Program-made: the position numbers and the translations under genes
Assembly (NCBI GenBank): GCA_951812585.1
Contig: OX638318.1
Coordinates: 2,602,380-2,666,379, forward strand
Origin: Rhodothermales bacterium
GTDB taxonomy: Bacteria > Bacteroidota > Rhodothermia > Rhodothermales > Bin80
Reading direction: 5' to 3'
DNA length: 64,000 bases
Part shown: one piece after another, positions 1 to 64,000 of the stretch
Layout: the number at the start of each line of letters is the position of its first letter
Position numbering within the stretch: the first letter of the stretch is position 1
Notes under the pieces: generated by a model
The model's database searches: none
Seen by the model: only the letters and a program-made list of their open reading frames with translations
What the model was told of the DNA's origin: nothing

Positions 1-551
1 CGGGCGCCGGGCATCCGGGTGTGTCTTCACTGGATGCCCTGGGCAATGTGGTGCCGTTTATTGGGGGCGAAGAAGACAAGATTGCCACGGAGCCTGGCAA
101 GATCCTGGGCATGCTGGCGGGCGGCCGCATTGAGCATGCGACGATGGCGATCAGCGCGCAGTGCAACCGCGTGCCTGTGCTGGAGGGGCATCTGGCATGC
201 GTTTCGGTCAAGCTGCGGCGCCGGACCCGCCTTGGGGAGGTGCGCAGCGCTTTTGCAGCGTTTGCGAGTCCGATCTCAGACTACAACCTGCCCAGCGCGC
301 CCCGTTCGCTGCTCCACATCTTTGACGAGGCGCACGCGCCCCAGCCCCGGCGCCATGTGTACCTGGAGGGCGGCATGGGCGTAGGCATTGGGCGTCTCAG
401 GGCGTGCGAGGTGCTGGACTACAAGTTCGTGGTGCTCGTCCACAACACGGTCCGCGGCGCGGCCGGGGGCGCGGTACTGAACGCGGAGCTTCTGGTCCGT
501 CAGGGCCTTCTGCTTCCACAACGCGAAGCTGCCCTGGTGGCAGCATCGTAG
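1..551 (+). CDS. asd: Aspartate-semialdehyde dehydrogenase, C-terminal part (5' end outside window)
   Basis: The reading frame enters from the left edge (frame beginning at base 3) and ends at TAG 549-551, giving about the last 183 residues. The product reduces aspartyl phosphate to aspartate semialdehyde, the branch point to lysine/DAP, threonine and methionine. The visible part contains the RVPVLEGH segment, which carries the catalytic histidine of the family, and a C-terminal GGMGVGIGRLR/VVLVHNTVRGAAGGA region. The pattern (GEEDKIATEPGKILG) fits the archaeal/fungal-like branch of the family rather than the E. coli type. The catalytic cysteine lies upstream of the window and cannot be checked. 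It appears to be the last gene of its unit, followed by tRNA-Gly. Confidence 0.9.
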   Translation, partial: GAGHPGVSSLDALGNVVPFIGGEEDKIATEPGKILGMLAGGRIEHATMAISAQCNRVPVLEGHLACVSVKLRRRTRLGEVRSAFAAFASPISDYNLPSAPRSLLHIFDEAHAPQPRRHVYLEGGMGVGIGRLRACEVLDYKFVVLVHNTVRGAAGGAVLNAELLVRQGLLLPQREAALVAAS

Positions 552-678
552 CGCGTCGGCCTGTTCTAGCAAGCAGCGAGAGGGTTTTTCTCCCGCAGGT
601 CCAGCCGGTCAGGTCCGGTACTGCCATAGCCCTCACGGGAACCTGCGCGCAGCCGCCCCGTTGCAAAGGCTCAGCGGC

Positions 679-751
679 GCGGGAATAGCTCAGTTGGTAG
701 AGCATCTGCTTGCCATGCAGAAGGTCGCGAGTTCGAGTCTCGTTTCCCGCT
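679..751 (+). tRNA. tRNA-Gly (anticodon GCC)
   Basis: A complete cloverleaf can be drawn. The acceptor stem is GCGGGAA (679-685) with TTCCCGC (744-750), discriminator T at 751. The anticodon stem TCTGC/GCAGA encloses the loop TTGCCAT, giving anticodon GCC at 712-714. The T arm contains GTTCGAGTC. The 3' CCA is not encoded, since the next bases are CTG, so it must be added by a nucleotidyltransferase. Confidence 0.96.
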
Positions 752-842
752 CTGACGCGGCCGCCTCAAAGTCTGTGGCGGATGCCACCTGTCCAGCCCG
801 TTGCGGTCAGCCGCAAGCGCGTCTCCTAACAAGGCCTGCCTG

Positions 843-1433
843 ATGCGAACCGGCCCGACGCGCCGTAGTAAGAACGGCATGCGGCTTGTGGTTCTTCTGC
901 TCCTTTTGCCCCTCTGCGAACGGGCCACGACGGTGCCGGTGATGGCCGACATGGAAGACGCAGACGCGCCGAACCAGGAGAGCTGGAATGTGCGCACCCA
1001 GGTGACGCAGACGCTGGTGGGTGAGACTGCAAGCCGCAAACGCCTGGAGCTGATCGCGGACTACGTGGCGTGGTATGAGACCGAGGAGTCCAGATACCAG
1101 CTCCTGAAGCAGATCATGCGCCCCGTAGTGGTCCATCTGTATGATGCGCAAGGGGATTCATCTGCAACGGTGCAGGCACGCGAAATCCGCTACTACAGCG
1201 CGGAAGACCGCTTTGAAGCCACCGGCCAGGTGGTCGTGCATACCCGGGATGATACCCGACTCACTACCGATGCGCTGGAGTGGCGGGAACGTGATCGCAC
1301 GCTTCGCACCGACCGGTTTGTGCGGATCATATCCTCCAAAGAGGATGTCCAGGGCTATGGACTCGTAGCCGGAGAGGATCTCCAGACGTACCAGCTTGGC
1401 CGGTTTACCGCCCGCGTCGTTGTCGAAGAGTGA
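843..1433 (+). CDS. lptC: LptC-like LPS export protein (196 aa)
   Basis: Likely the LptC component of lipopolysaccharide export, a membrane-anchored periplasmic protein that passes LPS from the inner-membrane LptBFG complex to LptA. It has a basic N-terminus, a hydrophobic segment VVLLLLLPLC and then a beta-rich domain with VQAREIRYYSAEDRFEATGQ, the typical 'element that changes free acid to coupled structure' repeat of LptC/OstA proteins. ATG 843 is chosen because AAGG lies 8 nt upstream; ATG 879 and TTG 801 are alternatives. Its TGA overlaps the GTG of the next gene by 4 nt, and lptB follows that gene, so the three form a tight operon. Sequence divergence makes the exact family name somewhat less sure than the role. 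Confidence 0.75.
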   Translation: MRTGPTRRSKNGMRLVVLLLLLPLCERATTVPVMADMEDADAPNQESWNVRTQVTQTLVGETASRKRLELIADYVAWYETEESRYQLLKQIMRPVVVHLYDAQGDSSATVQAREIRYYSAEDRFEATGQVVVHTRDDTRLTTDALEWRERDRTLRTDRFVRIISSKEDVQGYGLVAGEDLQTYQLGRFTARVVVEE

Positions 1434-2944
1434 AAAGGCTGCCTCCGCTGCTCGGGCTCTCGCTGCCTCCGCTGCTCGGGCTCTCGCTGACTTTCCTGCT
1501 CCTCAGTTCAGCATTGCACGCACCAGGCGCGCCGCGCGGCCGCCCTGATTGGGCACCTGCGGATACCGACACGGTGCAGCAGAAGATCGCCGTGGTGGGC
1601 GGAGATTCCTTGTCCGGCTATACGGAAGGCGGAGCGACGGTGCAGCTGTTTATCGGCAACGTATCGGGCGTGCAGGACAGCACGGAGCTGTTCGCGAACT
1701 GGGCTAAACGCAATGTGGACGCAGCAAGTCTGCTTTTGGTCGGCGATGTGGTGTTGGTGGATCAAGGCGACACGCTGCGGGCCGATACCGTGCACTACAG
1801 CGAATCGCAGAAAGAGGGGCAGGCCGCCGGCCATGTGCAGCTGACCGACGGCGAAGTGGTCGCACATGCACCCGAGGGCACCTATTTCGTGGATGACAAG
1901 CGTGCCGTTTTTGCTCGGGGCGTGAAGCTGATCGACAGCACTAGCACGGTGACTGGGCGCTGGGGCGAGTACTGGACTGGTGAAAAGCGGGCCGAGTTAG
2001 GGGGACAGGTGCGCCTTGTGGGAGAGGAAGCGGTGGTCGAGTCCGATTCCCTGACACACCTGCGCAGCGAGGAGATTGCGCTCGCCCGCGGCAACGTGGC
2101 AATCGAGCGATCCGCGCAGGAAGACGGCACTGAAATAAGCACCTTTCTGTTTGGCGACTGGGCGCACATGGATGAAGGGGCGGGCCGAAGCAGGCTGCGG
2201 GGTCGCCCCCATATGATCCAGCTGCGGCGGGATACTTCAGGTGTCGATACGCTGGCCATGCAGGCGGATGCCCTGATGGCCCTGGATACGGACACGATGC
2301 GAGAGCTGGCCGCTTCGGGACAGGTGCGGTTCTGGAGTGCGGATCTGCAGGCGATGGCCGACTCGCTGGCATATGAGGAGCGCGAGGCTGCTGATTCAGC
2401 ATCCGCCAGTGGTGATTCCACGATGCACACGCTAGCCACGATCCGACTCTTTGGCTCGCCCCTCGTGTGGGTAGAAGGGGCGCAGATTTCAGGTGATTCC
2501 ATGCGCGCGGTGCTGCTCGATGACGAGGTGGACTCGCTCTTCGTATGGGGAGACGCCTTCGTGGCGCAGGAGGACACGGTGCTCGGTCGTACCAACCAGG
2601 CGCGCGGGCGCTCGCTGGTGGCATGGTTCGAGGCAGAAGACCGGCGCACTTTCCGCGTGGGTCCCAATGCGGAAATCGTATACTTTCGGCGCGACGAGGA
2701 AGATGCGCCCGATGGCGCGCTTCAGGTATCGGGCGACGAGGCGGTGCTTGAAATGGTGGGCGACGAGTCGCAGCAGCTCTTCTTTGTTGGCGAATACCAG
2801 GGTACGTACTTCCCGGAAAGTGTACTGGAGATGCCGCTGGAGCTCAGCGGCTTTCGCTGGGAACCGGCACGCAGGCCCACCCTGCGGGAATTCACGGCAG
2901 ATCCACGCTACTCGGCCTGGCTGCAGCGCAAGATGGGATCATGA
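1430..2944 (+). CDS. OstA/LptA-like LPS transport protein (504 aa)
   Basis: Periplasmic beta-jellyroll protein of the OstA/LptA superfamily, expected to bridge LPS across the periplasm. Many repeats of the type 'D.L.AD.v.Y.e....a.G.V.l.d' are visible (for example [14 protein letters not shown] and [18 protein letters not shown]). It is much longer than E. coli LptA (about 185 aa) and resembles the long OstA-like proteins of Bacteroidota, so it may combine several OstA units. It begins with GTG overlapping the lptC stop and ends in an ATGA overlap with lptB. The signal peptide contains an exact duplication of LPPLLGLS caused by a 24-bp tandem repeat. No LptD barrel domain is seen. Confidence 0.8.
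1439..1486 (+). repeat. 24-bp perfect tandem duplication in the signal sequence of the OstA-like gene
   Basis: Two identical 24-bp units, 1439-1462 and 1463-1486, encode LPPLLGLS twice. The duplication is in frame and lengthens the hydrophobic core of the signal peptide by eight residues. Confidence 0.95.
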
Positions 2945-3690
2945 CTGAGCAGGCACCCACGACACTGCGCGTAGAAGGGCTGACGAAGCACTTCCGTCGT
3001 CGACTCGTTGTTGACGACGTCAGCATGAAGGTGGAATGCGGCGAGATTGTCGGCCTTCTCGGCCCCAATGGGGCGGGCAAGTCCACCTCCTTTCACATGA
3101 TCGTAGGGATGGAGCGGCCTGAAGCGGGTCGTATCTACCTGGGTGACGAAGACATCACGATGCTGCCCATGTACAAGCGGGCCCGGCGCGGCATCGGCTA
3201 CCTGGCGCAGGAGTCGTCCGTGTTCAAACACCTTACGGTGGAGCAGAATCTCCATGCCGTGCTGGAATTTCAGCCCATCAGCCGCACGGAACGGACGGCG
3301 CGCGTGGAATCCCTGCTGGAGCAATTCGGCCTCAACACGGTTCGGCTTTCCAAAGGCTACATGCTTTCGGGCGGCGAGCGCCGGCGCACTGAGATAGCGC
3401 GCGCGCTCGCGCTGCGTCCGCGGTTCTTTCTGCTGGATGAGCCGTTCGCGGGCGTGGATCCCATCACCGTGGAATACATCCAGGAAATTGTGGCCAGCTT
3501 CCGGCACCAGAACATCGGCGTGCTCATCACAGACCACAATGTGCACGAAACACTTGCCATCACCGACCGTGCCTATCTGCTCTTTGATGGCAAGATTCAC
3601 CAGCAGGGCACATCGGAGGCGCTGGCGAGCGATCCCGATGTACGGGCGCGATATCTGGGCGAGCGGTTTACGCTGGAGCGCTACGCATAA
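2941..3690 (+). CDS. lptB: LPS export ABC transporter ATP-binding protein LptB (249 aa)
   Basis: Cytoplasmic ATPase that powers LPS extraction from the inner membrane by LptFG. Walker [10 protein letters not shown] is at residues 41-49, the signature [15 protein letters not shown] is near residue 142, and the Walker [13 protein letters not shown] follows. The LptB-specific features are clear: the [13 protein letters not shown]...P..G.I start, and the D-H switch (LITDHNV). Length is usual for LptB. The ATG overlaps the stop of the OstA-like gene (ATGA), completing lptC-ostA-lptB. LptF/LptG are not in the window. Confidence 0.95.
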
Positions 3691-3748
3691 TGGACGTTGA
3701 ACGTAGTGGGGTAGCAGCGGGTTAAAGGCAGTCCAACGCTTAAGTGTT

Positions 3749-4780
3749 ATGGTTGTCATCATGGAAATGGGGGCCACGGAGCCCCAGATTGAAGCGGTCA
3801 TTGAAAACCTCAATGCCCGCGGGTTCGATGTGCACCGTTCCAGCGGCGTCAATCAGACGGTGCTGGGTGCCATCGGCGTGAAACCGGAATTCGACCCGCG
3901 CATCATCCGCGTCTTGGATGGCGTGGCTGACGTACAACGCGTAACCGAGGCATACAAGTTTGCGAGCCGCAGCTGGAAGAAGGAGCCGAGCGTGTACGAT
4001 ATCAATGGCATCGCGGTCGGGGGCAACGAGTTCATACTGATGGCCGGGCCCTGCTCCGTCGAAAACGAGGAGCAGATCTACGCCACGGCAGCCCATGTCG
4101 CAGCGCACGGGGCCTCATTCCTGAGGGGCGGGGCCTTCAAGCCGCGTACGTCCCCGTATTCGTTTCAGGGCCTTGGAGAGGAAGGTTTGAAACTCCTGCG
4201 TGCCGCCGCGGACCGGCACGGTCTCAACGTGATTACCGAAGTCACGGAAGTGGGCCGGGTGGACCTGGTGCATCAGTACACCGATATATTTCAGGTTGGC
4301 GCGCGCAACATGCAGAACTTCGACCTGCTCAAGGAGCTGGGGCGCAGCGACAAGCCGGTGTTTCTCAAGCGAGGGCTTTCGGCCACCATCAACGAATGGC
4401 TCATGGCAGCGGAGTACGTCTTGAGCCAGGGCAATTTGCGCGTTATCTTGTGCGAGCGCGGCATCCGCACCTTCGAAACGGCTACGCGCAACACGTTTGA
4501 CCTATCGGCAGTGCCGGTGGTCAAGAAGAAGAGCCACCTGCCCATATTTGCGGATCCTAGTCATGCGACAGGCATACGCGACAAGGTGATTCCGATGGCA
4601 CGCGCCGCGGTGGCCGCCGGCGCGGATGGCATCATCGTGGAGGTGCATCCTGAACCGGACGCAGCTTTGAGCGATGGGCCGCAGTCGCTCTTCTTTGATC
4701 AGTTTGAAAAGCTTGCGCGACAGATCCACGACATTGCTGGAGCCATTGGGCGCACCATGAAACAGCCAACCTACGCCTAA
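3749..4780 (+). CDS. aroF: 3-deoxy-7-phosphoheptulonate synthase, class I with ferredoxin-like N-terminal domain (343 aa)
   Basis: First enzyme of the shikimate pathway: condenses phosphoenolpyruvate with erythrose 4-phosphate to DAHP. Residues 1 to about 70 form the ferredoxin-like regulatory domain of the Thermotoga-type enzymes. The barrel follows with GPCSVENEEQ, GGAFKPRTSPYSFQG, CERGIRTFE, DPSHATG and VEVHPEPDAALSDGPQSL, which hold the metal and phosphate ligands. The N-terminal domain normally senses tyrosine or phenylalanine. A second DAHP synthase of the unrelated class II lies at 21021-22367. Confidence 0.95.
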   Translation: MVVIMEMGATEPQIEAVIENLNARGFDVHRSSGVNQTVLGAIGVKPEFDPRIIRVLDGVADVQRVTEAYKFASRSWKKEPSVYDINGIAVGGNEFILMAGPCSVENEEQIYATAAHVAAHGASFLRGGAFKPRTSPYSFQGLGEEGLKLLRAAADRHGLNVITEVTEVGRVDLVHQYTDIFQVGARNMQNFDLLKELGRSDKPVFLKRGLSATINEWLMAAEYVLSQGNLRVILCERGIRTFETATRNTFDLSAVPVVKKKSHLPIFADPSHATGIRDKVIPMARAAVAAGADGIIVEVHPEPDAALSDGPQSLFFDQFEKLARQIHDIAGAIGRTMKQPTYA

Positions 4781-4785
4781 GGACC

Positions 4786-5196
4786 ATGCGGATTTACCCT
4801 GTGGGTATTACCCTCTTGTGTACGCTGCTGCTGTATGGGTGCGCGTCATCGGGTGGCAGCCAATCCCCGAACAAGAGCGGCACCATCACGCAGGCAGAGA
4901 TTGAAGCCACCGGGCTGGTGTTTTCCTCGGCCCATGATGTGGTGCGGCAACTGCGGCCGCGGTGGCTGATCAAGCGCGGTATCTCCACATTCGTGCCCAC
5001 CGGTGTTTCCGATACGCTGCTCGACTTCATTGCCGTATATATAGACAATACGCTGATGGGTGATCCCGAGACGCTGTATAATGTGTCTCCGCTGCTCATC
5101 CGAGATATACGGTTTTTGGACACGGCGCAGGCGCAGCGTTTGGGATCGCGGAGCCACATTCACGGGGCCATCGTGGTCAGGACCCGGGCCCGATAA
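4786..5196 (+). CDS. Small lipoprotein with TonB-receptor plug-like segment (136 aa)
   Basis: Hypothetical envelope lipoprotein. The N-terminus [19 protein letters not shown] is a lipoprotein signal peptide with cysteine 19 as the lipidation site. The rest reads like a stand-alone plug module: [11 protein letters not shown], then VAVYID-like '[17 protein letters not shown]', then '[22 protein letters not shown]...[10 protein letters not shown]'. This pattern resembles the part of TonB-dependent receptor plugs that ends in G-x-I-x-V-T-T, without any barrel. It starts 5 nt after the DAHP synthase stop and ends 11 nt before prfA, so it is likely cotranscribed with both. Function unknown; the domain assignment is by eye. 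Confidence 0.7.
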
Positions 5197-5207
5197 GCTC
5201 GCGCATC

Positions 5208-6284
5208 ATGCTGGATGTTGAGAAGCTGAGGGAGGTGCAGCGTCGCTTGGATGAGGTGTCTGCGCTCATTCAGAAGCCGGCGGTGGCAGCCGACCCCAAA
5301 CAGATGGCGCGGCTGGGCCCGGAGCACCGCGAGCTCAGTGAGGTGCAGGGGCTCATTGCGGCCTACGAGGGCATGCTCAGCGAGATCGGCGATTTGCGGT
5401 CCATCATAGAGGAGGAAACGGACGACGAGTTCGTCCGGTACGCGAAGCAGGAGCTTGAGCAGCTGAATAATGCGCTCTCGAACGCGGAGCAGGAGCTGCG
5501 CGTTCGACTTATTCCCAAGAGTCCAGAAGATGCGAAAGACGCCATCGTTGAGATCAGGGCCGGGACCGGAGGCGAGGAGGCGGCACTGTTTGCTGCAGAT
5601 CTCTTTCGACTCTATGACCGATTTGCGGCCGACAAGGGGTGGCGGCTCAACGTCATGAACACCTCGGCAAGCAGTGCGGGAGGGTTCAAGGAGATTGTGT
5701 TCGGGGTCAGCGGGCAGGATGTGTACGGCTCCTTGAAGTACGAAAACGGCGTGCACCGCGTTCAGCGCGTTCCAGAAACAGAATCCAGCGGGCGCCTGCA
5801 CACCTCGGCCGCCTCGGTGGCTGTGCTGCCGGAGGCCGAAGAAGTAGAGATCTCGCTTGCGCCGCAAGAGCTCAAGATCGACGTTTACCGGTCTAGCGGC
5901 CCGGGCGGCCAGAGTGTTAACACGACCGACTCCGCGGTGCGCATCACGCATCTTCCTTCAGGCCTCGTGGTGACATGCCAGGACGAAAAGAGCCAGCACA
6001 AGAACAAGGCCAAGGCTCTGCGCGTGCTGCGCTCCAGGCTCTATGAGCGCAAGCTCCACGAGGCGAACGCCGAGCGGGATGAGGTGCGCCGCTCAGCGGT
6101 AAGCACCGGGGACCGATCCGCCAAGATCAGGACCTACAACTTTCCGCAAGATCGCGTGACCGATCATCGCCTGGATAGCGAATTCAAGAACTATCCGCTC
6201 CGCAAGGTCATCAACGGCGATCTGGATGCGCTTATAGACGCTCTGAGAACGCTGGACAACACGGAGCGCTTGGCCAATCTGTAA
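5208..6284 (+). CDS. prfA: Peptide chain release factor 1 (358 aa)
   Basis: Recognises UAA and UAG stop codons and triggers peptidyl-tRNA hydrolysis. The GGQ loop is present as [20 protein letters not shown], and the stop-codon reading tripeptide region follows [17 protein letters not shown], with PET at the PxT position. Length matches RF1 (about 355-360 aa). There is no frameshift signal, in contrast to prfB at the other end of the window. ATG 5208 gives the typical N-terminus [13 protein letters not shown]. Confidence 0.97.
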
Positions 6285-6339
6285 TCGGTTCAACGGCATT
6301 TCACGCAAGCGCGGCGGATCCAAGCAACCGTGTCGGGAG

Positions 6340-6345
6340 TACAAT
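6340..6345 (+). promoter_or_regulatory. Possible -10-like element upstream of the S6-S18 gene
   Basis: TACAAT lies 58 nt upstream of the chosen start in the 118-nt gap after prfA. No convincing -35 partner is seen. A palindromic CTCCCGGGAG (about 6359-6369) sits downstream and could fold in the leader. Weak evidence only. Confidence 0.2.
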
Positions 6346-6402
6346 GTGTGTAAACCCTGCTCCCGGGAGGGGGCATGACCCGTCAGTCATTCCACAGGGA
6401 TC

Positions 6403-6975
6403 ATGATGAGAGCAGTACGACGGATGTACGAGCTTACGTACATCCTGACCTCGGTGCTTTCGGCCGACCAGATTGCCGAGGTTGTGAGCAAGATCACAGC
6501 GGCAGTAGAAAACGCCGGCGGTACCATCAAGCAGGTAGACCAACTAGGCATGCAGCGCCTGGCCTACCCGGTAGCCAAGAAGCGTAATGGCTTCTACGTC
6601 AACATGTATTTCAAAGGGCCGGGCACGATGGTAGCACGGCTTGAGCGTTTACTCACCATCGACGACCATGTGCTTCGATATTTGACCCTGGCCATGGACA
6701 AGAAGATGATTGCCGCGTATGAAGCGAAGCGGCGTCGCGAGGCCGAAGCGGACCAGGAAGGGGCGGTCCCGATTGCGGTGCCCCCCATGCAGGGTCCGCG
6801 CTACATAGACTACAAGGAAACCGAATTCCTGCGGCGCTTCATGAACGAACAAGGTAAGATGCTTCCCAGGCGGGTGACCGATGTGTCCGCCAAGCGGCAG
6901 CGCGCCATCTCGCGCGCCATCAAGCGTGCCAGGCACCTGGCGCTTTTGCCATTTGTGGCAGACTATGTCCGATAA
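6403..6975 (+). CDS. rpsF-rpsR: Fused ribosomal proteins bS6-bS18 (190 aa)
   Basis: One uninterrupted frame encodes both platform proteins of the 30S subunit. Residues about 8-105 are bS6 ([55 protein letters not shown]). A charged linker ([19 protein letters not shown]) leads into bS18 from about residue 118: [58 protein letters not shown]. No stop, start or ribosome-binding site separates the two parts, so the gene makes one polypeptide. S6 and S18 are direct neighbours that form a heterodimer in normal ribosomes. ATG 6403 is used; ATG 6424 (MYELTYIL) is an alternative. rplI follows 41 nt later, in the usual rpsF-rpsR-rplI order. Confidence 0.93.
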
Positions 6976-7016
6976 GCCAGTGGTTGGCTACGGCTAAAAC
7001 CTTGTTTCGTGAGACG

Positions 7017-7475
7017 ATGAACGTTATTCTACTCAGGAAAGTGAACAACCTCGGCGAGGAGGGCGATATTGTAACGGTCAAGCCTGGATACGGGCGCAAC
7101 TACCTTTTTCCGCAGGGTCTCGCACGCATGGCGACGCCGGGCGCGATTCGTGCGCGCCAGGATGAGATGCAGCAGCAGGTCCGCAAGCGCGCCCAGGAAA
7201 CCAGTAACGCGGAGCACCTGCGCGAGGAGTTGGAGAAGATAGTCGTAAAGGTGGAAGCCAAGGTTGGCGAGCAAGACCGCATCTTCGGCACCGTCACGCC
7301 GCAGCAGGTTGCCTTGGGTCTCGCAGTCCAGGGTTTCAACATCAATCGACGCAACATCAGCTTCGCCGAGGATATCCGGTCTCTGGGCATCTATTCGGCC
7401 ACCATCAAGATTGCAGCCGGAATCCAGGGCACCGTCAAGGTGCAAGTGATGCCGGAGGGCACCTCGGGCCTGTAG
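7017..7475 (+). CDS. rplI: 50S ribosomal protein bL9 (152 aa)
   Basis: Binds 23S rRNA near the L1 stalk and helps keep the reading frame. The N-terminal domain has MNVILLRKVNNLGEEGDIV and the conserved GYGRNYLFPQGLA, followed by the long central helix (residues about 40-80) and the C-terminal domain with IFGTVTPQQVA. The start at ATG 7017 fits the conserved MxVILL beginning; an in-frame TTG at 6984 would add 11 residues not seen in the family. Downstream partner of the S6-S18 gene. Confidence 0.96.
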   Translation: MNVILLRKVNNLGEEGDIVTVKPGYGRNYLFPQGLARMATPGAIRARQDEMQQQVRKRAQETSNAEHLREELEKIVVKVEAKVGEQDRIFGTVTPQQVALGLAVQGFNINRRNISFAEDIRSLGIYSATIKIAAGIQGTVKVQVMPEGTSGL

Positions 7476-7495
7476 ACACTTGCCTTGCGCCACTG

Positions 7496-8083
7496 ATGCT
7501 TGCCCTGCGCCTTTTTTTGCTATTTGCGCTGCTTTCCTGCCTGTCTGATGCGCGCGCGCATCAGGGCAGCAATGCGGTGGATGTTGTCCCGTGGCATGTT
7601 CGAGTGGAGCCGGCGCAGGTTCCTCCAGGGGGTGTGGCCCGCCTGGTGTACCAGGCCAGGCTCGACACATCGGAAGCGGGTCTCTGGAAGATGTATGCAC
7701 TCGGGTCTCCACGTCCCAGCCGTGCTGTTCGCATTGTCCTGACCGACTTGCCCCAAGGCGTGGTGCAGAGCGCGCCGCACGCGCAGTGGGGCGAGCAGCG
7801 CGGATATGACCGCTGGTTTGATACTACGGTGGTATATTTTGAGCGGCAGGCACTTCTGTGGACTGAGCTGCAGGTCGGGGCGGAAGTAGCCGACGGTGCG
7901 CACCAGATTCGCGGTGCAGTTCATTTCATGGTGTGCAACGAACGCATCTGCCTTCCTCCGGCGACGTGGCCATTTGCATTAGAGCTACAGGTCAGCCGCG
8001 ATGCCCGGGTCCTGTTGCCTGCGACGCCCCCAGTCTACGATGCGACCTTGATGCGGCAGGTGCCTGCGCCGCTTGAGCGCTGA
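7496..8083 (+). CDS. Periplasmic DsbD N-terminal (alpha) domain-like protein (195 aa)
   Basis: Secreted protein resembling the immunoglobulin-like alpha domain of DsbD, which relays electrons to periplasmic thiol oxidoreductases. The signal peptide MLALRLFLLFALLSCLSDARA is followed by the domain, and the redox pair appears in the motif FMVCNERICLPP, two cysteines separated by five residues, as in DsbD-alpha. The membrane (beta) and thioredoxin (gamma) domains are absent, so it must work with a separate partner or serve another thiol role. It starts 20 nt after rplI. A GC-rich hairpin follows its stop. Confidence 0.8.
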   Translation: MLALRLFLLFALLSCLSDARAHQGSNAVDVVPWHVRVEPAQVPPGGVARLVYQARLDTSEAGLWKMYALGSPRPSRAVRIVLTDLPQGVVQSAPHAQWGEQRGYDRWFDTTVVYFERQALLWTELQVGAEVADGAHQIRGAVHFMVCNERICLPPATWPFALELQVSRDARVLLPATPPVYDATLMRQVPAPLER

Positions 8084-8088
8084 TTGAC

Positions 8089-8108
8089 CCCCAGCACGGG
8101 TGCCGGGG
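8089..8108 (+). terminator. Hairpin after the DsbD-alpha-like gene
   Basis: CCCC (8089-8092) pairs with GGGG (8105-8108), and GCA (8094-8096) with TGC (8101-8103), with one A-C mismatch and a 4-nt loop. It begins 6 nt after the stop codon. No T-run follows, so termination is only a suggestion. Confidence 0.4.
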
Positions 8109-8227
8109 AGTCGTATGGTGGCAGCAGCTTAAAAGAATAGAGCGCTGACCGGCCCTGCTAGCAGCCCATGGGGGACAGTGCCAAGGGCTGCCCACAACCT
8201 AAACGATCCATAATTGCACTATACCGC

Positions 8228-9424
8228 ATGAATTCAAGAAAGGCGTTCTTGCCGCCGCGTCGGATTTTGATGGGCCCCGGGCCCTCTGATGTTGCGACCC
8301 GTGTGCTGGAGGCGATGGCACGTCCGACGATTGGGCACCTGGATCCGGATTTTATTTTCCTGATGGACCACATCAAGGCCCAGCTGCAGTATGCGTTCAG
8401 GACGGCCAATCCGCTCACAATGCCGGTATCTGGTCCCGGCACTGCGGGCATGGAGTCCTGTATCGCCAACCTGGTGGAGCCGGGCGATGTGATCGTGGTT
8501 TGCCAGAATGGGGTGTTTGGGGGGCGATTGAAGGCGATGGCAGTGCGCTGCGGTGCGACCGTAGTGCATGTTGAAGACGAATGGGGCCGAGCCGTGAGTC
8601 CAAGCGGGCTGGAATCAGCACTGCGCAGTAACCCAGCGGCCAGCGTGGTGGCCTTCGTGCAAGCAGAAACATCAACCGGCGCATTGTCAGATGCAGCGGC
8701 GTTGGCGAAGGTTGCCGAGCGCTACGAATGTTTGACGATCGTTGATGCGGTGACCTCGCTCGGGGGTTCGCCGCTGGAGGTGGATGCCTGGGGGTTGGAC
8801 GCGGTCTATTCGGGAACGCAGAAATGCCTCTCCTGTGCGCCGGGATTGTCGCCGATCACGATGAGTGACCGGGCGATGGCAAGAGTGGCGCATCGCCGCA
8901 CGCCGGTACAAAGCTGGTTCATGGATGTCAATCTCGTCACCGGATATTGGGGCAGTGGCACCCAGCGATCCTATCATCACACGGCGCCGATTAACGCGCT
9001 GTACGGCCTCAACGAGGCGCTTTTGATGCTGCAGGAGGAAGGCCTGCTGGCGGCTTGGGCGCGGCATAAGCAAAATCACCTGGCGCTGAAGGCCGGTCTT
9101 GAGGTCTTGGGCCTGGAGTTTGTTGCACCGCGGTCTGAGCGCCTTCCGCAACTCAATGCTGTACGCGTACCCGACGAGATCAACGAAGCGCGCGTGCGCC
9201 AGCGCCTTTTGGAGGAGTACAGCTTGGAAATCGGCGCAGGCTTGGGCGCGCTAGCAGGCAAAGTCTGGCGCATTGGACTCATGGGCTACAGTAGCCGCCG
9301 GGAGAACATTATGGCCTGCCTGTCGGCGCTGGGGCAGGTGTTGACGTACGAAGGTCTGTGCGTTTCTGCGACCGAGGCCCAGGCTGAAGCCGACCGTGCT
9401 TTGCGGCAGCCGACCCTGCCGTAG
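8228..9424 (+). CDS. Class V aminotransferase, alanine-glyoxylate/serine-pyruvate type (398 aa)
   Basis: PLP enzyme that transfers the amino group of alanine or serine to glyoxylate or another 2-oxo acid. The N-terminus has the family pattern LMGPGPSDVATRVLEAM and TIGHLDPDF. PGTAGMESC lines up with the cofactor-binding turn, and YSGTQKCLSCAPGLSPI holds the Schiff-base lysine. The C-terminal AGKVWRIGLMGYSSRRENIM is also typical. ATG 8228 is chosen because homologues begin near the LPPRRILMGPGP segment; an ATG at 8168 would add a 20-residue stretch without family features. It stands alone, followed by 271 nt without a clear gene. Confidence 0.9.
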   Translation: MNSRKAFLPPRRILMGPGPSDVATRVLEAMARPTIGHLDPDFIFLMDHIKAQLQYAFRTANPLTMPVSGPGTAGMESCIANLVEPGDVIVVCQNGVFGGRLKAMAVRCGATVVHVEDEWGRAVSPSGLESALRSNPAASVVAFVQAETSTGALSDAAALAKVAERYECLTIVDAVTSLGGSPLEVDAWGLDAVYSGTQKCLSCAPGLSPITMSDRAMARVAHRRTPVQSWFMDVNLVTGYWGSGTQRSYHHTAPINALYGLNEALLMLQEEGLLAAWARHKQNHLALKAGLEVLGLEFVAPRSERLPQLNAVRVPDEINEARVRQRLLEEYSLEIGAGLGALAGKVWRIGLMGYSSRRENIMACLSALGQVLTYEGLCVSATEAQAEADRALRQPTLP

Positions 9425-9695
9425 CCATTTGGCTGCGGTGGTTCTTCGGTGCACCTGCTGTGTGGGCTGGCGACTATCCCTGGGGTGCCGTGCTTCACAG
9501 GGCTGCCACAGGCGCAAGAAGAGCTGGCCTTGGCTGCCAGACCCACGGCTAATCCCCAGAGGCCACGCGGACCCGTGGACGCACCGCTTTTCGCAGCCGA
9601 TGCGCCGGTGTACGGCCGCCATATCGTGTTGGACAGGCGGGTGGTTGTGAGTAGATTTGACTGGCCTTGCACACCATAGAAATGAAGCATAAGAA

Positions 9696-10526
9696 ATGGA
9701 GCGTATGAGACGACTGATTCTCAGTGCAGCGGCGCTTTTGGTGCTGGCTGCCATTACCGGGCACGACATGTTCCTGAAGCTGCCTTCGTACTTCCTTGCC
9801 GAGAACAGCCCTGCAACCATCGCGCTGATGAACGGCACCTTCGAAGCCAGCGAGAATGTGATCACACGCGACCGGATGCTGGATGTGAGCATCGTTGGAC
9901 CCGCCGACGAAAGAGCGCACCCGGACACCGCTGCTTGGACGGACAAGGGCAACACGGCATGGCTGGCATTCCAGACAGGGGATGCGGGCACGTATGTGGC
10001 GGGCGTGTCAACCCGCGCACGTATCATTGCGCTTAGCGCCGAGGACTTTAACGAATACCTGCGGCATGATGGTGTACTGGATGTCCTTGAGGAGCGCGTG
10101 CGCCGCGGCATCGCCGATCAGGCTGCGCGCGAACGATACTCCAAGCATGTCAAGGCAGTGTTTCAGGTTGGCGAAGTGCGTACCGGCACGTATGCCCACA
10201 TGCTGGGCTATCCTATAGAAATTGTGCCGCAGGTTAATCCTTACGCGCTGTCCGTTGGCGATGAGCTGCCCGTGCTGGTTTTGCTGCGCGGAGAACCGCT
10301 GCCTGCGCAGCTGGTCTATGCCAGCCATGAAGGCTACCATGGCCATGACGACGAAGGCGACCACATGGAGGCCGTAAGAACCCGCACAGAGGAAAGCGGC
10401 GTTGCCCGCATTCCTATTACCGCTACCGGCCGCTGGTACGTGCGCCTGATCCATATGGAGGAGAGTGAAGAAGATTCGGTTGATTACGAATCGAACTGGG
10501 CCACTCTGACATTTGCGGTGCGCTAG
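9696..10526 (+). CDS. DUF4198 family periplasmic protein (276 aa)
   Basis: Secreted protein of the DUF4198 type. After the signal peptide (LILSAAALLVLAAITG) the mature chain starts HDMFLKLPSYFL, matching the 'H-D-x-W/F-l-x-P' start typical of the family. Near residue 210 there is a histidine/acid-rich loop (EGYHGHDDEGDHMEA) that could bind a metal ion. A second domain with 'VARIPITATGRWYVRLIHM' closes the protein, as in related proteins sometimes annotated in nickel or cobalt uptake. A TonB-dependent receptor follows 431 nt downstream on the same strand, and such pairings are common. The metal link is inference. Confidence 0.8.
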   Translation: MERMRRLILSAAALLVLAAITGHDMFLKLPSYFLAENSPATIALMNGTFEASENVITRDRMLDVSIVGPADERAHPDTAAWTDKGNTAWLAFQTGDAGTYVAGVSTRARIIALSAEDFNEYLRHDGVLDVLEERVRRGIADQAARERYSKHVKAVFQVGEVRTGTYAHMLGYPIEIVPQVNPYALSVGDELPVLVLLRGEPLPAQLVYASHEGYHGHDDEGDHMEAVRTRTEESGVARIPITATGRWYVRLIHMEESEEDSVDYESNWATLTFAVR

Positions 10527-10957
10527 GCGTGGCGCACGGCCCCTGGAAGGCTGCCCCGCACAGCCCTGCGCGGCGGCGGTTCACTCTAAGGGGCATGCAG
10601 CACTTGCGTTGCAACCGGCACGGATCGGAATGCCGGGCTCAGCGCACGTGAGCGCCTGGCAGCCACCTTGTTCAGCGAGGCCTTGCCAGGCGGCACCGAG
10701 ATCGAGCACGTTGTTTCAGTAGACCCCCGCACAGAGCGGACATCAGTCTCAGGAGATACGCCGCACAGCCTCGGCAGTAAGTCGGCTCGTGGCACGGCCA
10801 AGCCGGATTGTGCTGTCAGAATTCTCAGAAAATCCTCCGCATTTGCTATCCTGCGGTGTTGTTTCCTACTCTGCGCACTGGTTGCGTCTCTGCTCTGGGC
10901 ATTAATGTGACTGCGCTAGTCGAGTTTTAACAAATACCGTGATTGCGTTATGACGTT
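10527..10957 (+). other. 431-nt non-coding leader upstream of the TonB receptor
   Basis: No convincing gene is seen; short open frames in both directions lack family features. The stretch is rich in inverted repeats. GCTCA/TGAGC (10637-10641 with 10649-10653) forms one hairpin. An 8-bp perfect arm pair, GCCTGGCA (10654-10661) with TGCCAGGC (10684-10691), forms a second, and an inner GCC/GGC extends it. It could hold a terminator for the DUF4198 gene and a structured 5' leader for the receptor. I could not match it to the cobalamin, TPP or other well-known riboswitch cores by eye. Confidence 0.4.
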
Positions 10958-13798
10958 ATGAAGACAGTCCTCAACATTCTCCTGGCAGGCGTACTACCGG
11001 CTTCCGCATGGGCGCAGGTTATGGTAAGCGGCACGGTGACGGATCAGCAGACCGGCGAGCCGATGGCGTTTGTCACAGTGGCCGTGGAAGGATCTTTTGT
11101 CGGTACCACCACGGACAATGATGGTTCGTATGCGTTCGAGATTGGCTCCTTTGATGACCTTGTGGTGTTTTCTTTTGTCGGATACAAGACGCAGAAACAC
11201 AGGTTTTCTTCAGACAACACCACGTTCGATGTTCAATTAGAGCCGACCATGCTGCATTATGGGCTGCATGATGTGGTCGTGGTGGGGACGCGCCGATTGC
11301 CGCGCCTAGTGACTGATTCTGCGGTTCCGGTAGATGTGCTTGGGCCCTCCGATCTGGAGAGCTCAGCCAGCCTGGATCTGGATGATGTCATCCGATCTCA
11401 GATTCCTTCCTACAATGTGCAGCGCCACGAGATCGATGGATCAACCACGTTTGTGCGGCCGCCTACGCTGCGGGGCCTGTCGCCAGACAATACCATCCTC
11501 CTGGTCAACGGCAAGCGCCGGCATCGAACTGCTTCGATCGCGCTCTTTGGCAGCGCATTGATTCTTGGGGCGCAAGGTGCGGACATCAACATGATTCCCA
11601 GCATCGCCCTGAAGCAGTTTGAGGTGCTGCGCGACGGCGCGTCCGCGCAGTACGGCGCGGACGCGGTGGCCGGCGTATTCAACATGCAGCTTCGCGATGA
11701 TCCCCATGGTACCATCGTTCGGTCGCAAGTCGGACAGTACAGTCAAGGCGACGGGCGGCATATAAGCGTGGCCACGAATGTGGGCATGCACCTCACTGAA
11801 AATGGGTTTGCGAGCCTGAATCTTGAGTATCGCAATATGGGGCCGACGATCCGTACGCAGCAGCGGGATGATGCTAAGCTGCTGGCAAGCAGAGGCTATC
11901 CCGTAGCAGATCCCGCGCAGATATGGGGCAGCCCCGACATTGACCATTCCGTTGTCGGCTTTGTCAACGCTGGGCTCGACCTTAGTACCACCATGCAGGC
12001 CTACGCCTTCGGTGGCTATGGGCAGCGCTCGGGCAATGGGAGCTACTACTTCAGAGCGCCTGGAACAGGCGGTGCGCGCCTGAACGTATTCCGGTTCGGG
12101 TCGGGCGCCACTGCTACGCGGGCGGTGATTGATCTGGATATGGAGGACGACACGGACTGCCGCAATTTGCCCGATCTGCCCGGCTTGGATTCTGACTTTG
12201 CGGCGGTGGAAGGATTTATCAGCCAGTACCAAGGCGACTGCTTTCTGTTTAACGAGCGTTTTCCAGGAGGATTCACGCCGCGTTTCGGCATCGATATTTC
12301 CGATGCAAGTGGGGTTGCAGGCATGCGCAGACACGCACCGAGTGGCTTTCGGTGGGACATCAGTGCCGGATTTGGCCGCAGCGTCATGGATTACTTCATT
12401 AACAATACCGTCAATGCATCGTACGGCCCCGATACGCCTACCTCGTTTCGGCAACGCGACTTTATTCAAGAGGAGTACAGTGTCAATGTAGATATGTCCT
12501 ATCCACTCAGAGTAGGCGCTTTGCATTCGCCGCTCAATGCGGCCTGGGGCGTGCAGTGGCGCACGGAAATCTTCGAGACGCGGCCAGGCGACATCTATTC
12601 ATATAGTCGTGGCCCGTACGCGGAACAAGGCTTCAGCGTAGGCTCCAACGGGGACCAAGGGATACCCCCGGAGTTTACCGGTCAGTGGAAGCGGCCCAAT
12701 TATGCGGTTTATGTGGACCTGGAAGCGGACCTTGTACCGGCACTGCTGGTGGGCGTCGCTGCACGTTTTGAAGGCTTCTATGAGAGCTTTGGAACCGCGC
12801 TGACGGGCAAAATAGCAGCACTGTGGCGTATTGAAGAGCGGCTGAGCTTGCGCACCTCTGTGAGTACAGGTTATCGTGCGCCGACGCCTGGTCAGGCCAA
12901 TGTCCAGAATATTGCGACGAACTTTTCCGGCGACGGCGGGCTCATTGATGCTGCCCAACTGCCAGCAACTCATCCTATCTCCGTTGCACTGGGCGGAAAA
13001 GAGCTTACAGAGGAAACAGCACGCAGCTATGCCGCCGGCGTGATCGGCCATATTTCTGAGTCGCTGACGATTACCGCGGACTACTTTCACGTATCTCTTA
13101 CGGACCGCATAGCCTTGACAGGCAGTATTCCGCTTTCGGATGAGATGGCCGACATTCTCAACAGCCAGAACCTGTTGGCAGGATTTGAAACGCTGCGGGA
13201 AGTGAAGTTCTTCTCAAACGATTTCGGCACGCGCACACAGGGCGTTGATGTTCTGCTCTCGTGGGACAAGGAGTGGATCAGAGACCGCGCTACGGTCGCC
13301 AGCATTGCCTACAACTGGACCAAGCCTACGCTGACGCAGTTTTCGACGCCGAAAAAGATTACCTCGTTCCTGGGCCAGACACTGATCACTCCTGCGACTG
13401 TAAGTGTATTGTCGCCGCGCCGCCAGATTGAAATCGAAAAGGTTAATCCGCGCCACCGCATCGTGGCAACTGGCCGCGCGGTCAGCGGGCCGGTCCACGG
13501 CCTGGCCCGATTTCACTTCTATAGCGGATGGCAAGCGTGCGTGTTTTTCAGCTTTTCCTGTACGGTCGGAGGCAAGGATGGCTTGCGGCAGTACGACCGC
13601 AGCTGGGTCGTCGACCTGGAGGTTGGGTATCGGTACAGAGAGGACTATCGCCTCTCGCTCGGCGTGAACAACGTATTTGCTGCAGCGCCTGCGGCCGATC
13701 CCATTGAAATCACGGGCCAGGGCAACCTCCACCCACCAAGCACGCCGTGGGACTACAACGGTGCCGCCTGGTATCTGCGACTGACAGCAGACCTATAG
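10958..13798 (+). CDS. TonB-dependent outer-membrane receptor (946 aa)
   Basis: Outer-membrane active transporter driven by TonB-ExbBD. The signal peptide (LNILLAGVLPASAWAQ) is followed by a CarboxypepD_reg-like domain (VSGTVTDQQTGEPMAFVTVA ... VVFSFVGYKTQ, residues about 20-110). Next comes a plug (DSAVPVDVLGPSDLE ... LRGLSPDNTILLVNGKRRHR ... FEVLRDGASAQYGADAVAGV), then a 22-strand-type barrel ending in the aromatic-rich WYLRLTADL. No SusD-like partner follows, so it is not a typical glycan-uptake pair. The preceding DUF4198 gene suggests a metal or metal-chelate substrate, but this is inference. ATG 10958 is preferred to TTG 10943 because it places the signal peptide directly at the start. 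Confidence 0.93.
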   Translation: MKTVLNILLAGVLPASAWAQVMVSGTVTDQQTGEPMAFVTVAVEGSFVGTTTDNDGSYAFEIGSFDDLVVFSFVGYKTQKHRFSSDNTTFDVQLEPTMLHYGLHDVVVVGTRRLPRLVTDSAVPVDVLGPSDLESSASLDLDDVIRSQIPSYNVQRHEIDGSTTFVRPPTLRGLSPDNTILLVNGKRRHRTASIALFGSALILGAQGADINMIPSIALKQFEVLRDGASAQYGADAVAGVFNMQLRDDPHGTIVRSQVGQYSQGDGRHISVATNVGMHLTENGFASLNLEYRNMGPTIRTQQRDDAKLLASRGYPVADPAQIWGSPDIDHSVVGFVNAGLDLSTTMQAYAFGGYGQRSGNGSYYFRAPGTGGARLNVFRFGSGATATRAVIDLDMEDDTDCRNLPDLPGLDSDFAAVEGFISQYQGDCFLFNERFPGGFTPRFGIDISDASGVAGMRRHAPSGFRWDISAGFGRSVMDYFINNTVNASYGPDTPTSFRQRDFIQEEYSVNVDMSYPLRVGALHSPLNAAWGVQWRTEIFETRPGDIYSYSRGPYAEQGFSVGSNGDQGIPPEFTGQWKRPNYAVYVDLEADLVPALLVGVAARFEGFYESFGTALTGKIAALWRIEERLSLRTSVSTGYRAPTPGQANVQNIATNFSGDGGLIDAAQLPATHPISVALGGKELTEETARSYAAGVIGHISESLTITADYFHVSLTDRIALTGSIPLSDEMADILNSQNLLAGFETLREVKFFSNDFGTRTQGVDVLLSWDKEWIRDRATVASIAYNWTKPTLTQFSTPKKITSFLGQTLITPATVSVLSPRRQIEIEKVNPRHRIVATGRAVSGPVHGLARFHFYSGWQACVFFSFSCTVGGKDGLRQYDRSWVVDLEVGYRYREDYRLSLGVNNVFAAAPAADPIEITGQGNLHPPSTPWDYNGAAWYLRLTADL

Positions 13799-13898
13799 AT
13801 ATAGGCTTGGCGGTGCCGCTGTTGTGTGCAGCACGCGCTGCTTCAAACGCCAGACGACACATCATCGAACCGCACGAAGCGATGTTCACAGGGCAGAT

Positions 13899-13927
13899 GG
13901 AATAAAGTCTTGTCAGCATTGGTCCAA
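13899..13927 (+). promoter_or_regulatory. Possible ECF-type promoter for the sigma operon
   Basis: GGAATA (13899-13904) and GTCCAA (13922-13927) are separated by 17 nt, broadly like the GGAAC/GTCTAA elements used by ECF sigma factors, which often control their own genes. The sigma gene starts at 14004. The similarity is loose. Confidence 0.25.
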
Positions 13928-14003
13928 TAGGTATGCTGGGAGGTGTACTGGGGGCGTGCGATGGCAAGCGTGCGATGGGAAAGTGCTTCCGCCATAAGCC
14001 TAC

Positions 14004-14582
14004 ATGACCGGATATTCGCGCAGCACGGATGAACAGCTGCTACAACAGGCACGGGAAGGCAACATGCAAGCGTTCCGCCACCTTGTGGAGCGCTACGAAG
14101 GAGCCGTGGCCGGCACGGTCATCGGCATGTTGGGCCGAGGGCCGGATGCGGAGGATGTGGGCCAGGAAACCTTCGTCCGTTTCTACCGCGCGTTGCATCG
14201 CTTCCGAGGTGATTCCAGCCTCAAGACATACCTCACGCGCATAGCTATGAATCAGTCGCTGGTCGTGCTGAAGAAGCGCAAAACATGGAGACAGCGATTT
14301 GTGTTACGCACGGACGCCATGGCCGAGCCGATGGTCGACGGTGCGGCGGTCATCGATCAGCAGGAACACGTACGCCTCGTTCACTGGGCTCTGGACCGGT
14401 TAAGTCCGCACCATCGCGCCGTGGTCGTGCTCCGCATGCTTGAAGGCTACAGCACCAGAGATGCCGCTGCAGTGCTCGGCATTCCGCAAGGCACGGTGAT
14501 GTCACGGCTGTCAAGGGCAATGACCAGCCTCAAGGATATTCTAACGCCACTGATAGACGATAAACCTCATGGTGCAGCATAA
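14004..14582 (+). CDS. ECF-family RNA polymerase sigma factor (192 aa)
   Basis: Alternative sigma factor with region 2 (AFRHLVERYEGAVAGTVIGM and DAEDVGQETFVRFYRAL) at residues about 20-85 and region 4 (LSPHHRAVVVLRMLEGYSTR and AAAVLGIPQGTVMSRLSRAM) at about 130-180. The length and two-domain layout are those of ECF sigma factors. It overlaps the next gene by 14 nt, and a third gene overlaps that one, so the three are translated together. The downstream membrane proteins probably report envelope state to the sigma factor. Target promoters are unknown. Confidence 0.93.
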   Translation: MTGYSRSTDEQLLQQAREGNMQAFRHLVERYEGAVAGTVIGMLGRGPDAEDVGQETFVRFYRALHRFRGDSSLKTYLTRIAMNQSLVVLKKRKTWRQRFVLRTDAMAEPMVDGAAVIDQQEHVRLVHWALDRLSPHHRAVVVLRMLEGYSTRDAAAVLGIPQGTVMSRLSRAMTSLKDILTPLIDDKPHGAA

Positions 14583-14898
14583 CAAAGACGCACGCTACGA
14601 CGCGTTCACCCGGCTGTTGCAGGGCAGCCGGGTCGATTCGTTTGCGCCATACTTCAGTGATCGCGTCATGAAGCGCCTTAGTTCACAGCATGCAGCTGGG
14701 AGCGCGGATGCGCTCTACGATTCGCTGCGCTGGCTCTTTGTCCGCACCAGCGCGTTGGGGCTTGCCGCCGCCGCGATTCTTTGCCTGGTGAACGCGTTGG
14801 CGTTTCAGGATCTGGGTGTAGTCACCAACCTGGTGGATACTCTGTTTGGGTTGCCGTCGGCGTCGATCTCTGATGCACTTTCGTATGGAGCCCTATGA
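14569..14898 (+). CDS. Single-pass membrane protein in ECF sigma operon, putative anti-sigma factor (109 aa)
   Basis: The N-terminal 60 or so residues are polar (YDAFTRLLQGSRVDSFAPYF, SDRVMKRLSS), then one transmembrane helix (TSALGLAAAAILCLVNALAF) and a short tail. The layout, a small cytoplasmic domain plus one membrane span directly after a sigma gene, fits an anti-sigma factor, although no zinc-binding H-x3-C-x2-C motif is present. ATG 14569 overlaps the end of the sigma gene. No family is recognised, so the role rests on position. Confidence 0.65.
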   Translation: MVQHNKDARYDAFTRLLQGSRVDSFAPYFSDRVMKRLSSQHAAGSADALYDSLRWLFVRTSALGLAAAAILCLVNALAFQDLGVVTNLVDTLFGLPSASISDALSYGAL

Positions 14899-15329
14899 CC
14901 ATCAGCACACCGGTAAAATCTGCCATTCTGCTCGTTTTGACGCTGGGCATCGGCATGCTGCTCGGTGCCCTGTTGCAGGCCCGATTGGCCGAGCAGCGGT
15001 TGGAGCAGCTCGCTCTGCTGCGCTCCGAGCGGGGCCTGACCCGTGCCCTGGGAAGCGTCATTGAGCCTATCGACGAGGCGCAGCGCGTGGCGATAGACGC
15101 CGTGCTGAAAGCCTCCGCTGAACGCATGGCCGCGCACATAAGGCAGAACAGGGAGGAGTCGGTTGCCCTGTTGGATTCGACCATGCAGGCGCTGCATGCC
15201 GTCCTGGACGAAGCACAGATAGAGCAGCTGAACCAGCGGATGGAGCGGTGGGATGTGCGCATGCGCATGCGCAAGGACAGCGGGCGTTGGCAGCGGTCAC
15301 GGCGGCGCGACGCGGTGCCTCCGCCGTAG
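14895..15329 (+). CDS. Membrane-anchored Spy/CpxP-like helical protein (144 aa)
   Basis: One N-terminal membrane span (SAILLVLTLGIGMLLGALLQ) precedes a charged all-helical domain. That domain has two repeats of the kind 'IEPIDEAQRVAIDAVLKA' and 'LHAVLDEAQIEQLNQRMERW', the spacing seen in periplasmic Spy/CpxP and heavy-metal-sensor proteins. It overlaps the preceding gene by 4 nt (ATGA). A likely role is a periplasmic sensor that controls the anti-sigma/sigma pair upstream. The C-terminus is arginine-rich. The family match is by eye. Confidence 0.65.
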   Translation: MTISTPVKSAILLVLTLGIGMLLGALLQARLAEQRLEQLALLRSERGLTRALGSVIEPIDEAQRVAIDAVLKASAERMAAHIRQNREESVALLDSTMQALHAVLDEAQIEQLNQRMERWDVRMRMRKDSGRWQRSRRRDAVPPP

Positions 15330-15350
15330 ATCCATCAAGGCGCAGGCTGC

Positions 15351-15461
15351 ATGGAACTTGCGTGAGGCGGGCACCAAAAGGGCGTCTTAGCTGGCGCAGG
15401 CCAAGTGCTCCATCCATATGTGAGGGTATGGAGCTTGCGTGAGGCGTGTATCAAATGGGCG
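15351..15461 (+). repeat. Imperfect direct repeat between the sigma operon and tRNA-Thr
   Basis: Two 34-nt copies, 15351-15384 and 15428-15461, match at 29 of 34 positions. Both begin ATGGA and both contain CTTGCGTGAGGCG. The weaker sequence preceding each copy (TCCATC...) may extend the similarity. The first copy starts 21 nt after the stop of the Spy-like gene; the second ends 8 nt from the tRNA 3' end. Confidence 0.75.
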
Positions 15462-15469
15462 GGGCGGCA

Positions 15470-15545
15470 TGGAGCCAACGGCCGGACTTGAACCGGCGAC
15501 CTGCTCATTACGAGTGAGCTGCTCTACCTGCTGAGCTACGTTGGC
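15470..15545 (-). tRNA. tRNA-Thr (anticodon CGT), CCA encoded
   Basis: On the minus strand the acceptor stem is GCCAACG/CGTTGGC, discriminator T, then an encoded CCA (complement of TGG 15470-15472). The D arm has TAGCTCAGCAGGTAGAGC, and the anticodon stem GCTCA/TGAGC encloses CTCGTAA with anticodon CGT. The T arm is GCCGGTTCAAGTCCGGC. It faces away from the ABC transporter gene that starts 43 nt later. Confidence 0.96.
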
Positions 15546-15587
15546 GTAACGTATGTTTTCACGCAAAAGCAGTAGAATAGATCCATA

Positions 15588-16325
15588 ATGGTAGAGCTGT
15601 GCGGGGTATCGAAGCATTACGGGCAGGCCGTTGCGCTCCACACGACAAGTCTTACCGTGCCGCGGGGGAAGACTTCGGTCGTGATCGGGCCTAGCGGGTG
15701 TGGCAAGTCTACGCTCCTTCGGATCACTGTCGGCCTCGTCACACCGACCCACGGCACGGTGCTCTTTGATGGCGACTTGCTGACGCCTGCCAACATGCAG
15801 TCGATCAGACTTCGCATCGGCTATGTGACGCAGCATGGAGGGCTGTTTCCGCACATGACGGCGCGCGCTAATGTGACGCTCATGGCGCGCCATCTGCGGT
15901 GGGATGACGATCGTATCCAGGCGCGGCTCGAGGTCTTGGCAAGCCTGGTGCATCTGCCAGCAGCATGCCTGGAACGGTACCCCTTGCGCCTTTCTGGAGG
16001 CGAGTGTCAGCGCGTTTCCATCATGCGCGCACTGTTTCTGGACCCCGGCATGCTTCTGATGGATGAGCCGCTCGGCGCATTGGACCCGATGATCCGCTAC
16101 GGCTTGCAGGAGGAGCTGCGATCCATTTGCCGCGAGCTGGGCAAGACCGTCATGCTCGTGACGCATGACATGGCGGAGGCCGCTTTCTTTGGGGATTCCA
16201 TCACGCTGATGCGGGCAGGGACCGTGGTCCAGACGGGTACAATCCAAGACCTGGTTCATCGCCCGGCCAGCGAATTCGTACAGTCCTTTATGCGCGCTCA
16301 ACGCGGCCTACACGAATGGACATGA
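15588..16325 (+). CDS. Osmoprotectant-type ABC transporter ATP-binding protein (245 aa)
   Basis: ATPase of the OpuCA/ProV family driving import of quaternary amines such as glycine betaine, or a related small solute. Walker A GPSGCGKST is near residue 34, the Q-loop region is YVTQHGGLFPHM, the signature is LSGGECQRVSIMRAL, and Walker B is MLLMDEPLGALDP. It lacks the C-terminal CBS domains that OpuCA often carries, ending at residue 245. It overlaps the next gene by 10 nt, which encodes the binding protein and permease in one chain, so the two genes make a complete importer. Confidence 0.9.
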   Translation: MVELCGVSKHYGQAVALHTTSLTVPRGKTSVVIGPSGCGKSTLLRITVGLVTPTHGTVLFDGDLLTPANMQSIRLRIGYVTQHGGLFPHMTARANVTLMARHLRWDDDRIQARLEVLASLVHLPAACLERYPLRLSGGECQRVSIMRALFLDPGMLLMDEPLGALDPMIRYGLQEELRSICRELGKTVMLVTHDMAEAAFFGDSITLMRAGTVVQTGTIQDLVHRPASEFVQSFMRAQRGLHEWT

Positions 16326-17815
16326 TCCGGCAAGCTTGGCGATGCAGCATTGTGCTTGCGCTGATTGTGAGCGTGCTAACGGCGCCGAGCATCGCCCAAA
16401 CGGTGCGCATTGCCAGCAAGAAGTTCACGTCGAACGTAATCATGGGCGAAATCGCCCACCTGTGGCTTGAACAGTATGACCTGACCGCAACGCACCAGGC
16501 GCAGCTCGGTACCACGCGATACCTGTGGGATGCGCTGCTGGAGGGCGACATTGATATATATCCAGACTACACGGGCACACTCCTCGAAGAAACCCTTGTC
16601 CAAATGAATCTGGAGTGGTCCGATCTAGACTCGGTGCTGACGACCTTCGGATTCGGTATGAGCGTGCCGCTGGGGTTCAACGATCCATACGTGCTCGGCA
16701 TGAAGGAGGCACGCGCCCGGGAGCTGGATATCCACACCATCTCGGACTTGGCGCGCTTTCCCGAGCTCCGCTTCGGTTTTTCCAACGAGTTCATGGAACG
16801 CGAGGATGGGTGGCCCATGCTACGGATCACGTACAACCTGCCGCAGACGCAGGTGCGCGGGATGGACCATGACCTTTCTTACCGCGGTATTGAGTCTGGT
16901 TCGATTGACGTTATGGACCTGTATGCCATGGATGCCGAGGTCATCATCTATGACATGCGTCCACTGGAAGATGATTCGGCGTACTTTCCCGCATACGAGG
17001 CCATTTATCTGTATCGGTTAGACCTGCACGAACGCTTTCCGACCGTTCCTGGATTTTTGGACAGCCTCGGCGGCACGTTGACCGGTGACATCATGCGCAC
17101 GCTCAATACGCGCGTAGTGCAGGACCGGGTGTCGGAATCACAGGCGGCATCGGAGTTTCTGGGCGGAGAGTTTGTGCTGGAAAGCCAGATTGTGCTTCGC
17201 GAGGAGACGATGTGGTCGCGCCTGTGGCAGCACACGACTGAGCACCTCATCCTCGTAGTGATTTCTCTGGTCGCAGCGATTCTGCTGTCTATTCCGCTGG
17301 GCATCATTGCAGCCAAACGGCCCCGCGCAGGCGCGCTGATACTCGGCATCGTCGGCGTGATTTATACGATTCCATCCCTTGCACTCCTAGTGTTCATGAT
17401 TCCGCTGCTGGGCATTGGAGGACCGCCGGCTGTGGTAGCGCTGTTTCTGTACAGCCTGCTACCTATCGTCCGCAACACTCATGCAGGCCTGGTCAGTATA
17501 TCGCCGCCCCTGTACGAGTCTGCCGAAGCGCTTGGCCTTCCCGCCATGCCGCGGCTCTTCAAGATCGAATTGCCGCTCGCATCCCAGTCCATCATGGCGG
17601 GTATTCAGACTTCGGCCGTGATCAACATAGGCACGGCCACGCTGGGTGCGCTCATTGGCGCTGGCGGGTACGGGCAGCCGATACTGACGGGGATACGGGT
17701 GGCGGACACAGGGCTGATCCTGCAAGGTGCGGTGCCCGCCGCGTTGCTGGCGCTCTTGGCGCAGGGCGTTTTCACGTTGGCCGAACGTGTGATCATACCG
17801 AACCGGCATCGCTGA
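16316..17815 (+). CDS. Fused OpuC/ProX-type substrate-binding protein and permease (499 aa)
   Basis: Residues 1-27 are a signal peptide, and about 28-290 are a solute-binding domain (VRIASKKFTSNVIMGEIAHL, GDIDIYPDYTGTLLEE, and a GFSNEFMEREDGW region). Residues about 300-499 are the membrane permease (LILVVISLVAAILLSIPLGI, VIYTIPSLALLVFMIPLLGI, and the ABC-facing EALGLPAMPRLFKIELPLA). The binding domain is N-terminal and the permease C-terminal. Known related fusions such as OpuA or EgtU mostly have the permease first. The compatible-solute function is inferred from family. Confidence 0.9.
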   Translation: MDMIRQAWRCSIVLALIVSVLTAPSIAQTVRIASKKFTSNVIMGEIAHLWLEQYDLTATHQAQLGTTRYLWDALLEGDIDIYPDYTGTLLEETLVQMNLEWSDLDSVLTTFGFGMSVPLGFNDPYVLGMKEARARELDIHTISDLARFPELRFGFSNEFMEREDGWPMLRITYNLPQTQVRGMDHDLSYRGIESGSIDVMDLYAMDAEVIIYDMRPLEDDSAYFPAYEAIYLYRLDLHERFPTVPGFLDSLGGTLTGDIMRTLNTRVVQDRVSESQAASEFLGGEFVLESQIVLREETMWSRLWQHTTEHLILVVISLVAAILLSIPLGIIAAKRPRAGALILGIVGVIYTIPSLALLVFMIPLLGIGGPPAVVALFLYSLLPIVRNTHAGLVSISPPLYESAEALGLPAMPRLFKIELPLASQSIMAGIQTSAVINIGTATLGALIGAGGYGQPILTGIRVADTGLILQGAVPAALLALLAQGVFTLAERVIIPNRHR

Positions 17816-17822
17816 CAGCAGC

Positions 17823-19316
17823 GTGAACAGCTACGAAGCGCTATGCAGCCGTTTGAGCGCCGTCGATGATCTGCAAAAGGCGGCGGCACTTTTGGAATGG
17901 GACCGGGAAACGCATATGCCGATCGGTGGCGTAGCGGCAAGAGCCCGGCAGCTGGCAACGCTTCGGACCCTGGCCCATGAGCGGTTTACCGACGACCGGA
18001 TCGGCGCACTGTTGGAAGCGGCGGCCGGTGCGGTGCCGGATGCATGCGGCGAGGATCTTTTGGATGTCGTCCGGCGCGACTATGTACGGGCGCGAAGGGT
18101 GCCTAAACGTCTGGTTCACGACCTGACGATGGCTGTAGGGCATGCAGAGGCCGCGTGGCGGCGCGCGCGGACCGCCAATGACTTTGCAGTCTTTGCCGGA
18201 CATCTGGAGCGGATTATTGCGCTCAACATTGAAAAGGCAGAGGCGCTCGGCTACGACGAATGCCGCTATGATGCACTATTGGAGGAGTATGAGCCCGGGA
18301 TGCGCACGGCTGCGGTGCGCGCGCTGTTCAGCTCATTACAGGCGGAGCTGATCCCCATGGTGCGGGAGATAGCGCAGTGCGAGCCGCCGGATGCCGCATT
18401 CTTGCACCAGCCGTACGATGTGGACGGGCAGTGGGCGTTCGGCATGGAAGTGCTCCAGGCCATTGGGTATGATTTTATGCGCGGCCGCCAGGACACCAGC
18501 GTGCATCCGTTCAGCACGGCGTTCAGCATTGACGATGTGCGCATCACCACGCGCCTGGATCCGCACAATGTGACCTCGGGGATCTTCAGCTCGCTGCATG
18601 AAGCAGGCCATGCCTTGTATGAGCAGGGGTTGGATCCGGCGCTCGAAAACACGCCGCTGGCGGATGGTACATCGCTCGGCATGCACGAATCACAGTCACG
18701 GCTGTGGGAGAACCAGATTGGGCGGAGCAGGCCATTCTGGGAGCACTTCTATGCGCGCCTTCAGGCGCACTTCCCTAGCCAGCTTTCCAGCGTATCGCTG
18801 GATGCGTTCTATCGGGCTGTCAATCGCGTGGAACCGTCCTGCATCCGGGTGGAGGCCGACGAGGTCACCTACAATCTGCACATCTTGCTCCGGTTCGAGC
18901 TGGAAGAGCAGCTGATCGCGGAGCAGATCGGCGCAAGAGATTTGCCGACAGCTTGGAATGAGCAGATGCAGGCGTTTCTCGGCGTGTGTCCTTCGAACGA
19001 TGTGGAAGGTGTGTTGCAGGACATCCACTGGGCAATGGGAGCCATCGGGTACTTTCCGACGTATACACTGGGCAACCTCATGTCTGCACAGATCTTTACC
19101 TGTGCCCAGGCGGCGCTGCCTGATCTAAACCGGTCGGCGGCGCGCGGGGATTTCACAGATCTTTTGGCATGGCTTCGCACGCACTTCCATCAGTACGGGC
19201 GTCGGCGCTCGGCCGCGGCGCTCATGGCGCAATTCACTGGAGAAGTCCTCAGCGCGGCACCGTGGCTGGCGTATGTGCGAAACAAGTACGGAGTGCTGTA
19301 TCCCATTCAACATTGA
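17823..19316 (+). CDS. Metallocarboxypeptidase, M32 (Taq) family (497 aa)
   Basis: Cytoplasmic zinc peptidase that removes C-terminal amino acids. The zinc motif HEAGHALYEQGL supplies two histidines and the catalytic glutamate, and GMHESQSRLWENQIGRS holds the third ligand region. The length matches family members (about 500 aa). The GTG start at 17823 gives MNSYEALCSRLSAVDDLQ, the typical N-terminus. The gene begins 7 nt after the ABC permease fusion and may be cotranscribed with it, though no functional link is evident. Confidence 0.95.
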   Translation: MNSYEALCSRLSAVDDLQKAAALLEWDRETHMPIGGVAARARQLATLRTLAHERFTDDRIGALLEAAAGAVPDACGEDLLDVVRRDYVRARRVPKRLVHDLTMAVGHAEAAWRRARTANDFAVFAGHLERIIALNIEKAEALGYDECRYDALLEEYEPGMRTAAVRALFSSLQAELIPMVREIAQCEPPDAAFLHQPYDVDGQWAFGMEVLQAIGYDFMRGRQDTSVHPFSTAFSIDDVRITTRLDPHNVTSGIFSSLHEAGHALYEQGLDPALENTPLADGTSLGMHESQSRLWENQIGRSRPFWEHFYARLQAHFPSQLSSVSLDAFYRAVNRVEPSCIRVEADEVTYNLHILLRFELEEQLIAEQIGARDLPTAWNEQMQAFLGVCPSNDVEGVLQDIHWAMGAIGYFPTYTLGNLMSAQIFTCAQAALPDLNRSAARGDFTDLLAWLRTHFHQYGRRRSAAALMAQFTGEVLSAAPWLAYVRNKYGVLYPIQH

Positions 19317-19328
19317 GAACGCATCAAC

Positions 19329-19334
19329 AAGGAG
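19329..19334 (+). promoter_or_regulatory. hpf: Strong Shine-Dalgarno of the hibernation factor
   Basis: AAGGAG, 6 nt before ATG 19341, one of the few near-ideal ribosome-binding sites in this window. It fixes the start and suggests strong translation. Confidence 0.75.
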
Positions 19335-19340
19335 ATCTCC

Positions 19341-19691
19341 ATGGCGAAACGAGCACATACACCTTCGGACATCAGGATCGAATATGCAGTCGAAGACGCT
19401 ACCCTAACCGAGGCAATGAAGGCCAAGGTGGCGCGGCGCATGCGGCGGCTTGCAGGCGGACACAGAGACATCGCGGGTGCGGCCGTGGCCATCGAGAACG
19501 TCAGAGGCACCAAGCGCAACGCAAGTTACCGGTGCAGGCTGGTGATCTACATCAAGCCCGCCCCTATCGTCGCGGTTCACAAAGCCGATAAAGAAACCAC
19601 CGCGCTCACCGAAGCGCTGGATGCTGCGGAGCGTCAGGTTCGCGGCCAGCGCGAGCGTATACGGGATCGCCACCGTGGGAAGTATCCCTGA
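19341..19691 (+). CDS. hpf: Short-form ribosome hibernation factor HPF/RaiA (116 aa)
   Basis: Binds the 30S decoding region and silences ribosomes during starvation. The fold is recognisable by IRIEYAVEDATLTEAMKAKV, the helix-strand pattern and VAVHKADKETTALTEALDAA, matching the YfiA/HPF 'D.Y.AID...K...Q' region. It is the short form without the C-terminal dimerisation domain. A strong Shine-Dalgarno AAGGAG (19329-19334) lies 6 nt before the ATG, unusually good for this window, which suggests high translation when transcribed. Confidence 0.85.
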   Translation: MAKRAHTPSDIRIEYAVEDATLTEAMKAKVARRMRRLAGGHRDIAGAAVAIENVRGTKRNASYRCRLVIYIKPAPIVAVHKADKETTALTEALDAAERQVRGQRERIRDRHRGKYP

Positions 19692-19800
19692 AGCCTGCGC
19701 CGCCACCCATGCCTGCGGTCTTGATGTGCGCCTCTACCAGCCCCAGACCTGCTTGCGTGCGGGGATGGCCTGAGTGGCGGCACGGATGGTCAAGAGCCGC

Positions 19801-20772
19801 TTATGATCCCGGGGATTGCGGAGCCGGGACGGTCGTATCGATCAGTACAGTAGCGGCTGGAAAGCCGAAGAGGTACTGGGATCGATCGACAGGCAGGTCC
19901 ATAAGGTAGGTGGAGTCTGCTTCGGCCTCGCCTGGAATCTGTCCGCGCAAAAGCTCCAGCGTAGAGCGATTGTCGGGATCCGGGTCGGGGTCGGGTTCCA
20001 ACGTGACGATGACCGTAGCCCCTTGAAGCCGGAGCGGAAATGTCAGGCCGGGGGGCGCATTGAACAGGAAGTCCTCACCTGGAAAACCGGGCGACGGACC
20101 CGTCCCGCTGTATGGCGCGGCATCGTCATCCCGGCTGTGATGCGTTATGGTGCCGGTCGAAAGTGCGAATCCTTCACCCACGATCCAACCTTCGTAGCGC
20201 CACCCTGAAAGGGGAATCGGAATCTGCAGCCCGCGGCCCACGCCACCCCCCGTAAGATTGATGAACCAAATGCCGGACGTTTCATCGGAGTCCGGCCCAT
20301 TGGTGGGCGTCGCTAGAACATAGGTGCCTCTCGACAGGATGAGCGCATCTTCCAAGCCTTCGTAATTCGTCACTAAAAGTCGGGCTTGGTAGTCTCGGAC
20401 AAGCCCGCCCATCAAGCGTGTATCCGAAGGCTGATCGTCCACATCGCCGGGCGGCTCGATGGTAACGAACGCGTACAGGGAGGAGTCCAGATCATAGTCC
20501 GTTTCAAATAGGCCTGCCGCAAGGATCAGGCCGTTTATGTCCGTAGGCCTTCCATAGTCGTCCACATTGAATTTGCCGAACGATCGATCTTCGCCTTCTA
20601 CGTTGATCCAGCCTTCGTAGTGATAGCCGTCGGGCTGGGGCGGCGTGGCTTCGAGCGTCAGCCGAAGCGACCGGGCCCCAATGTTCTCAAGATCGTCCCC
20701 GCTGTCGCAGCCCGTCAGTAGCACGGCGGCAGCCACGAGGAGCGTTGTGCAAGCTTTCACAGGTGCGTTCAT
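19801..20772 (-). CDS. Lipoprotein with duplicated RskA-like domain (323 aa)
   Basis: The signal peptide ends in LLTGC, a good lipobox, with cysteine 22 as the lipid anchor. Two similar halves follow. The first begins YHYEGWINVEGEDRSFGKFN near residue 50; the second begins WRYEGWIVGEGFALSTGTIT near residue 192. The 'YEGWI..G...S.G' pattern resembles the extracytoplasmic domain of RskA-type anti-sigma factors, but no membrane helix or sigma-binding part is present. The function is unknown. It is transcribed divergently from the class II DAHP synthase. Confidence 0.75.
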   Translation of the reverse strand: MNAPVKACTTLLVAAAVLLTGCDSGDDLENIGARSLRLTLEATPPQPDGYHYEGWINVEGEDRSFGKFNVDDYGRPTDINGLILAAGLFETDYDLDSSLYAFVTIEPPGDVDDQPSDTRLMGGLVRDYQARLLVTNYEGLEDALILSRGTYVLATPTNGPDSDETSGIWFINLTGGGVGRGLQIPIPLSGWRYEGWIVGEGFALSTGTITHHSRDDDAAPYSGTGPSPGFPGEDFLFNAPPGLTFPLRLQGATVIVTLEPDPDPDPDNRSTLELLRGQIPGEAEADSTYLMDLPVDRSQYLFGFPAATVLIDTTVPAPQSPGS

Positions 20773-21020
20773 CCAAGTTGCGGCTCTGTGTACGAAACCC
20801 TAACGTATGCATAGCAGCACAGCCCAAGCGCTCAGCCCATTCTACACACTAGTGCGTGACTAGCACCCAACAGCAGATTTAAGCCCGAGCCAGTGCGAAA
20901 CACGGTGTCTTCGGGATGCCAGACAGAAACGTCATCGGCATTCCATTCGTTCCAGTAGGCTTGGGCAAAGGTTGCGGTGCGGGGCACCACACGCAGGTTT
21001 GGATAGCACGGGCGCGTAGT

Positions 21021-22367
21021 ATGGAATTCACGCAGGCAGGTTGGCACCCAGGCTCTTGGCGCAGCAAATCGCTCATGCAGCCAGTGGCGTATGCTGATCC
21101 AGCACTGTTGCGAGCGGTGCTGGCCAGGCTGGCTGCTATGCCGCCCTTGGTGACGCCAACAGAGGTGGAGACGCTCCGCATGCAGCTTGCTGAGGTGGCG
21201 GCGGGCAAGCGCTTCCTGCTCCAGGGTGGCGATTGCGCGGAGCGTTTTGAAGATTGCCGCGAATCCATCATCAAGAACCGGCTGAAGGTGTTCCTGCAGA
21301 TGAGCGTAGTGCTGGTGTACGGGCTGCAGATGCCGGTGGTGCGCGTCGGCCGTTTTGCAGGCCAGTACGCCAAGCCGCGGAGTGCGCCGACCGAGACGCG
21401 AGGCGGCGTGACGCTTTCCGCCTACCTCGGCGACAGCATCAACGGGCACGCCTTCACTGCGCAGTCTCGGGAGCCTGATCCGAACCGCCTAGTTACCGCA
21501 TACACATCTTCGGCGATCATACTCAACCTGGTCCGCGCCTTGGGCGAAGGCGGCTTTGCCAACCTCTACAATGTGGAAAACTGGAACCTGGATTTTGCTG
21601 AACAGTCGCCCCTCTTTGGCGAATACAAGGCGATCATTGCCAGGATGCGTGACGCGCTTCGCTTTGCCGAAACCGTCTCCCAGCAGCCGGTCGCGGGCTT
21701 GGGCCGCGTCGACTTCTTTACGAGTCATGAAGCACTGCACCTGCCGTATGAGGAGGCGATGACGCGGTCATCGACGCATCACATGTACAACCTCTCTACG
21801 CACTTGCCGTGGATCGGCAAGCGGACGCTGCAATTGGAAAGCGCCCATGTAGAATACATGCGGGGGATACGCAATCCCATTGGCATGAAGGTGGGGCCGG
21901 AGCTGTCACCTTCGGCGCTGGCGAGCCTGGTTCGTCACCTGAACCCGGACGATACGCCAGGCAGGCTTACGCTGATTACACGCCTTGGCGTCGACGGTAT
22001 TGCGGAGCGCTTGCCGTCCCTGATTGCGGCGGTGCGTGCGACGGGGCACCAGGTAGTGTGGTGCTGCGATCCTATGCACGGCAACACAGAAACCGCGGAG
22101 TGCGGCTACAAGACTCGGCGGTTTGACAACATTCTGGGCGAGCTGGCGCAGGCTCTGGACATCCATGCCAGCGAGGGCAGTGTGCTCGGTGGCATGCATC
22201 TGGAGCTGACGGGTGAAAACGTGGCCGAGTGTATCGGCGGTGCCAGCGGCATCAGCGACAAGGACCTCCCGCATGCTTATCGCTCCAGTGTAGATCCGCG
22301 GCTTAATGCCGACCAGTCGCTCGAGATGGCCATCCAGGTCGTGGGCAAGTACGCGACCGGGAGGTAG
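21021..22367 (+). CDS. aroG: 3-deoxy-7-phosphoheptulonate synthase, class II (448 aa)
   Basis: Plant/Mycobacterium-type DAHP synthase, the same reaction as aroF at 3749-4780 but an unrelated sequence family. Hallmarks are the FLLQGGDCAERFEDC metal-cysteine motif, VVRVGRFAGQYAKPRSAPTE, NPIGMKVGP, CCDPMHGNTE and GGMHLELTGENVAECIGG. ATG 21021 is chosen because the family begins close to the W-P-x-S-W..K segment (HPGSWRSKSLMQPVAY). It is followed directly by an MDR dehydrogenase. The class II enzyme may be tuned to secondary metabolism or different feedback; that is inference. Confidence 0.95.
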   Translation: MEFTQAGWHPGSWRSKSLMQPVAYADPALLRAVLARLAAMPPLVTPTEVETLRMQLAEVAAGKRFLLQGGDCAERFEDCRESIIKNRLKVFLQMSVVLVYGLQMPVVRVGRFAGQYAKPRSAPTETRGGVTLSAYLGDSINGHAFTAQSREPDPNRLVTAYTSSAIILNLVRALGEGGFANLYNVENWNLDFAEQSPLFGEYKAIIARMRDALRFAETVSQQPVAGLGRVDFFTSHEALHLPYEEAMTRSSTHHMYNLSTHLPWIGKRTLQLESAHVEYMRGIRNPIGMKVGPELSPSALASLVRHLNPDDTPGRLTLITRLGVDGIAERLPSLIAAVRATGHQVVWCCDPMHGNTETAECGYKTRRFDNILGELAQALDIHASEGSVLGGMHLELTGENVAECIGGASGISDKDLPHAYRSSVDPRLNADQSLEMAIQVVGKYATGR

Positions 22368-22368
22368 G

Positions 22369-23361
22369 ATGCACGCGCTGCAGCTTGTCAGGCCCGGCCG
22401 CCTTGCGTGGCAAAGCGCCAGCGTGCCCGTCCAAGCGCCGGGTGAAGTACTGGTCCGTGTACGCTATGCCGGCGTCTGCGGCACAGACCTGCACGCCTTT
22501 GCGGGGCGCCAGCCCTTTCTGTCGTATCCGCGGCGGTTGGGACATGAGCTGAGCGTTCAAACGGTCGACCTTGTTCCTGACAACGCTTGCGCCGTTAACC
22601 CGTACTTGCACTGCAGCCGGTGCCAGCCGTGCCGCGCGGGGAGCACCAACTGCTGCGAAGGCCTGGAAGTGCTCGGCGTCCACCGCGACGGGGGCTGGGC
22701 ACCGCTGCTGTCGGTACCGCGGACTCACCTGTACCCAAGCAAGACTCTCCCGGCGAAGGTCCTGGCGCTCGTTGAGCCCTTGGTGGTAAGTTATCACGCC
22801 GTGCGTCGCGCCCGCATCCAGGCAGGGGAACCAGTCGTGGTCGTGGGCATGGGGCCGATCGGCCTTGGGGTTGCCCTGTTTGCCCGTCTCATGGGAGCTG
22901 ATCTGCATGTGTGCGAAGCGCGATTGGATCGGCGTCAAGCAAGCCGCGCCATTCTGGACCGGGATGAGGTGTTGTCACCCGGTCCCACGCTGGAGCGCGC
23001 CCTGCGGCGCGTGTGTGGCGGCGACCTGCCGCAAGTAGTGTTTGATGCCACCGGCAGCAAGGCAGCTATGCATGTGAGCTTTTCGCTGGCTGCGCATGGC
23101 GGCCGATGCGTCTTTGTGGGTCACTACCCAGGGGAGTACTCCTTTTATGAGCCGGATTTTCATCGGCGGGAGCTGACGCTTCTGGCCAGTCGCAACGGAC
23201 AGCATCAGGATTTTCTGTCCGTCATCACGGCACTAGAAGACGGGACTGTGGACGTATCGGGTTTGGTTACACATCAGTACAAACCGGATCAGATGCCGGC
23301 GGTGCTTCCGGATCTTGCGGACACGCCGGGTCTTATCAAAGCCCTCATAGCGTTCTCATGA
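22369..23361 (+). CDS. Zinc-dependent MDR alcohol/polyol dehydrogenase (330 aa)
   Basis: Medium-chain dehydrogenase. The catalytic-zinc motif VCGTDLHAFAGRQPFL and GHELS are present. A structural-zinc lobe is present as NPYLHCSRCQPCRAGSTNCC, and the Rossmann segment is VVVVGMGPIGLGVALFARLM. It resembles threonine and sugar-alcohol dehydrogenases. Start ATG 22369 lies just after an SD-like GGGAGG that overlaps the end of aroG. Its nearness to iolC/iolD invites the idea of polyol oxidation, but the substrate cannot be read from the sequence. Confidence 0.9.
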   Translation: MHALQLVRPGRLAWQSASVPVQAPGEVLVRVRYAGVCGTDLHAFAGRQPFLSYPRRLGHELSVQTVDLVPDNACAVNPYLHCSRCQPCRAGSTNCCEGLEVLGVHRDGGWAPLLSVPRTHLYPSKTLPAKVLALVEPLVVSYHAVRRARIQAGEPVVVVGMGPIGLGVALFARLMGADLHVCEARLDRRQASRAILDRDEVLSPGPTLERALRRVCGGDLPQVVFDATGSKAAMHVSFSLAAHGGRCVFVGHYPGEYSFYEPDFHRRELTLLASRNGQHQDFLSVITALEDGTVDVSGLVTHQYKPDQMPAVLPDLADTPGLIKALIAFS

Positions 23362-23413
23362 ACAGACTTGCGGCCCCTCGCGTATGAATCGCTTCACTTA
23401 GGAGCTAGCGGTA

Positions 23414-24103
23414 ATGGGTGTAACCTCCGCATTGCAGCCTGTCGTCCATGTGGATGTCAACACGCGGGCGATCTTTCTTATGCGCACGTACGGCCACCTC
23501 GTCGGTGCTGTGCTGCTTCTGGTGCTGCTGGAGTTGTATTACTTTACCTCGGGGATGGCGGAGGTGGTGGCACAGGTGTTGCTTGGCGTCAACTGGTTGT
23601 GGGTCCTGGGCGGCTTTATGGTCGTGGGATGGCTGGCAAGCAGGGTAGCGCACACTTCCATCACGCGGCCAGTCCAGTACTTGGCGCTGATCGGGTTCGT
23701 GACGGCGCAGTCGGTGATACTGGTGCCCCTTTTGTACTTGGCGGCGGCCGTGGCGCCGGGTGCTATCCAGAGCGCGGCCTCTGTGACGATCACAGGGTTT
23801 CTGCTGCTTACGCTGATTGCGTATCAGTCCAGGCGGGATTTCTCGTTTATGGGGTCCCTGCTGAAGTTCGGCTTTGGGATGGCGCTGCTTGCGATCATTG
23901 GAGCGATCATCTTCGGGTTTGATCTGGGCATCTTTTTCTCGTTTGGCATGGTTCTGCTTGCCGGCGGGGCAATCCTGTACGATACTTCCAAGGTATTTCA
24001 CCACTACACCGAGGACCGCTACGTAGGCGCCGCCCTGGAGTTATTTGCATCCATGGCGCTCTTCTTCTGGTATACGCTGTCCATCTTCATTCGCAGCCGA
24101 TAG
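23414..24103 (+). CDS. BI-1/YbhL-type multi-pass membrane protein (229 aa)
   Basis: About seven membrane spans can be drawn (for example GAVLLLVLLELYYF, WLWVLGGFMVVGWL, TITGFLLLTLIAY, ALLAIIGAIIFGF, FFSFGMVLLAGGAILY). The closing TSKVFHHYTEDRYVGAALEL and FASMALFFWYTLSIF match the Bax-inhibitor-1 family, whose bacterial members are calcium- or proton-leak channels. It lies between the MDR dehydrogenase and iolC on the same strand, 6 nt before iolC, so it is probably cotranscribed. A role in inositol use is not known for this family. Confidence 0.88.
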   Translation: MGVTSALQPVVHVDVNTRAIFLMRTYGHLVGAVLLLVLLELYYFTSGMAEVVAQVLLGVNWLWVLGGFMVVGWLASRVAHTSITRPVQYLALIGFVTAQSVILVPLLYLAAAVAPGAIQSAASVTITGFLLLTLIAYQSRRDFSFMGSLLKFGFGMALLAIIGAIIFGFDLGIFFSFGMVLLAGGAILYDTSKVFHHYTEDRYVGAALELFASMALFFWYTLSIFIRSR

Positions 24104-24109
24104 TGCCGA

Positions 24110-25120
24110 GTGGCTAAGTCGTATGATCTGGTGACCATGGGACGGTCGTCCATCGACCTCTACGCCAACGAGGTCGGGGCCGCGTTTCCAGACATCAAGA
24201 GCTTTGCAGCGTACGTTGGCGGGTCGCCCACGAACATCTGCGTGGGCGCGCAGCGCTTGGGCCTGCGCACGACGCTGTTGACGGCGGTAGGAGCGGATCC
24301 AGTAGGAGACTTCATCGTCCAGTTTCTGCGCAGGGAGCGCGTGGACACGCAGTACATACCGCGCAAGGCGAATCGCCGGACCAGCGCTGTCATCTTGGGC
24401 ATAGAGCCGCCGGACCGTTTTCCGCTGGTCTTCTACCGCGACAACTGCGCGGACAATGCACTGGATATTGACGATGTCACCGGTGCGCCGGTGCAGGACT
24501 GCCGGATCTTTGAATTTGCGGGAACCAACTTGAGTCAGGAGCCTTGTCGCAGCGCGACGCTGTTTGCGGCGCAGCGCGCACGGGAGGCCGGTGTCCGTGT
24601 GGTCTTTGACATCGACTTTCGCCCGGACCAGTGGCACGATCCCCGTGCCTTTGGCCATAATGTGCGCGCCGCGTTGCCGCTGGTAGATGTGGTGATCGGC
24701 ACACAGGACGAAATCAACGCTGCCAACCTGGATGAAGCGCGCCAGATCTCGCTGACCCACCAGCAGGTGTCGGATGCGCGCGTACGCGGCAATGTGCTTC
24801 ATGCAGTTGAATGGATGCTGCGCCTCGGCCCCGAGGCCATCGTCGAGAAGCGGGGCCGCGAAGGGGCCCGGGTCCATCTGGCTGGCGCTGCGCCGATAGA
24901 GGCCCCCGGCTATGCTGTGGAAGTGCAAAACATTCTGGGCGCGGGCGATGCTTTTGCGGCGGGCTTCATTTACGGACAGATTCAGGGCTGGTCCTGGCGA
25001 AAGTCCATGCGCATGGGCAATGCGTGCGGCGCCATCGTGGTGACCCGGCACGGCTGCGCGAATTTCATGCCCACGCTGCCGGAGGTACTGGCGTTCGTCT
25101 CCGGGCGCGGGGGTTTGTAG
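24110..25120 (+). CDS. iolC: 5-dehydro-2-deoxygluconokinase (336 aa)
   Basis: PfkB-family kinase that phosphorylates 5-dehydro-2-deoxygluconate in myo-inositol breakdown. The IolC start is clear: YDLVTMGRSSIDLYANEVGA, YVGGSPTNICVGAQRLGL. The catalytic GAGDAFAAGF is near the C-terminus, and FDIDFRPDQW with VVIGTQDEI supports the IolC subgroup over other PfkB kinases. GTG start at 24110. iolD follows 53 nt later. Confidence 0.93.
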   Translation: MAKSYDLVTMGRSSIDLYANEVGAAFPDIKSFAAYVGGSPTNICVGAQRLGLRTTLLTAVGADPVGDFIVQFLRRERVDTQYIPRKANRRTSAVILGIEPPDRFPLVFYRDNCADNALDIDDVTGAPVQDCRIFEFAGTNLSQEPCRSATLFAAQRAREAGVRVVFDIDFRPDQWHDPRAFGHNVRAALPLVDVVIGTQDEINAANLDEARQISLTHQQVSDARVRGNVLHAVEWMLRLGPEAIVEKRGREGARVHLAGAAPIEAPGYAVEVQNILGAGDAFAAGFIYGQIQGWSWRKSMRMGNACGAIVVTRHGCANFMPTLPEVLAFVSGRGGL

Positions 25121-25173
25121 CTAATGCGGGGATTTGCAGCCTATATTGTAGCGTAGCACCAAGCGCAGCGGCC

Positions 25174-27051
25174 ATGGACACGGTGAGATGCACGATGGCA
25201 CAAGCCATCATCCGGTTTCTGAAGAACCAGTACGTGGTGCGCGATGGCAAGGCGCAGCCTTTCTTTGCGGGCTGCTTCGGCATCTTCGGGCATGGCAACG
25301 TCGCAGGCATCGGACAGGCGCTTCAAGAGCACCCGGACTTCCGGTACTACCAGTCGCGCAACGAACAGGCGATGGTCCATGCGGCCGCGGCATACGCCAA
25401 AATGAAAAACCGCCTGCAGACCTTCGCGTGCACCACTTCCATCGGTCCGGGCGCCACGAACATGGTTACCGGCGCGGCCGTTGCTACCGTCAATCGTTTG
25501 CCCGTGCTGCTTTTGCCGGGGGACATCTTTGCGCGTCGCAATGTGGCACCGGTGCTGCAACAGCTTGAATCGGAGCACTCCCAGGATATCAGCGTCAACG
25601 ACTGTTTCAGGCCGGTAAGTCGTTATTGGGATCGCATCAACCGCCCGGATCAGATTATCACGGCTCTTCCCGAAGCGATGCGTGTCTTGACCAGTCCGGC
25701 CGATACGGGCGCTGTGACGCTCGCGCTTCCGCAGGATGTGCAGACGGAAGCGTACGATTATCCTGCATCGCTCTTTGCCGAGCGGCGATGGCCGGTGTTG
25801 CGCAGCCGCGCCGACAGGGCCATGCTGGACAAGGCGGCCCAATGGGTCCGGCAGAGCCAGTGTCCCGTGATTGTAGCAGGCGGGGGCGTCCACTACAGCG
25901 GTGCCAATGAATTACTGGCACGCTTCAGCACAGCTACGGGCATACCTGTGGGCGAAACGCACGGCGGCAAGGGGAGCGTTCCGTATGATCACCCATACTG
26001 CCTCGGGGCTATTGGGGTCACGGGAACGTTTGCGGCCAACCGTATCGCAAGAGATGCGGATCTGGTCATTGGCATTGGTACGCGATACAGCGACTTCACC
26101 ACGGCCAGCAAGACCTTGTTTGCCAATGCCGCCGTGCGTTTCATCAACATCAACGTAGCGGCGTTCGATTCCTTCAAGCACCATGCGTTGCCGCTGGTCG
26201 GCGATGCCCTGGTGACGCTCGAGGCGCTCCAGGACAGGCTTGGGGGCTGGGCCGTGTCCGACGCGCACCGCCTGCACGCAGCCACGCTGGCGCAGGCATG
26301 GGATGCCGAGGTGCAGCGCATCTACGACATCCGACACGCGCCGCTGCCGAGCCAGGGTGAAGTCATCGGCATCGTCAACGAATACGGGAAGCCGGATGGC
26401 ATCATGGTGTGCGCGGCGGGGAGCCTTCCCGGCGACTTGCACAAGCTTTGGCGTGCGCGCAATGCAAAGCAGTACCACATGGAGTACGGGTACAGCACGA
26501 TGGGGTACGAAATCGCCGGCGGGCTGGGCGTCAAGATGGCCGATCCAAGCCGGGAGGTATACGTGATGGTCGGGGATGGCAGCTACCTGATGCTGGCGAC
26601 GGACCTTGTGACCAGCGTGCAGGAAGGATACAAGCTTACCATCGTGCTCATGGACAACCATGGTTTCAAGAGCATCGGCGGACTAAGCCGCGCCTTGGGG
26701 CAGGATGGTTTCGGGACGCGTTATGCGTATCCCCAGGACGATGTGCTTCCCGGCGATTCATCAGCGGATGTGGAGACGCTGCCCGTAGATCTGGCCACCA
26801 ATGCAGAGTCACTGGGGGCCACGGTCTTCCGCTGTCGTACGCATGAAGAGGTTCGGGAGGCCCTGGCCGCCAGCCAGGCATGTCCCACCACATGCGTGAT
26901 CTACGTAGAGACGGACCGCTATGTGGACGTTCCTGGCTATGAAGCGTGGTGGGATGTGCCCGTTGCCGAAGTCAGTCGCATGCCAGCCGTGGCCGCGGCA
27001 CGAAAGGCGTGGGAAGCGCAGCGCACCAAAGAGCGTTTCTATCTTGAATAG
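25174..27051 (+). CDS. iolD: 3D-(3,5/4)-trihydroxycyclohexane-1,2-dione acylhydrolase (625 aa)
   Basis: ThDP-dependent ring-opening enzyme of inositol catabolism. The N-terminus has [38 protein letters not shown] and [15 protein letters not shown], with glutamate of the RNEQ segment as the cofactor-activating residue. The C-terminal ThDP domain shows [15 protein letters not shown] followed by the [14 protein letters not shown] segment. ATG 25174 is chosen because it lies after the iolC stop and gives the usual start. The length fits IolD (about 620-645 aa). The next gene overlaps or abuts its end. Confidence 0.94.
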
Positions 27052-27052
27052 C

Positions 27053-28027
27053 GTGTCGATCCGTTTTGGCGCGCGGCTGTGGGCTGGGCCGCTAGTGCTG
27101 GTGCTGCTCCTGGGAGGCTGCGCGACCGCCGAGGATTCCGCTGGCGAAGCGGAGCTGCGTTTTGTCTTTGTGACGCATGGGCAGGCGTCGGACCCTTTCT
27201 GGTCGGTGGTGCAAAACGGTGCCATCGCAGCGGCCCGCGAAGTCGGTGCGCGTGTGGAATACCAGGCACCTGATTCCTTCGATCTGGTTACGATGGCGCA
27301 GCTTATAGATGCGGCGGTGGCCTCGCGACCGGATGGTCTGGTCGTCAGCATTCCAGACGCGGAAGCGCTCCGGCCATCGCTGGAAGCAGCGATTGCGGCC
27401 GGCATTCCCATGGTCAGCATCAACTCGGGCGGGGATGCGGCCCGGGAGCTGGGCATGCTTGTGCATGTGGGGCAGTCCGAGTACGAGGCAGGCTATGCGG
27501 GCGGCGAGCGCTTGGCAGAAACAGGGGTTCGCAAGGCGTTGTGCATCAACCAGGAGGTGGGCAACCTGGCGCTGGACAGCCGGTGCGCAGGCTTTACGGC
27601 TGCGTTGGCCGCAAAGGGCGGTCGTGCCACCCTGTTGGCTACGGAGCTCGCGGATCCTACCGAATCGCAGCAGCGCATCCAGGCGGCGCTGCGTGCCGAC
27701 CCGGCCATCGATGGCCTTTTGTCGCTGGGCCCAACCGGGGCATTGCCTGCACTGCGGGCGCTGCGGGACATGGGCTTGACGCAGGCCGTGCGTCTGGCCA
27801 CCTTTGACGCGTCGCCGGAGATCCTGCAGGCCATCGACGAAGGCGCGATCGCCTTCGCGCTGGATCAGCAGCAGTACATGCAAGGCTATTTTCCGGTGGT
27901 GCTCCTGGCGCTGTATGTGCGCAACGAGAACATGCTGGCCAACGAGATGATACGCACAGGGCCCGGGTTTATCACGCGCGGTAATGTGGCCCGTTTGCGG
28001 GAGCTCACGCGCCAGGGCACGCGCTGA
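27053..28027 (+). CDS. Sugar/inositol ABC transporter substrate-binding lipoprotein (324 aa)
   Basis: Periplasmic binding protein of the ribose/inositol class (Peripla_BP_4 type). The GTG start gives a signal peptide ending LVLLLGGC, with cysteine 22 or so as the lipobox residue. Family features are [20 protein letters not shown], the D-x-L/V '[11 protein letters not shown]', and an '[13 protein letters not shown]' hinge. A TTG at 27044 inside the iolD stop is an alternative start. Lying between iolD and the permease and ATPase genes, it is most likely the inositol receptor, as in the Caulobacter IbpA-IatPA system. Confidence 0.88.
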
Positions 28028-28029
28028 CG

Positions 28030-29055
28030 ATGCGGCAGCGCGCCGACGAACGACTTCGCCAGCGCAGGCCGCTGCGCCGCCTTCTCGCACGGCCGGAATT
28101 GGGCGCACTGGGTGGCGCGCTCGTTGTGTGGACGTTCTTCGCCCTGGTGGCCGGAGATCGGGGCTTTTTGAGCCTTCGGGGGGCAGCGACCTATCTGGAG
28201 GTTTCGGCAGAGCTGGGCATCATTGCCGTTGCCGTAGCGCTCCTGATGATCGGCGGAGAGTTTGACCTTTCGGTTGGCTCGCTGATCGGAGCCTCCGGGA
28301 TGCTGCTCACGGTGCTTGCCGTCCACTTCGGGTGGCATCTGTGGGCGGCCTTGCTCGCCGTGATGGCCTTCGCGGTGGCGGCGGGCCTCTTCAACGGGTA
28401 CCTGGTCATTCGCACAGGGCTTCCCTCGTTCATTGTGACGCTGGCCACCTTGTTCGTCTTCAGGGGGGCCACCATTGGCTTGACGCGCCAGGTGACCGGC
28501 CGCACCCAGGTGGGGGGCCTGCAAGAGGTCAGCGGCTTTGAAGTGGCGCGCACGCTGTTTGCCGGAGATGTGATGATCATGGGCGTGGGCTTTCCTGTGA
28601 GCATCCTCTGGTGGCTTGGGCTTGCGGCGTTTGCGACCTGGGTGCTCGTGCGTACGCCCTTCGGCAACTGGATCTTTGGAACGGGCGGCGATGCAAGGGC
28701 GGCCAGCAGCGTGGGTGTGCCGACCCGGCGTGTCAAGGTCATTCTGTTTGTGGGGACGGCGCTGGCCGCCGCGCTTGTCGGCGTGATTCAGTCGGTAACC
28801 TTTAGCGGTGCAGACGTGTTGCGCGGCGAGCTGCGCGAGTTCTATGCCATCATAGTGGTGGTGATCGGCGGAACGCTGCTTACGGGCGGATACGGCTCGG
28901 CTATCGGCGCAGCGATTGGCGCACTCATCTTCGGCATGGTGCGACAGGGCATCGTATTCACCGGTGTGGATGCGGACTGGTTCAAGGTATTTCTGGGCGG
29001 CATGCTGCTTGTTGCGGTCCTTGTCAATCACTGGGTGCGCAGGCGCGCAGCATAG
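28030..29055 (+). CDS. Sugar/inositol ABC transporter permease (341 aa)
   Basis: Inner-membrane channel of the RbsC/BPD_transp_2 family with about nine to ten spans. [20 protein letters not shown] is the conserved GxIDLSVG-like segment facing the substrate path, and [17 protein letters not shown] is the C-terminal family motif. It starts 2 nt after the binding-protein stop and ends 2 nt before the ATPase gene, so the three form one translated unit. Confidence 0.92.
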
Positions 29056-29057
29056 GC

Positions 29058-29927
29058 ATGACCGCACAGCCGCATAACGGTGCCATGAATAACGCAGCCG
29101 CGCTTGGTGCTGCCAAGCACGACGCTGCCACGCAGGCGCGCGACACAGACCCGCCTGGGCGGGTGCCCGGTACCGGCTCGCCTATACCACAGAATACGCC
29201 GGTCTTGGAAGCGCGCAGCCTAAGCAAGTTCTTTGGGCGCGTCATCGCGTTGAAGGATATCTCGATGTGCCTGCACCAGGGCGAGGTCGTAGCGCTCCTC
29301 GGCGACAATGGTGCTGGCAAGTCTACGCTGATCAAATGCTTGAGCGGGGTCCACGCGCCGGATGCCGGCACATTGCTGCTTCACGGCGTGCCCGTGCGTT
29401 TCAAGGAGCCGCGCGATGCCTTGCGTCATGGCATCGCCACGGTGTATCAGGATCTGGCGATGATTCCGCAGCTTGGCGTGGCGCGCAACTTCGTGCTGGG
29501 TGCAGAGCCCACCAAGGGGTGGGGACTCTGGCGACGCCTTGATCTGAGAGCGGCGGAGCGGACAACGCGGGAGGGATTGCTCCGACTCGGTATCGATTTA
29601 CGCGATGCTTCGGAATCCGTGGGCACACTCTCAGGGGGCGAACGGCAGTCGGTTGCCATCGCGCGCGCCCTGCATTTCGGCGCGCGTGTACTGATTCTTG
29701 ACGAGCCGACCTCGGCTTTGGGCGTCAGGGAGTCGGAGCGGGTGCTGCAGGATATTGATGGTGCACGCCAGAAGGGCGTAGGCGTTATCTTGATCACGCA
29801 CAATGTTCATCACGCCTATCCAGTCGCAGACATTTTCACCATACTGAAGCGGGGACGCAGCTACGGCACTTTTGCCAAAGATGAAGTCACGCGCGAACAA
29901 GTCCTGTCCATGATGGCAGGGCTATAG
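29058..29927 (+). CDS. Sugar/inositol ABC transporter ATP-binding protein (289 aa)
   Basis: Single-domain ATPase of the FrcA type, unlike the double-domain RbsA. Walker [10 protein letters not shown], signature [15 protein letters not shown] and Walker [13 protein letters not shown] are clear. The N-terminal 50 or so residues are a low-complexity, proline/alanine-rich extension before the normal domain start ([14 protein letters not shown]), and in-frame ATGs further in could be the real start. It completes the importer located between iolD and mmsA. Confidence 0.9.
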
Positions 29928-29939
29928 ACCTCACGCTTT

Positions 29940-31418
29940 ATGGCGGTTACGTCGCCCCTTTCGAACTTCATTGGGGGAGACTGGCAAAGATCCAGCGCCA
30001 CCGAGTATCTCGATGTGACGAACCCTGCCACGGGTTCCGTGCTGTCGGCTGTGCCGATGAGTCCCGTGCAGGAAGTGGACCGTGCAGTCGAGAAGGGTAC
30101 AGCAGCCTTTGCGGCCTGGCGCCGGGTGCCCGCGACGGATCGTGTGCAGTATCTGTTCAAATTCAAAAACCTCCTGGAGGCGCATTTTGAAGAGATCGCT
30201 CAGACGATCACCAAAGAGTGTGGGAAGACCCTCGGCGAGAGCCGCGGGGAGTTGCGTCGGGGCATCGAAAACGTGGAGGTAGCCTGCGGCATCCCAGTCT
30301 TGATGCAGGGCTACAACAACGAGGATATTGCGCGCGGGATTGACGAACACATGATTCGCCAGCCCCTGGGCGTGGTGGCGTGCATAACGCCGTTCAACTT
30401 TCCGGGGATGATCCCACTCTGGTTTTTGCCCTATGCCATTGCGACGGGCAATTGTTTTTTGCATAAGCCCAGCGAAAAGGTGCCCCTGACCAGTGCGTGG
30501 CTCATGCGTCTGCTCAGCCAGACAGGGCTCCCCAGCGGCGTAGTCCAGATGGTGCACGGGGGCAAGGCAGTCGTAGATGCGCTATGCGACCATACCGATG
30601 TGCGTGCGGTCAGCTTTGTTGGATCCACACCCGTGGCACGGTATGTGTACAGCCGTGCTACGGCCAGCGGCAAGCGGGCACAGTGCCAAGGCGGTGCCAA
30701 GAATGCTGCCATCATTCTGGGTGATGCTGACATGGAGATGACCGCCCGGATTGTGGCCGATTCTGCGTATGGCTGTGCCGGGCAGCGATGCCTTGCCAAT
30801 TCGCTTGCGGTGACCGTAGCCGATGCGCAGGGCCCGTTCACCGAAATAATGCGTGAAGCGACCGCAACGCGGCGCGTCGGGTACGGGCTGGACGAATCTT
30901 CCGAGATGGGGCCCGTCATCACGCCAGAGCACCGCGCGCGCATTGAACGATTAATCGGCATCGCCGAGCAGGATGGTGCGCGTGTGCTGGTAGATGGCCG
31001 GGGCGGCGTAGTGGACGGGTTTGAGGGGGGCAACTGGGTATTTCCGACGCTTCTCGAGGGGGTGCCGCGGGGTGGGACTTTGGCGACAACAGAGGTCTTT
31101 GGTCCGGTTTTCGGCATGATGCATGCCGAGAGTCTGGAAGAAGCGATTGCGCTTGTCAACGGGCAGGTCTATGGCAATATGGCCTGTCTCTTTACCAGCA
31201 GCGGCGCTGCAGCGCGGCAGTTCAGGTCCGAGGCCGAAGCCGGCAACATCGGCATTAACCTGGGGGTCGCGGCGCCGATGGCGTTCTATCCGTTCAGTGG
31301 GTGGAAGGACAGCTTTTTCGGCACGCTCCACGCCCAGGGCCGCCATGGCGTAGAGTTCTATACGCAGACCAAGGTCGTTGTAGAGCGCTGGCCCCGCACC
31401 TGGACGCGCAAGTTCTAA
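29940..31418 (+). CDS. mmsA: (Methyl)malonate-semialdehyde dehydrogenase, CoA-acylating (492 aa)
   Basis: Converts malonate semialdehyde (inositol route) to acetyl-CoA, or methylmalonate semialdehyde (valine route) to propionyl-CoA. The family motifs are [21 protein letters not shown] at the start, [16 protein letters not shown], and [15 protein letters not shown] carrying the catalytic cysteine. GGAKNAAI is also typical of this CoA-dependent subgroup. As the last step after iolC/iolD it closes the pathway. The likely downstream partner for propionyl-CoA, methylmalonyl-CoA mutase, is at 51904-55621. Confidence 0.94.
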
Positions 31419-31918
31419 CCGAATTTACCCTTAGGCTGAGTCAGATTTTCGGGAGGGGGTTGTACAAGAAAGTCCCTCCAGATTCGCTATTGGGCTGATT
31501 GCTCAGCGGCCCGATCTGCGCGCTGGGCGGAGGGTTGCGGTCGCCATTGGGATTCCTCACGGTCCGGTCGTGGATAGCCTGCTTGATTGCGACTTTCAGA
31601 TCTTTCCCCAGGTACCAGGCAGCTGGGTGCACAGGTTCTGATGCTTTACGGCAGCGTGTTGCGCCGTCGGCCTTGGCCCTTGACGGCGCAGGTCCTTGCG
31701 CTTCGCGAGGCCTGGGTGCGCAAGATACGCGCCAGGCGGGCATGGACGCTGGCGTTCAAAGAGGGCTTCCGCATCGCCTGGGGCGACCGGCCCTTGTTCT
31801 GGTGCGAACTGACCAGACAGCGCTGTTCGGAGCGCGGGACTGCGGCCGATGCCGGCAATGGGATAGATGATGCCTCTATGCGTAAATTATAGTACAGCCT
31901 TCATACAAGGCGGATCTT
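31419..31918 (+). other. 500-nt region between mmsA and the zinc-ribbon gene
   Basis: No recognisable gene. A possible weak hairpin, GGAGGG with CCCTCC around 31454-31480, lies about 35 nt after the mmsA stop and could act in termination. A short open frame from 31587 (see separate entry) is the only coding candidate. The last 40 nt upstream of the zinc-ribbon gene are AT-rich and probably hold its promoter. Confidence 0.35.
31587..31892 (+). CDS. Uncertain small arginine-rich open frame (101 aa)
   Basis: A TTG-initiated frame with an internal ATG at 31641. The translation is basic (YGSVLRRRPWPLTAQVL, REAWVRKIRARRAWTLA) and has no family resemblance I recognise. It may be a short hypothetical gene, a decayed remnant or noise. 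It ends 26 nt before the zinc-ribbon gene. Confidence 0.2.
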   Translation: MRLSDLSPGTRQLGAQVLMLYGSVLRRRPWPLTAQVLALREAWVRKIRARRAWTLAFKEGFRIAWGDRPLFWCELTRQRCSERGTAADAGNGIDDASMRKL

Positions 31919-32467
31919 ATGACAAATCGTAGTGCGAGCGCGGGATGCCGCGCGTGTGGTTCAAGCGATGTGCCGTGGGCGGGTGCACTCTGTACCGACT
32001 GCTTTGCCAAGAACAGGCGTAATGCTCCTGACAGTAATGGCCGGAAATCAGAAGCATCCTTTGCGTGCCGCCAATGCGGTGCCGCCAAGGCACCATGGGA
32101 GGGCGCCATGTGTCGCGATTGCTTTCTTGAGGGAAAGCGGTCAACGTCTGGCACGTTCAAGTGTGTGGCGTGCGGCCAAGCCGATGCACCATGGGAAGGA
32201 GCAAAATGTAAGCCATGCTTCATGAAAAGCAGGCAGCGCACCGCAAAGGCGGTGTGTGTAGCATGCGGCAAGGAAGAGGCACCGTGGCAAGGAGCTCAGT
32301 GCAACGACTGCTTTGGTTCGAAGCGCGAGCAGTCCGGTACTTCGCACCGGTGTTCTGCCTGCGGTCGGATGGCGGCTCCGCATCCCGGCGTACTGTGCAC
32401 GCATTGTGATGCTATTGACAGCCGCATAAGCACCGAAGAGCCGCTCGACGATGATTTCCCGTTCTAG
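31919..32467 (+). CDS. Five-fold tandem zinc-ribbon protein with SSB-like C-terminal tip (182 aa)
   Basis: Not a family I can name. The chain contains 20 cysteines arranged as five identical modules C-x2-C-x11-C-x2-C, at residues 10-28, 50-68, 82-100, 113-131 and 145-163. The consensus within modules is CxxCGxxxAPWxGAxCxxCF. The modules are joined by short basic linkers of 12-21 residues, the first the longest. The protein ends LDDDFPF, which closely resembles the single-stranded-DNA-binding protein tip DDDIPF that recruits many replication and repair enzymes. There is no signal peptide or membrane span. A zinc-binding nucleic-acid protein that enters the SSB-partner network is the best guess. 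gpsA follows 158 nt downstream. Confidence 0.85.
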   Translation: MTNRSASAGCRACGSSDVPWAGALCTDCFAKNRRNAPDSNGRKSEASFACRQCGAAKAPWEGAMCRDCFLEGKRSTSGTFKCVACGQADAPWEGAKCKPCFMKSRQRTAKAVCVACGKEEAPWQGAQCNDCFGSKREQSGTSHRCSACGRMAAPHPGVLCTHCDAIDSRISTEEPLDDDFPF

Positions 32468-32625
32468 GCGATTTGCGCTGATGACACTAAGCAAGGTCCA
32501 CAGGTGCGCGGTGCCAACGAGGCGCGATGCATGCGGGCGTCAGGATGTGCGTCAATGGGCGCAGGCCGCACCTTCATGCAAACGATGCGCAGGGCACTGG
32601 CTCTGGCAATAGAAACTTTCCAGGC

Positions 32626-33660
32626 GTGCAGACCCACATCGCTGTGCTGGGTGCGGGGAGCTGGGGTACAGCACTCGCGGTCCAGTTGGCCGAATCAGGA
32701 CACGATACCACGTTGTGGGCACGTCGCCCGGAGATTGCGGCGCCCATAGCGCAGAGTCGGTACAACCCCACCTACCTGCCGTCGGTGCGGATACCCAGCA
32801 CGGTCCAGGTGACGACAGATTTTGCGGCTGCAGCCGCTGCGGGCAGGGTGTGGGTGATTGCCACGCCTTCGCATGTTGTGCGCAGCATCGGAGCAAGGCT
32901 ACGTGCGTTTGCTGTCAAGGGGCAGATCGTTGTTTCCGTAGCCAAGGGTATCGAGAACAAGACACTGCTCACGACAACGCAAGTCCTGGGAAGCGAACTT
33001 GGGCCCGCAATCTCTGCAGATTTCATAGGCGTGTTGTCGGGGCCCAGTCACGCGGAAGAGGTGGGGCAGGGCAAGCCCACCACGCTGGTGGCTGCGGCCC
33101 CCAGTCGGCAAGTGGCAGAAAGAATTCAGCAAGTATTCATGTCGCGGCGACTGCGTGTGTACGTCACCGATGATGTGCTCGGCGTAGAGATCGGGGGATC
33201 GGTCAAGAACGTGATCTCAATTGCGGCCGGCATCAGCGACGGCATCGGGTACGGAGACAATGCCAAGGCGGCGCTTATAGCGCGTGGCTTGGCGGAGATC
33301 CAGCGGTTGGGCGTGGCCATGGGTGCACGAGCGGAAACATTCATGGGTCTGGCCGGCATTGGAGATCTGGTAGTAACATGCACCAGCCGACATAGCCGCA
33401 ACCGCTACCTGGGTGAGCAGATCGGGCGTGGCTTTGCGGTGCAGGCGACGCAAGACAACATGCAGATGGTGGCCGAAGGGGTGCGCACCACCGCATCGGT
33501 GCGGGCCCTGGCGCGTCGCTACGACATCGAAATGCCCATAACGGAAGCCGTGTACGCTATTCTCTTTGAGGGCAAGAAGCCGGGTGACGCCGTGCAGGAG
33601 ATGATGACGCGTTCCGCAACGCACGAGACCTGGCTGCACAGCGAAACGCCGCCCAGATGA
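32626..33660 (+). CDS. gpsA: Glycerol-3-phosphate dehydrogenase [NAD(P)+] (344 aa)
   Basis: Reduces dihydroxyacetone phosphate to sn-glycerol 3-phosphate for phospholipid synthesis. The N-terminal nucleotide motif is IAVLGAGSWGTALAVQLAE. GPSHAEEV, EIGGSVKNVISIAAGISDGI and FMGLAGIGDLVVTCTS (with catalytic lysine in the SVKN segment) are family signatures. The GTG start at 32626 places the dinucleotide motif at the usual distance from the N-terminus. The stop overlaps the start of the AlbA_2 gene by 4 nt. Confidence 0.95.
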   Translation: MQTHIAVLGAGSWGTALAVQLAESGHDTTLWARRPEIAAPIAQSRYNPTYLPSVRIPSTVQVTTDFAAAAAAGRVWVIATPSHVVRSIGARLRAFAVKGQIVVSVAKGIENKTLLTTTQVLGSELGPAISADFIGVLSGPSHAEEVGQGKPTTLVAAAPSRQVAERIQQVFMSRRLRVYVTDDVLGVEIGGSVKNVISIAAGISDGIGYGDNAKAALIARGLAEIQRLGVAMGARAETFMGLAGIGDLVVTCTSRHSRNRYLGEQIGRGFAVQATQDNMQMVAEGVRTTASVRALARRYDIEMPITEAVYAILFEGKKPGDAVQEMMTRSATHETWLHSETPPR

Positions 33661-34313
33661 CATTGCAAAACCTCGCAGACTGCATCGCCCAAGGCGAAGG
33701 GCCACACCTGGAGTTCAAGCAGCGGGTGCCAGCGCCCGAGCGAATGGCTAAAGAGATCACCGCCTTCGCCAACACGCACGGCGGCCAAATACTGATCGGT
33801 GTAGGCGACGCTGGTGCGGTGACAGGCGTCAAAGATGCAGCAGAAGAAGAATACGCGCTGCGACAGGCATTGGAGCAGTACGTGGAACCGCCCGTAGCAC
33901 TGGAAACTAACCGCGTGCGCATAAGCAGAAAGCGAGACATCATCGTGGTCACCGTACATGAAAGTCCCGACAAGCCGCACTTCGTATCAGATCTCGTTTC
34001 GCTTCGTCGCACTGCCTACGTCCGGGTGGAGGACAAGAGCGTTGAAGCGAGCCGGGAAGCCCGTCGTCTGATGCGCCGCCGGGAAACCGACCGTGACATC
34101 CTCATCAAGGTGGGCGACAAGGAGCGTGTGCTGTTGCAATATATGGCAAGCCATGGGTGCATCACGGTGGCGCAGTTCGCAGAGGCGGCCGCGATTCCGC
34201 GTTCGCTGGCCTCTCTGACCCTGGTGCACCTGACCCGCGCTCGCATGTTGTCCCACCATGCGGATGTGCATGAAGACTACTTCACCCACGGTCCAGAGCT
34301 GACGCAGGCATGA
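33657..34313 (+). CDS. AlbA_2 (Schlafen-type) putative DNA/ATP-binding protein (218 aa)
   Basis: The N-terminal part has the AlbA_2 pattern: GEGPHLEFKQ near residue 15 and EITAFANTHGGQILIGVGDA, then VTGV. The middle strand VVTVHESPDKPHFV and 'TAYVRVEDKSVEAS' complete the domain by about residue 140. The last 75 residues look like a winged helix (VLLQYMASHGCITVAQFAEA ... SLASLTLVHLTRARML). Such proteins are often transcription regulators or poorly defined nucleases/ATPases. It is translationally coupled to gpsA, an unusual partner. Confidence 0.85.
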   Translation: MTLQNLADCIAQGEGPHLEFKQRVPAPERMAKEITAFANTHGGQILIGVGDAGAVTGVKDAAEEEYALRQALEQYVEPPVALETNRVRISRKRDIIVVTVHESPDKPHFVSDLVSLRRTAYVRVEDKSVEASREARRLMRRRETDRDILIKVGDKERVLLQYMASHGCITVAQFAEAAAIPRSLASLTLVHLTRARMLSHHADVHEDYFTHGPELTQA

Positions 34314-34392
34314 TTCGACATGCGTCTGACAACGCCAGCGGCATGAGGGTAGGCCGCTGCATCCAACGAGCTGTTTGACCCGCCCTTAGCGC

Positions 34393-36735
34393 ATGCCACC
34401 AGAGCGAACGATACCACTGCACGAAACGGCTCAGTCGCGGTATCTCAACTACGCACTTTCGGTTATCACAAGCAGGGCTTTGCCCGACATAAGGGACGGG
34501 CTGAAGCCCGTTCAGCGGCGGATTCTATACACCATGTTTGCGAGCCTGCGCCTGTACCCTGACGCGCGGTATCGCAAGAGCGCCACCATCGTGGGCGACG
34601 CCATGGGCAAGTACCATCCGCATGGGGATGTCGCCATCTATGATGCGATGGCCCGCATGGCGCAGCACTTTTCGCTGCGCGATCCACTGATCGATGGTCA
34701 TGGCAACTTCGGATCAGTGGATGGGGACCGGGCGGCAGCGATGCGCTATACCGAAGCCAGGCTGCGCCCGCTGGCGATGGAGATGCTGACGGAGCTGCGG
34801 CTCGCTACCGTACCGTTCCGGCCGAATTTTGACGGCACGCTTTCGGAGCCGGTGGTCCTGCCGTCGAAGGTGCCCAACCTCCTGGTCAACGGTGCTACGG
34901 GGATTGCCGTCGGCATGGCGACCAGCATTCCGCCGCACAACCTCGGTGAGGTAGTGAGCGCGGCCATCTACCTGGTGGACGGCATGCTCCGGGCAGAATC
35001 TGGCCAGTGGCCGAATGTCAGAACCCGGACGCTTGTTCAGCGCTTTATCCAAGGCCCGGACTTCCCTACGGGAGGGCGTATCCTGAACACGCAAAAGGAA
35101 CTGGTGGCGATCTATGAAAAGGGTAAAGGCGCCATTCACTTGCGCGGCGAATTCGAAAAGAAGCGCACAGGGCACATCATCATCACCTCCATTCCGTATG
35201 CCATCAACAAGAGCGATCTGGTAGAGAAGATTGCGGAGCTCATTACGAGGGAGAAGGTCCCGCAGGTTACGGACATCCGCGACGAATCAACAGACGATGT
35301 GCGCATTGTCCTGGAACTTCAGCGGGGGGCCAATGCGGAAGCTGCGCTTGGATTCCTGTTCAAGCATACGGTGCTGCGCACGCGCTTCCATGTGAATCTC
35401 CGGGCGCTCTTGCCGACTGCGAACGAGCAGGTCTGCGCGCCGTCGAAGTTCAATCTGCGCGAGGCGCTGCAGCAGTTTCTGGAGTTCAGGCTGGATGTCG
35501 TTACGCGCAGGCTTGGTCATGAGCTGGAGCAGCTCGAAAAGCGGATACACATTCTGGAGGGCTTCGAAAAGATCTTTGATGCCTTGGATGAAGCCATCAA
35601 GATTATTCGCGCCTCGCGCGATCGGCAGGACGCGGGGCAGCGCCTACGACACCGGTTTACGCTTACAGAGATTCAGAGCGGTGCCATCCTGGATACGCGG
35701 CTCTACAAGCTGTCGCAGGTGGAGATTGAGGCCATTGAGGCAGAACTAAAGGAAAAACGCGCACGGGTAGCGGAAATCCAAGCCCTGCTTCGCGACGAGC
35801 GTGCCCGTTGGCGGCTCGTGCGCGGGGAACTCCAGGAAATCAAGGCCCGGTATGCCACACCCCGCCGCACGATCATCGGAGGCCCCGACGGAGAAGCCTA
35901 CGCCTATTCAGACGAGGAATTCATTGTCGACGAGCGCACCATCATCGTGGTGACGCGCGACGGATGGGTGAAGCGGCAGCGGTCGTACACCAATGTTTCA
36001 AGCATTCGGATCCGCGAAGGGGATCAGCTTGGGTGGATCCTGCCGGGACGAACGCGGAGCACAGTGACCTTCTGGACCAACTTCGGGCGGGCCTACACCA
36101 CGCGTGTGAACAAGGTGCCGATGTCCAGCGGATACGGTATTCCGTTGCAGAAGCTCTTCGACTTCAGCGACAAGGAGCGCGTCGCAGGAGTGATCTCCAA
36201 CGACGCCAGCGCGCTGCCTAAGGTAACGATCCCAGGGGCGTTGCGCGCATCTGGGCGCACGGCTGCCGGATCCGCGCCGATGGGTTATGTGGTGGCGTTC
36301 TCAAGAAACGGATTCTGCATTCGACTCGGATTGGAAGCCTTTGCAGAGATCTCCACGAAGGTGGGCCGCTACTATATGCGCCTTCAGGAAGGCGACACTG
36401 TATTGGGGGCTTGGCCGGTGGGCGGCAGCGAATTTGCATGCCTGGCATCGCACAAGGGGCGCGGCCTTGCCTTTGGAGTCACGGACATACCGTTGCGCAA
36501 GGGTGCCAGCAAAGGTGTAATCTCTATGAAGCTGGACAAGGGCGACTATGTGCTCGGCGTAGCAGTGACTACGAAGAAGCGGCAGGGTCTCATCGTTCAG
36601 ACCCAGCGCGGACGCCAAGAGGTTGTGCGGGCGACCAATTCGTTCCGTGCCCGTCGTGGCCACGTAGGACGCGCGATAATCAAGCGGGGGAGACTGGCCC
36701 AGGTTGTAGAGGAGTCCCTGGAGCAGCGCATCTAA
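34393..36735 (+). CDS. parC: DNA topoisomerase IV subunit A (780 aa)
   Basis: Breaks and rejoins DNA strands in decatenation. The N-terminus has [20 protein letters not shown] and [13 protein letters not shown], the QRDGL-equivalent and gate residues. The active-site tyrosine is in [27 protein letters not shown] is typical of the type IIA A subunit. The C-terminal region has several blades of the beta-pinwheel (about residues 500-770). In Bacteroidota the non-gyrase A subunit has this length. parE follows 11 nt downstream. Confidence 0.93.
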
Positions 36736-36746
36736 AACGCAACGGT

Positions 36747-38678
36747 TTGGCCAATACGTACACGGGCAAAGACATTCAGGTGCTGGAGGGCCTTGCACCC
36801 GTACGTAAGCGCCCCGGCATGTATATCGGCGGCACGGGCAAGCCTGGGCTTCACCACCTGCTTTGGGAACTGGTGGACAACAGCGTGGACGAGGCTACGA
36901 ACGGGTATGCCTCCCGCATTGAAGTGACGCTGCACAGAGACGGCTCGAGCGTGACGGTTTCCGACGACGGGCGCGGCATTCCTGTAGACAATCATCCCAC
37001 AAAGAAGGTGCCGGCGCTGCAGGTCATCCTGACTACGCTGCACTCAGGCGGCAAGTTTGATGCCAAGCAGTATAGAACCTCAGGTGGTTTGCACGGTGTG
37101 GGAGCGTCGGTCGTCAATGCGCTCTCGGAGCGCCTCGTAGCGACTGTAAAGCGCGGCGGCAAGGCCTATGAGCAGTGTTATGAGCGCGGCAAGCCGCTGG
37201 GCAAGCTCCGTGTGGTCAGTCGGGACATTCGGGGCAAGGGCACGACAATATTCTTCAAGCCCGACCCGCAGATCTTCGATTCGGTTGCCTTTGATGCCAC
37301 CTGGATTGCGGAGCAGCTGGAGATCAAGACCTATCTCAACCGCAACCTGCGCATAATCTTTTCCGACCAGGTCAGCGGCAAACGCCACGAGTATGTTCAT
37401 GAAGGCGGCGTAGTCGAATACCTGGCGCATCTGGTGAAGGCCGCCCGAGCCCAGACCGTCCACGAGGAGATCTTCAGCGTCATTCAGGATGAGCTTGAAG
37501 ACGACACCCGTCTCGAGATCGCGCTGCAGTGGACTGAGGCGCCGACTGAAACCATCAAGTCGTTTGTCAATGGCATTCCCACACATAGCGGCGGCACCCA
37601 TGAGCAGGGCTTCCGCGATGCCGTGCGCATTGCCGTGCGCGCATTCATGGAGACGCATGATCTCATGCCGCGCAATCTGAGCGTCACGAGCGACGACATG
37701 CGCGAAGGTGTGGTGGCGGTGGTCAACATGTTCATGGTGGATCCGCAGTTTCAGGGTCAGACCAAGGAGAAGCTGAACAATACATCCGCCCGTTCGCTGG
37801 TGTCTGGTGCGGTTCGGCAGGCGCTGGAACAGTTTCTGAATGCACATCCGACGGCGAGCGCCGCGGTCGCTGCACGCATTATACAGTCGGCGAAGGCGCG
37901 CCAGGCCAGCCGATCAGCCGCGATCGCGGTGCGGAAGCAATCCAAAGCACGGAAGCGGCTCAATCTTCCGGGCAAGCTGGCTGACTGCTCGTCAACGGAA
38001 CCCGTCGAGGGAGAGCTCTTTATTGTCGAGGGAGATTCCGCGGGTGGTTCGGCAAAGCAGGGGCGCGACCGCAGATTTCAGGCGGTCTTGCCGCTGCGCG
38101 GGAAGGTGCTCAACGCGGAGCAGGCTTCCATGAAGCGTGTCCTCGCTAATAATGAGCTTTCCAATGTGACGCAGGCGCTGGGCTGCGGACTCGGGGAGCA
38201 ACTGGACTTGGACCGGTTGCGTTACCACAAGGTTATCCTCCTGATGGATGCAGACTCTGATGGCCACCACATCGCCACACTGCTGCTCACCTTCCTGTAT
38301 CGGCACATGCGCCCGCTGATTGAAGCGGGGCATGTCTACATTGCGGAGCCGCCCCTCTATCGCCTGGACGCCGGCAAAAAGACCTATTGGGCCCTGGATG
38401 ATGCCGACAGGGCGCGCATCACGCGCCGACTGAGGCGAAAGCGTCCCAACATCAAGATTGAGGTACAGCGCTTCAAGGGACTGGGCGAGATGATGCCTGC
38501 GACGCTGAAGGAGACAACGCTGGATCCCAAACGCCGCCGCCTGGTGCGCGTGGTCATACCAGAGACGGAGCGATCCGCTACGGACAAGACCATAGCGGAC
38601 CTCATGGGTCGAGACGCCTCCGTCCGTTACAACCTCATCATGCAGAATGCCGCAACAGTAGAGGACCTGGATGTCTAG
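36747..38678 (+). CDS. parE: DNA topoisomerase IV subunit B (643 aa)
   Basis: ATPase and TOPRIM subunit partner of ParC. The GHKL ATPase features are LVDNSVDEATNGY, VSDDGRGIPVDNH and SGGLHGVGASVVNALS. The TOPRIM part has EGELFIVEGDSAGGSAKQGR with the metal-binding acidic residues, PLRGKVLNAEQA and ILLMDADSDGHHI. The only reasonable start is TTG 36747; no ATG occurs between the parC stop and the conserved DIQVLEGLAPVRKRPGMYIG. The stop overlaps the 3' end of the convergent EamA gene. Confidence 0.93.
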   Translation: MANTYTGKDIQVLEGLAPVRKRPGMYIGGTGKPGLHHLLWELVDNSVDEATNGYASRIEVTLHRDGSSVTVSDDGRGIPVDNHPTKKVPALQVILTTLHSGGKFDAKQYRTSGGLHGVGASVVNALSERLVATVKRGGKAYEQCYERGKPLGKLRVVSRDIRGKGTTIFFKPDPQIFDSVAFDATWIAEQLEIKTYLNRNLRIIFSDQVSGKRHEYVHEGGVVEYLAHLVKAARAQTVHEEIFSVIQDELEDDTRLEIALQWTEAPTETIKSFVNGIPTHSGGTHEQGFRDAVRIAVRAFMETHDLMPRNLSVTSDDMREGVVAVVNMFMVDPQFQGQTKEKLNNTSARSLVSGAVRQALEQFLNAHPTASAAVAARIIQSAKARQASRSAAIAVRKQSKARKRLNLPGKLADCSSTEPVEGELFIVEGDSAGGSAKQGRDRRFQAVLPLRGKVLNAEQASMKRVLANNELSNVTQALGCGLGEQLDLDRLRYHKVILLMDADSDGHHIATLLLTFLYRHMRPLIEAGHVYIAEPPLYRLDAGKKTYWALDDADRARITRRLRRKRPNIKIEVQRFKGLGEMMPATLKETTLDPKRRRLVRVVIPETERSATDKTIADLMGRDASVRYNLIMQNAATVEDLDV

Positions 38679-39622
38679 GGGGCGCTTGGCCCTTGAGATG
38701 CGGCCAGGTTGCCTGGGCGGCTTTCAATGCGCAACAGCGTCTTGATGCTGCCGGTCGCCACGATGGTGCCAGCGATGACAAGCAGCGCGCCGAGGATGCA
38801 GAGCACATTGGGGATTTCGCTCAGAAACATGAATCCCCACAGTGCGGCGAACAGGATCTGAAGGTAGCTTACGGACATGGCCCGCGCGGTTTTTTCCAGG
38901 TTGAGGCTTCTGGTGAGGTAAATTTGTGCTATCTGCGTGAAGACGCCGATGCCGATGAGCAGCATCCATTCCGCTGGCGTGGGGAGAAGAAATTCGCGCG
39001 AAACAAGCGGAGCGCAGGCAATGACCGAAACCAGCGGGAAGTAGAACACGACGACCAGGTGGTGGTCGCTATGTCGCAGTTTCCGTACGGTAACATAGGC
39101 GCAGCCGCCGAGTATGGCACCGAGGAGCCCGACCGCGATGGCGACAAGATCGTGTCCATGCGCGGCGTCGCCAAAGAGAAATGTCGGCTGTGCCACCAGG
39201 GCCACACCCACCAGGCTGATCACAAAGCCAACGGTTTCGGCCGTGCGTAGTCGTTCGCGGAGAAAGATCGCGGCCAGCACAGCGGAAAAAGCCGGCGACA
39301 TATAGAAGAGCACGGTCGCTTCGGCCAGCGGCAGGCGCACTAGGGCCCAGAAGAAGCAGAGCAGCGCACCGCACCCCAACAGGCCGCGGAGGACCAGAAG
39401 CCGTTTTGCATTGCCCCACAGCGCGACCTTCGCGGCCCGGATCATCCAGTATCCCATGGCAACGCCGACGATGCTGCGCGCCATCACCAGCTCCGATGCA
39501 GGCAGGCGCGCCCCGGCAAACTTCACCAGCAGCGTCATCACACTGAAGAAGAAGGCGGCTAGCGCCATCAGCCTCAGGCCCTGCGGGACAGCACGCAAAC
39601 GGCTTGGCAAAAGAGCATTCAT
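38675..39622 (-). CDS. EamA-family (DMT) membrane transporter (315 aa)
   Basis: Ten predicted membrane spans in two EamA halves of about 130 residues (for example LMALAAFFFSVMTLLVKFAG at the start and AMSVSYLQILFAALWGFMFL in the second half). Such permeases export metabolites or drugs; the substrate is not predictable. It is on the minus strand, tail to tail with parE, and 233 nt separate its start from the convergent side of moxR. Confidence 0.92.
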   Translation of the reverse strand: MNALLPSRLRAVPQGLRLMALAAFFFSVMTLLVKFAGARLPASELVMARSIVGVAMGYWMIRAAKVALWGNAKRLLVLRGLLGCGALLCFFWALVRLPLAEATVLFYMSPAFSAVLAAIFLRERLRTAETVGFVISLVGVALVAQPTFLFGDAAHGHDLVAIAVGLLGAILGGCAYVTVRKLRHSDHHLVVVFYFPLVSVIACAPLVSREFLLPTPAEWMLLIGIGVFTQIAQIYLTRSLNLEKTARAMSVSYLQILFAALWGFMFLSEIPNVLCILGALLVIAGTIVATGSIKTLLRIESRPGNLAASQGPSAP

Positions 39623-39855
39623 CGGTGGGCGCCGCTTCAGGTCCGAGGGTGCGCATCAGGCTCCAGGGTGCGCGCAAATGGTGGTATGCCGCAATCCGCA
39701 AAGAAGTCTTTATGCGTACGATCTATCTGCGAAAGGATGCGGCGCTTCCGTGCATATCCCGGGAATAAAGTGCTCCTGTTCCCGCGCGCGACCGGTGTGG
39801 GCACTAATGCATGCACGCGCCAGAAAGCGGCGATTCCTTCCAGCATCAGGCGGGG

Positions 39856-40848
39856 TCAGACGCTGGATTCCATAAGCCTCTTTATAAGATCGACGCGGGT
39901 GACCTCGTCGGCCTCGGCATTAAAGTTTGGAATAATCCGATGGCGCAGGACGGGGATAGCCATCGCACGCACATCGCTGATGAGAGGCGTGAGACGACCA
40001 TCCAGGGCGGCACGCGCCTTGGCTCCCAGGATGAGGTACTGCGAAGCGCGCGGTCCCGCGCCGTAGGACACATAGTTGTTGACGAATGCCGGGGCCGCAT
40101 CGCTGCCTGGGCGCGTCTTTGCCACCAGCGACACCGCGTACGCAATCACATTATCGGCCACGGGAATCTGCCGAACCAGCGACTGGAAGGCCAATAGCTC
40201 CTCCCGACTCATCACGGGATCCACCGTCCCTACCAGGGGGCTGGTCGTGGTTCGCACAATTTCAACTTCCTCCTCATACGTTGGATAGTCCAGCCACAAG
40301 TTGAGCATGAAGCGATCCAGCTGGGCCTCCGGCAGGGGATAGGTGCCTTCCTGCTCAATGGGATTCTGGGTGGCGAGTACGAAGAAGGGTTCTTCAAGAA
40401 TGAACGTCTGTCCAGCCGCCGTAACGTGGTGCTCCTGCATGGCTTCCAGCAGGGCCGCCTGTGTTTTGGGCGGCGTGCGGTTAATTTCGTCGGCCAGGAT
40501 GATGTTGGCAAAGACAGGACCATGGACAAAGCGAAAGCTTCTTCTGCCTGTCGCGTGGTCTTCTTCGATGATGTCGGTTCCAGTGATGTCGCTGGGCATC
40601 AGATCCGGCGTGAACTGGATGCGGCTGAAGTTCAGCGCGAGCGCCTCGGACAACGTCTGGATCAGGAGCGTCTTGGCAAGCCCAGGCACCCCGACGAGGA
40701 GCACATGCCCCTGTGCCAGAAGGCACACCAGGACCTGCGTGATGATTTCATCCTGGCCGATAATGACCTTGGCAATCTCTTTACGCAAACGCGCCTGCGC
40801 GTCGACCAGCGCGTGTACGACAGTCGGATCAGCTTCAGGAAGTGGCAT
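39856..40848 (-). CDS. MoxR-type AAA+ ATPase (330 aa)
   Basis: AAA+ chaperone-like ATPase of the MoxR/RavA group. Walker A is GVPGLAKT, Walker B and neighbours are ILADEINRTPPKTQAALLEA, and sensor 1 is VLATQNPIEQEGTYPLPEAQ, followed by the LDRFMLNLWLDYP arginine-finger region. MoxR proteins usually help mature metal-dependent enzymes or BatA/B-type complexes; no von Willebrand A-domain partner is visible here. It lies downstream of the three foldase genes on the same strand. Confidence 0.93.
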   Translation of the reverse strand: MPLPEADPTVVHALVDAQARLRKEIAKVIIGQDEIITQVLVCLLAQGHVLLVGVPGLAKTLLIQTLSEALALNFSRIQFTPDLMPSDITGTDIIEEDHATGRRSFRFVHGPVFANIILADEINRTPPKTQAALLEAMQEHHVTAAGQTFILEEPFFVLATQNPIEQEGTYPLPEAQLDRFMLNLWLDYPTYEEEVEIVRTTTSPLVGTVDPVMSREELLAFQSLVRQIPVADNVIAYAVSLVAKTRPGSDAAPAFVNNYVSYGAGPRASQYLILGAKARAALDGRLTPLISDVRAMAIPVLRHRIIPNFNAEADEVTRVDLIKRLMESSV

Positions 40849-41205
40849 AAGTCCGTAACCTAATAATCGCCTGGCAAGGCTGTCTTGGTGAATGGCATGC
40901 CCGCCGCCCAGTGGGCGAGCCTGCGTACTGGGATTCCGCTCTCGATTCGGGCGTTGCGCCGAGCCGCTTCCTGGAGCTCAACGTGATTGCGCAGGCTGTG
41001 GCCAAAACCGCACTTTCTTTGTCTCGGGCACGCGGCGCTGAAGTCTGCACCGCACAAGATGGAAATGTTGTGCCAGGAATACTACTAGCCAGCGCGCCAC
41101 GCCTTAAGGCGGCTCGCCCTCCCCAATGTGCTGCTGCCATGCCCGTCAGGCTTGACACGGACCATGAATCAACAGCAGAATCATCACTTGGCGGAGCCGC
41201 ATACG
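40849..41205 (-). other. 357-nt gap between the SurA-like gene and moxR
   Basis: No recognised gene. On the minus strand a frame ending at 40860, 11 nt before the moxR start, is coding-like (see next entry). Otherwise I see nothing. Confidence 0.3.
40860..41057 (-). CDS. Uncertain small ORF or gene remnant just upstream of moxR (65 aa)
   Basis: A TTG-started frame whose C-terminal half (ELQEAARRNARIESGIPVRR, LAHWAAGMPFTKTALPGDY) reads like ordinary protein and whose stop lies 11 nt before moxR. The N-terminal half is less convincing and the frame is closed by a stop a short way upstream. It could be a small gene coupled to moxR or the tail of a decayed gene. Confidence 0.25.
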   Translation of the reverse strand: MCGADFSAACPRQRKCGFGHSLRNHVELQEAARRNARIESGIPVRRLAHWAAGMPFTKTALPGDY

Positions 41206-42555
41206 TCAGTTACGTGCACTATGCTGCGCCGAATCCAGAAGCTGCCGTCCTTTGCCGCGCGTCTCCACATAGACCTCCTCGCGCAGCATGTCCAGCCATT
41301 CGCGCATCTCCGAATTCCGCTTGGCATCTAGCGCAAGCTGCTCTATACGGGCATAATCCGTTTCTATGTCCACGCGATGCTCCGGAATCAGGCGCTGCAG
41401 CTGCACGATGTGATAGGCCAGCGAACCATCCTGCAGCGTAACCGGTCCAGGCAGGCTGATCTCTCCAATCTCAAGCGTGTCAGCCAGCGCTTGCCACTCC
41501 TCGCCCATGGCTTCCAGAAAGAGGTCCCGCTCTCCAGTCTGCGGATCAATGACGCGTCCGCCAATCTCCGCCGTTGTCTCCTCCTCGGAATGCCTGCGCG
41601 CCAACAGCTCAAACGGCACCGATGACGCGAGCAAAGAGTCGCGGAGACTGGTGAGCAGCGCGATGGCTTCGGTAGGATCCGCTCGGCTCTTGTCAATGTT
41701 AATCAGGATGTGGCTGAAATCCAGCTGATCGCCAACGCGCGAGTTGACGCGCAGAATGTGGTAGCCGAACGGAGAGTTGAAGGGCTGGCTGAGTTCACCC
41801 GGCGTGGCGCGTGAAGCCACCGCTGCGAATTCGGGCACCAGATTGCCCAGCTGCATCTCCTCGTAGCGCCCGCCATTGGCGGCGGAGCCTACATCCTCGG
41901 AAAACCGCCGCGCCATGTCCTCGAGGGTACTGCGCCCGGCTACAATGCTGTCGCGGATGGCCGAAACGATTTCGAATGCTTCCTCCTTTGCCGACTCGGG
42001 AATGGCCGGATACCTTACAATATGCGATGTGCGGATCATGGTGGGCAGCGTAGGCAGTGAGTCGGTCGGAAACTGCGAAAACCACTCCCGCACCTCTGTG
42101 GGCGTAACCTTGATCGTCTGCAGCTTCGTATTCTGGAACTGATCCGCCATCAGTCGCTCCCGGAACTTTTCGCGCAGGCTTGCCCGAATCTCCGGCACAC
42201 TCTGCCCATAGATCTCTTCCAGGCGTACCGTGCCGCCGACCTGCTGCGTAAGGGTGGAGATGCGCTGGTCAAGGGATTGGTTGACCTGATCGTCGGTCAC
42301 ATTGATGTTCGTGTCCCGCCGGGCGTGCTCGGTGAGGACTCCTTGATCAATAAGCTGATTAAGCGACTGCGCCCAAAGCTCATCGGAGTATTGCAGCTGC
42401 TGCTGCTGCATGATTCCCAGCAGCAAGGCGTCCACATCCGAACGCAGAATGATGTCATCGGCCACCACAGCAACGATCTCGTCAATGACATGCTCCTGCG
42501 CCTGGGCCAGCCAAGCCCAAGGCAATAGCGCCAGTATCAGGAAAAATCGCCGCAT
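41206..42555 (-). CDS. SurA-like periplasmic peptidyl-prolyl isomerase (449 aa)
   Basis: Foldase assisting outer-membrane proteins. The signal peptide MRRFFLILALLPWAWLAQA is followed by the SurA N-terminal helical region (IDEIVAVVADDIILRSDVDA) and two parvulin regions. The first parvulin is IRTSHIVRYPAIPESAKEEA with the YEEMQLGNLVPEFAAVA stretch; the second is LDFSHILINIDKSRADPTEA. Start ATG 42555 is chosen because it gives the signal peptide at the very N-terminus. It is the third of three successive PpiC-type genes. Confidence 0.92.
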   Translation of the reverse strand: MRRFFLILALLPWAWLAQAQEHVIDEIVAVVADDIILRSDVDALLLGIMQQQQLQYSDELWAQSLNQLIDQGVLTEHARRDTNINVTDDQVNQSLDQRISTLTQQVGGTVRLEEIYGQSVPEIRASLREKFRERLMADQFQNTKLQTIKVTPTEVREWFSQFPTDSLPTLPTMIRTSHIVRYPAIPESAKEEAFEIVSAIRDSIVAGRSTLEDMARRFSEDVGSAANGGRYEEMQLGNLVPEFAAVASRATPGELSQPFNSPFGYHILRVNSRVGDQLDFSHILINIDKSRADPTEAIALLTSLRDSLLASSVPFELLARRHSEEETTAEIGGRVIDPQTGERDLFLEAMGEEWQALADTLEIGEISLPGPVTLQDGSLAYHIVQLQRLIPEHRVDIETDYARIEQLALDAKRNSEMREWLDMLREEVYVETRGKGRQLLDSAQHSARN

Positions 42556-42632
42556 GGAGAAAGCAGAGGCAAAGAAAAAACGGACCGCGGCTTCGCAAGC
42601 TTTGAGCGCCCAGTCACGCCGTGGACATAGCA

Positions 42633-43475
42633 TCAACGCTTAAGTACAAGCATATCGCGTGCGAGTGCCTCTGTCCGGAGCCGTTGTACCATCTGTTCAT
42701 AGCGCTGTTTCCTGTGTTGTATCGCGCTGTGTATGCGTACCTGGTCTTCAATCCAGGCCAATTCCGGCACCGTGCCGGCAGGCACGCGGTCGACGATCTG
42801 CAGATAGAAGTGCAGGCTATCAACTGAGTATACCCGGCCAGCAGAAGCGGGCGCAAGCGACAACATGTGCTGTCGCACCGCGGGCTGACCGGCAAAGAGC
42901 CGACTTTCAGGCCAATAGTTGGAGGCCATCGAAAGCGAAAGCGAAGGGTCAAGGGCATGGGCCAGCGCCAGGCTGTCAAACAGTTGCGCGGCTTCGTTGC
43001 CCTCTCTGCCGCGCATCTCTTGCATTACCGCCAGCGCCGTGTCCCTCTGGTGCGAATCGATGTAGCGTACGAGGACAAAGGGCTCCAGGATGCGAAGGCG
43101 CTCTTTGTACGTTTCGTAGTACGCGCTCAGGTCGGCTTCGGTAATGCTATTTGTCGTTTCTTCGTAAAGCAATGTCACCAAAGCGTCGATAAGCACGGCG
43201 CGCTTCGCGTCCTCGAGTTGCTGCTTGACGAGCGCTTCAGACGCCAGGTTCTGGCGGATTGCCTCCTGGTAAAGCAGCTCCTTTTCGACCCACTGCTCAA
43301 TGATCTGGGACTTGGCGCCGGCGGAATCGACCCCGCCATAAAAGCCGCCCAACGCTGCCGCAACATCATCGGGCGTCAGAAACGCATTGCCGACGCGCGC
43401 CACATAATCCAGGGTATCGTCCTGCCCACGGCATGCCGCACAAAGCAGGACCACCAGGATGACCGTGCAACGCAT
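42633..43475 (-). CDS. PpiC/SurA-related lipoprotein foldase (280 aa)
   Basis: Lipoprotein with signal MRCTVILVVLLCAAC, cysteine 15 as anchor. The body matches the SurA N-terminal chaperone region (VARVGNAFLTPDDVAAAL and WVEKELLYQEAIRQNL) and the family helices, but no clear parvulin active-site block is visible. It may be a chaperone without isomerase activity. Placed between the two parvulin-containing genes, it starts only a few bases after the upstream one ends. Confidence 0.82.
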   Translation of the reverse strand: MRCTVILVVLLCAACRGQDDTLDYVARVGNAFLTPDDVAAALGGFYGGVDSAGAKSQIIEQWVEKELLYQEAIRQNLASEALVKQQLEDAKRAVLIDALVTLLYEETTNSITEADLSAYYETYKERLRILEPFVLVRYIDSHQRDTALAVMQEMRGREGNEAAQLFDSLALAHALDPSLSLSMASNYWPESRLFAGQPAVRQHMLSLAPASAGRVYSVDSLHFYLQIVDRVPAGTVPELAWIEDQVRIHSAIQHRKQRYEQMVQRLRTEALARDMLVLKR

Positions 43476-43482
43476 GTGGCGG

Positions 43483-45492
43483 CTATGGATATAGTATGGC
43501 TTCCCGAGCCCGCTCGGGAAAGGTCTTGACGTTGTAGCGGGCGCGCAGCCGTGCAAGAAGGTTCTCCTCCAAGACGGCCTGCAATTCGGCGATAACCTCT
43601 CCTTTGGCCTCCTCGAACGTCTTCTGGCGGGGCGGTTCCACCCCATCGTAATAGAGTGCCAGGAAGCCGTTTCGGTAAGGGATGATCTCGGACCTCTCGC
43701 CTGGCTCCAGGCCTAGGGCGCGGTCGTACACGCTCCGCGAGGGGCCCTCCACCAGCACGGTATCAAACCGGATCAAGGCAACAGAGTCCTTGCGTACATA
43801 GTCGTAAAACTCTGGCCAAGTCATGCCTGCTTCCAGCTCCAGGATAGCGGCTTCATGCACGGAGTCGTAATAGGCAAACACCTCCATGATGCGATGGCGC
43901 TCAGGGAACATGTAACGCTCCTTGCGCGCCTCATAGTGCGCTACCAGCGCCGATGTGTCCGCGGAAGCAGCAGCCCAGACAGAATCCTCCATCAGCTTGT
44001 AGAGCAGGAGGCCATCCCTGAAGTTCTGCATGATCCACGCGAATTCCTCATCCTCATCCTCGAGGGCCATCGCTGTATGGGTGATCGCCGCGAAGTCCAG
44101 AAACGCATTACCCAGGTGGACAACCTGCTCTACCGTGGTGTTTCCGTTGCGGGCGCGGTTGTTGCGGTCACCAGCAAACCTGGCCAGCCGGCTCGCCGTG
44201 TACAGCGAGTCGCCGACCCGCCCGATGACGACGCTGCCCAGCGAGTCGCCTGGCGCTATCGCGCTGATGTGAGCCCGTACGGAATCCCTGCGCACCCCAG
44301 CAACGAGCGAGACAAGCGCCGCCGTGTCTAGCGATACCGCATACCGATTGCGTGCATCCTCGGCCAAGGCTGATTCGGCCCGGATCATCCGGGGAAGGTT
44401 TTGAGCCTCGCGCCGCAGATCTTCGAATTCTTGCTTGTACGTACCCAGCGTATCACGTCCGGTGAGCTTCAGGATCTGAAATCCGTAGCCAGTCTGTACG
44501 ATGTCCGTGACGTCTCCGACCGCGTCTATATTAAAGGCAATCTCCTTGAAGGTGCTGTCGATGCCGCGCGACAGGTAGGAAAGAAACCCGACATCGCCCC
44601 CGCGACCCCGGCTGTTGACCTCCTCTGAGAGCTCCGACGCTACATAGGCGAAGTTCTGCCCTGCGTCCAGGCGTGCCTTGGCTGCTTCAATACGTTCCCG
44701 CGCGACTGCCGTGCTTTCCGGGGCAGTGCCGTTGATGCGCACCAGGATCTGCGACAGGCGCACGTTGGGCACCATGGGTCTGCGATCATGCACCTTGAGT
44801 ACATGGTATCCGTAGTCCGATTGAAACACCTCCGACACTTCTCCGATGGGCTCGGTGTACGCCCGGTCCTCGAACGACTTGATCATCATACCGGCGGTAA
44901 ACCACCCCAGATCGCCGCGATAGCCCTGTGGCGATGCCGGGTTGGCAGCCGACGGGTCTTCCGAGTACAGGAGCGCCACATCGCCGAAATTCATGCCCTG
45001 AAGTACCGAGTCGCGCAGCGCCGCAGTGCGGGCATAGGCCAAAAGTGAATCGGCAGCCGTCATCTCTGGCAATAGCCGCGTAAAGATGTGGCTGGCGCGC
45101 ACGATCTCTTTCTTCTTCTCGTAATAGTCCATCAGGATCGGCGCAAGGACCTCGCGGTCAACCAGATACGGGCGGGCAAAAGCCGCGCGGTAGGTATGAA
45201 TCTCATTCAACATGGCGGGATCCTCGCCATACCCGCTTGCTTCGGCAGCCAGCACCTTCAGCCGAAAGTCAACATACCGCTCCAGAAAGTCTTCATACGC
45301 ATTGCTGTCGGATGCCGCAAAGCTGTTGTTGCGATCATATTCCTGTCTGAATTCGTCCTGACTCAAGACATGGCCTCCAATTACCGCGACGATAGACGTG
45401 TTCGCCTCCTCTTCCGTCACGAGCGGCGTACTTCCGCCACAACGGGCCAATAGCACTACAGCCAGCGCTGCAAGTCCCAGTCGCACAACCAT
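43483..45492 (-). CDS. Large two-parvulin periplasmic peptidyl-prolyl isomerase (669 aa)
   Basis: Envelope foldase with two PpiC domains in tandem: the first around VRASHIFTRLLPEM and GYRGDLGWFTAGMM, the second around VRLSQILVRINGTAPES and GGDVGFLSYLSRGI. The signal segment LGLAALAVVLLARC has arginine just before the cysteine, a poor lipobox position. The C-terminal 250 residues resemble helical SurA-type sequence, with a third partial region. It is the first gene of the minus-strand foldase set, divergent from a sigma factor gene at 45655. Confidence 0.9.
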   Translation of the reverse strand: MVVRLGLAALAVVLLARCGGSTPLVTEEEANTSIVAVIGGHVLSQDEFRQEYDRNNSFAASDSNAYEDFLERYVDFRLKVLAAEASGYGEDPAMLNEIHTYRAAFARPYLVDREVLAPILMDYYEKKKEIVRASHIFTRLLPEMTAADSLLAYARTAALRDSVLQGMNFGDVALLYSEDPSAANPASPQGYRGDLGWFTAGMMIKSFEDRAYTEPIGEVSEVFQSDYGYHVLKVHDRRPMVPNVRLSQILVRINGTAPESTAVARERIEAAKARLDAGQNFAYVASELSEEVNSRGRGGDVGFLSYLSRGIDSTFKEIAFNIDAVGDVTDIVQTGYGFQILKLTGRDTLGTYKQEFEDLRREAQNLPRMIRAESALAEDARNRYAVSLDTAALVSLVAGVRRDSVRAHISAIAPGDSLGSVVIGRVGDSLYTASRLARFAGDRNNRARNGNTTVEQVVHLGNAFLDFAAITHTAMALEDEDEEFAWIMQNFRDGLLLYKLMEDSVWAAASADTSALVAHYEARKERYMFPERHRIMEVFAYYDSVHEAAILELEAGMTWPEFYDYVRKDSVALIRFDTVLVEGPSRSVYDRALGLEPGERSEIIPYRNGFLALYYDGVEPPRQKTFEEAKGEVIAELQAVLEENLLARLRARYNVKTFPERAREAILYP

Positions 45493-45599
45493 GAGGGTTA
45501 CGGGGTAATGTAATATGGGGTAATTTTCAGGCAGCCCTGGATAACGCCTGCGGCACGCTGTCGTTCCAACTGGGAGGGCTGCGTCCACAGCACGGCCAA

Positions 45600-45628
45600 G
45601 GTCCGGCAACCTTCCGGCGGCTCGCGTG
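45600..45628 (+). promoter_or_regulatory. Possible ECF-type promoter for the sigma/anti-sigma pair
   Basis: Within 45493-45654, a GCAACCTT-like element near 45606-45613 and TCTTTA near 45629-45634 are about 15 nt apart, faintly like an ECF promoter. The 162-nt divergent gap also holds GGGGTAAT twice (about 45499-45527). Loose evidence. Confidence 0.2.
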
Positions 45629-45654
45629 TCTTTAGAATAACTGGCGGTTTTTCG

Positions 45655-46230
45655 ATGGAGCCCATAGCACACGAGTACAAGCTGATCGAGGCGTTCAGGA
45701 ACGGAGATGACTTCGCCTTTGTATCGCTGTACAATCGGTACAAGGGGCCGATCTACACGTATTGCGTGCGGATGCTGTTAGACCGCGAGGCGGCGCAGGA
45801 TGCGATGCAGGAAACCTTCTTGCGCATCTACGAAAACCGCAAGCGCCTCTTGAATACGGCCTCCTTCAGGGCTTGGCTCTTCACAGTGGCCCGGAACCAG
45901 TGCCTGAACCATCTGAGGACCGCGAAACGCCGCGTACGCCTGGATGAGCGGATGGCCGCGCGCTTGGAAGCGCCTGGCAGCGGGCCGCTGGAAAAATGGG
46001 AGCAGATCGCTTTGGTGACCCATTTTCTGGGTCTGCTCAAGCCGGAATACCGGGAAGTCATTGTGCTGCGCGAGTTCCAGAATATGTCGTATGCCGAAAT
46101 CGCCGCGGTCACAAGGAGCACGATGTCCGCAGTGAAGTCACGCCTGTTCAAAGCGCGCCGAAAGCTTGCCCAAAGCATGGAGCCACTGATCCAGCATGAA
46201 TCCGAGCGGCTTGCCGCAGTACAGTCATGA
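45655..46230 (+). CDS. ECF-family RNA polymerase sigma factor (191 aa)
   Basis: Region 2 is FVSLYNRYKGPIYTYCVRML with EAAQDAMQETFLRIYENRKR; region 4 is LKPEYREVIVLREFQNMSYA and IAAVTRSTMSAVKSRLFKAR. The length and two-domain layout are those of ECF sigma factors. The stop overlaps the downstream anti-sigma gene (ATGA). It is a different type from the sigma gene at 14004, since its anti-sigma has a zinc finger. Confidence 0.94.
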   Translation: MEPIAHEYKLIEAFRNGDDFAFVSLYNRYKGPIYTYCVRMLLDREAAQDAMQETFLRIYENRKRLLNTASFRAWLFTVARNQCLNHLRTAKRRVRLDERMAARLEAPGSGPLEKWEQIALVTHFLGLLKPEYREVIVLREFQNMSYAEIAAVTRSTMSAVKSRLFKARRKLAQSMEPLIQHESERLAAVQS

Positions 46231-46727
46231 AGACCGCATGCACATGTGAAGAAGCCGTCCATCTTTTTCTGGATGGCGAGCTGGCGCATGACGGGCAGCC
46301 GGACCTGTTCGCGCACCTGGCGGCGTGCGGGACTTGCCGCCAGGTCATGAGCACGATGATGGAGTTCAGGCGCATGAGCCGCCAAGAGGCGATCCATGTG
46401 CCTGCTGCAGCCGACGAGGGCGTACTGGCGCGACTGGAGCAGTCCAGGCGACGCCTGTTCAAGCGGGACCGCTTTTTTGAGCGCCGCCCGTTGTGGGAGG
46501 CCCGTACCTCGCTGTCCTTGCGATCGGTCGCTGCCCTAGCAGCCATCAGCTTTGCTTCGGGCGTCATGCTGCCCCATGATCTTTACGTACAGGACGCCCT
46601 GCAGCCGATAATAGTGGAACAGCCGGTCGATCAGCGGCTAAGAGAGGCCCGTTTGCCTTTATATGTCTGGTACCCGGGTATCGAGGTGGAAGCTGTACGG
46701 GATCCCGAGCCGGGCGATAAACCATAG
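46227..46727 (+). CDS. Zinc-binding (ZAS) anti-sigma factor (166 aa)
   Basis: The first 45 residues hold the zinc anti-sigma motif: LFAHLAACGTCRQVM gives H-x3-C-x2-C, and cysteines lie near the N-terminus (TCTCEEAVHLFLDGEL). One membrane span follows (LSLRSVAALAAISFASGVML), with a short extracytoplasmic tail (LYVQDALQPIIVEQPVDQR). It should hold the upstream sigma factor inactive until an envelope signal arrives. The two genes overlap. Confidence 0.88.
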   Translation: MKTACTCEEAVHLFLDGELAHDGQPDLFAHLAACGTCRQVMSTMMEFRRMSRQEAIHVPAAADEGVLARLEQSRRRLFKRDRFFERRPLWEARTSLSLRSVAALAAISFASGVMLPHDLYVQDALQPIIVEQPVDQRLREARLPLYVWYPGIEVEAVRDPEPGDKP

Positions 46728-46761
46728 CGCGGCTGCACCGTAGCGCAGCCGCATTCCGTGC

Positions 46762-48243
46762 ATGGCTGTTCGTGTCCGCTTCGCCCCTAGTCCCACAGGC
46801 TACCTCCACATAGGCGGCCTGCGCACCGCGCTGTTCTGCTACCTCTTTGCCCGACGTATGGGCGGCACTTTTGTGCTGCGCATCGAAGACACAGACCGCG
46901 CGCGGTTTGTGGCGGATGCCGAGGATGACATCACCGCGGGTCTGGCGTGGGCGGGTCTCGACCCCGACGAAGGGCCGCACCTCGGTCCCGGCTACCGCCA
47001 GAGTGAGCGTACCGCCCTGTACCGTAGCATTGCACAGCGGCTCTTGCGCAGCGGGCATGCCTATGCGGCCTTTGATACGCCAGAGGCCCTCCAGGCGATG
47101 CGCGACCGGGGCGAGACCTATAGCGGCGCCACGCGCCGTGCAATGTGCAATGCCTTCACGCTGCCGCAGGCGGAAGTGGAGCAGCGCTTGGCTGCAGGCA
47201 CGCCCCATGTAGTGCGGCTGCATGTCCCCGAGGACGGCGAGGTGACCTTCACCGATATCGTCAAGGGGCCCGTGACGTTTGCAGCAGACAGTCTGGACGA
47301 TCAGATCCTTTTGAAGTCGGATGGACAGCCCACCTACCATCTTGCCAATGTGGTGGACGACCACGCGATGGGGATCACGCATGTGATCCGCGGCGAGGAG
47401 TGGCTATCCTCAGCGCCGAAGCATATGCTGCTGTATCAGGCGCTGGGTTGGGAACCACCCCGGATGGCGCATCTGCCCCTGATTCTTAGCCCCGGCGGCG
47501 GCAAGTTGTCCAAGCGCAGCGCGACGCGCCTGGGCATCCCGGTAAATGTGCGCGACTACCAGTCGTATGAGCCCGAGGCAGTGATAAACTTTCTGGCCCT
47601 CTTGGGATGGCATCCAAGCACGGAGCAGGAAGTGTTCACGCTTGATGAACTGAAGGCGACCTTTTCGCTGGAGAGGGTCGCGCCATCGCCTGCCCGGTTT
47701 GACCTGGACAAGCTCCGCTGGTTCAACCAGAAGCACCTGATACAACTGGGGACCGCCCGGGTGGCCGCCCGTGTCCGGTCAGAGCTGGAATCGGCCTTAG
47801 GCCCGATAGATCCCGCCTACCTGCATCGGGTCCTTGTCGTTGTTGGCGAGCGCCTGATGCGCCGCCAGGACCTTTTCACTCGGTTCGCTTACTTCTTTCA
47901 GGATCCCGAATCATACGATCCGCGCGGCGTCAAAAAGCGGTGGAAGGCGGATGCCAAAGACCTGGTGCTGGCCTATGCGGACGCGCTGGAAGCGCTGGCG
48001 TGGCCGGAGGCCGATGCGCAGTCCCCTGCAACGGATCTGAAGGGTGCCGAGGGCGCATTGGAGCATGCGCTGCGTAACCTGGCAGCCATGCGTGGCATCG
48101 GCGCGGGGCGCATCATTCATCCGGTGCGTCTGGCGACGAGCGGCACCACGGCGGGGCCCAGCCTTTTTGCAATGCTGGCGGTGCTCGGCCGCGAGCGATG
48201 CGTGCGCCGCCTGCGGAGGGCCGCAGCGGTCCTGGGACCATGA
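46762..48243 (+). CDS. gltX: Glutamate-tRNA ligase (493 aa)
   Basis: Class I synthetase that charges tRNA-Glu. HIGH-type motif: RFAPSPTGYLHIGGLRTALF; KMSKS-type motif: GGGKLSKRSATRLG. The length is normal. The C-terminal anticodon-binding region is complete. A separate glnS follows nearby, so glutaminyl-tRNA is not made only by the transamidation route. The stop overlaps the next gene (ACT-domain protein) by 4 nt. Confidence 0.95.
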   Translation: MAVRVRFAPSPTGYLHIGGLRTALFCYLFARRMGGTFVLRIEDTDRARFVADAEDDITAGLAWAGLDPDEGPHLGPGYRQSERTALYRSIAQRLLRSGHAYAAFDTPEALQAMRDRGETYSGATRRAMCNAFTLPQAEVEQRLAAGTPHVVRLHVPEDGEVTFTDIVKGPVTFAADSLDDQILLKSDGQPTYHLANVVDDHAMGITHVIRGEEWLSSAPKHMLLYQALGWEPPRMAHLPLILSPGGGKLSKRSATRLGIPVNVRDYQSYEPEAVINFLALLGWHPSTEQEVFTLDELKATFSLERVAPSPARFDLDKLRWFNQKHLIQLGTARVAARVRSELESALGPIDPAYLHRVLVVVGERLMRRQDLFTRFAYFFQDPESYDPRGVKKRWKADAKDLVLAYADALEALAWPEADAQSPATDLKGAEGALEHALRNLAAMRGIGAGRIIHPVRLATSGTTAGPSLFAMLAVLGRERCVRRLRRAAAVLGP

Positions 48244-48611
48244 GCTACACGCTCCGCGCACTGGCCGGGCGTTATGCGGTCGTGCGTCTGCCTGCGGGCG
48301 TGCTCCCGCCCCGGTGGTCCATGCAGGGGACGTTCTGGCAGGTGCTGCATACCCCAGACGAATGCACGATCCTCTGCGGCGAGCAACATGTGCCCGCCGA
48401 CGTTTCGTGCGAAGCAGGCTGGTATGTGCTCAAGGTTCAGGGTCCGCTGCGCTTTGAGCAGACGGGTGTCCTGCATGCACTCCTCAGTCCCCTGGCCGCG
48501 AAGCGCATCCCGGTGCTGTCCGTGTCGGCCTACAGCACGGACTACGTTCTGGTGCGAGACCTGGGCGGTGCTTCCGCGGCCCTCAGGGAGGCCGGTCATG
48601 AAGTCTGCTGA
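48240..48611 (+). CDS. ACT-domain protein (123 aa)
   Basis: Small cytoplasmic protein of the ACT_7/CASTOR type: YTLRALAGRYAVVRLPAGVL at the start and a C-terminal ACT core FEQTGVLHALLSPLAAKRIP, VLSVSAYSTDYVLVRD. Such proteins bind amino acids, though the ligand is unknown here. ATG 48240 overlaps the gltX stop. The 3' end overlaps the end of the convergent glnS by 16 nt. Confidence 0.85.
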   Translation: MSYTLRALAGRYAVVRLPAGVLPPRWSMQGTFWQVLHTPDECTILCGEQHVPADVSCEAGWYVLKVQGPLRFEQTGVLHALLSPLAAKRIPVLSVSAYSTDYVLVRDLGGASAALREAGHEVC

Positions 48612-50845
48612 TGCAGCTGCTCCTCGACGATGACGCGCGTAGCCGAAGGGGAGGCCGCGCCGTGCGTGGCCTTGAGTACCTGACCCACAAAGAAACCCGC
48701 CAGGCCGCGCTTGCCGGCCCGGTATGCCCGCACCTTGTCCGGATACTTGTCCATGAGTTTGCCCACTATCGCGCGCAGCGTAGCCGCATCGTCCAGCGTA
48801 CTGGCCTTCTTTGCCAATAGCAGTGCATCAGGATCGCCGCCCGTCCGCACCATGGTGGCGAGCACCTCCCGCGCCTGGTGCGATGATGCAGCCTTCGAAG
48901 CAACGCGGTTCACTAGCCGGCCAAAGGCTTCGGCGCTAAAGGGTAGTGCATCCAGTCTGCTGCCCTTGGCCAGGGGCAGCAGACGATTGACGATCCAGCT
49001 GCCAAGCGGCTGTGCCGGTGCATGGGCCACGGCGGCTTCAAAGAATGCTTTGGCTTCGGGCGCGCCGACCAGGGCCCGGCCAATGGTATCAGTAAGGCCC
49101 TGCGCAGCGATCCAGCGCTGATCTACTGCGGATAGCTGCGGTGCAGGGAGCGGCGGAATCGCGACGCGTCGCTTAGGCGGTTCAGTTTCCAGCTTCGGTG
49201 CAGATCGGGTCCACCCATCCCGGAGCGCAGCAATACGGTTGAACACCAGCGTGCCATCAGCCGCAGAGACGGGATCCCGCCAGAAATAGCCCAAGCGCGT
49301 GAACTGGTAGCGCGTCTTGGGCGCATCGATGGCCACGCTGGGCTCAATGCGGCTGTTCGTCAGGACGACCTCCGAGGCGGGGTTCAGCTGTGACACAAAA
49401 TTCTGGTCCGGGTGTGCCGCAACAAACAGCCGTTCATAGAGGCGCACCACCACAGGAAGCGCGGCCTGCGTGTCAACCCAGTGGATGGTGCCGCGCGCCT
49501 TGGGCCCGTCGCCGTCCCTGGAGTTTGGAAACCATGTGCACAGAAGCTTTTGAACGCGGCCATCCGCATTCTTCACCACCGCATCGCACCGGATTACGTA
49601 CGCATGCCTGAGGCGCACAATGGCCCCGGGCGACAGGCGTCGAAAACCCTTGGGGGGCCTTTCCGCAAAGTCACTGCGCTCAACGAGCAGTGATCTGGAA
49701 AAGGGTACCTTCCGCGTGCCTTCCCGGCCGATGTCGTGCGGCCAGTACGGAGCGTCGAGCCATTCTTTGTGGTCCGCGGGACAGTTGGTCAGCGTTATCT
49801 CGAGCGGATCCAGCACGCACATCACGCGCGGTGCTTTGCGGTTCAGTTCGTCGCGGACATGGTGGTCCAACAGGTCTGGATCGCTGACGCTGTCGACCTT
49901 GGTCGTCCCCACCGCTTCACAGAAGGCCCGTATGGCGGCGGGCGTGACGCCGCGACGCCGGATGCCTGCCAGCGTGGGCATCCGGGGATCATCCCATCCG
50001 CTGACATGCCCTTCCTGCACCAGGCGCAAGAGTTTGCGCTTAGAGGTGATGGTGTGGCCCAGGTTGAGTCGCGCGAATTCATACTGGTACGGGCGCGGAT
50101 TGATCGCCAGCGCATCCAGGTACCAGTCATAGAGCACACGATTGGTCGTGAACTCCAGCGTGCATATGGAGTGCGTGATTCCCTCAATGGCATCGGACTG
50201 GCCGTGCGCCCAGTCATAAAACGGATAGATGCACCAGGCATCCCCCTGCCGGTAGTGGTGCGCATGGCGAATGCGGTACATCAGCGGGTCCCGCATCTTC
50301 ATGTTAGTGTGCGCCATGTCGATCTTGGCGCGCAGCACGCACGTCCCATCACCGAATTTGCCCGCCCGCATGCGGGCAAAGAGGTCCAGGTTTTCCTCCA
50401 CCGAGCGGTCGCGATAAGGACTGGGGCGGCCTGGCACCGTGACCGTGCCCCGGTATGCACGAATCTCTTCCTCGGAAAGGTCGTCCACATACGCCAATCC
50501 CAGCGAGATGAGCTTGCAAGCCCATGTGTATAAGGTTTCAAAGTAGTCGGACGCATAGAATTCATTCTCGCCCCAGTCGTATCCCAACCATGCTAAATCG
50601 CGCTTGATCGCTTCCACATAGGTCAGGTCTTCGGTCGCCGGATTGGTGTCATCAAACCGCAGATGGCAGGTGCCCCCGTACTCCATCGCCAGTCCGAAGT
50701 TGAGCGTGATGCTCTTGGCATGGCCGATGTGAGGGAACCCGTTTGGCTCGGGAGGAAACCGCGTGATGATCCTGCTGCGCCTGCCCGTGCGCAGATCTTC
50801 GTCGACAATGGCGCGGATAAAGTCGCGTGCGCGTCGCTCGGTCAT
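48596..50845 (-). CDS. glnS: Glutamine-tRNA ligase with C-terminal YqeY-like extension (749 aa)
   Basis: Class I synthetase that charges tRNA-Gln directly. The HIGH motif is PPEPNGFPHIGHAKSITLNF, the KMSKS-equivalent is TITSKRKLLRLV, and the beta-barrel anticodon-binding region runs to about residue 560. The last 170 residues are extra relative to E. coli GlnS (554 aa). That tail reads like a GatB/YqeY domain: KAASSHQAREVLATMVRTGG, KASTLDDAATLRAIVGKLMD and YRAGKRGLAGFFVGQVLKAT, the region that in amidotransferase B binds tRNA. The Deinococcus enzyme has a similar tail. Confidence 0.94.
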   Translation of the reverse strand: MTERRARDFIRAIVDEDLRTGRRSRIITRFPPEPNGFPHIGHAKSITLNFGLAMEYGGTCHLRFDDTNPATEDLTYVEAIKRDLAWLGYDWGENEFYASDYFETLYTWACKLISLGLAYVDDLSEEEIRAYRGTVTVPGRPSPYRDRSVEENLDLFARMRAGKFGDGTCVLRAKIDMAHTNMKMRDPLMYRIRHAHHYRQGDAWCIYPFYDWAHGQSDAIEGITHSICTLEFTTNRVLYDWYLDALAINPRPYQYEFARLNLGHTITSKRKLLRLVQEGHVSGWDDPRMPTLAGIRRRGVTPAAIRAFCEAVGTTKVDSVSDPDLLDHHVRDELNRKAPRVMCVLDPLEITLTNCPADHKEWLDAPYWPHDIGREGTRKVPFSRSLLVERSDFAERPPKGFRRLSPGAIVRLRHAYVIRCDAVVKNADGRVQKLLCTWFPNSRDGDGPKARGTIHWVDTQAALPVVVRLYERLFVAAHPDQNFVSQLNPASEVVLTNSRIEPSVAIDAPKTRYQFTRLGYFWRDPVSAADGTLVFNRIAALRDGWTRSAPKLETEPPKRRVAIPPLPAPQLSAVDQRWIAAQGLTDTIGRALVGAPEAKAFFEAAVAHAPAQPLGSWIVNRLLPLAKGSRLDALPFSAEAFGRLVNRVASKAASSHQAREVLATMVRTGGDPDALLLAKKASTLDDAATLRAIVGKLMDKYPDKVRAYRAGKRGLAGFFVGQVLKATHGAASPSATRVIVEEQLHQQTS

Positions 50846-50872
50846 GCGATCAGTGAAACAAATGTAGAGCCA

Positions 50873-51901
50873 TCAGGGCGAGCGGTACATCTCCAGGAGT
50901 ATCTGAATGGCATCCCAGGTGGACCGCTCACCGCTGGCCACCGCCGCCTGCAGTGCCTCCAGCCTTGTTCCTATCGCCGGATGGGACAGAAAGTCCGCGC
51001 AAAGCGCCTTCAGCACCGCGTCCTTAAAGTGCGCACTGCGCTGCCTGGCGCGATTGCGTGCATAATACCCGCTTATCTCTGCTGCTTCCTTATACGCCTG
51101 AGCGGCCTCCCATACTGTATCCACGCCATCGCCGGTGATGGCAGAGCAGGTAAGGACGCGGGTCCGTATGCCTGTGGGACCCACGGGGTATAGCCGGAGC
51201 GCCCGCTGGTACGCACGCTGCGCCGCGCGCGACGGGGCCACGGCGTTGCCATCAGCCTTGGCGACGGCGATGATGTCGGCGACCTCCATGATTCCGCGCT
51301 TAATGGCCTGCAGCGCATCTCCTGCTCCGGCAAGCACCAGCAGCAGCACGATGTCGGCGACCTCGCGCGCGGCTGTTTCCGATTGGCCAACGCCCACCGT
51401 TTCAACAAGCACCACATCGTAGCCTGCTGCCTCGCACAACGTGATCGCATGCCGCGTGCCCTGCGTCACGCCGCCGAGCATCCCCGACGAAGGCGACGGA
51501 CGTATGAATGCGCTGTCCAGGCCTGCAAGCCCGGGCATGCGTGTCTTGTCTCCCAGTATGCTGCCGCCGGTGTGCACGCTGGAAGGATCCGTGGTGAGCA
51601 CGGCCACGCGATGGTCCCGCTCGATCAGATACTGCCCGAGCCGCTCTATGAGTGAGCTCTTTCCCGTGCCGGGCGCGCCCGTTACGGCGAGGCGCAGTGC
51701 GCCGCCCGCGTGCGGCTCGCACAGCGCTAGCACTGCGCGGGCCAAAGCCTTGTCGCGCGGCAGCGTGCTTTCCAGGAGCGTGATCGCACGCCCGAGCAGG
51801 ACGCGATCCGCAGCCAGGATGCCGCGCGCGTATTGCTCCGCGTTCAGCCGCGGCAGTGCCTTTGCTTCGGCATCGGGGTTGATAGTCTGCGCCTCGGACA
51901 C
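50873..51901 (-). CDS. meaB: Methylmalonyl-CoA mutase-associated GTPase MeaB/ArgK (342 aa)
   Basis: P-loop GTPase that protects and reloads B12 in methylmalonyl-CoA mutase. Walker A is VTGAPGTGKSSLIERL, followed by VAVLTTDPSSVHTGGSILGD, KTRM and the switch VETVGVGQSE. The signature segments ADIVLLLVLAGAGDALQAIK and VAKADGNA are typical. It lies directly downstream of the mutase large-subunit gene on the same strand (2-nt gap), as in many mutase operons. Confidence 0.94.
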   Translation of the reverse strand: MSEAQTINPDAEAKALPRLNAEQYARGILAADRVLLGRAITLLESTLPRDKALARAVLALCEPHAGGALRLAVTGAPGTGKSSLIERLGQYLIERDHRVAVLTTDPSSVHTGGSILGDKTRMPGLAGLDSAFIRPSPSSGMLGGVTQGTRHAITLCEAAGYDVVLVETVGVGQSETAAREVADIVLLLVLAGAGDALQAIKRGIMEVADIIAVAKADGNAVAPSRAAQRAYQRALRLYPVGPTGIRTRVLTCSAITGDGVDTVWEAAQAYKEAAEISGYYARNRARQRSAHFKDAVLKALCADFLSHPAIGTRLEALQAAVASGERSTWDAIQILLEMYRSP

Positions 51902-51903
51902 GT

Positions 51904-54039
51904 CTACGTGGCGTTGGATATCCGCTTGAGCAACAGCCGAATGATGTCGGCGGCAGCGTCAGCAATCACGGTGCCCGGCCCGAAGATGCCTGTTACGCCC
52001 GCGTCGTATAGCAGCGCATAGTCGCGGGGCGGGATGATGCCGCCGACGATCACCAGGATGTCGGGTCGGCCAAGGGCGGCGAGCGCATGGATGAGCGCGG
52101 GTACCAGCACCTTGTGCGCTCCTGCGAGGCTGGAGACGCCGATGAGGTGGACATCATTCTCTGCGGCTTGCCGTGCCGCTTCCTCAGGCGTCTGAAAGAG
52201 TGGCCCCACATCGACATCGAAGCCCAGATCTGCAAACGCGGCCGCAATGACGCGGGCGCCGCGGTCATGGCCATCCTGGCCGAGCTTCGCTACCAGGATG
52301 CGGGCGCGCCGTCCTTCTGCGCGGGCGAAGTCGTCCGACAGCGTCCGCGTTGCTGCGGTAGTGGCGGGACCCTCAGATACGTACACGCCGCTGGCGGTTG
52401 GGCTCGTCGCATGGTGGCGTCCAAAAACCTCTTCCAAGGTGGAGGAGATTTCTCCTAAGGTAGCACGGGCGCGCGCCGCATGCACGGACAGCGCGAGCAG
52501 ATTGCCGGTACCCGTGCGTGCAGCGTCGGCGAGCGCCGATAGCGCCCGTTTCGCCGCGTTGCTGTCGCGCTGCGCCCTGACCCGCTCGAGGCGTTGCAGC
52601 TGTCGGCCAAGCACCGCGCCATGGTTGATCTGCAGGAGGTCAAAGTCGGGCGTGCTGCCGACGCGGTACCGGTTGACGCCGACGACGATGTCGGTCTGCC
52701 GATCAATGCGCGCCTGCTTGCGCGCTGCCGCTTCCTCGATGCGGAGCTTGGGAAGGCCCTGGGCAACCGCTGCCGTCATGCCGCCGGCGTTTTCGATCTC
52801 CTGCAGATGGGCCCAGCAGCGCTGCATGAGGCGGTCTGTAAGGTGCTCCACATAAAATGATCCGCCCCACGGATCGATAGATCGCGTGATATCGGATTCC
52901 TCCGCGAGAAAAAGCTGCGTGTTGCGTGCAATCCGGGCCGAAAACGGTGATGGCAGCGCCAGTGCCTCGTCCAAGGCGTTGGTATGCAGGGATTGCGTCT
53001 GCCCAAAGACAGCGGATAAGGCCTCGGAAGTCGTGCGGCCGATGTTGTTGTACGGGTACTGGGCGGTCAGGCTGTAGCCGGAGGTCTGGCAGTGCATGCG
53101 CAGTGCCATGGATCGCGGATTCTTCGGCTTGAACGGTGCAATCAGGCGTGCCCACAGGACACGGGCGGCACGCAGCTTGGCGATCTCCATGAAGTGGTGC
53201 ATGCCAATGCCGAAGAAGAAGGAAAGCCGCGGCGCAAACTCATCAATGCTGAGTCCCTGCTTGAGGCCGGTGCGCACATATTCCAGCCCGTTGGCCAGCG
53301 TGTACGCCAGCTCCAGATCGGCGGGTGCACCTGCCTCATGCATATGGTAGCCGCTGACGGATGCAGAATTGAATCTCGGCATGTGGTGCGCCGCGAAGGC
53401 GATAACATCGCCGGTGATGCGCATGGATGCATCTGGAGGGTAGATGTAGGTGTTGCGCACCATGAACTCCTTCAGGATATCATTCTGAATGGTCCCGGTG
53501 AGCGCCGCAGAGGCCGTTCCCTGTTCCTCGGCCGCTACGACAAAGAACGCCATGATGGGAAGCACGGCTCCATTCATGGTCATCGACACCGAGTGGTCGG
53601 CCAGCGCAATGCCATCAAAGAGGATCTTCATGTCCTCTACGGTGTCGATGGCTACTCCCGCCTTGCCCACATCGCCCGTCACCCGCTCATGGTCGGAATC
53701 GTAGCCGCGATGAGTGGGCAAGTCGAAGGCAACCGACAGGCCGCCTTGTCCAGCGGCGAGCGCCTGGTGATAGAACGTATTCGTTTCCTCAGCCGTGGAA
53801 AAGCCGGCATACTGACGCACCGTCCACGGCCTTCCGCAGTACATGGTGTTGTACGGACCGCGCAAAAACGGCGGTGCACCGGCGCTGTAGCAAAGGTGCC
53901 GGGCCTCGGCCAGATCGGCTGCATCGTAATGCGCCTTGATGGCGATATGCTCTGGCGTGACCACGGGAAGGTGGCGCGCCTTTGCCTCAGGGCGTCGCCG
54001 TGTCCTCTGATACGGTATGCTTGTTAGATCAATGCGCAT
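51904..54039 (-). CDS. mutB: Methylmalonyl-CoA mutase large subunit (711 aa)
   Basis: B12 enzyme interconverting succinyl-CoA and methylmalonyl-CoA. The catalytic barrel contains [19 protein letters not shown] and [20 protein letters not shown]. The C-terminal cobalamin-binding domain has the [20 protein letters not shown] segment, with D-x-H-x-x-G providing the lower axial histidine, and the [19 protein letters not shown] tail. ATG 54039 is preferred because it gives the usual N-terminus; an ATG at 54060 is possible. It overlaps the small-subunit gene's end by 11 nt. Confidence 0.95.
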
Positions 54040-55621
54040 GAGTAATGCCCAGACTGGCACAGAGGCGCTCGTGGAGCTGCTCCAGCAATGTGGTGATCCG
54101 GCACCCCGGATAGATGTTGAGCAGCGTGCCGTCAGGTTCAGTGGTAACGGTTACGATGCACGGCGCAACAGGCGTGCACGTTGATGGCGTAGCGGATGTG
54201 CCGGCACGCACCCATACCTCCGCGTCGCCACTGCTTGCGGCATCGTAGTGCACGGCATAGCCGCCGACGGTCAGAATCCGCTTGGCCAGGTCGCGCAGCA
54301 CAGGCGGCAGGGCATCCTGGCGCACTATCGGCGGGCGGCCCAGGTGTGCGGCGATCTGCTGTGTGGCGCGGCGGATGTGTTCGAAGGGTTTTGCCAGTCG
54401 AAAAGCATCCAGATCGCTGAAGGCAGCGCCCGCATCAAAGGGGTCGGGTTCGGGGGCTGCAAAGGCGCTCACGCCGACCAGCGCCACGGTCCCGGTGGAG
54501 AGCGCGTCTTCTGTGCGTTGCCGCGCCTGGCGAACCAGGCGTGCGAAGCGTCCATCGTGGCATGCGGCAAGAAAGCCGCCCTGCTGTTCCAGCTCCTGCA
54601 GCAAACGCCAGGCCGCCTGTCCCAGGGCGTCCGTAAGCGATTCGATATAATACGATCCTGCCCCAGGATCAGCTACGATCCCCAGGTGCGCCTCGTGCCT
54701 AAGAAGTAGTTGAAGGTGGCACGCCAGGACCTGATCTGGAAGCGCGACTGTCACGGCATCAGCACCGCCCACGACAGCGCTCATGGCCTGGCTGCAGGCA
54801 CGCACCACATCGGTTGCACCGTCGATAGACGAATGCGAACGCTGCGATGTGGTGGCGTGGATGAACAGGGGCGGACCGTCCACGCCGTAGGCAGCGAACA
54901 CTTGCTGGACCAGGTGGCGCACAGCGCGCAGCTGCGCTATGGCTGGCAGGTAGCTGGTGCCGATGCTTACGTCGAAGAAGAGTCGCTGCGCTATTTCGTT
55001 GGAGGACAGGCCCTGCTCAGCCAGTCGCGTCATCAGCACGGCGGCGGCCCCGGTGGCGTAGCACAGCTCCTGCACCAATGTGGCTCCGCGCGCGTGCCAG
55101 TGGCGCGTGTCCACCCGGATTGTCCGCCACGCTGTGCCACGCGCTGCGCGCGTCAGCGCAGCGACTTCGGTCAAGGCCTCGGGCGCAAGGACAGCATCTT
55201 GTCCGATCGTGCCAGAGCGCGCCTTTACGCCACGGGCCTTTGCTGCATCAAGCAAGGCACGCAGGAGAGCTGCGTCACCGCCATCCCAGTGGAGCGTAGC
55301 CTTGTCCAGCGGAATGTCCTGCAGCAACGCCAGCGAGTGACTGGCTCCAAGATCCAGTGCGCGGGCACCCGCATCGAGCGTGCGCTGCGCAGATGCGGCA
55401 TCTGTTACACGGGCACGAATGTCCCAGCCGCCATGCGTCCAGAGCGGGTGTGCGGCCTGGGGCATGTCCTCGGCGGCGTAAAAGGGTGCCGCCGCAAATC
55501 CAGCGGGCGCGTGCCAGGTGAGACTGGCCAGACTTTTGCCCTCGTCTTGAACGCGCCGCACCCAGTCGCGCTTGGAAACGGGCGGAAAGTGTTCTGTTAA
55601 AGCGAGTGGGCCGATTGGCAC
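54029..55621 (-). CDS. mutA: Methylmalonyl-CoA mutase small subunit (530 aa)
   Basis: Non-catalytic partner of the heterodimeric mutase. The barrel region is recognisable ([58 protein letters not shown] and [20 protein letters not shown]), but a working B12-binding D-x-H-x-x-G motif is absent, as usual for this subunit. It is shorter than many small subunits (about 600-640 aa), with a reduced C-terminus. First gene of the mutA-mutB-meaB operon. Confidence 0.93.
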
Positions 55622-55681
55622 GGGTTCGGGTTTGTGGTGGTGCCCAATTGCAACGCTTGCCCGGTTAGATGGGTGCAGTGG

Positions 55682-56221
55682 CTACCGATTGTACGTGCTC
55701 CTGTACGTGCGCACGATATCAAAGATGGCAATGCCGTAGGCCACGGCCACATTGAGCGAATGCTTGGCACCGTACAGGGGAATCTCCAGCGCACAGTCTG
55801 CAGCGGCCAGGAGCTGCTCCTGCACGCCTGTGATCTCATTGCCTACGATGAGGCACAGCGGAAACATGGAACGCGCTACGGCAGTAGTCAGCATCGGCTG
55901 CGTGGTGATTTCCAGTGCTGCAATGGTGTATCCGTCGCTTTTGAGCGCCTGGACCGCTGCGACCGCATCACGTTCGTACCGCCAGGGCACGGTGTCCTGA
56001 GCACCTAAGGCGGTCTTGTGGAGGCCGTGGTGGTTGGGCGTGCCCGTGATGCCGGTCAGCACCAGCTGTTCCACGAGCGCCGCATCGCTGGTCCTGAATA
56101 TGGCCCCGACGTTGTACAGGGAGCGCACGTTGTCGATCAGCACCGTCACCGGATGCCGGGCCGCACTGCGAATCTCGTCGGTACTCAGTCGCGGGATTTC
56201 TGCGTGGGACAGTTTTCTCAC
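55682..56221 (-). CDS. TrmH/SpoU-family RNA 2'-O-methyltransferase (179 aa)
   Basis: SPOUT methylase with the deep trefoil knot. Motif 1 is VTVLIDNVRSLYNVGAIFRT, motif 2 is PLCLIVGNEITGVQEQLL, and motif 3 is EIPLYGAKHSLNVAVAYGIA. The target (tRNA or rRNA 2'-O-ribose) is not certain. The start is GTG 56221 because AGGAGG (complement of 56228-56233) lies 6 nt upstream, one of the few strong Shine-Dalgarno sites in the window; the overlapping ATG would read straight into a stop. Divergent from cmk, 43 nt away. Confidence 0.88.
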   Translation of the reverse strand: MRKLSHAEIPRLSTDEIRSAARHPVTVLIDNVRSLYNVGAIFRTSDAALVEQLVLTGITGTPNHHGLHKTALGAQDTVPWRYERDAVAAVQALKSDGYTIAALEITTQPMLTTAVARSMFPLCLIVGNEITGVQEQLLAAADCALEIPLYGAKHSLNVAVAYGIAIFDIVRTYRSTYNR

Positions 56222-56227
56222 ATGGTG

Positions 56228-56233
56228 CCTCCT
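56228..56233 (-). promoter_or_regulatory. Strong Shine-Dalgarno deciding the GTG start of the TrmH-type gene
   Basis: AGGAGG on the minus strand, 6 nt before GTG 56221. An ATG two bases upstream of the GTG reads ATG-TGA and cannot be the start. Confidence 0.8.
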
Positions 56234-56264
56234 ATATTGGATTCCATCATCATCACATTGCCTG

Positions 56265-56936
56265 TTGATTGTAGCCATAGACGGACCAGCCGGATCTGGC
56301 AAGAGCACCACGGCATGCCTGGTAGCGGAGGCCTTGGGATGCTATCACCTGGACTCGGGCATGATGTACCGCGGGATGGCCCTGGCGCTGATCCGGGAGC
56401 CGCGGATTCGCAGCGCGGCGCAGATCGCGGCATTCCTGGCGCAAGAGCCGTTGTCGGCCCGCTTCCAGTCGGGTGCGCTGTGTCTCTCCCTTCACAACGA
56501 AGACGTGAACGATCAGCTTCGCGGCCCAGGCGTCTCCGCGAAGGCCAGCGCCATTGCCACGCTGGAGCCGGTGCGCACGGCCATGGTGGCTCTGCAGCGC
56601 GCACTCGGCGCACAATACGGTCAAGTTCCAGGGCTGGTGGTGGAAGGACGCGACATCGGCACCGTGGTGTTTCCTGATGCGGCCGTGAAGGTCTTTCTGA
56701 CGGCTTCCATCGACACACGCGCGCGCCGCAGGCATGAGCAGTTGAAGGCCGCGGGTCGGGCTGTTGGTCTGGCCGAGGTGCGCCAATCGATCATACTGCG
56801 CGACAGGCAGGACGCAGAGCGCCGCTTGTCGCCGCTTCGCCAAGCGGAGGACGCCCTGGTCGTGGAAACGGACGACTGCTCGGTGCAAGAGCAAGTCCAA
56901 AAGGTCGTAGCCAGGGTTCGGGAACAAACGCGTTAA
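56265..56936 (+). CDS. cmk: Cytidylate kinase (223 aa)
   Basis: Phosphorylates CMP and dCMP. The P-loop is IVAIDGPAGSGKSTTACLVA; the CMP-binding region includes YHLDSGMMYRGMALA and the conserved VVEGRDIGTVVFPDA; the lid region is RDRQDAERRLSPLRQAEDAL. The length is normal. The start is TTG 56265, as no ATG is available near the conserved N-terminus. It is the gene before rpsA, an arrangement found in many bacteria. Confidence 0.93.
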   Translation: MIVAIDGPAGSGKSTTACLVAEALGCYHLDSGMMYRGMALALIREPRIRSAAQIAAFLAQEPLSARFQSGALCLSLHNEDVNDQLRGPGVSAKASAIATLEPVRTAMVALQRALGAQYGQVPGLVVEGRDIGTVVFPDAAVKVFLTASIDTRARRRHEQLKAAGRAVGLAEVRQSIILRDRQDAERRLSPLRQAEDALVVETDDCSVQEQVQKVVARVREQTR

Positions 56937-56957
56937 GTGGATTGTAAATATATGTTC

Positions 56958-56963
56958 TATACT
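56958..56963 (+). promoter_or_regulatory. -10-like element in the rpsA leader
   Basis: TATACT at 56958-56963 lies in an AT-rich stretch after cmk, with no good -35 partner. It is placed before the two leader hairpins, so it could start the rpsA transcript. Confidence 0.3.
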
Positions 56964-56967
56964 CGCG

Positions 56968-57024
56968 GCAGAGTGCTGCTCTGCTTACTCTTCCACCCTA
57001 TACCAGAGGACCGCAGTCTTCTGG
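56968..57024 (+). promoter_or_regulatory. Two-hairpin rpsA leader, no Shine-Dalgarno
   Basis: Hairpin 1: GCAGAG (56968-56973) with CTCTGC (56979-56984), loop of 5. Hairpin 2: CCAGAGGA (57003-57010) with TCTTCTGG (57017-57024), 8 bp including one G-U pair, loop of 6. The start codon is 16 nt after hairpin 2 and no purine-rich Shine-Dalgarno precedes it. The arrangement recalls the folded, SD-poor leader of E. coli rpsA, which S1 protein represses. Confidence 0.5.
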
Positions 57025-57040
57025 CATTTCAATCTTTTAC

Positions 57041-59518
57041 ATGTCCACTGACCCTGGTGTTCACGAGCCGGACGAAATAGCGGCTATCTCCGCTGCGGAA
57101 ACAGCATTCACGCATGATGGTACAGCGGACGCCGATGATGGTGCGTCCGCGAGCGAAACAGTTCCGACCGCCTTGGCAGACGAAGTTGCTGCAGCGGATG
57201 TCCCGGCGGAAGCCGGCGGATCGGGAGAAGGATTTGAGGCGGAGCCTCAGGCAATAGAGTCGCCGGCAATAGAGTCGCCGGCAATAGAGTCGCCGGCAAT
57301 AGAGTCGCCGGCAATAGAGTCGCCGGCAGTAGAGCCGCCGGCAATAGAGTCGCCGGCAGTAGAGCCGCCGGCAATAGAGCCGCTGGCAATAGAATCGCCG
57401 GCAATAGAGCCGCCGACAATAGAATCGCCGGCAATAGAGCCGCCGACAATAGAGCCGCCGGCAATAGAATCGCCGGCAATAGAATCGCCGGCAATAGAGC
57501 CGCCGGCAATAGAGCCGCCGGCAATAGAGCCGCCGGCAATAGAGTCGCCGGCAATAGAGCCGCCGGCAGTAGAGCCGCCGCGCATGGTTGGCCACACGGG
57601 CCGGATTGTCGGCAAGGTGTGGCGTCTGGAGGACTTGCAAGGCTCGGCGGAGGCCAAACAGCAGGAGAAGACGGACCGCGACAGTCTGATGGCGCTCATC
57701 GAGCCCACCCTGAACAAGGTGTCGAAGGACGAGATAGTCTCGGGGCGCGTCGTCGGAATGGGCGATAAAGATGTGATTATCGACATCGGCTTCAAGAGCG
57801 ACGGCGTCGTGTCAAGGAACGAATTCACCAGCGACGTTGAAGTAGGCTCCGAAGTGGAGGTTTTCCTGGAGCGTATTGAGGACTATCACGGACAGCTAGT
57901 GCTTTCAAAGACGAAGGCGGATCAGGTGCGGCGCTGGCAAACCGTGGTGAGCGCCTACGAAACCGGCAGCGTCCTCGAAGGCACCATCATGCGTCGCATC
58001 AAAGGCGGCATGATTGTGGAGCTTCTGCAGGGCCTAGAGGCGTTTCTGCCAGGCTCGCAGATAGATGTGCGGCCCGTCAGAGACTTTGATGCGTACTTGG
58101 ATCGCCGCATGGAGTTCAAGATCGTGAAGATCAACGAGGCCAACGAAAACGTTGTGGTCTCTCACAAGGCACTGATTGAGAAGGAACTCGCTGCGCAGCG
58201 CCGCAAGATTCTGGACACGATGGAGCCCGGGCAGATCCTTGAGGGATCGGTGAAGAATATCACCGACTTCGGTGTCTTTGTAGACCTGGGAGGCGTCGAT
58301 GGACTGCTGCATATCACGGATTTGTCCTGGGGCCGGGTGGCGCACCCGTCTGAAATCGTGGGCCTCGACGAGGAACTGAAGGTTGTAGTCTTGGACTACG
58401 ACAAGGAGCGGCAGCGCATTTCATTGGGTTTGAAGCAGCTGCAGCCCCATCCTTGGGAAGATGTTTCCAAGCGAATCAAGCCGCTGGATGTGGTGGAAGG
58501 CAAGGTGGTGTCGATCACGGACTACGGCGCGTTCGTAGAAATAGAAAAAGGTATAGAGGGGCTGGTCCACATATCGGAGATGAGCTGGACGGACCACATC
58601 AGGCATCCTTCGCAGAAGGTCTCGCTAGGCCAGATTGTCAAGGTGGTGATACTCAGCCTGGACAACGAGAGCAAGAAGGTTTCCCTGGGGATGAAGCAAT
58701 TCGAGAAGAATCCCTGGGAGGGCATTGCCGTGCGCTATTCGCCCGGCACTGTGCTCAGCGGCACTGTGCGCAACATTACCAATTTCGGCGTTTTCGTAGA
58801 GATAGAGCCGGGCATCGACGGCCTGGTGCATATCTCGGATCTGTCGTGGACGAAGAAGATTCGCCATCCTGGAGAGCTGGTACGCAAGCGTCAGGAGATG
58901 TCCGTCGTTGTGCTGGATGTGGATGAGCAGCGCCGCCGCATCTCTCTGGGCCACAAGCAAATTGAGACCAACCCCTGGACCGGTCTAGCCACGGTCTACG
59001 AGGAGGGCACGGACCACAAGGCGAAAGTGCTGCGTGTGGACTCCCGAGGCGTGGTGGTGGAACTGCCGCTGGAGGTGGAGGCGTACGTGCCGCTGAAGGA
59101 ACTCAAGAGCGTAGAGCGCGACATCTTCAACTCGTACCACGAGGGAGACACGTTGTCGCTGCGCGTCATCCGCATGGATGTAAATCAGAAGGAGATCATC
59201 ATGAGCGAGGTCGCGCGCGAGCGGGACGAAGAGCGCAGGGCACGCTACGAGGAGGCGCGCGAGCAGCGGCTGGAGCAGCAGCGCAAAGAACGGACCGTAC
59301 GCAAATACGCGAAGCGTCAGAAGGCCACTTCAGGACCCACAACCCTGGGCGAACTGAGCGGGTTGGAAGGGCTGCGCAAGCAGATGGTGGCGGCGGAGCA
59401 CAAGGCGGCGACCGAGTCCAAGCGCGGGGCCGATCCCGAGGAGCACAGCAGCAAAGACAAGGAAGCCAAGCCGGCGCTTGACGCCAAAGAGCCGGCGGCA
59501 GCCAAATCGGCGGCGTAG
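57041..59518 (+). CDS. rpsA: 30S ribosomal protein S1 with repetitive acidic N-terminal extension (825 aa)
   Basis: mRNA-binding ribosomal protein that helps initiation. Residues 71-180 are 22 tandem pentapeptides (mostly AIESP or AIEPP). About six S1 (OB-fold) domains follow between residues 215 and 730, for example VNNITDFGVFVDLGGVDGLL-like 'VKNITDFGVFVDLGGVDGLL', VVSITDYGAFVEIEKGIEGL and VRNITNFGVFVEIEPGIDGL. A charged coiled tail with ERDEERRARYEEAREQRLEQ, then a lysine/alanine-rich end, closes the chain. E. coli S1 has six domains in 557 aa, so the extra length is from the N-terminal repeats and the C-terminal tail. Long extended S1 proteins occur in Bacteroidota. Confidence 0.95.
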   Translation: MSTDPGVHEPDEIAAISAAETAFTHDGTADADDGASASETVPTALADEVAAADVPAEAGGSGEGFEAEPQAIESPAIESPAIESPAIESPAIESPAVEPPAIESPAVEPPAIEPLAIESPAIEPPTIESPAIEPPTIEPPAIESPAIESPAIEPPAIEPPAIEPPAIESPAIEPPAVEPPRMVGHTGRIVGKVWRLEDLQGSAEAKQQEKTDRDSLMALIEPTLNKVSKDEIVSGRVVGMGDKDVIIDIGFKSDGVVSRNEFTSDVEVGSEVEVFLERIEDYHGQLVLSKTKADQVRRWQTVVSAYETGSVLEGTIMRRIKGGMIVELLQGLEAFLPGSQIDVRPVRDFDAYLDRRMEFKIVKINEANENVVVSHKALIEKELAAQRRKILDTMEPGQILEGSVKNITDFGVFVDLGGVDGLLHITDLSWGRVAHPSEIVGLDEELKVVVLDYDKERQRISLGLKQLQPHPWEDVSKRIKPLDVVEGKVVSITDYGAFVEIEKGIEGLVHISEMSWTDHIRHPSQKVSLGQIVKVVILSLDNESKKVSLGMKQFEKNPWEGIAVRYSPGTVLSGTVRNITNFGVFVEIEPGIDGLVHISDLSWTKKIRHPGELVRKRQEMSVVVLDVDEQRRRISLGHKQIETNPWTGLATVYEEGTDHKAKVLRVDSRGVVVELPLEVEAYVPLKELKSVERDIFNSYHEGDTLSLRVIRMDVNQKEIIMSEVARERDEERRARYEEAREQRLEQQRKERTVRKYAKRQKATSGPTTLGELSGLEGLRKQMVAAEHKAATESKRGADPEEHSSKDKEAKPALDAKEPAAAKSAA
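57251..57580 (+). repeat. 15-bp minisatellite inside rpsA (22 units)
   Basis: 330 nt made of 22 units of 15 nt; the basic unit is GCAATAGAGTCGCCG (A-I-E-S-P), with variants giving A-V-E-P-P, T-I-E-P-P and A-I-E-P-L. Five identical units open the array. The whole number of codons keeps the frame whatever the copy number. The antisense strand is also open throughout the array, because the repeat is stop-free. Confidence 0.98.
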
Positions 59519-59654
59519 TATTTTCCGGGCGCTACGGCTTGGGCGCGGCGGCGCAAGGGGCATTTGGCCGGGCGCTTGCTAAGGCGATAATGTCTGCTGA
59601 AGTCACCTCAGCCGCAGCAGGAATGCGGCTTGTGCACAAAGACTAACGTACTGC

Positions 59655-61181
59655 ATGACTACGCGCGACATCCTTTGTTCGCTCGGCATTGCAGATAAGC
59701 CACTGGGTTTGGCCATGGGCAGTCGCTACGCTAGCGGCGGCGGCGCAGGCACTGCGACCTTCAGCCCCATTGACGGAAGCAAGCTGGCCGAGGTGGGTTC
59801 CGCTACGGCCAAGGAGGTGCAGCGGGCGGCGCAGGAAGCCCAGGCTGCATTTATGACCTGGCGCAGTGTGCCCGCTCCAGCACGGGGCGAGCTGGTGCGC
59901 CGCTTTGCCGGCATGCTGCGCAAGAACAAGACGCTTTTGGGGGCGCTGGTGACGCTGGAAGTCGGCAAGATTCGGGAGGAGGCCGAAGGGGAGGTCCAGG
60001 AGATGATCGATATCTGCGAGTTTGCGGTTGGCCTCAGCCGCCAACTCTATGGCAAGACCATCCAGAGCGAACGGCCCGCGCACCGGCTTATGGAACAGTG
60101 GCATCCGCTGGGTCCCGTGGGGGTGATTTCGGCGTTCAATTTTCCTGTGGCGGTCTGGGCCTGGAATGCAGCACTGGCACTCGTATGCGGAGATGTCGTG
60201 GTCTGGAAGCCCTCAGAGAAGGCGTCTCTATGCGCCTTTGCGTGTCATCAGCTACTGCAGCAAGTGGTGGACCGTTACGATCCGGCCCCGGATGCGCTGA
60301 GCACGGTTGTCAATGGGGACCGCGCAGTCGGACAGGCGCTTGCGGCATGCAAAGACCTGCCGCTGGTGTCTGCGACAGGCTCGGTCGCGATGGGCCGCAG
60401 CGTCGGGCAGGTCGTGGCCGCAAGGCTCGGGCGCAGCCTCTTGGAGCTCGGGGGCAACAACGCGCTCGTGGTGGCGCCATCCGCCGACCTGGACCTGGCG
60501 CTCAAGGCGATCACATTCGCCGCCGTAGGGACAGCGGGGCAGCGGTGTACCACGCTGCGCCGCCTGATTGTGCACAACAGCGTCCGCAAGGCCCTCGTCG
60601 TCCGCATCCTCAAGGCGTTTGGCACGATCAGGATCGGTGACCCACGCGAGCCGGGCACCCTGGTGGGTCCGCTGATTGATGCGGCCGCGGCCGCGGCCAT
60701 GGACGAGGCCCTGGCGGAAGCGAAGGCCCAGGGCGGGGTCGTGCACGGAGGCGGTCGTATCAACGATGGCGTCCCCGCGGGAGCATACGTGCGGCCGGCC
60801 GTAGTGGAGATTGACCATCGTGCACCCATCGTGCACCAGGAGACATTTGCGCCCATCCTCTACGTTTCGGGCTATGACGCCTTCGAAGAGGCTGTGACGT
60901 ACCAGAATTCGGTGCCGCAAGGGCTTTCCAGCGCGATCTTTACGCAGGATGTGCGGGAGGCGGAGCGCTTCTGCTCACCGGAGGGCAGCGACTGCGGCAT
61001 TGCCAACGTGAACATCGGGACGAGCGGCGCGGAGATTGGTGGTGCCTTTGGCGGCGAAAAAGAGACTGGCGGCGGGCGTGAAAGCGGCTCCGATGCCTGG
61101 AAGAACTACATGCGTCGGGCCACCAACACCATCAACTATGGGCGATCCCTACCGTTGGCGCAAGGGATCCAGTTCGAGTAG
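59655..61181 (+). CDS. amaB: Aldehyde dehydrogenase, ALDH7/aminoadipate-semialdehyde type (508 aa)
   Basis: NAD-dependent oxidation of alpha-aminoadipate semialdehyde (piperideine-6-carboxylate) in lysine breakdown is the family's usual reaction. The catalytic cysteine is in GTAGQRCTTLRRL and the cofactor-glutamate in LELGGNNALVVA. The antiquitin-specific C-terminus NIGTSGAEIGGAFGGEKETG, GGRESGSDAWKNYMRR and NTINYG is present. The start is ATG 59655. It is followed 4 nt later by a class I aminotransferase, which could act in the same pathway. Confidence 0.93.
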   Translation: MTTRDILCSLGIADKPLGLAMGSRYASGGGAGTATFSPIDGSKLAEVGSATAKEVQRAAQEAQAAFMTWRSVPAPARGELVRRFAGMLRKNKTLLGALVTLEVGKIREEAEGEVQEMIDICEFAVGLSRQLYGKTIQSERPAHRLMEQWHPLGPVGVISAFNFPVAVWAWNAALALVCGDVVVWKPSEKASLCAFACHQLLQQVVDRYDPAPDALSTVVNGDRAVGQALAACKDLPLVSATGSVAMGRSVGQVVAARLGRSLLELGGNNALVVAPSADLDLALKAITFAAVGTAGQRCTTLRRLIVHNSVRKALVVRILKAFGTIRIGDPREPGTLVGPLIDAAAAAAMDEALAEAKAQGGVVHGGGRINDGVPAGAYVRPAVVEIDHRAPIVHQETFAPILYVSGYDAFEEAVTYQNSVPQGLSSAIFTQDVREAERFCSPEGSDCGIANVNIGTSGAEIGGAFGGEKETGGGRESGSDAWKNYMRRATNTINYGRSLPLAQGIQFE

Positions 61182-61185
61182 GGTC

Positions 61186-62358
61186 ATGGCACGCACCATA
61201 GCAGCACGCGCACGCAAGGTGCCGCCTAGCGGCATACGCCGCTTCTTCGATATCGCGGCGACGATGGACGATGTCATTTCGCTAGGAATCGGCGAGCCCG
61301 ATTTTGTCACCCCTGAGCCGGTAATCGAAGCGGCCAAAGCCTCGTTGGCTCGCGGCAAAACAGGGTACACATCCAACGCGGGTCTCTTGGAGCTGCGTGA
61401 GCTTATTGCGGCCATGCTCAATGAGCGCTACGGCCTGGATTATGCAGCAGACAATGTGCTCATCACGGTGGGAGTCAGCGAGGCGTTGCAGCTCGCTATG
61501 CTCGCGCTACTAGATCCAGGAGACGAAATCCTGATACCGGAGCCCTGCTTTGTGTCCTACGGTCCGGCCGCGACGTTTGCAGGGGCAACGGTCGTGTACA
61601 TCCCGACCACGGTCGAGCGCGACTTCGAGGTGTCTGCCGAAGACATCGCGCGCCGTATCACGCCGCGCACCAAGCTGTTGTTCTTGTCCTACCCGAGCAA
61701 TCCTACGGGCGCTGTCCTGCGGCGGGAAACCATCGAGGAGATTGCGCAGCTTGTGGTGCAGCACGATCTGTGGGTGCTCTCTGACGAGATCTACGACCGA
61801 CTCATTTACGGCAAGGCACGTGCAGCGGGGCACACATGCGTGGCGGCCATCAACATGCTCCGCGAGCGCACGGTGCTCCTGAACGGGTTTTCCAAGGGCT
61901 ATGCCATGACGGGCTGGCGCCTGGGCTATGCCTGCGCCAAGGAACCCGCCTACACGGCCATGTGGAAGATTCACCAGTATATGGTGATGAGCGCGCCTAC
62001 GATGGCGCAGTATGGCGCCATAGCTGCCCTGACGCAATGTGATGATTATGTGGAGCGCATGCGTCAGGCGTACGACAAGCGGCGTCGTGCCATCGTGAAC
62101 GGGCTGCGGGCCGCCGGGCTGCCGACGTTTGAACCGGAAGGGGCCTTCTACTGCTTTCCGGATATACGTGTGACGGGCCTGACCTCGGAAGTATTTGCCC
62201 AGCGACTGATCAGTGAAGAACAGGTGGCGGCGGTACCCGGGGATGTGTTCGGTCCGAGCGGCGAAGGATTCCTGCGGTGCAGCTACGCTACGGCCTACGA
62301 CAAGATTGTTGAAGCAGTCCGCCGCATCGCGGCGTTTGCAGCGCGCCACCGGACATGA
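61186..62358 (+). CDS. Class I/II aminotransferase, AspC-like (390 aa)
   Basis: PLP-dependent transaminase of fold type I. The substrate-binding start is ISLGIGEPDFVTPEPVIEAA, with YTSNAGLLELRELIA following; the PLP lysine is in LLNGFSKGYAMTGWRLGYA, preceded by the PSNPTGAVL and SDEIYDRLIYG segments. The final arginine sits in FLRCSYATAYDKI. It looks like aspartate, or possibly branched or lysine-related, aminotransferases. Placement just after an ALDH7 gene suggests a role with amino-acid catabolism. The stop overlaps the next gene by 4 nt. Confidence 0.93.
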   Translation: MARTIAARARKVPPSGIRRFFDIAATMDDVISLGIGEPDFVTPEPVIEAAKASLARGKTGYTSNAGLLELRELIAAMLNERYGLDYAADNVLITVGVSEALQLAMLALLDPGDEILIPEPCFVSYGPAATFAGATVVYIPTTVERDFEVSAEDIARRITPRTKLLFLSYPSNPTGAVLRRETIEEIAQLVVQHDLWVLSDEIYDRLIYGKARAAGHTCVAAINMLRERTVLLNGFSKGYAMTGWRLGYACAKEPAYTAMWKIHQYMVMSAPTMAQYGAIAALTQCDDYVERMRQAYDKRRRAIVNGLRAAGLPTFEPEGAFYCFPDIRVTGLTSEVFAQRLISEEQVAAVPGDVFGPSGEGFLRCSYATAYDKIVEAVRRIAAFAARHRT

Positions 62359-62738
62359 AGAGCAGGCGGATGAAGCGGCTGTGCCGTGCGCAAAGAGGCA
62401 TGCTGCCCAAGGTGCTGTGCGGCGGCGCGGCGGCGCTGGTCATTCATCTGGTTATTGGCTGGGCATGGACCTTGGCGGCGGGTGTGGGCGCAGGATTCTG
62501 GCAGGGCCGGTGCGGATGGCTGGCGGGCGCAGGCAGCGTGGGGCTGAGCTTCTCACTGCTCATTGCGTACAACTTCGTCGCGGCACCGGTGCCTGTCGGA
62601 CGCATGGGTGCCGTCATGGGCGGCATCATGGGCGGACTGCCCCCTGCGGCGGTTTTTGTGTTGACGGGCCTTATCGGCCTGCTTATCGGCGCGGTCGGCG
62701 GTGGGCTGGGCGCTGCCGCGCGCCAAATAATCACCTGA
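62355..62738 (+). CDS. Small multi-pass membrane protein (127 aa)
   Basis: Not recognised. Four hydrophobic stretches are visible: VLCGGAAALVIHLVIGWAWT, WLAGAGSVGLSFSLLIAYNF, GAVMGGIMGGLPPAAVFVLT and LIGLLIGAVGGGLGAAA, most rich in glycine. A basic N-terminus favours the cytoplasmic side. It overlaps the aminotransferase stop by 4 nt and ends 3 nt before the prfB start, so it is part of the same transcript. No function can be proposed. Confidence 0.75.
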   Translation: MKSRRMKRLCRAQRGMLPKVLCGGAAALVIHLVIGWAWTLAAGVGAGFWQGRCGWLAGAGSVGLSFSLLIAYNFVAAPVPVGRMGAVMGGIMGGLPPAAVFVLTGLIGLLIGAVGGGLGAAARQIIT

Positions 62739-62741
62739 GAA

Positions 62742-63846
62742 ATGAGAGAAGACTTCAAGACCCTGATAGGGCGCGTTCACGCGCTCGGAGGCTACCTTTG
62801 ACGTTGCTGGACGAAAGGCGCGCATTGCAGCGCTAAGCCAGGAGCGCCTGGCGCCCGGCTACTGGAGCAATCCGACTGCGGCGAAACAGACCGAAAAAGC
62901 CATTGCGCAGGAGGAGGACTGGCTTAAACGCTATGGAGCGGTTGCGGAGCTGGCCGACGATGTAGAGACGCTTATCGCCCTGGCCGACGAAGAAGGCGAC
63001 GACAGCCTGGAAGGCGAGATCGCCGCTGCCGGCAGGAAGCTGCGCCGGCGGCTGGAGGCGCTGGAGCTGCGCAGCATGCTTTCCGGAGACGATGACTTCA
63101 GGGATGCCATCGTGACGATCAACCCAGGGGCTGGCGGCACCGAAAGCCAGGACTGGGCCGAGATGCTCTTGCGGATGTATACACGCTGGGCGAATCGGCA
63201 GGGGTTTGAAGCAACCCTTCTGGGTTACCAGGAAGGCGATGTAGCCGGCATAAAGAGTGCTTCGCTGTGCGTCAGCGGGCGCTATGCCTATGGCTTTTTG
63301 CGGAGCGAATCAGGCGTCCATCGCCTGGTGCGCATCTCTCCTTTCGATGCAGGTGCACGGCGTCACACCTCATTCGCCAGCGTCTTCGTGTACCCTGACG
63401 TCGACGACACCATTGAAGTCAATCTGCGCGCAGCCGATATAGAGCTGCAGACCTTCCGATCGGGCGGCAAGGGCGGGCAGAATGTCAACAAGCTGGATAC
63501 GGGCGTGCGGCTGGTATGGACCGGTGCGCTCTCCAACGGTGAGCGGGTGCGTGTAGCGGCGGAGTGCACCGAGGAGCGCAGCCAGCTCCAAAACCGCGAA
63601 AGGGCGATGTCGATGCTGCGGGGCCGGGTGTATCGGATGGAGCAGGACATCCAGGAGGCGGAAAAGAACAAGCGTGAAGCCGAAAAGCAGAAGATCGAGT
63701 GGGGCCACCAGATACGGTCTTATGTGTTTCAGCCGTATACCATGGTCAATGATCACCGTACGGAAGTAAAAACGACCAATGTGCAGGCCGTCATGGACGG
63801 CGACCTTGAGCGCTTCATTAAGGCCTATCTGCTGGGCAAGGCATGA
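62742..63846 (+). CDS. prfB: Peptide chain release factor 2, made by programmed +1 frameshift (367 aa)
   Basis: Recognises UGA and UAA. The first frame starts at ATG 62742 and reads [19 protein letters not shown], then meets in-frame TGA at 62799-62801. Skipping one base (+1) at CTT-TGA continues from 62800 with [12 protein letters not shown] and gives the full factor. The GGQ is in [17 protein letters not shown] and the SPF stop-recognition tripeptide is in VRISPFDAG. The frameshift product, 19 plus 348 residues, equals the normal length. The stop overlaps nadB. Confidence 0.96.
62787..62802 (+). promoter_or_regulatory. RF2 programmed +1 frameshift site
   Basis: Shine-Dalgarno-like GGAGG (62787-62791), four bases, then the slippery CTT-TGA-C (62796-62802). 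This is the classic arrangement of E. coli prfB. RF2 scarcity slows termination at the TGA and favours slippage, so the gene controls its own level. Confidence 0.95.
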
Positions 63847-64000
63847 TGGGTGACCGCTTCAAATACGATTTCCTCATTATCGGGAGCGGTGTGGCAGGAC
63901 TCTGGTATGCGCTGCACGTAGCGGATCATGGCCGCGTGGCGATCGTGACCAAGAAGGAGCAGGCGGAGTCCAACACCAACTATGCGCAAGGCGGTATCGC
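63843..64000 (+). CDS. nadB: L-aspartate oxidase, N-terminal part (runs past window end)
   Basis: Flavoenzyme that oxidises aspartate to iminoaspartate in NAD synthesis. The start gives [20 protein letters not shown], with the FAD dinucleotide motif, and the window closes in NTNYAQGGI, a segment well kept in NadB and fumarate reductase/succinate dehydrogenase flavoproteins. NadB is favoured by the short N-terminus and the N-T-N-Y-A-Q-G-G-I spacing. ATG 63843 overlaps the prfB stop; ATG 63846 is equally possible. Confidence 0.85.

Follow-up and report, generated by a model that had tools for sequence, protein, structure and literature searches.

An orphan Cys4 zinc-finger protein of Rhodothermales with an SSB-like C-terminal tip: a candidate docking adaptor for SSB-interacting proteins

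We identified in a Rhodothermales genome an orphan gene encoding an array of Cys4 zinc-finger modules that ends in a tip resembling that of the single-stranded-DNA-binding protein (SSB). SSB is the main coat protein of single-stranded DNA, and its tip (SSB-Ct, DDDIPF) recruits repair enzymes. The gene, located in the 64,000-nucleotide stretch of DNA analyzed here (the window), is real, rather fast-evolving and under purifying selection. We propose, with a probability of about one half, that its product is a lineage-specific array of fingers whose SSB-type tip serves to dock SSB-interacting proteins. The class of tip is itself known; what is new is an SSB docking peptide on a scaffold unrelated to SSB. 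The features of the gene and its neighbors are collected in Table 1.

Table 1. Positions in the window of the zinc-finger gene, its modules and the genes that follow it.
Feature	Position	Strand	Basis or remark
Orphan gene, five-module Cys4 zinc-finger protein with SSB-like C-terminal tip	31919..32467	+	182 aa plus stop; orthologues; purifying selection
Module 1, C10-C28, CRACGSSDVPWAGALCTDC	31946..32002	+	Cys spacing, module comparison
Module 2, C50-C68, CRQCGAAKAPWEGAMCRDC	32066..32122	+	Cys spacing, module comparison
Module 3, C82-C100, CVACGQADAPWEGAKCKPC	32162..32218	+	Cys spacing; single-module model pLDDT 86
Module 4, C113-C131, CVACGKEEAPWQGAQCNDC	32255..32311	+	Cys spacing, module comparison
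Module 5, C145-C163, diverged (no Trp), CSACGRMAAPHPGVLCTHC	32351..32407	+	Cys spacing, module comparison
C-terminal linker	32408..32446	+	Weakly conserved among orthologues; pLDDT <50 from residue 167
SSB-like tip DDDFPF	32447..32464	+	Orthologues FDELPF, PDDLPF; own SSB DDDLPF
gpsA, glycerol-3-phosphate dehydrogenase	32626..33660	+	Next downstream in all three family holders; GTG start at 32626 proposed
SLFN AlbA_2-domain protein	33657..34313	+	Then topoisomerase IV-type subunits from 34393 onward; conserved neighborhood

The reading frame is open from ATG to TAG and encodes 20 cysteines, all of which fall within C-x2-C-x11-C-x2-C modules (positions 10, 13, 25, 28; 50, 53, 65, 68; 82, 85, 97, 100; 113, 116, 128, 131; and 145, 148, 160, 163), leaving no cysteine to spare. 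None of 100,000 residue shuffles produced five modules, the best of them giving two. The initial annotation had described five identical zinc-ribbon modules with the consensus CxxCGxxxAPWxGAxCxxCF. The modules are indeed alike in the spacing of their cysteines but not in sequence, the others being 26-44% identical to module 3 (34 columns). Similarly, the consensus describes modules 1 to 4 (with VPW in module 1) but not module 5 (CSACGRMAAPHPGVLCTHCD), which has retained the cysteines and the CG and lost both the Trp and the closing Phe. Across the three orthologues described below, all 14 modules have the same cysteine spacing and the CG, and 12 carry the Trp. Promoter and terminator scans returned nothing above shuffles.

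AlphaFold modeled the whole protein poorly (pLDDT 62, pTM 0.23), as expected because there are three sequences and the modules are beads on linkers, and the Foldseek matches of this poor model (CTCF and the like) were set aside. When one module was modeled with all 14 modules as the alignment, the pLDDT rose to 86 and the predicted fold consisted of a short strand bridge (knuckle) at the first CxxC, a loop bearing the Trp and a helix starting at the second CxxC. The nearest solved structures were treble-clef-type fingers, none of them significant, among them the zinc-binding domain of ClpX (Z 2.8) and the C-terminal finger of IleRS (Z 2.1); Foldseek matched the module model to small-subunit ribosomal (uS14-type) chains with E values of 1.2 or worse. 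The H. pylori IleRS finger and the predicted module can be superposed over 28-29 residues at 0.6-0.9 Å rmsd, but the Z score is low and no Pfam match to that finger family was among the listed results. Hence "zinc ribbon" is a loose term for these modules, the model being a knuckle plus helix whose shape appears closest, without a significant match, to treble-clef-type fingers. Fingers of this type (IleRS, the ClpX zinc-binding domain, GATA, nuclear receptors) differ from the protein in that they do not form tandem arrays with an SSB tip. The Cys4 geometry and the predicted fold together suggest that the modules bind zinc.

Two relatives of the gene were found, both upstream of gpsA in Rhodothermales MAGs (G005 and G001) of the same family, and perhaps the same genus, as the window's genome (3.2 Mb, one contig). 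The orthologue in G005 (L045:8010-8627) encodes 205 aa and five modules, and that in G001 (L046:1287-1763) encodes 158 aa from the likely ATG and four modules. Searches of 114 order-, 245 class- and 395 phylum-level genomes revealed no homologue beyond these three, scans of genome contigs recovered the same two relatives and no others, and the plasmids, phages and viral contigs searched contained no match to the protein. The family is held by 3 of the 245 genomes of the class. The open reading frame is a real gene because both orthologues are 44-45% identical to the window protein, with weakly conserved linkers, and dN between orthologue pairs is ~0.5-0.8 against a dS that is saturated or nearly so. 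At the protein level it changes approximately three times faster than the product of the neighboring gpsA.

The window protein ends in EEPLDDDFPF. Its last residues, LDDDFPF, had been noted for their resemblance to the SSB tip, and this likeness extends to the SSB of the same genome, which ends in EDDDLPF. A search of the whole 3.2-Mb genome for D-[DE]-hydrophobic-P-F followed by a stop codon returned two sites, the single SSB gene and the zinc-finger gene (one site with the reversed pattern as control). Homologues with unrelated C-termini, which the initial annotation had raised as evidence against its reading, did not appear: both relatives end in D-[DE]-L-P-F, and the Pro and Phe are invariant in the three tips (DDDFPF, FDELPF, PDDLPF). 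The D-[DE]-[FL]-P-F motif was kept among the three orthologues, whereas the stretch from the last Cys to the tip diverged and the number of modules changed. The SSBs of the two relatives end in DTDLPF (G005) and EEDDLPF (G001). The end in G005, ADTDLPF, has fewer acidic residues than usual, and the zinc-finger protein of this genome ends in FDELPF. With the pattern relaxed slightly to [DE]-[DE]-hydrophobic-P-F, a search of 16 genomes of the bacterial family recovered 25 sites, some of which end in TGG and are not ends of open reading frames. The true ends belonged to SSB in most genomes, to the zinc-finger family in all three holders, and to few others, namely one truncated ATPase-like ORF in G003 and two short ORFs that may not be coding. 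The ATPase-like ORF (L035, contig 46, about 2950) ends in NNDDLPF and has a weak match to AAA_25 (22.5 bits versus a cut-off of 27). In these 16 related genomes, the motif is nearly private to SSB and the zinc-finger family. Judging from the two comparisons that three members of one bacterial family allow, the SSB-like tip appears to be selectively kept.

The protein had not been assigned to any family from its sequence and, consistent with this, none of those known in Pfam, NCBIfam, PHROGs or PADLOC fits, the scans returning generic CxxC matches or nothing. Matches to C2H2 finger profiles rest on eight-residue CxxCG pieces and were discounted. NMD3 (PF04981) scored 27.6 bits against a cut-off of 24.9, but we attribute the match to generic CxxC similarity because its best stretch covers profile positions 1-44 of 243 and several modules match. 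The double zinc ribbon DZR_2 (PF18912; 26.2 bits, below the curated cut-off of 27) shares the tandem CxxC pairs and matches all three orthologues weakly, whereas the window protein consists of finger modules and a tail only. With SSB (PF00436), all three orthologues share an acidic-hydrophobic-Pro-Phe carboxy terminus after a flexible linker; however, the body of the window protein is a Cys4 finger array with no sign of an OB fold, and no PF00436 match was obtained at E values up to 1, the genome's SSB being a separate gene. Since that SSB is normal, replacement of SSB by the zinc-finger protein, as the initial annotation had contemplated, is unlikely. We found no described family joining a Cys4 array to an SSB tip in the open-access literature. 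DdrB is also a non-SSB protein said to bear an SSB-like C-terminus, although no Cys4 array is described for it (PMC3834827), and its family was absent from the Pfam and NCBIfam scans of the zinc-finger protein. The purported motif of DdrB is dispensable for radioresistance (PMC3834827), which by analogy would counsel caution in reading SSB-like tips as functional.

The order of the zinc-finger gene, gpsA, the AlbA_2 gene and the topoisomerase IV-type (parC-, parE-type) genes is identical in the three holders; gpsA and the AlbA_2 gene are not a repair operon, which counts against the docking reading. In the window, the AlbA_2 gene shares its first four bases with the end of gpsA. The plsY and gpsA genes are adjacent in 12 related genomes with readable flanks and 73 kb apart in the window's genome, which has one copy of the family at each edge of the gap. 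The second copy (L002:1471-1920; G000:C1, about 2561568-2562017) follows plsY directly and looks degenerate, with 149 aa, irregular CxxC spacing and the end TELPA in place of a DELPF-like tip. We ruled out that an island had been inserted between plsY and gpsA: the intervening 73 kb are syntenic with G005, and the split therefore looks like a rearrangement. The copies sit at both edges of the gap as if a tandem pair had marked the rearrangement point. In G005, two transposase-like ORFs (L045:4832-7036; IS110-like and IS5-like by eye), without counterpart in the window, separate an mmsA-like gene from the zinc-finger gene.

As a docking adaptor, the protein would have a body of four or five Cys4 zinc fingers, each folded independently and strung as beads on short linkers, and the Ala-Pro-Trp loop of most fingers could stack on a base. 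A flexible linker would present the D-[DE]-[LF]-P-F-COOH end, a peptide class shared with SSB, and SSB-interacting proteins (RecO, PriA and the like) would accept it in their SSB-binding pocket. The docked enzyme would in this way be delivered to whatever nucleic acid or protein the fingers hold; alternatively, the protein could compete with SSB for the enzyme. We infer from the identity of the peptide class that the tip may dock. The partners of E. coli SSB bind via the acidic tip alone, which carries peptide binding to RecO, PriA, chi and PriC. For PriA and chi a stretch of nine residues is enough, and a tip peptide of 15 residues is bound about 46-fold more tightly by RecO than by PriA (PMC7145534). 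Nucleic-acid binding by the fingers, the weakest step of the scheme, is plausible and not uniformly indicated. In two orthologues the Trp-bearing modules together form a basic array (net charges of +9 and +11); in the third they do not (net charge of -1), which weakens the case for simple nucleic-acid binding. A more ambitious proposal, that a new finger-array family independently acquired the SSB tip and provides an SSB-independent recruiting platform, or an antagonist, for RecO/PriA-type enzymes at sites that the fingers select, is tentative, and we give it somewhat less than an even chance.

Two rivals to the docking adaptor stand out: the array may bind protein or RNA instead of DNA, or the acidic tail may be auto-inhibitory. 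The array could be a protein-protein or ribosome/RNA-associated module comparable to those of ClpX, uS14 and small zinc-ribbon translation proteins, in which case the tip would dock to DNA repair incidentally or serve another purpose. The likeness of the module model to uS14, the IleRS finger and the zinc-binding domain of ClpX (Z 2.8) and the profile matches to eL40/eL37 and Zn-ribbon RNA-binding proteins (E values of 0.04 or worse) point in this direction. All of these matches are, however, non-significant and mirror a common Cys4 geometry, and the SSB-like tip points to DNA metabolism; we consider this reading unlikely. Alternatively, the acidic C-terminus could fold back on the array as a nucleic-acid mimic, tuning its DNA or RNA binding and recruiting no partners. 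There is documented precedent for such auto-inhibition in Hfq, and the same authors cite the SSB tail alongside it (PMC5606850). In two of the three orthologues the array is basic and the tail behind it acidic (array/tail net charges of +9/-4 and +11/-13), but the array of the third is not basic. Furthermore, acidity alone would be enough for auto-inhibition, yet the Pro-Phe end and the hydrophobic residue preceding it were retained and the linker was not. Auto-inhibition is, in our judgment, a rather poor prospect.

Two further readings deny the tip or the gene a function. The DDDFPF tail could have arisen fortuitously, as short motifs do, and been kept by descent without a docking function in a family of three members with one shared ancestor. 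This is improbable, considering that D-[DE]-[LF]-P-F has been kept beside a diverged linker despite (near-)saturated synonymous sites and differences in more than half of the residues. In addition, SSB is the only other bearer of the motif in the window's genome, and the chance rate of the motif is ~0.01 per 3000 proteins by a rough estimate that assumes amino-acid frequencies. A decaying mobile-element or phage remnant, rather than a working host gene, could account for the narrow spread (3/245 genomes of the class), the transposase-like ORFs that adjoin the G005 copy and the degenerate second copy beside plsY. Against it stand vertical inheritance with the same downstream gpsA, AlbA_2 and parC-/parE-type genes in the three genomes, the purifying selection on the gene and the lack of matches in phages, plasmids or viral contigs, which leave this explanation very little probability.

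SSB is generally regarded as a hub; in E. coli its DDDIPF-type tip is presented to no fewer than 17 partner proteins (PMC7145534). The zinc-finger protein, a good orphan known from three genomes, may be a second docking platform, unrelated to SSB, for the repair machinery that SSB recruits. Scanning whole genomes for proteins other than SSB that carry the tip suggests itself as a simple way to further hidden members. If the docking reading is true, a conserved protein unrelated to SSB yet bearing its tip would establish the tip as a portable address label, and a single peptide and a single residue, the last Phe, would be enough to test rewiring of the SSB hub directly.
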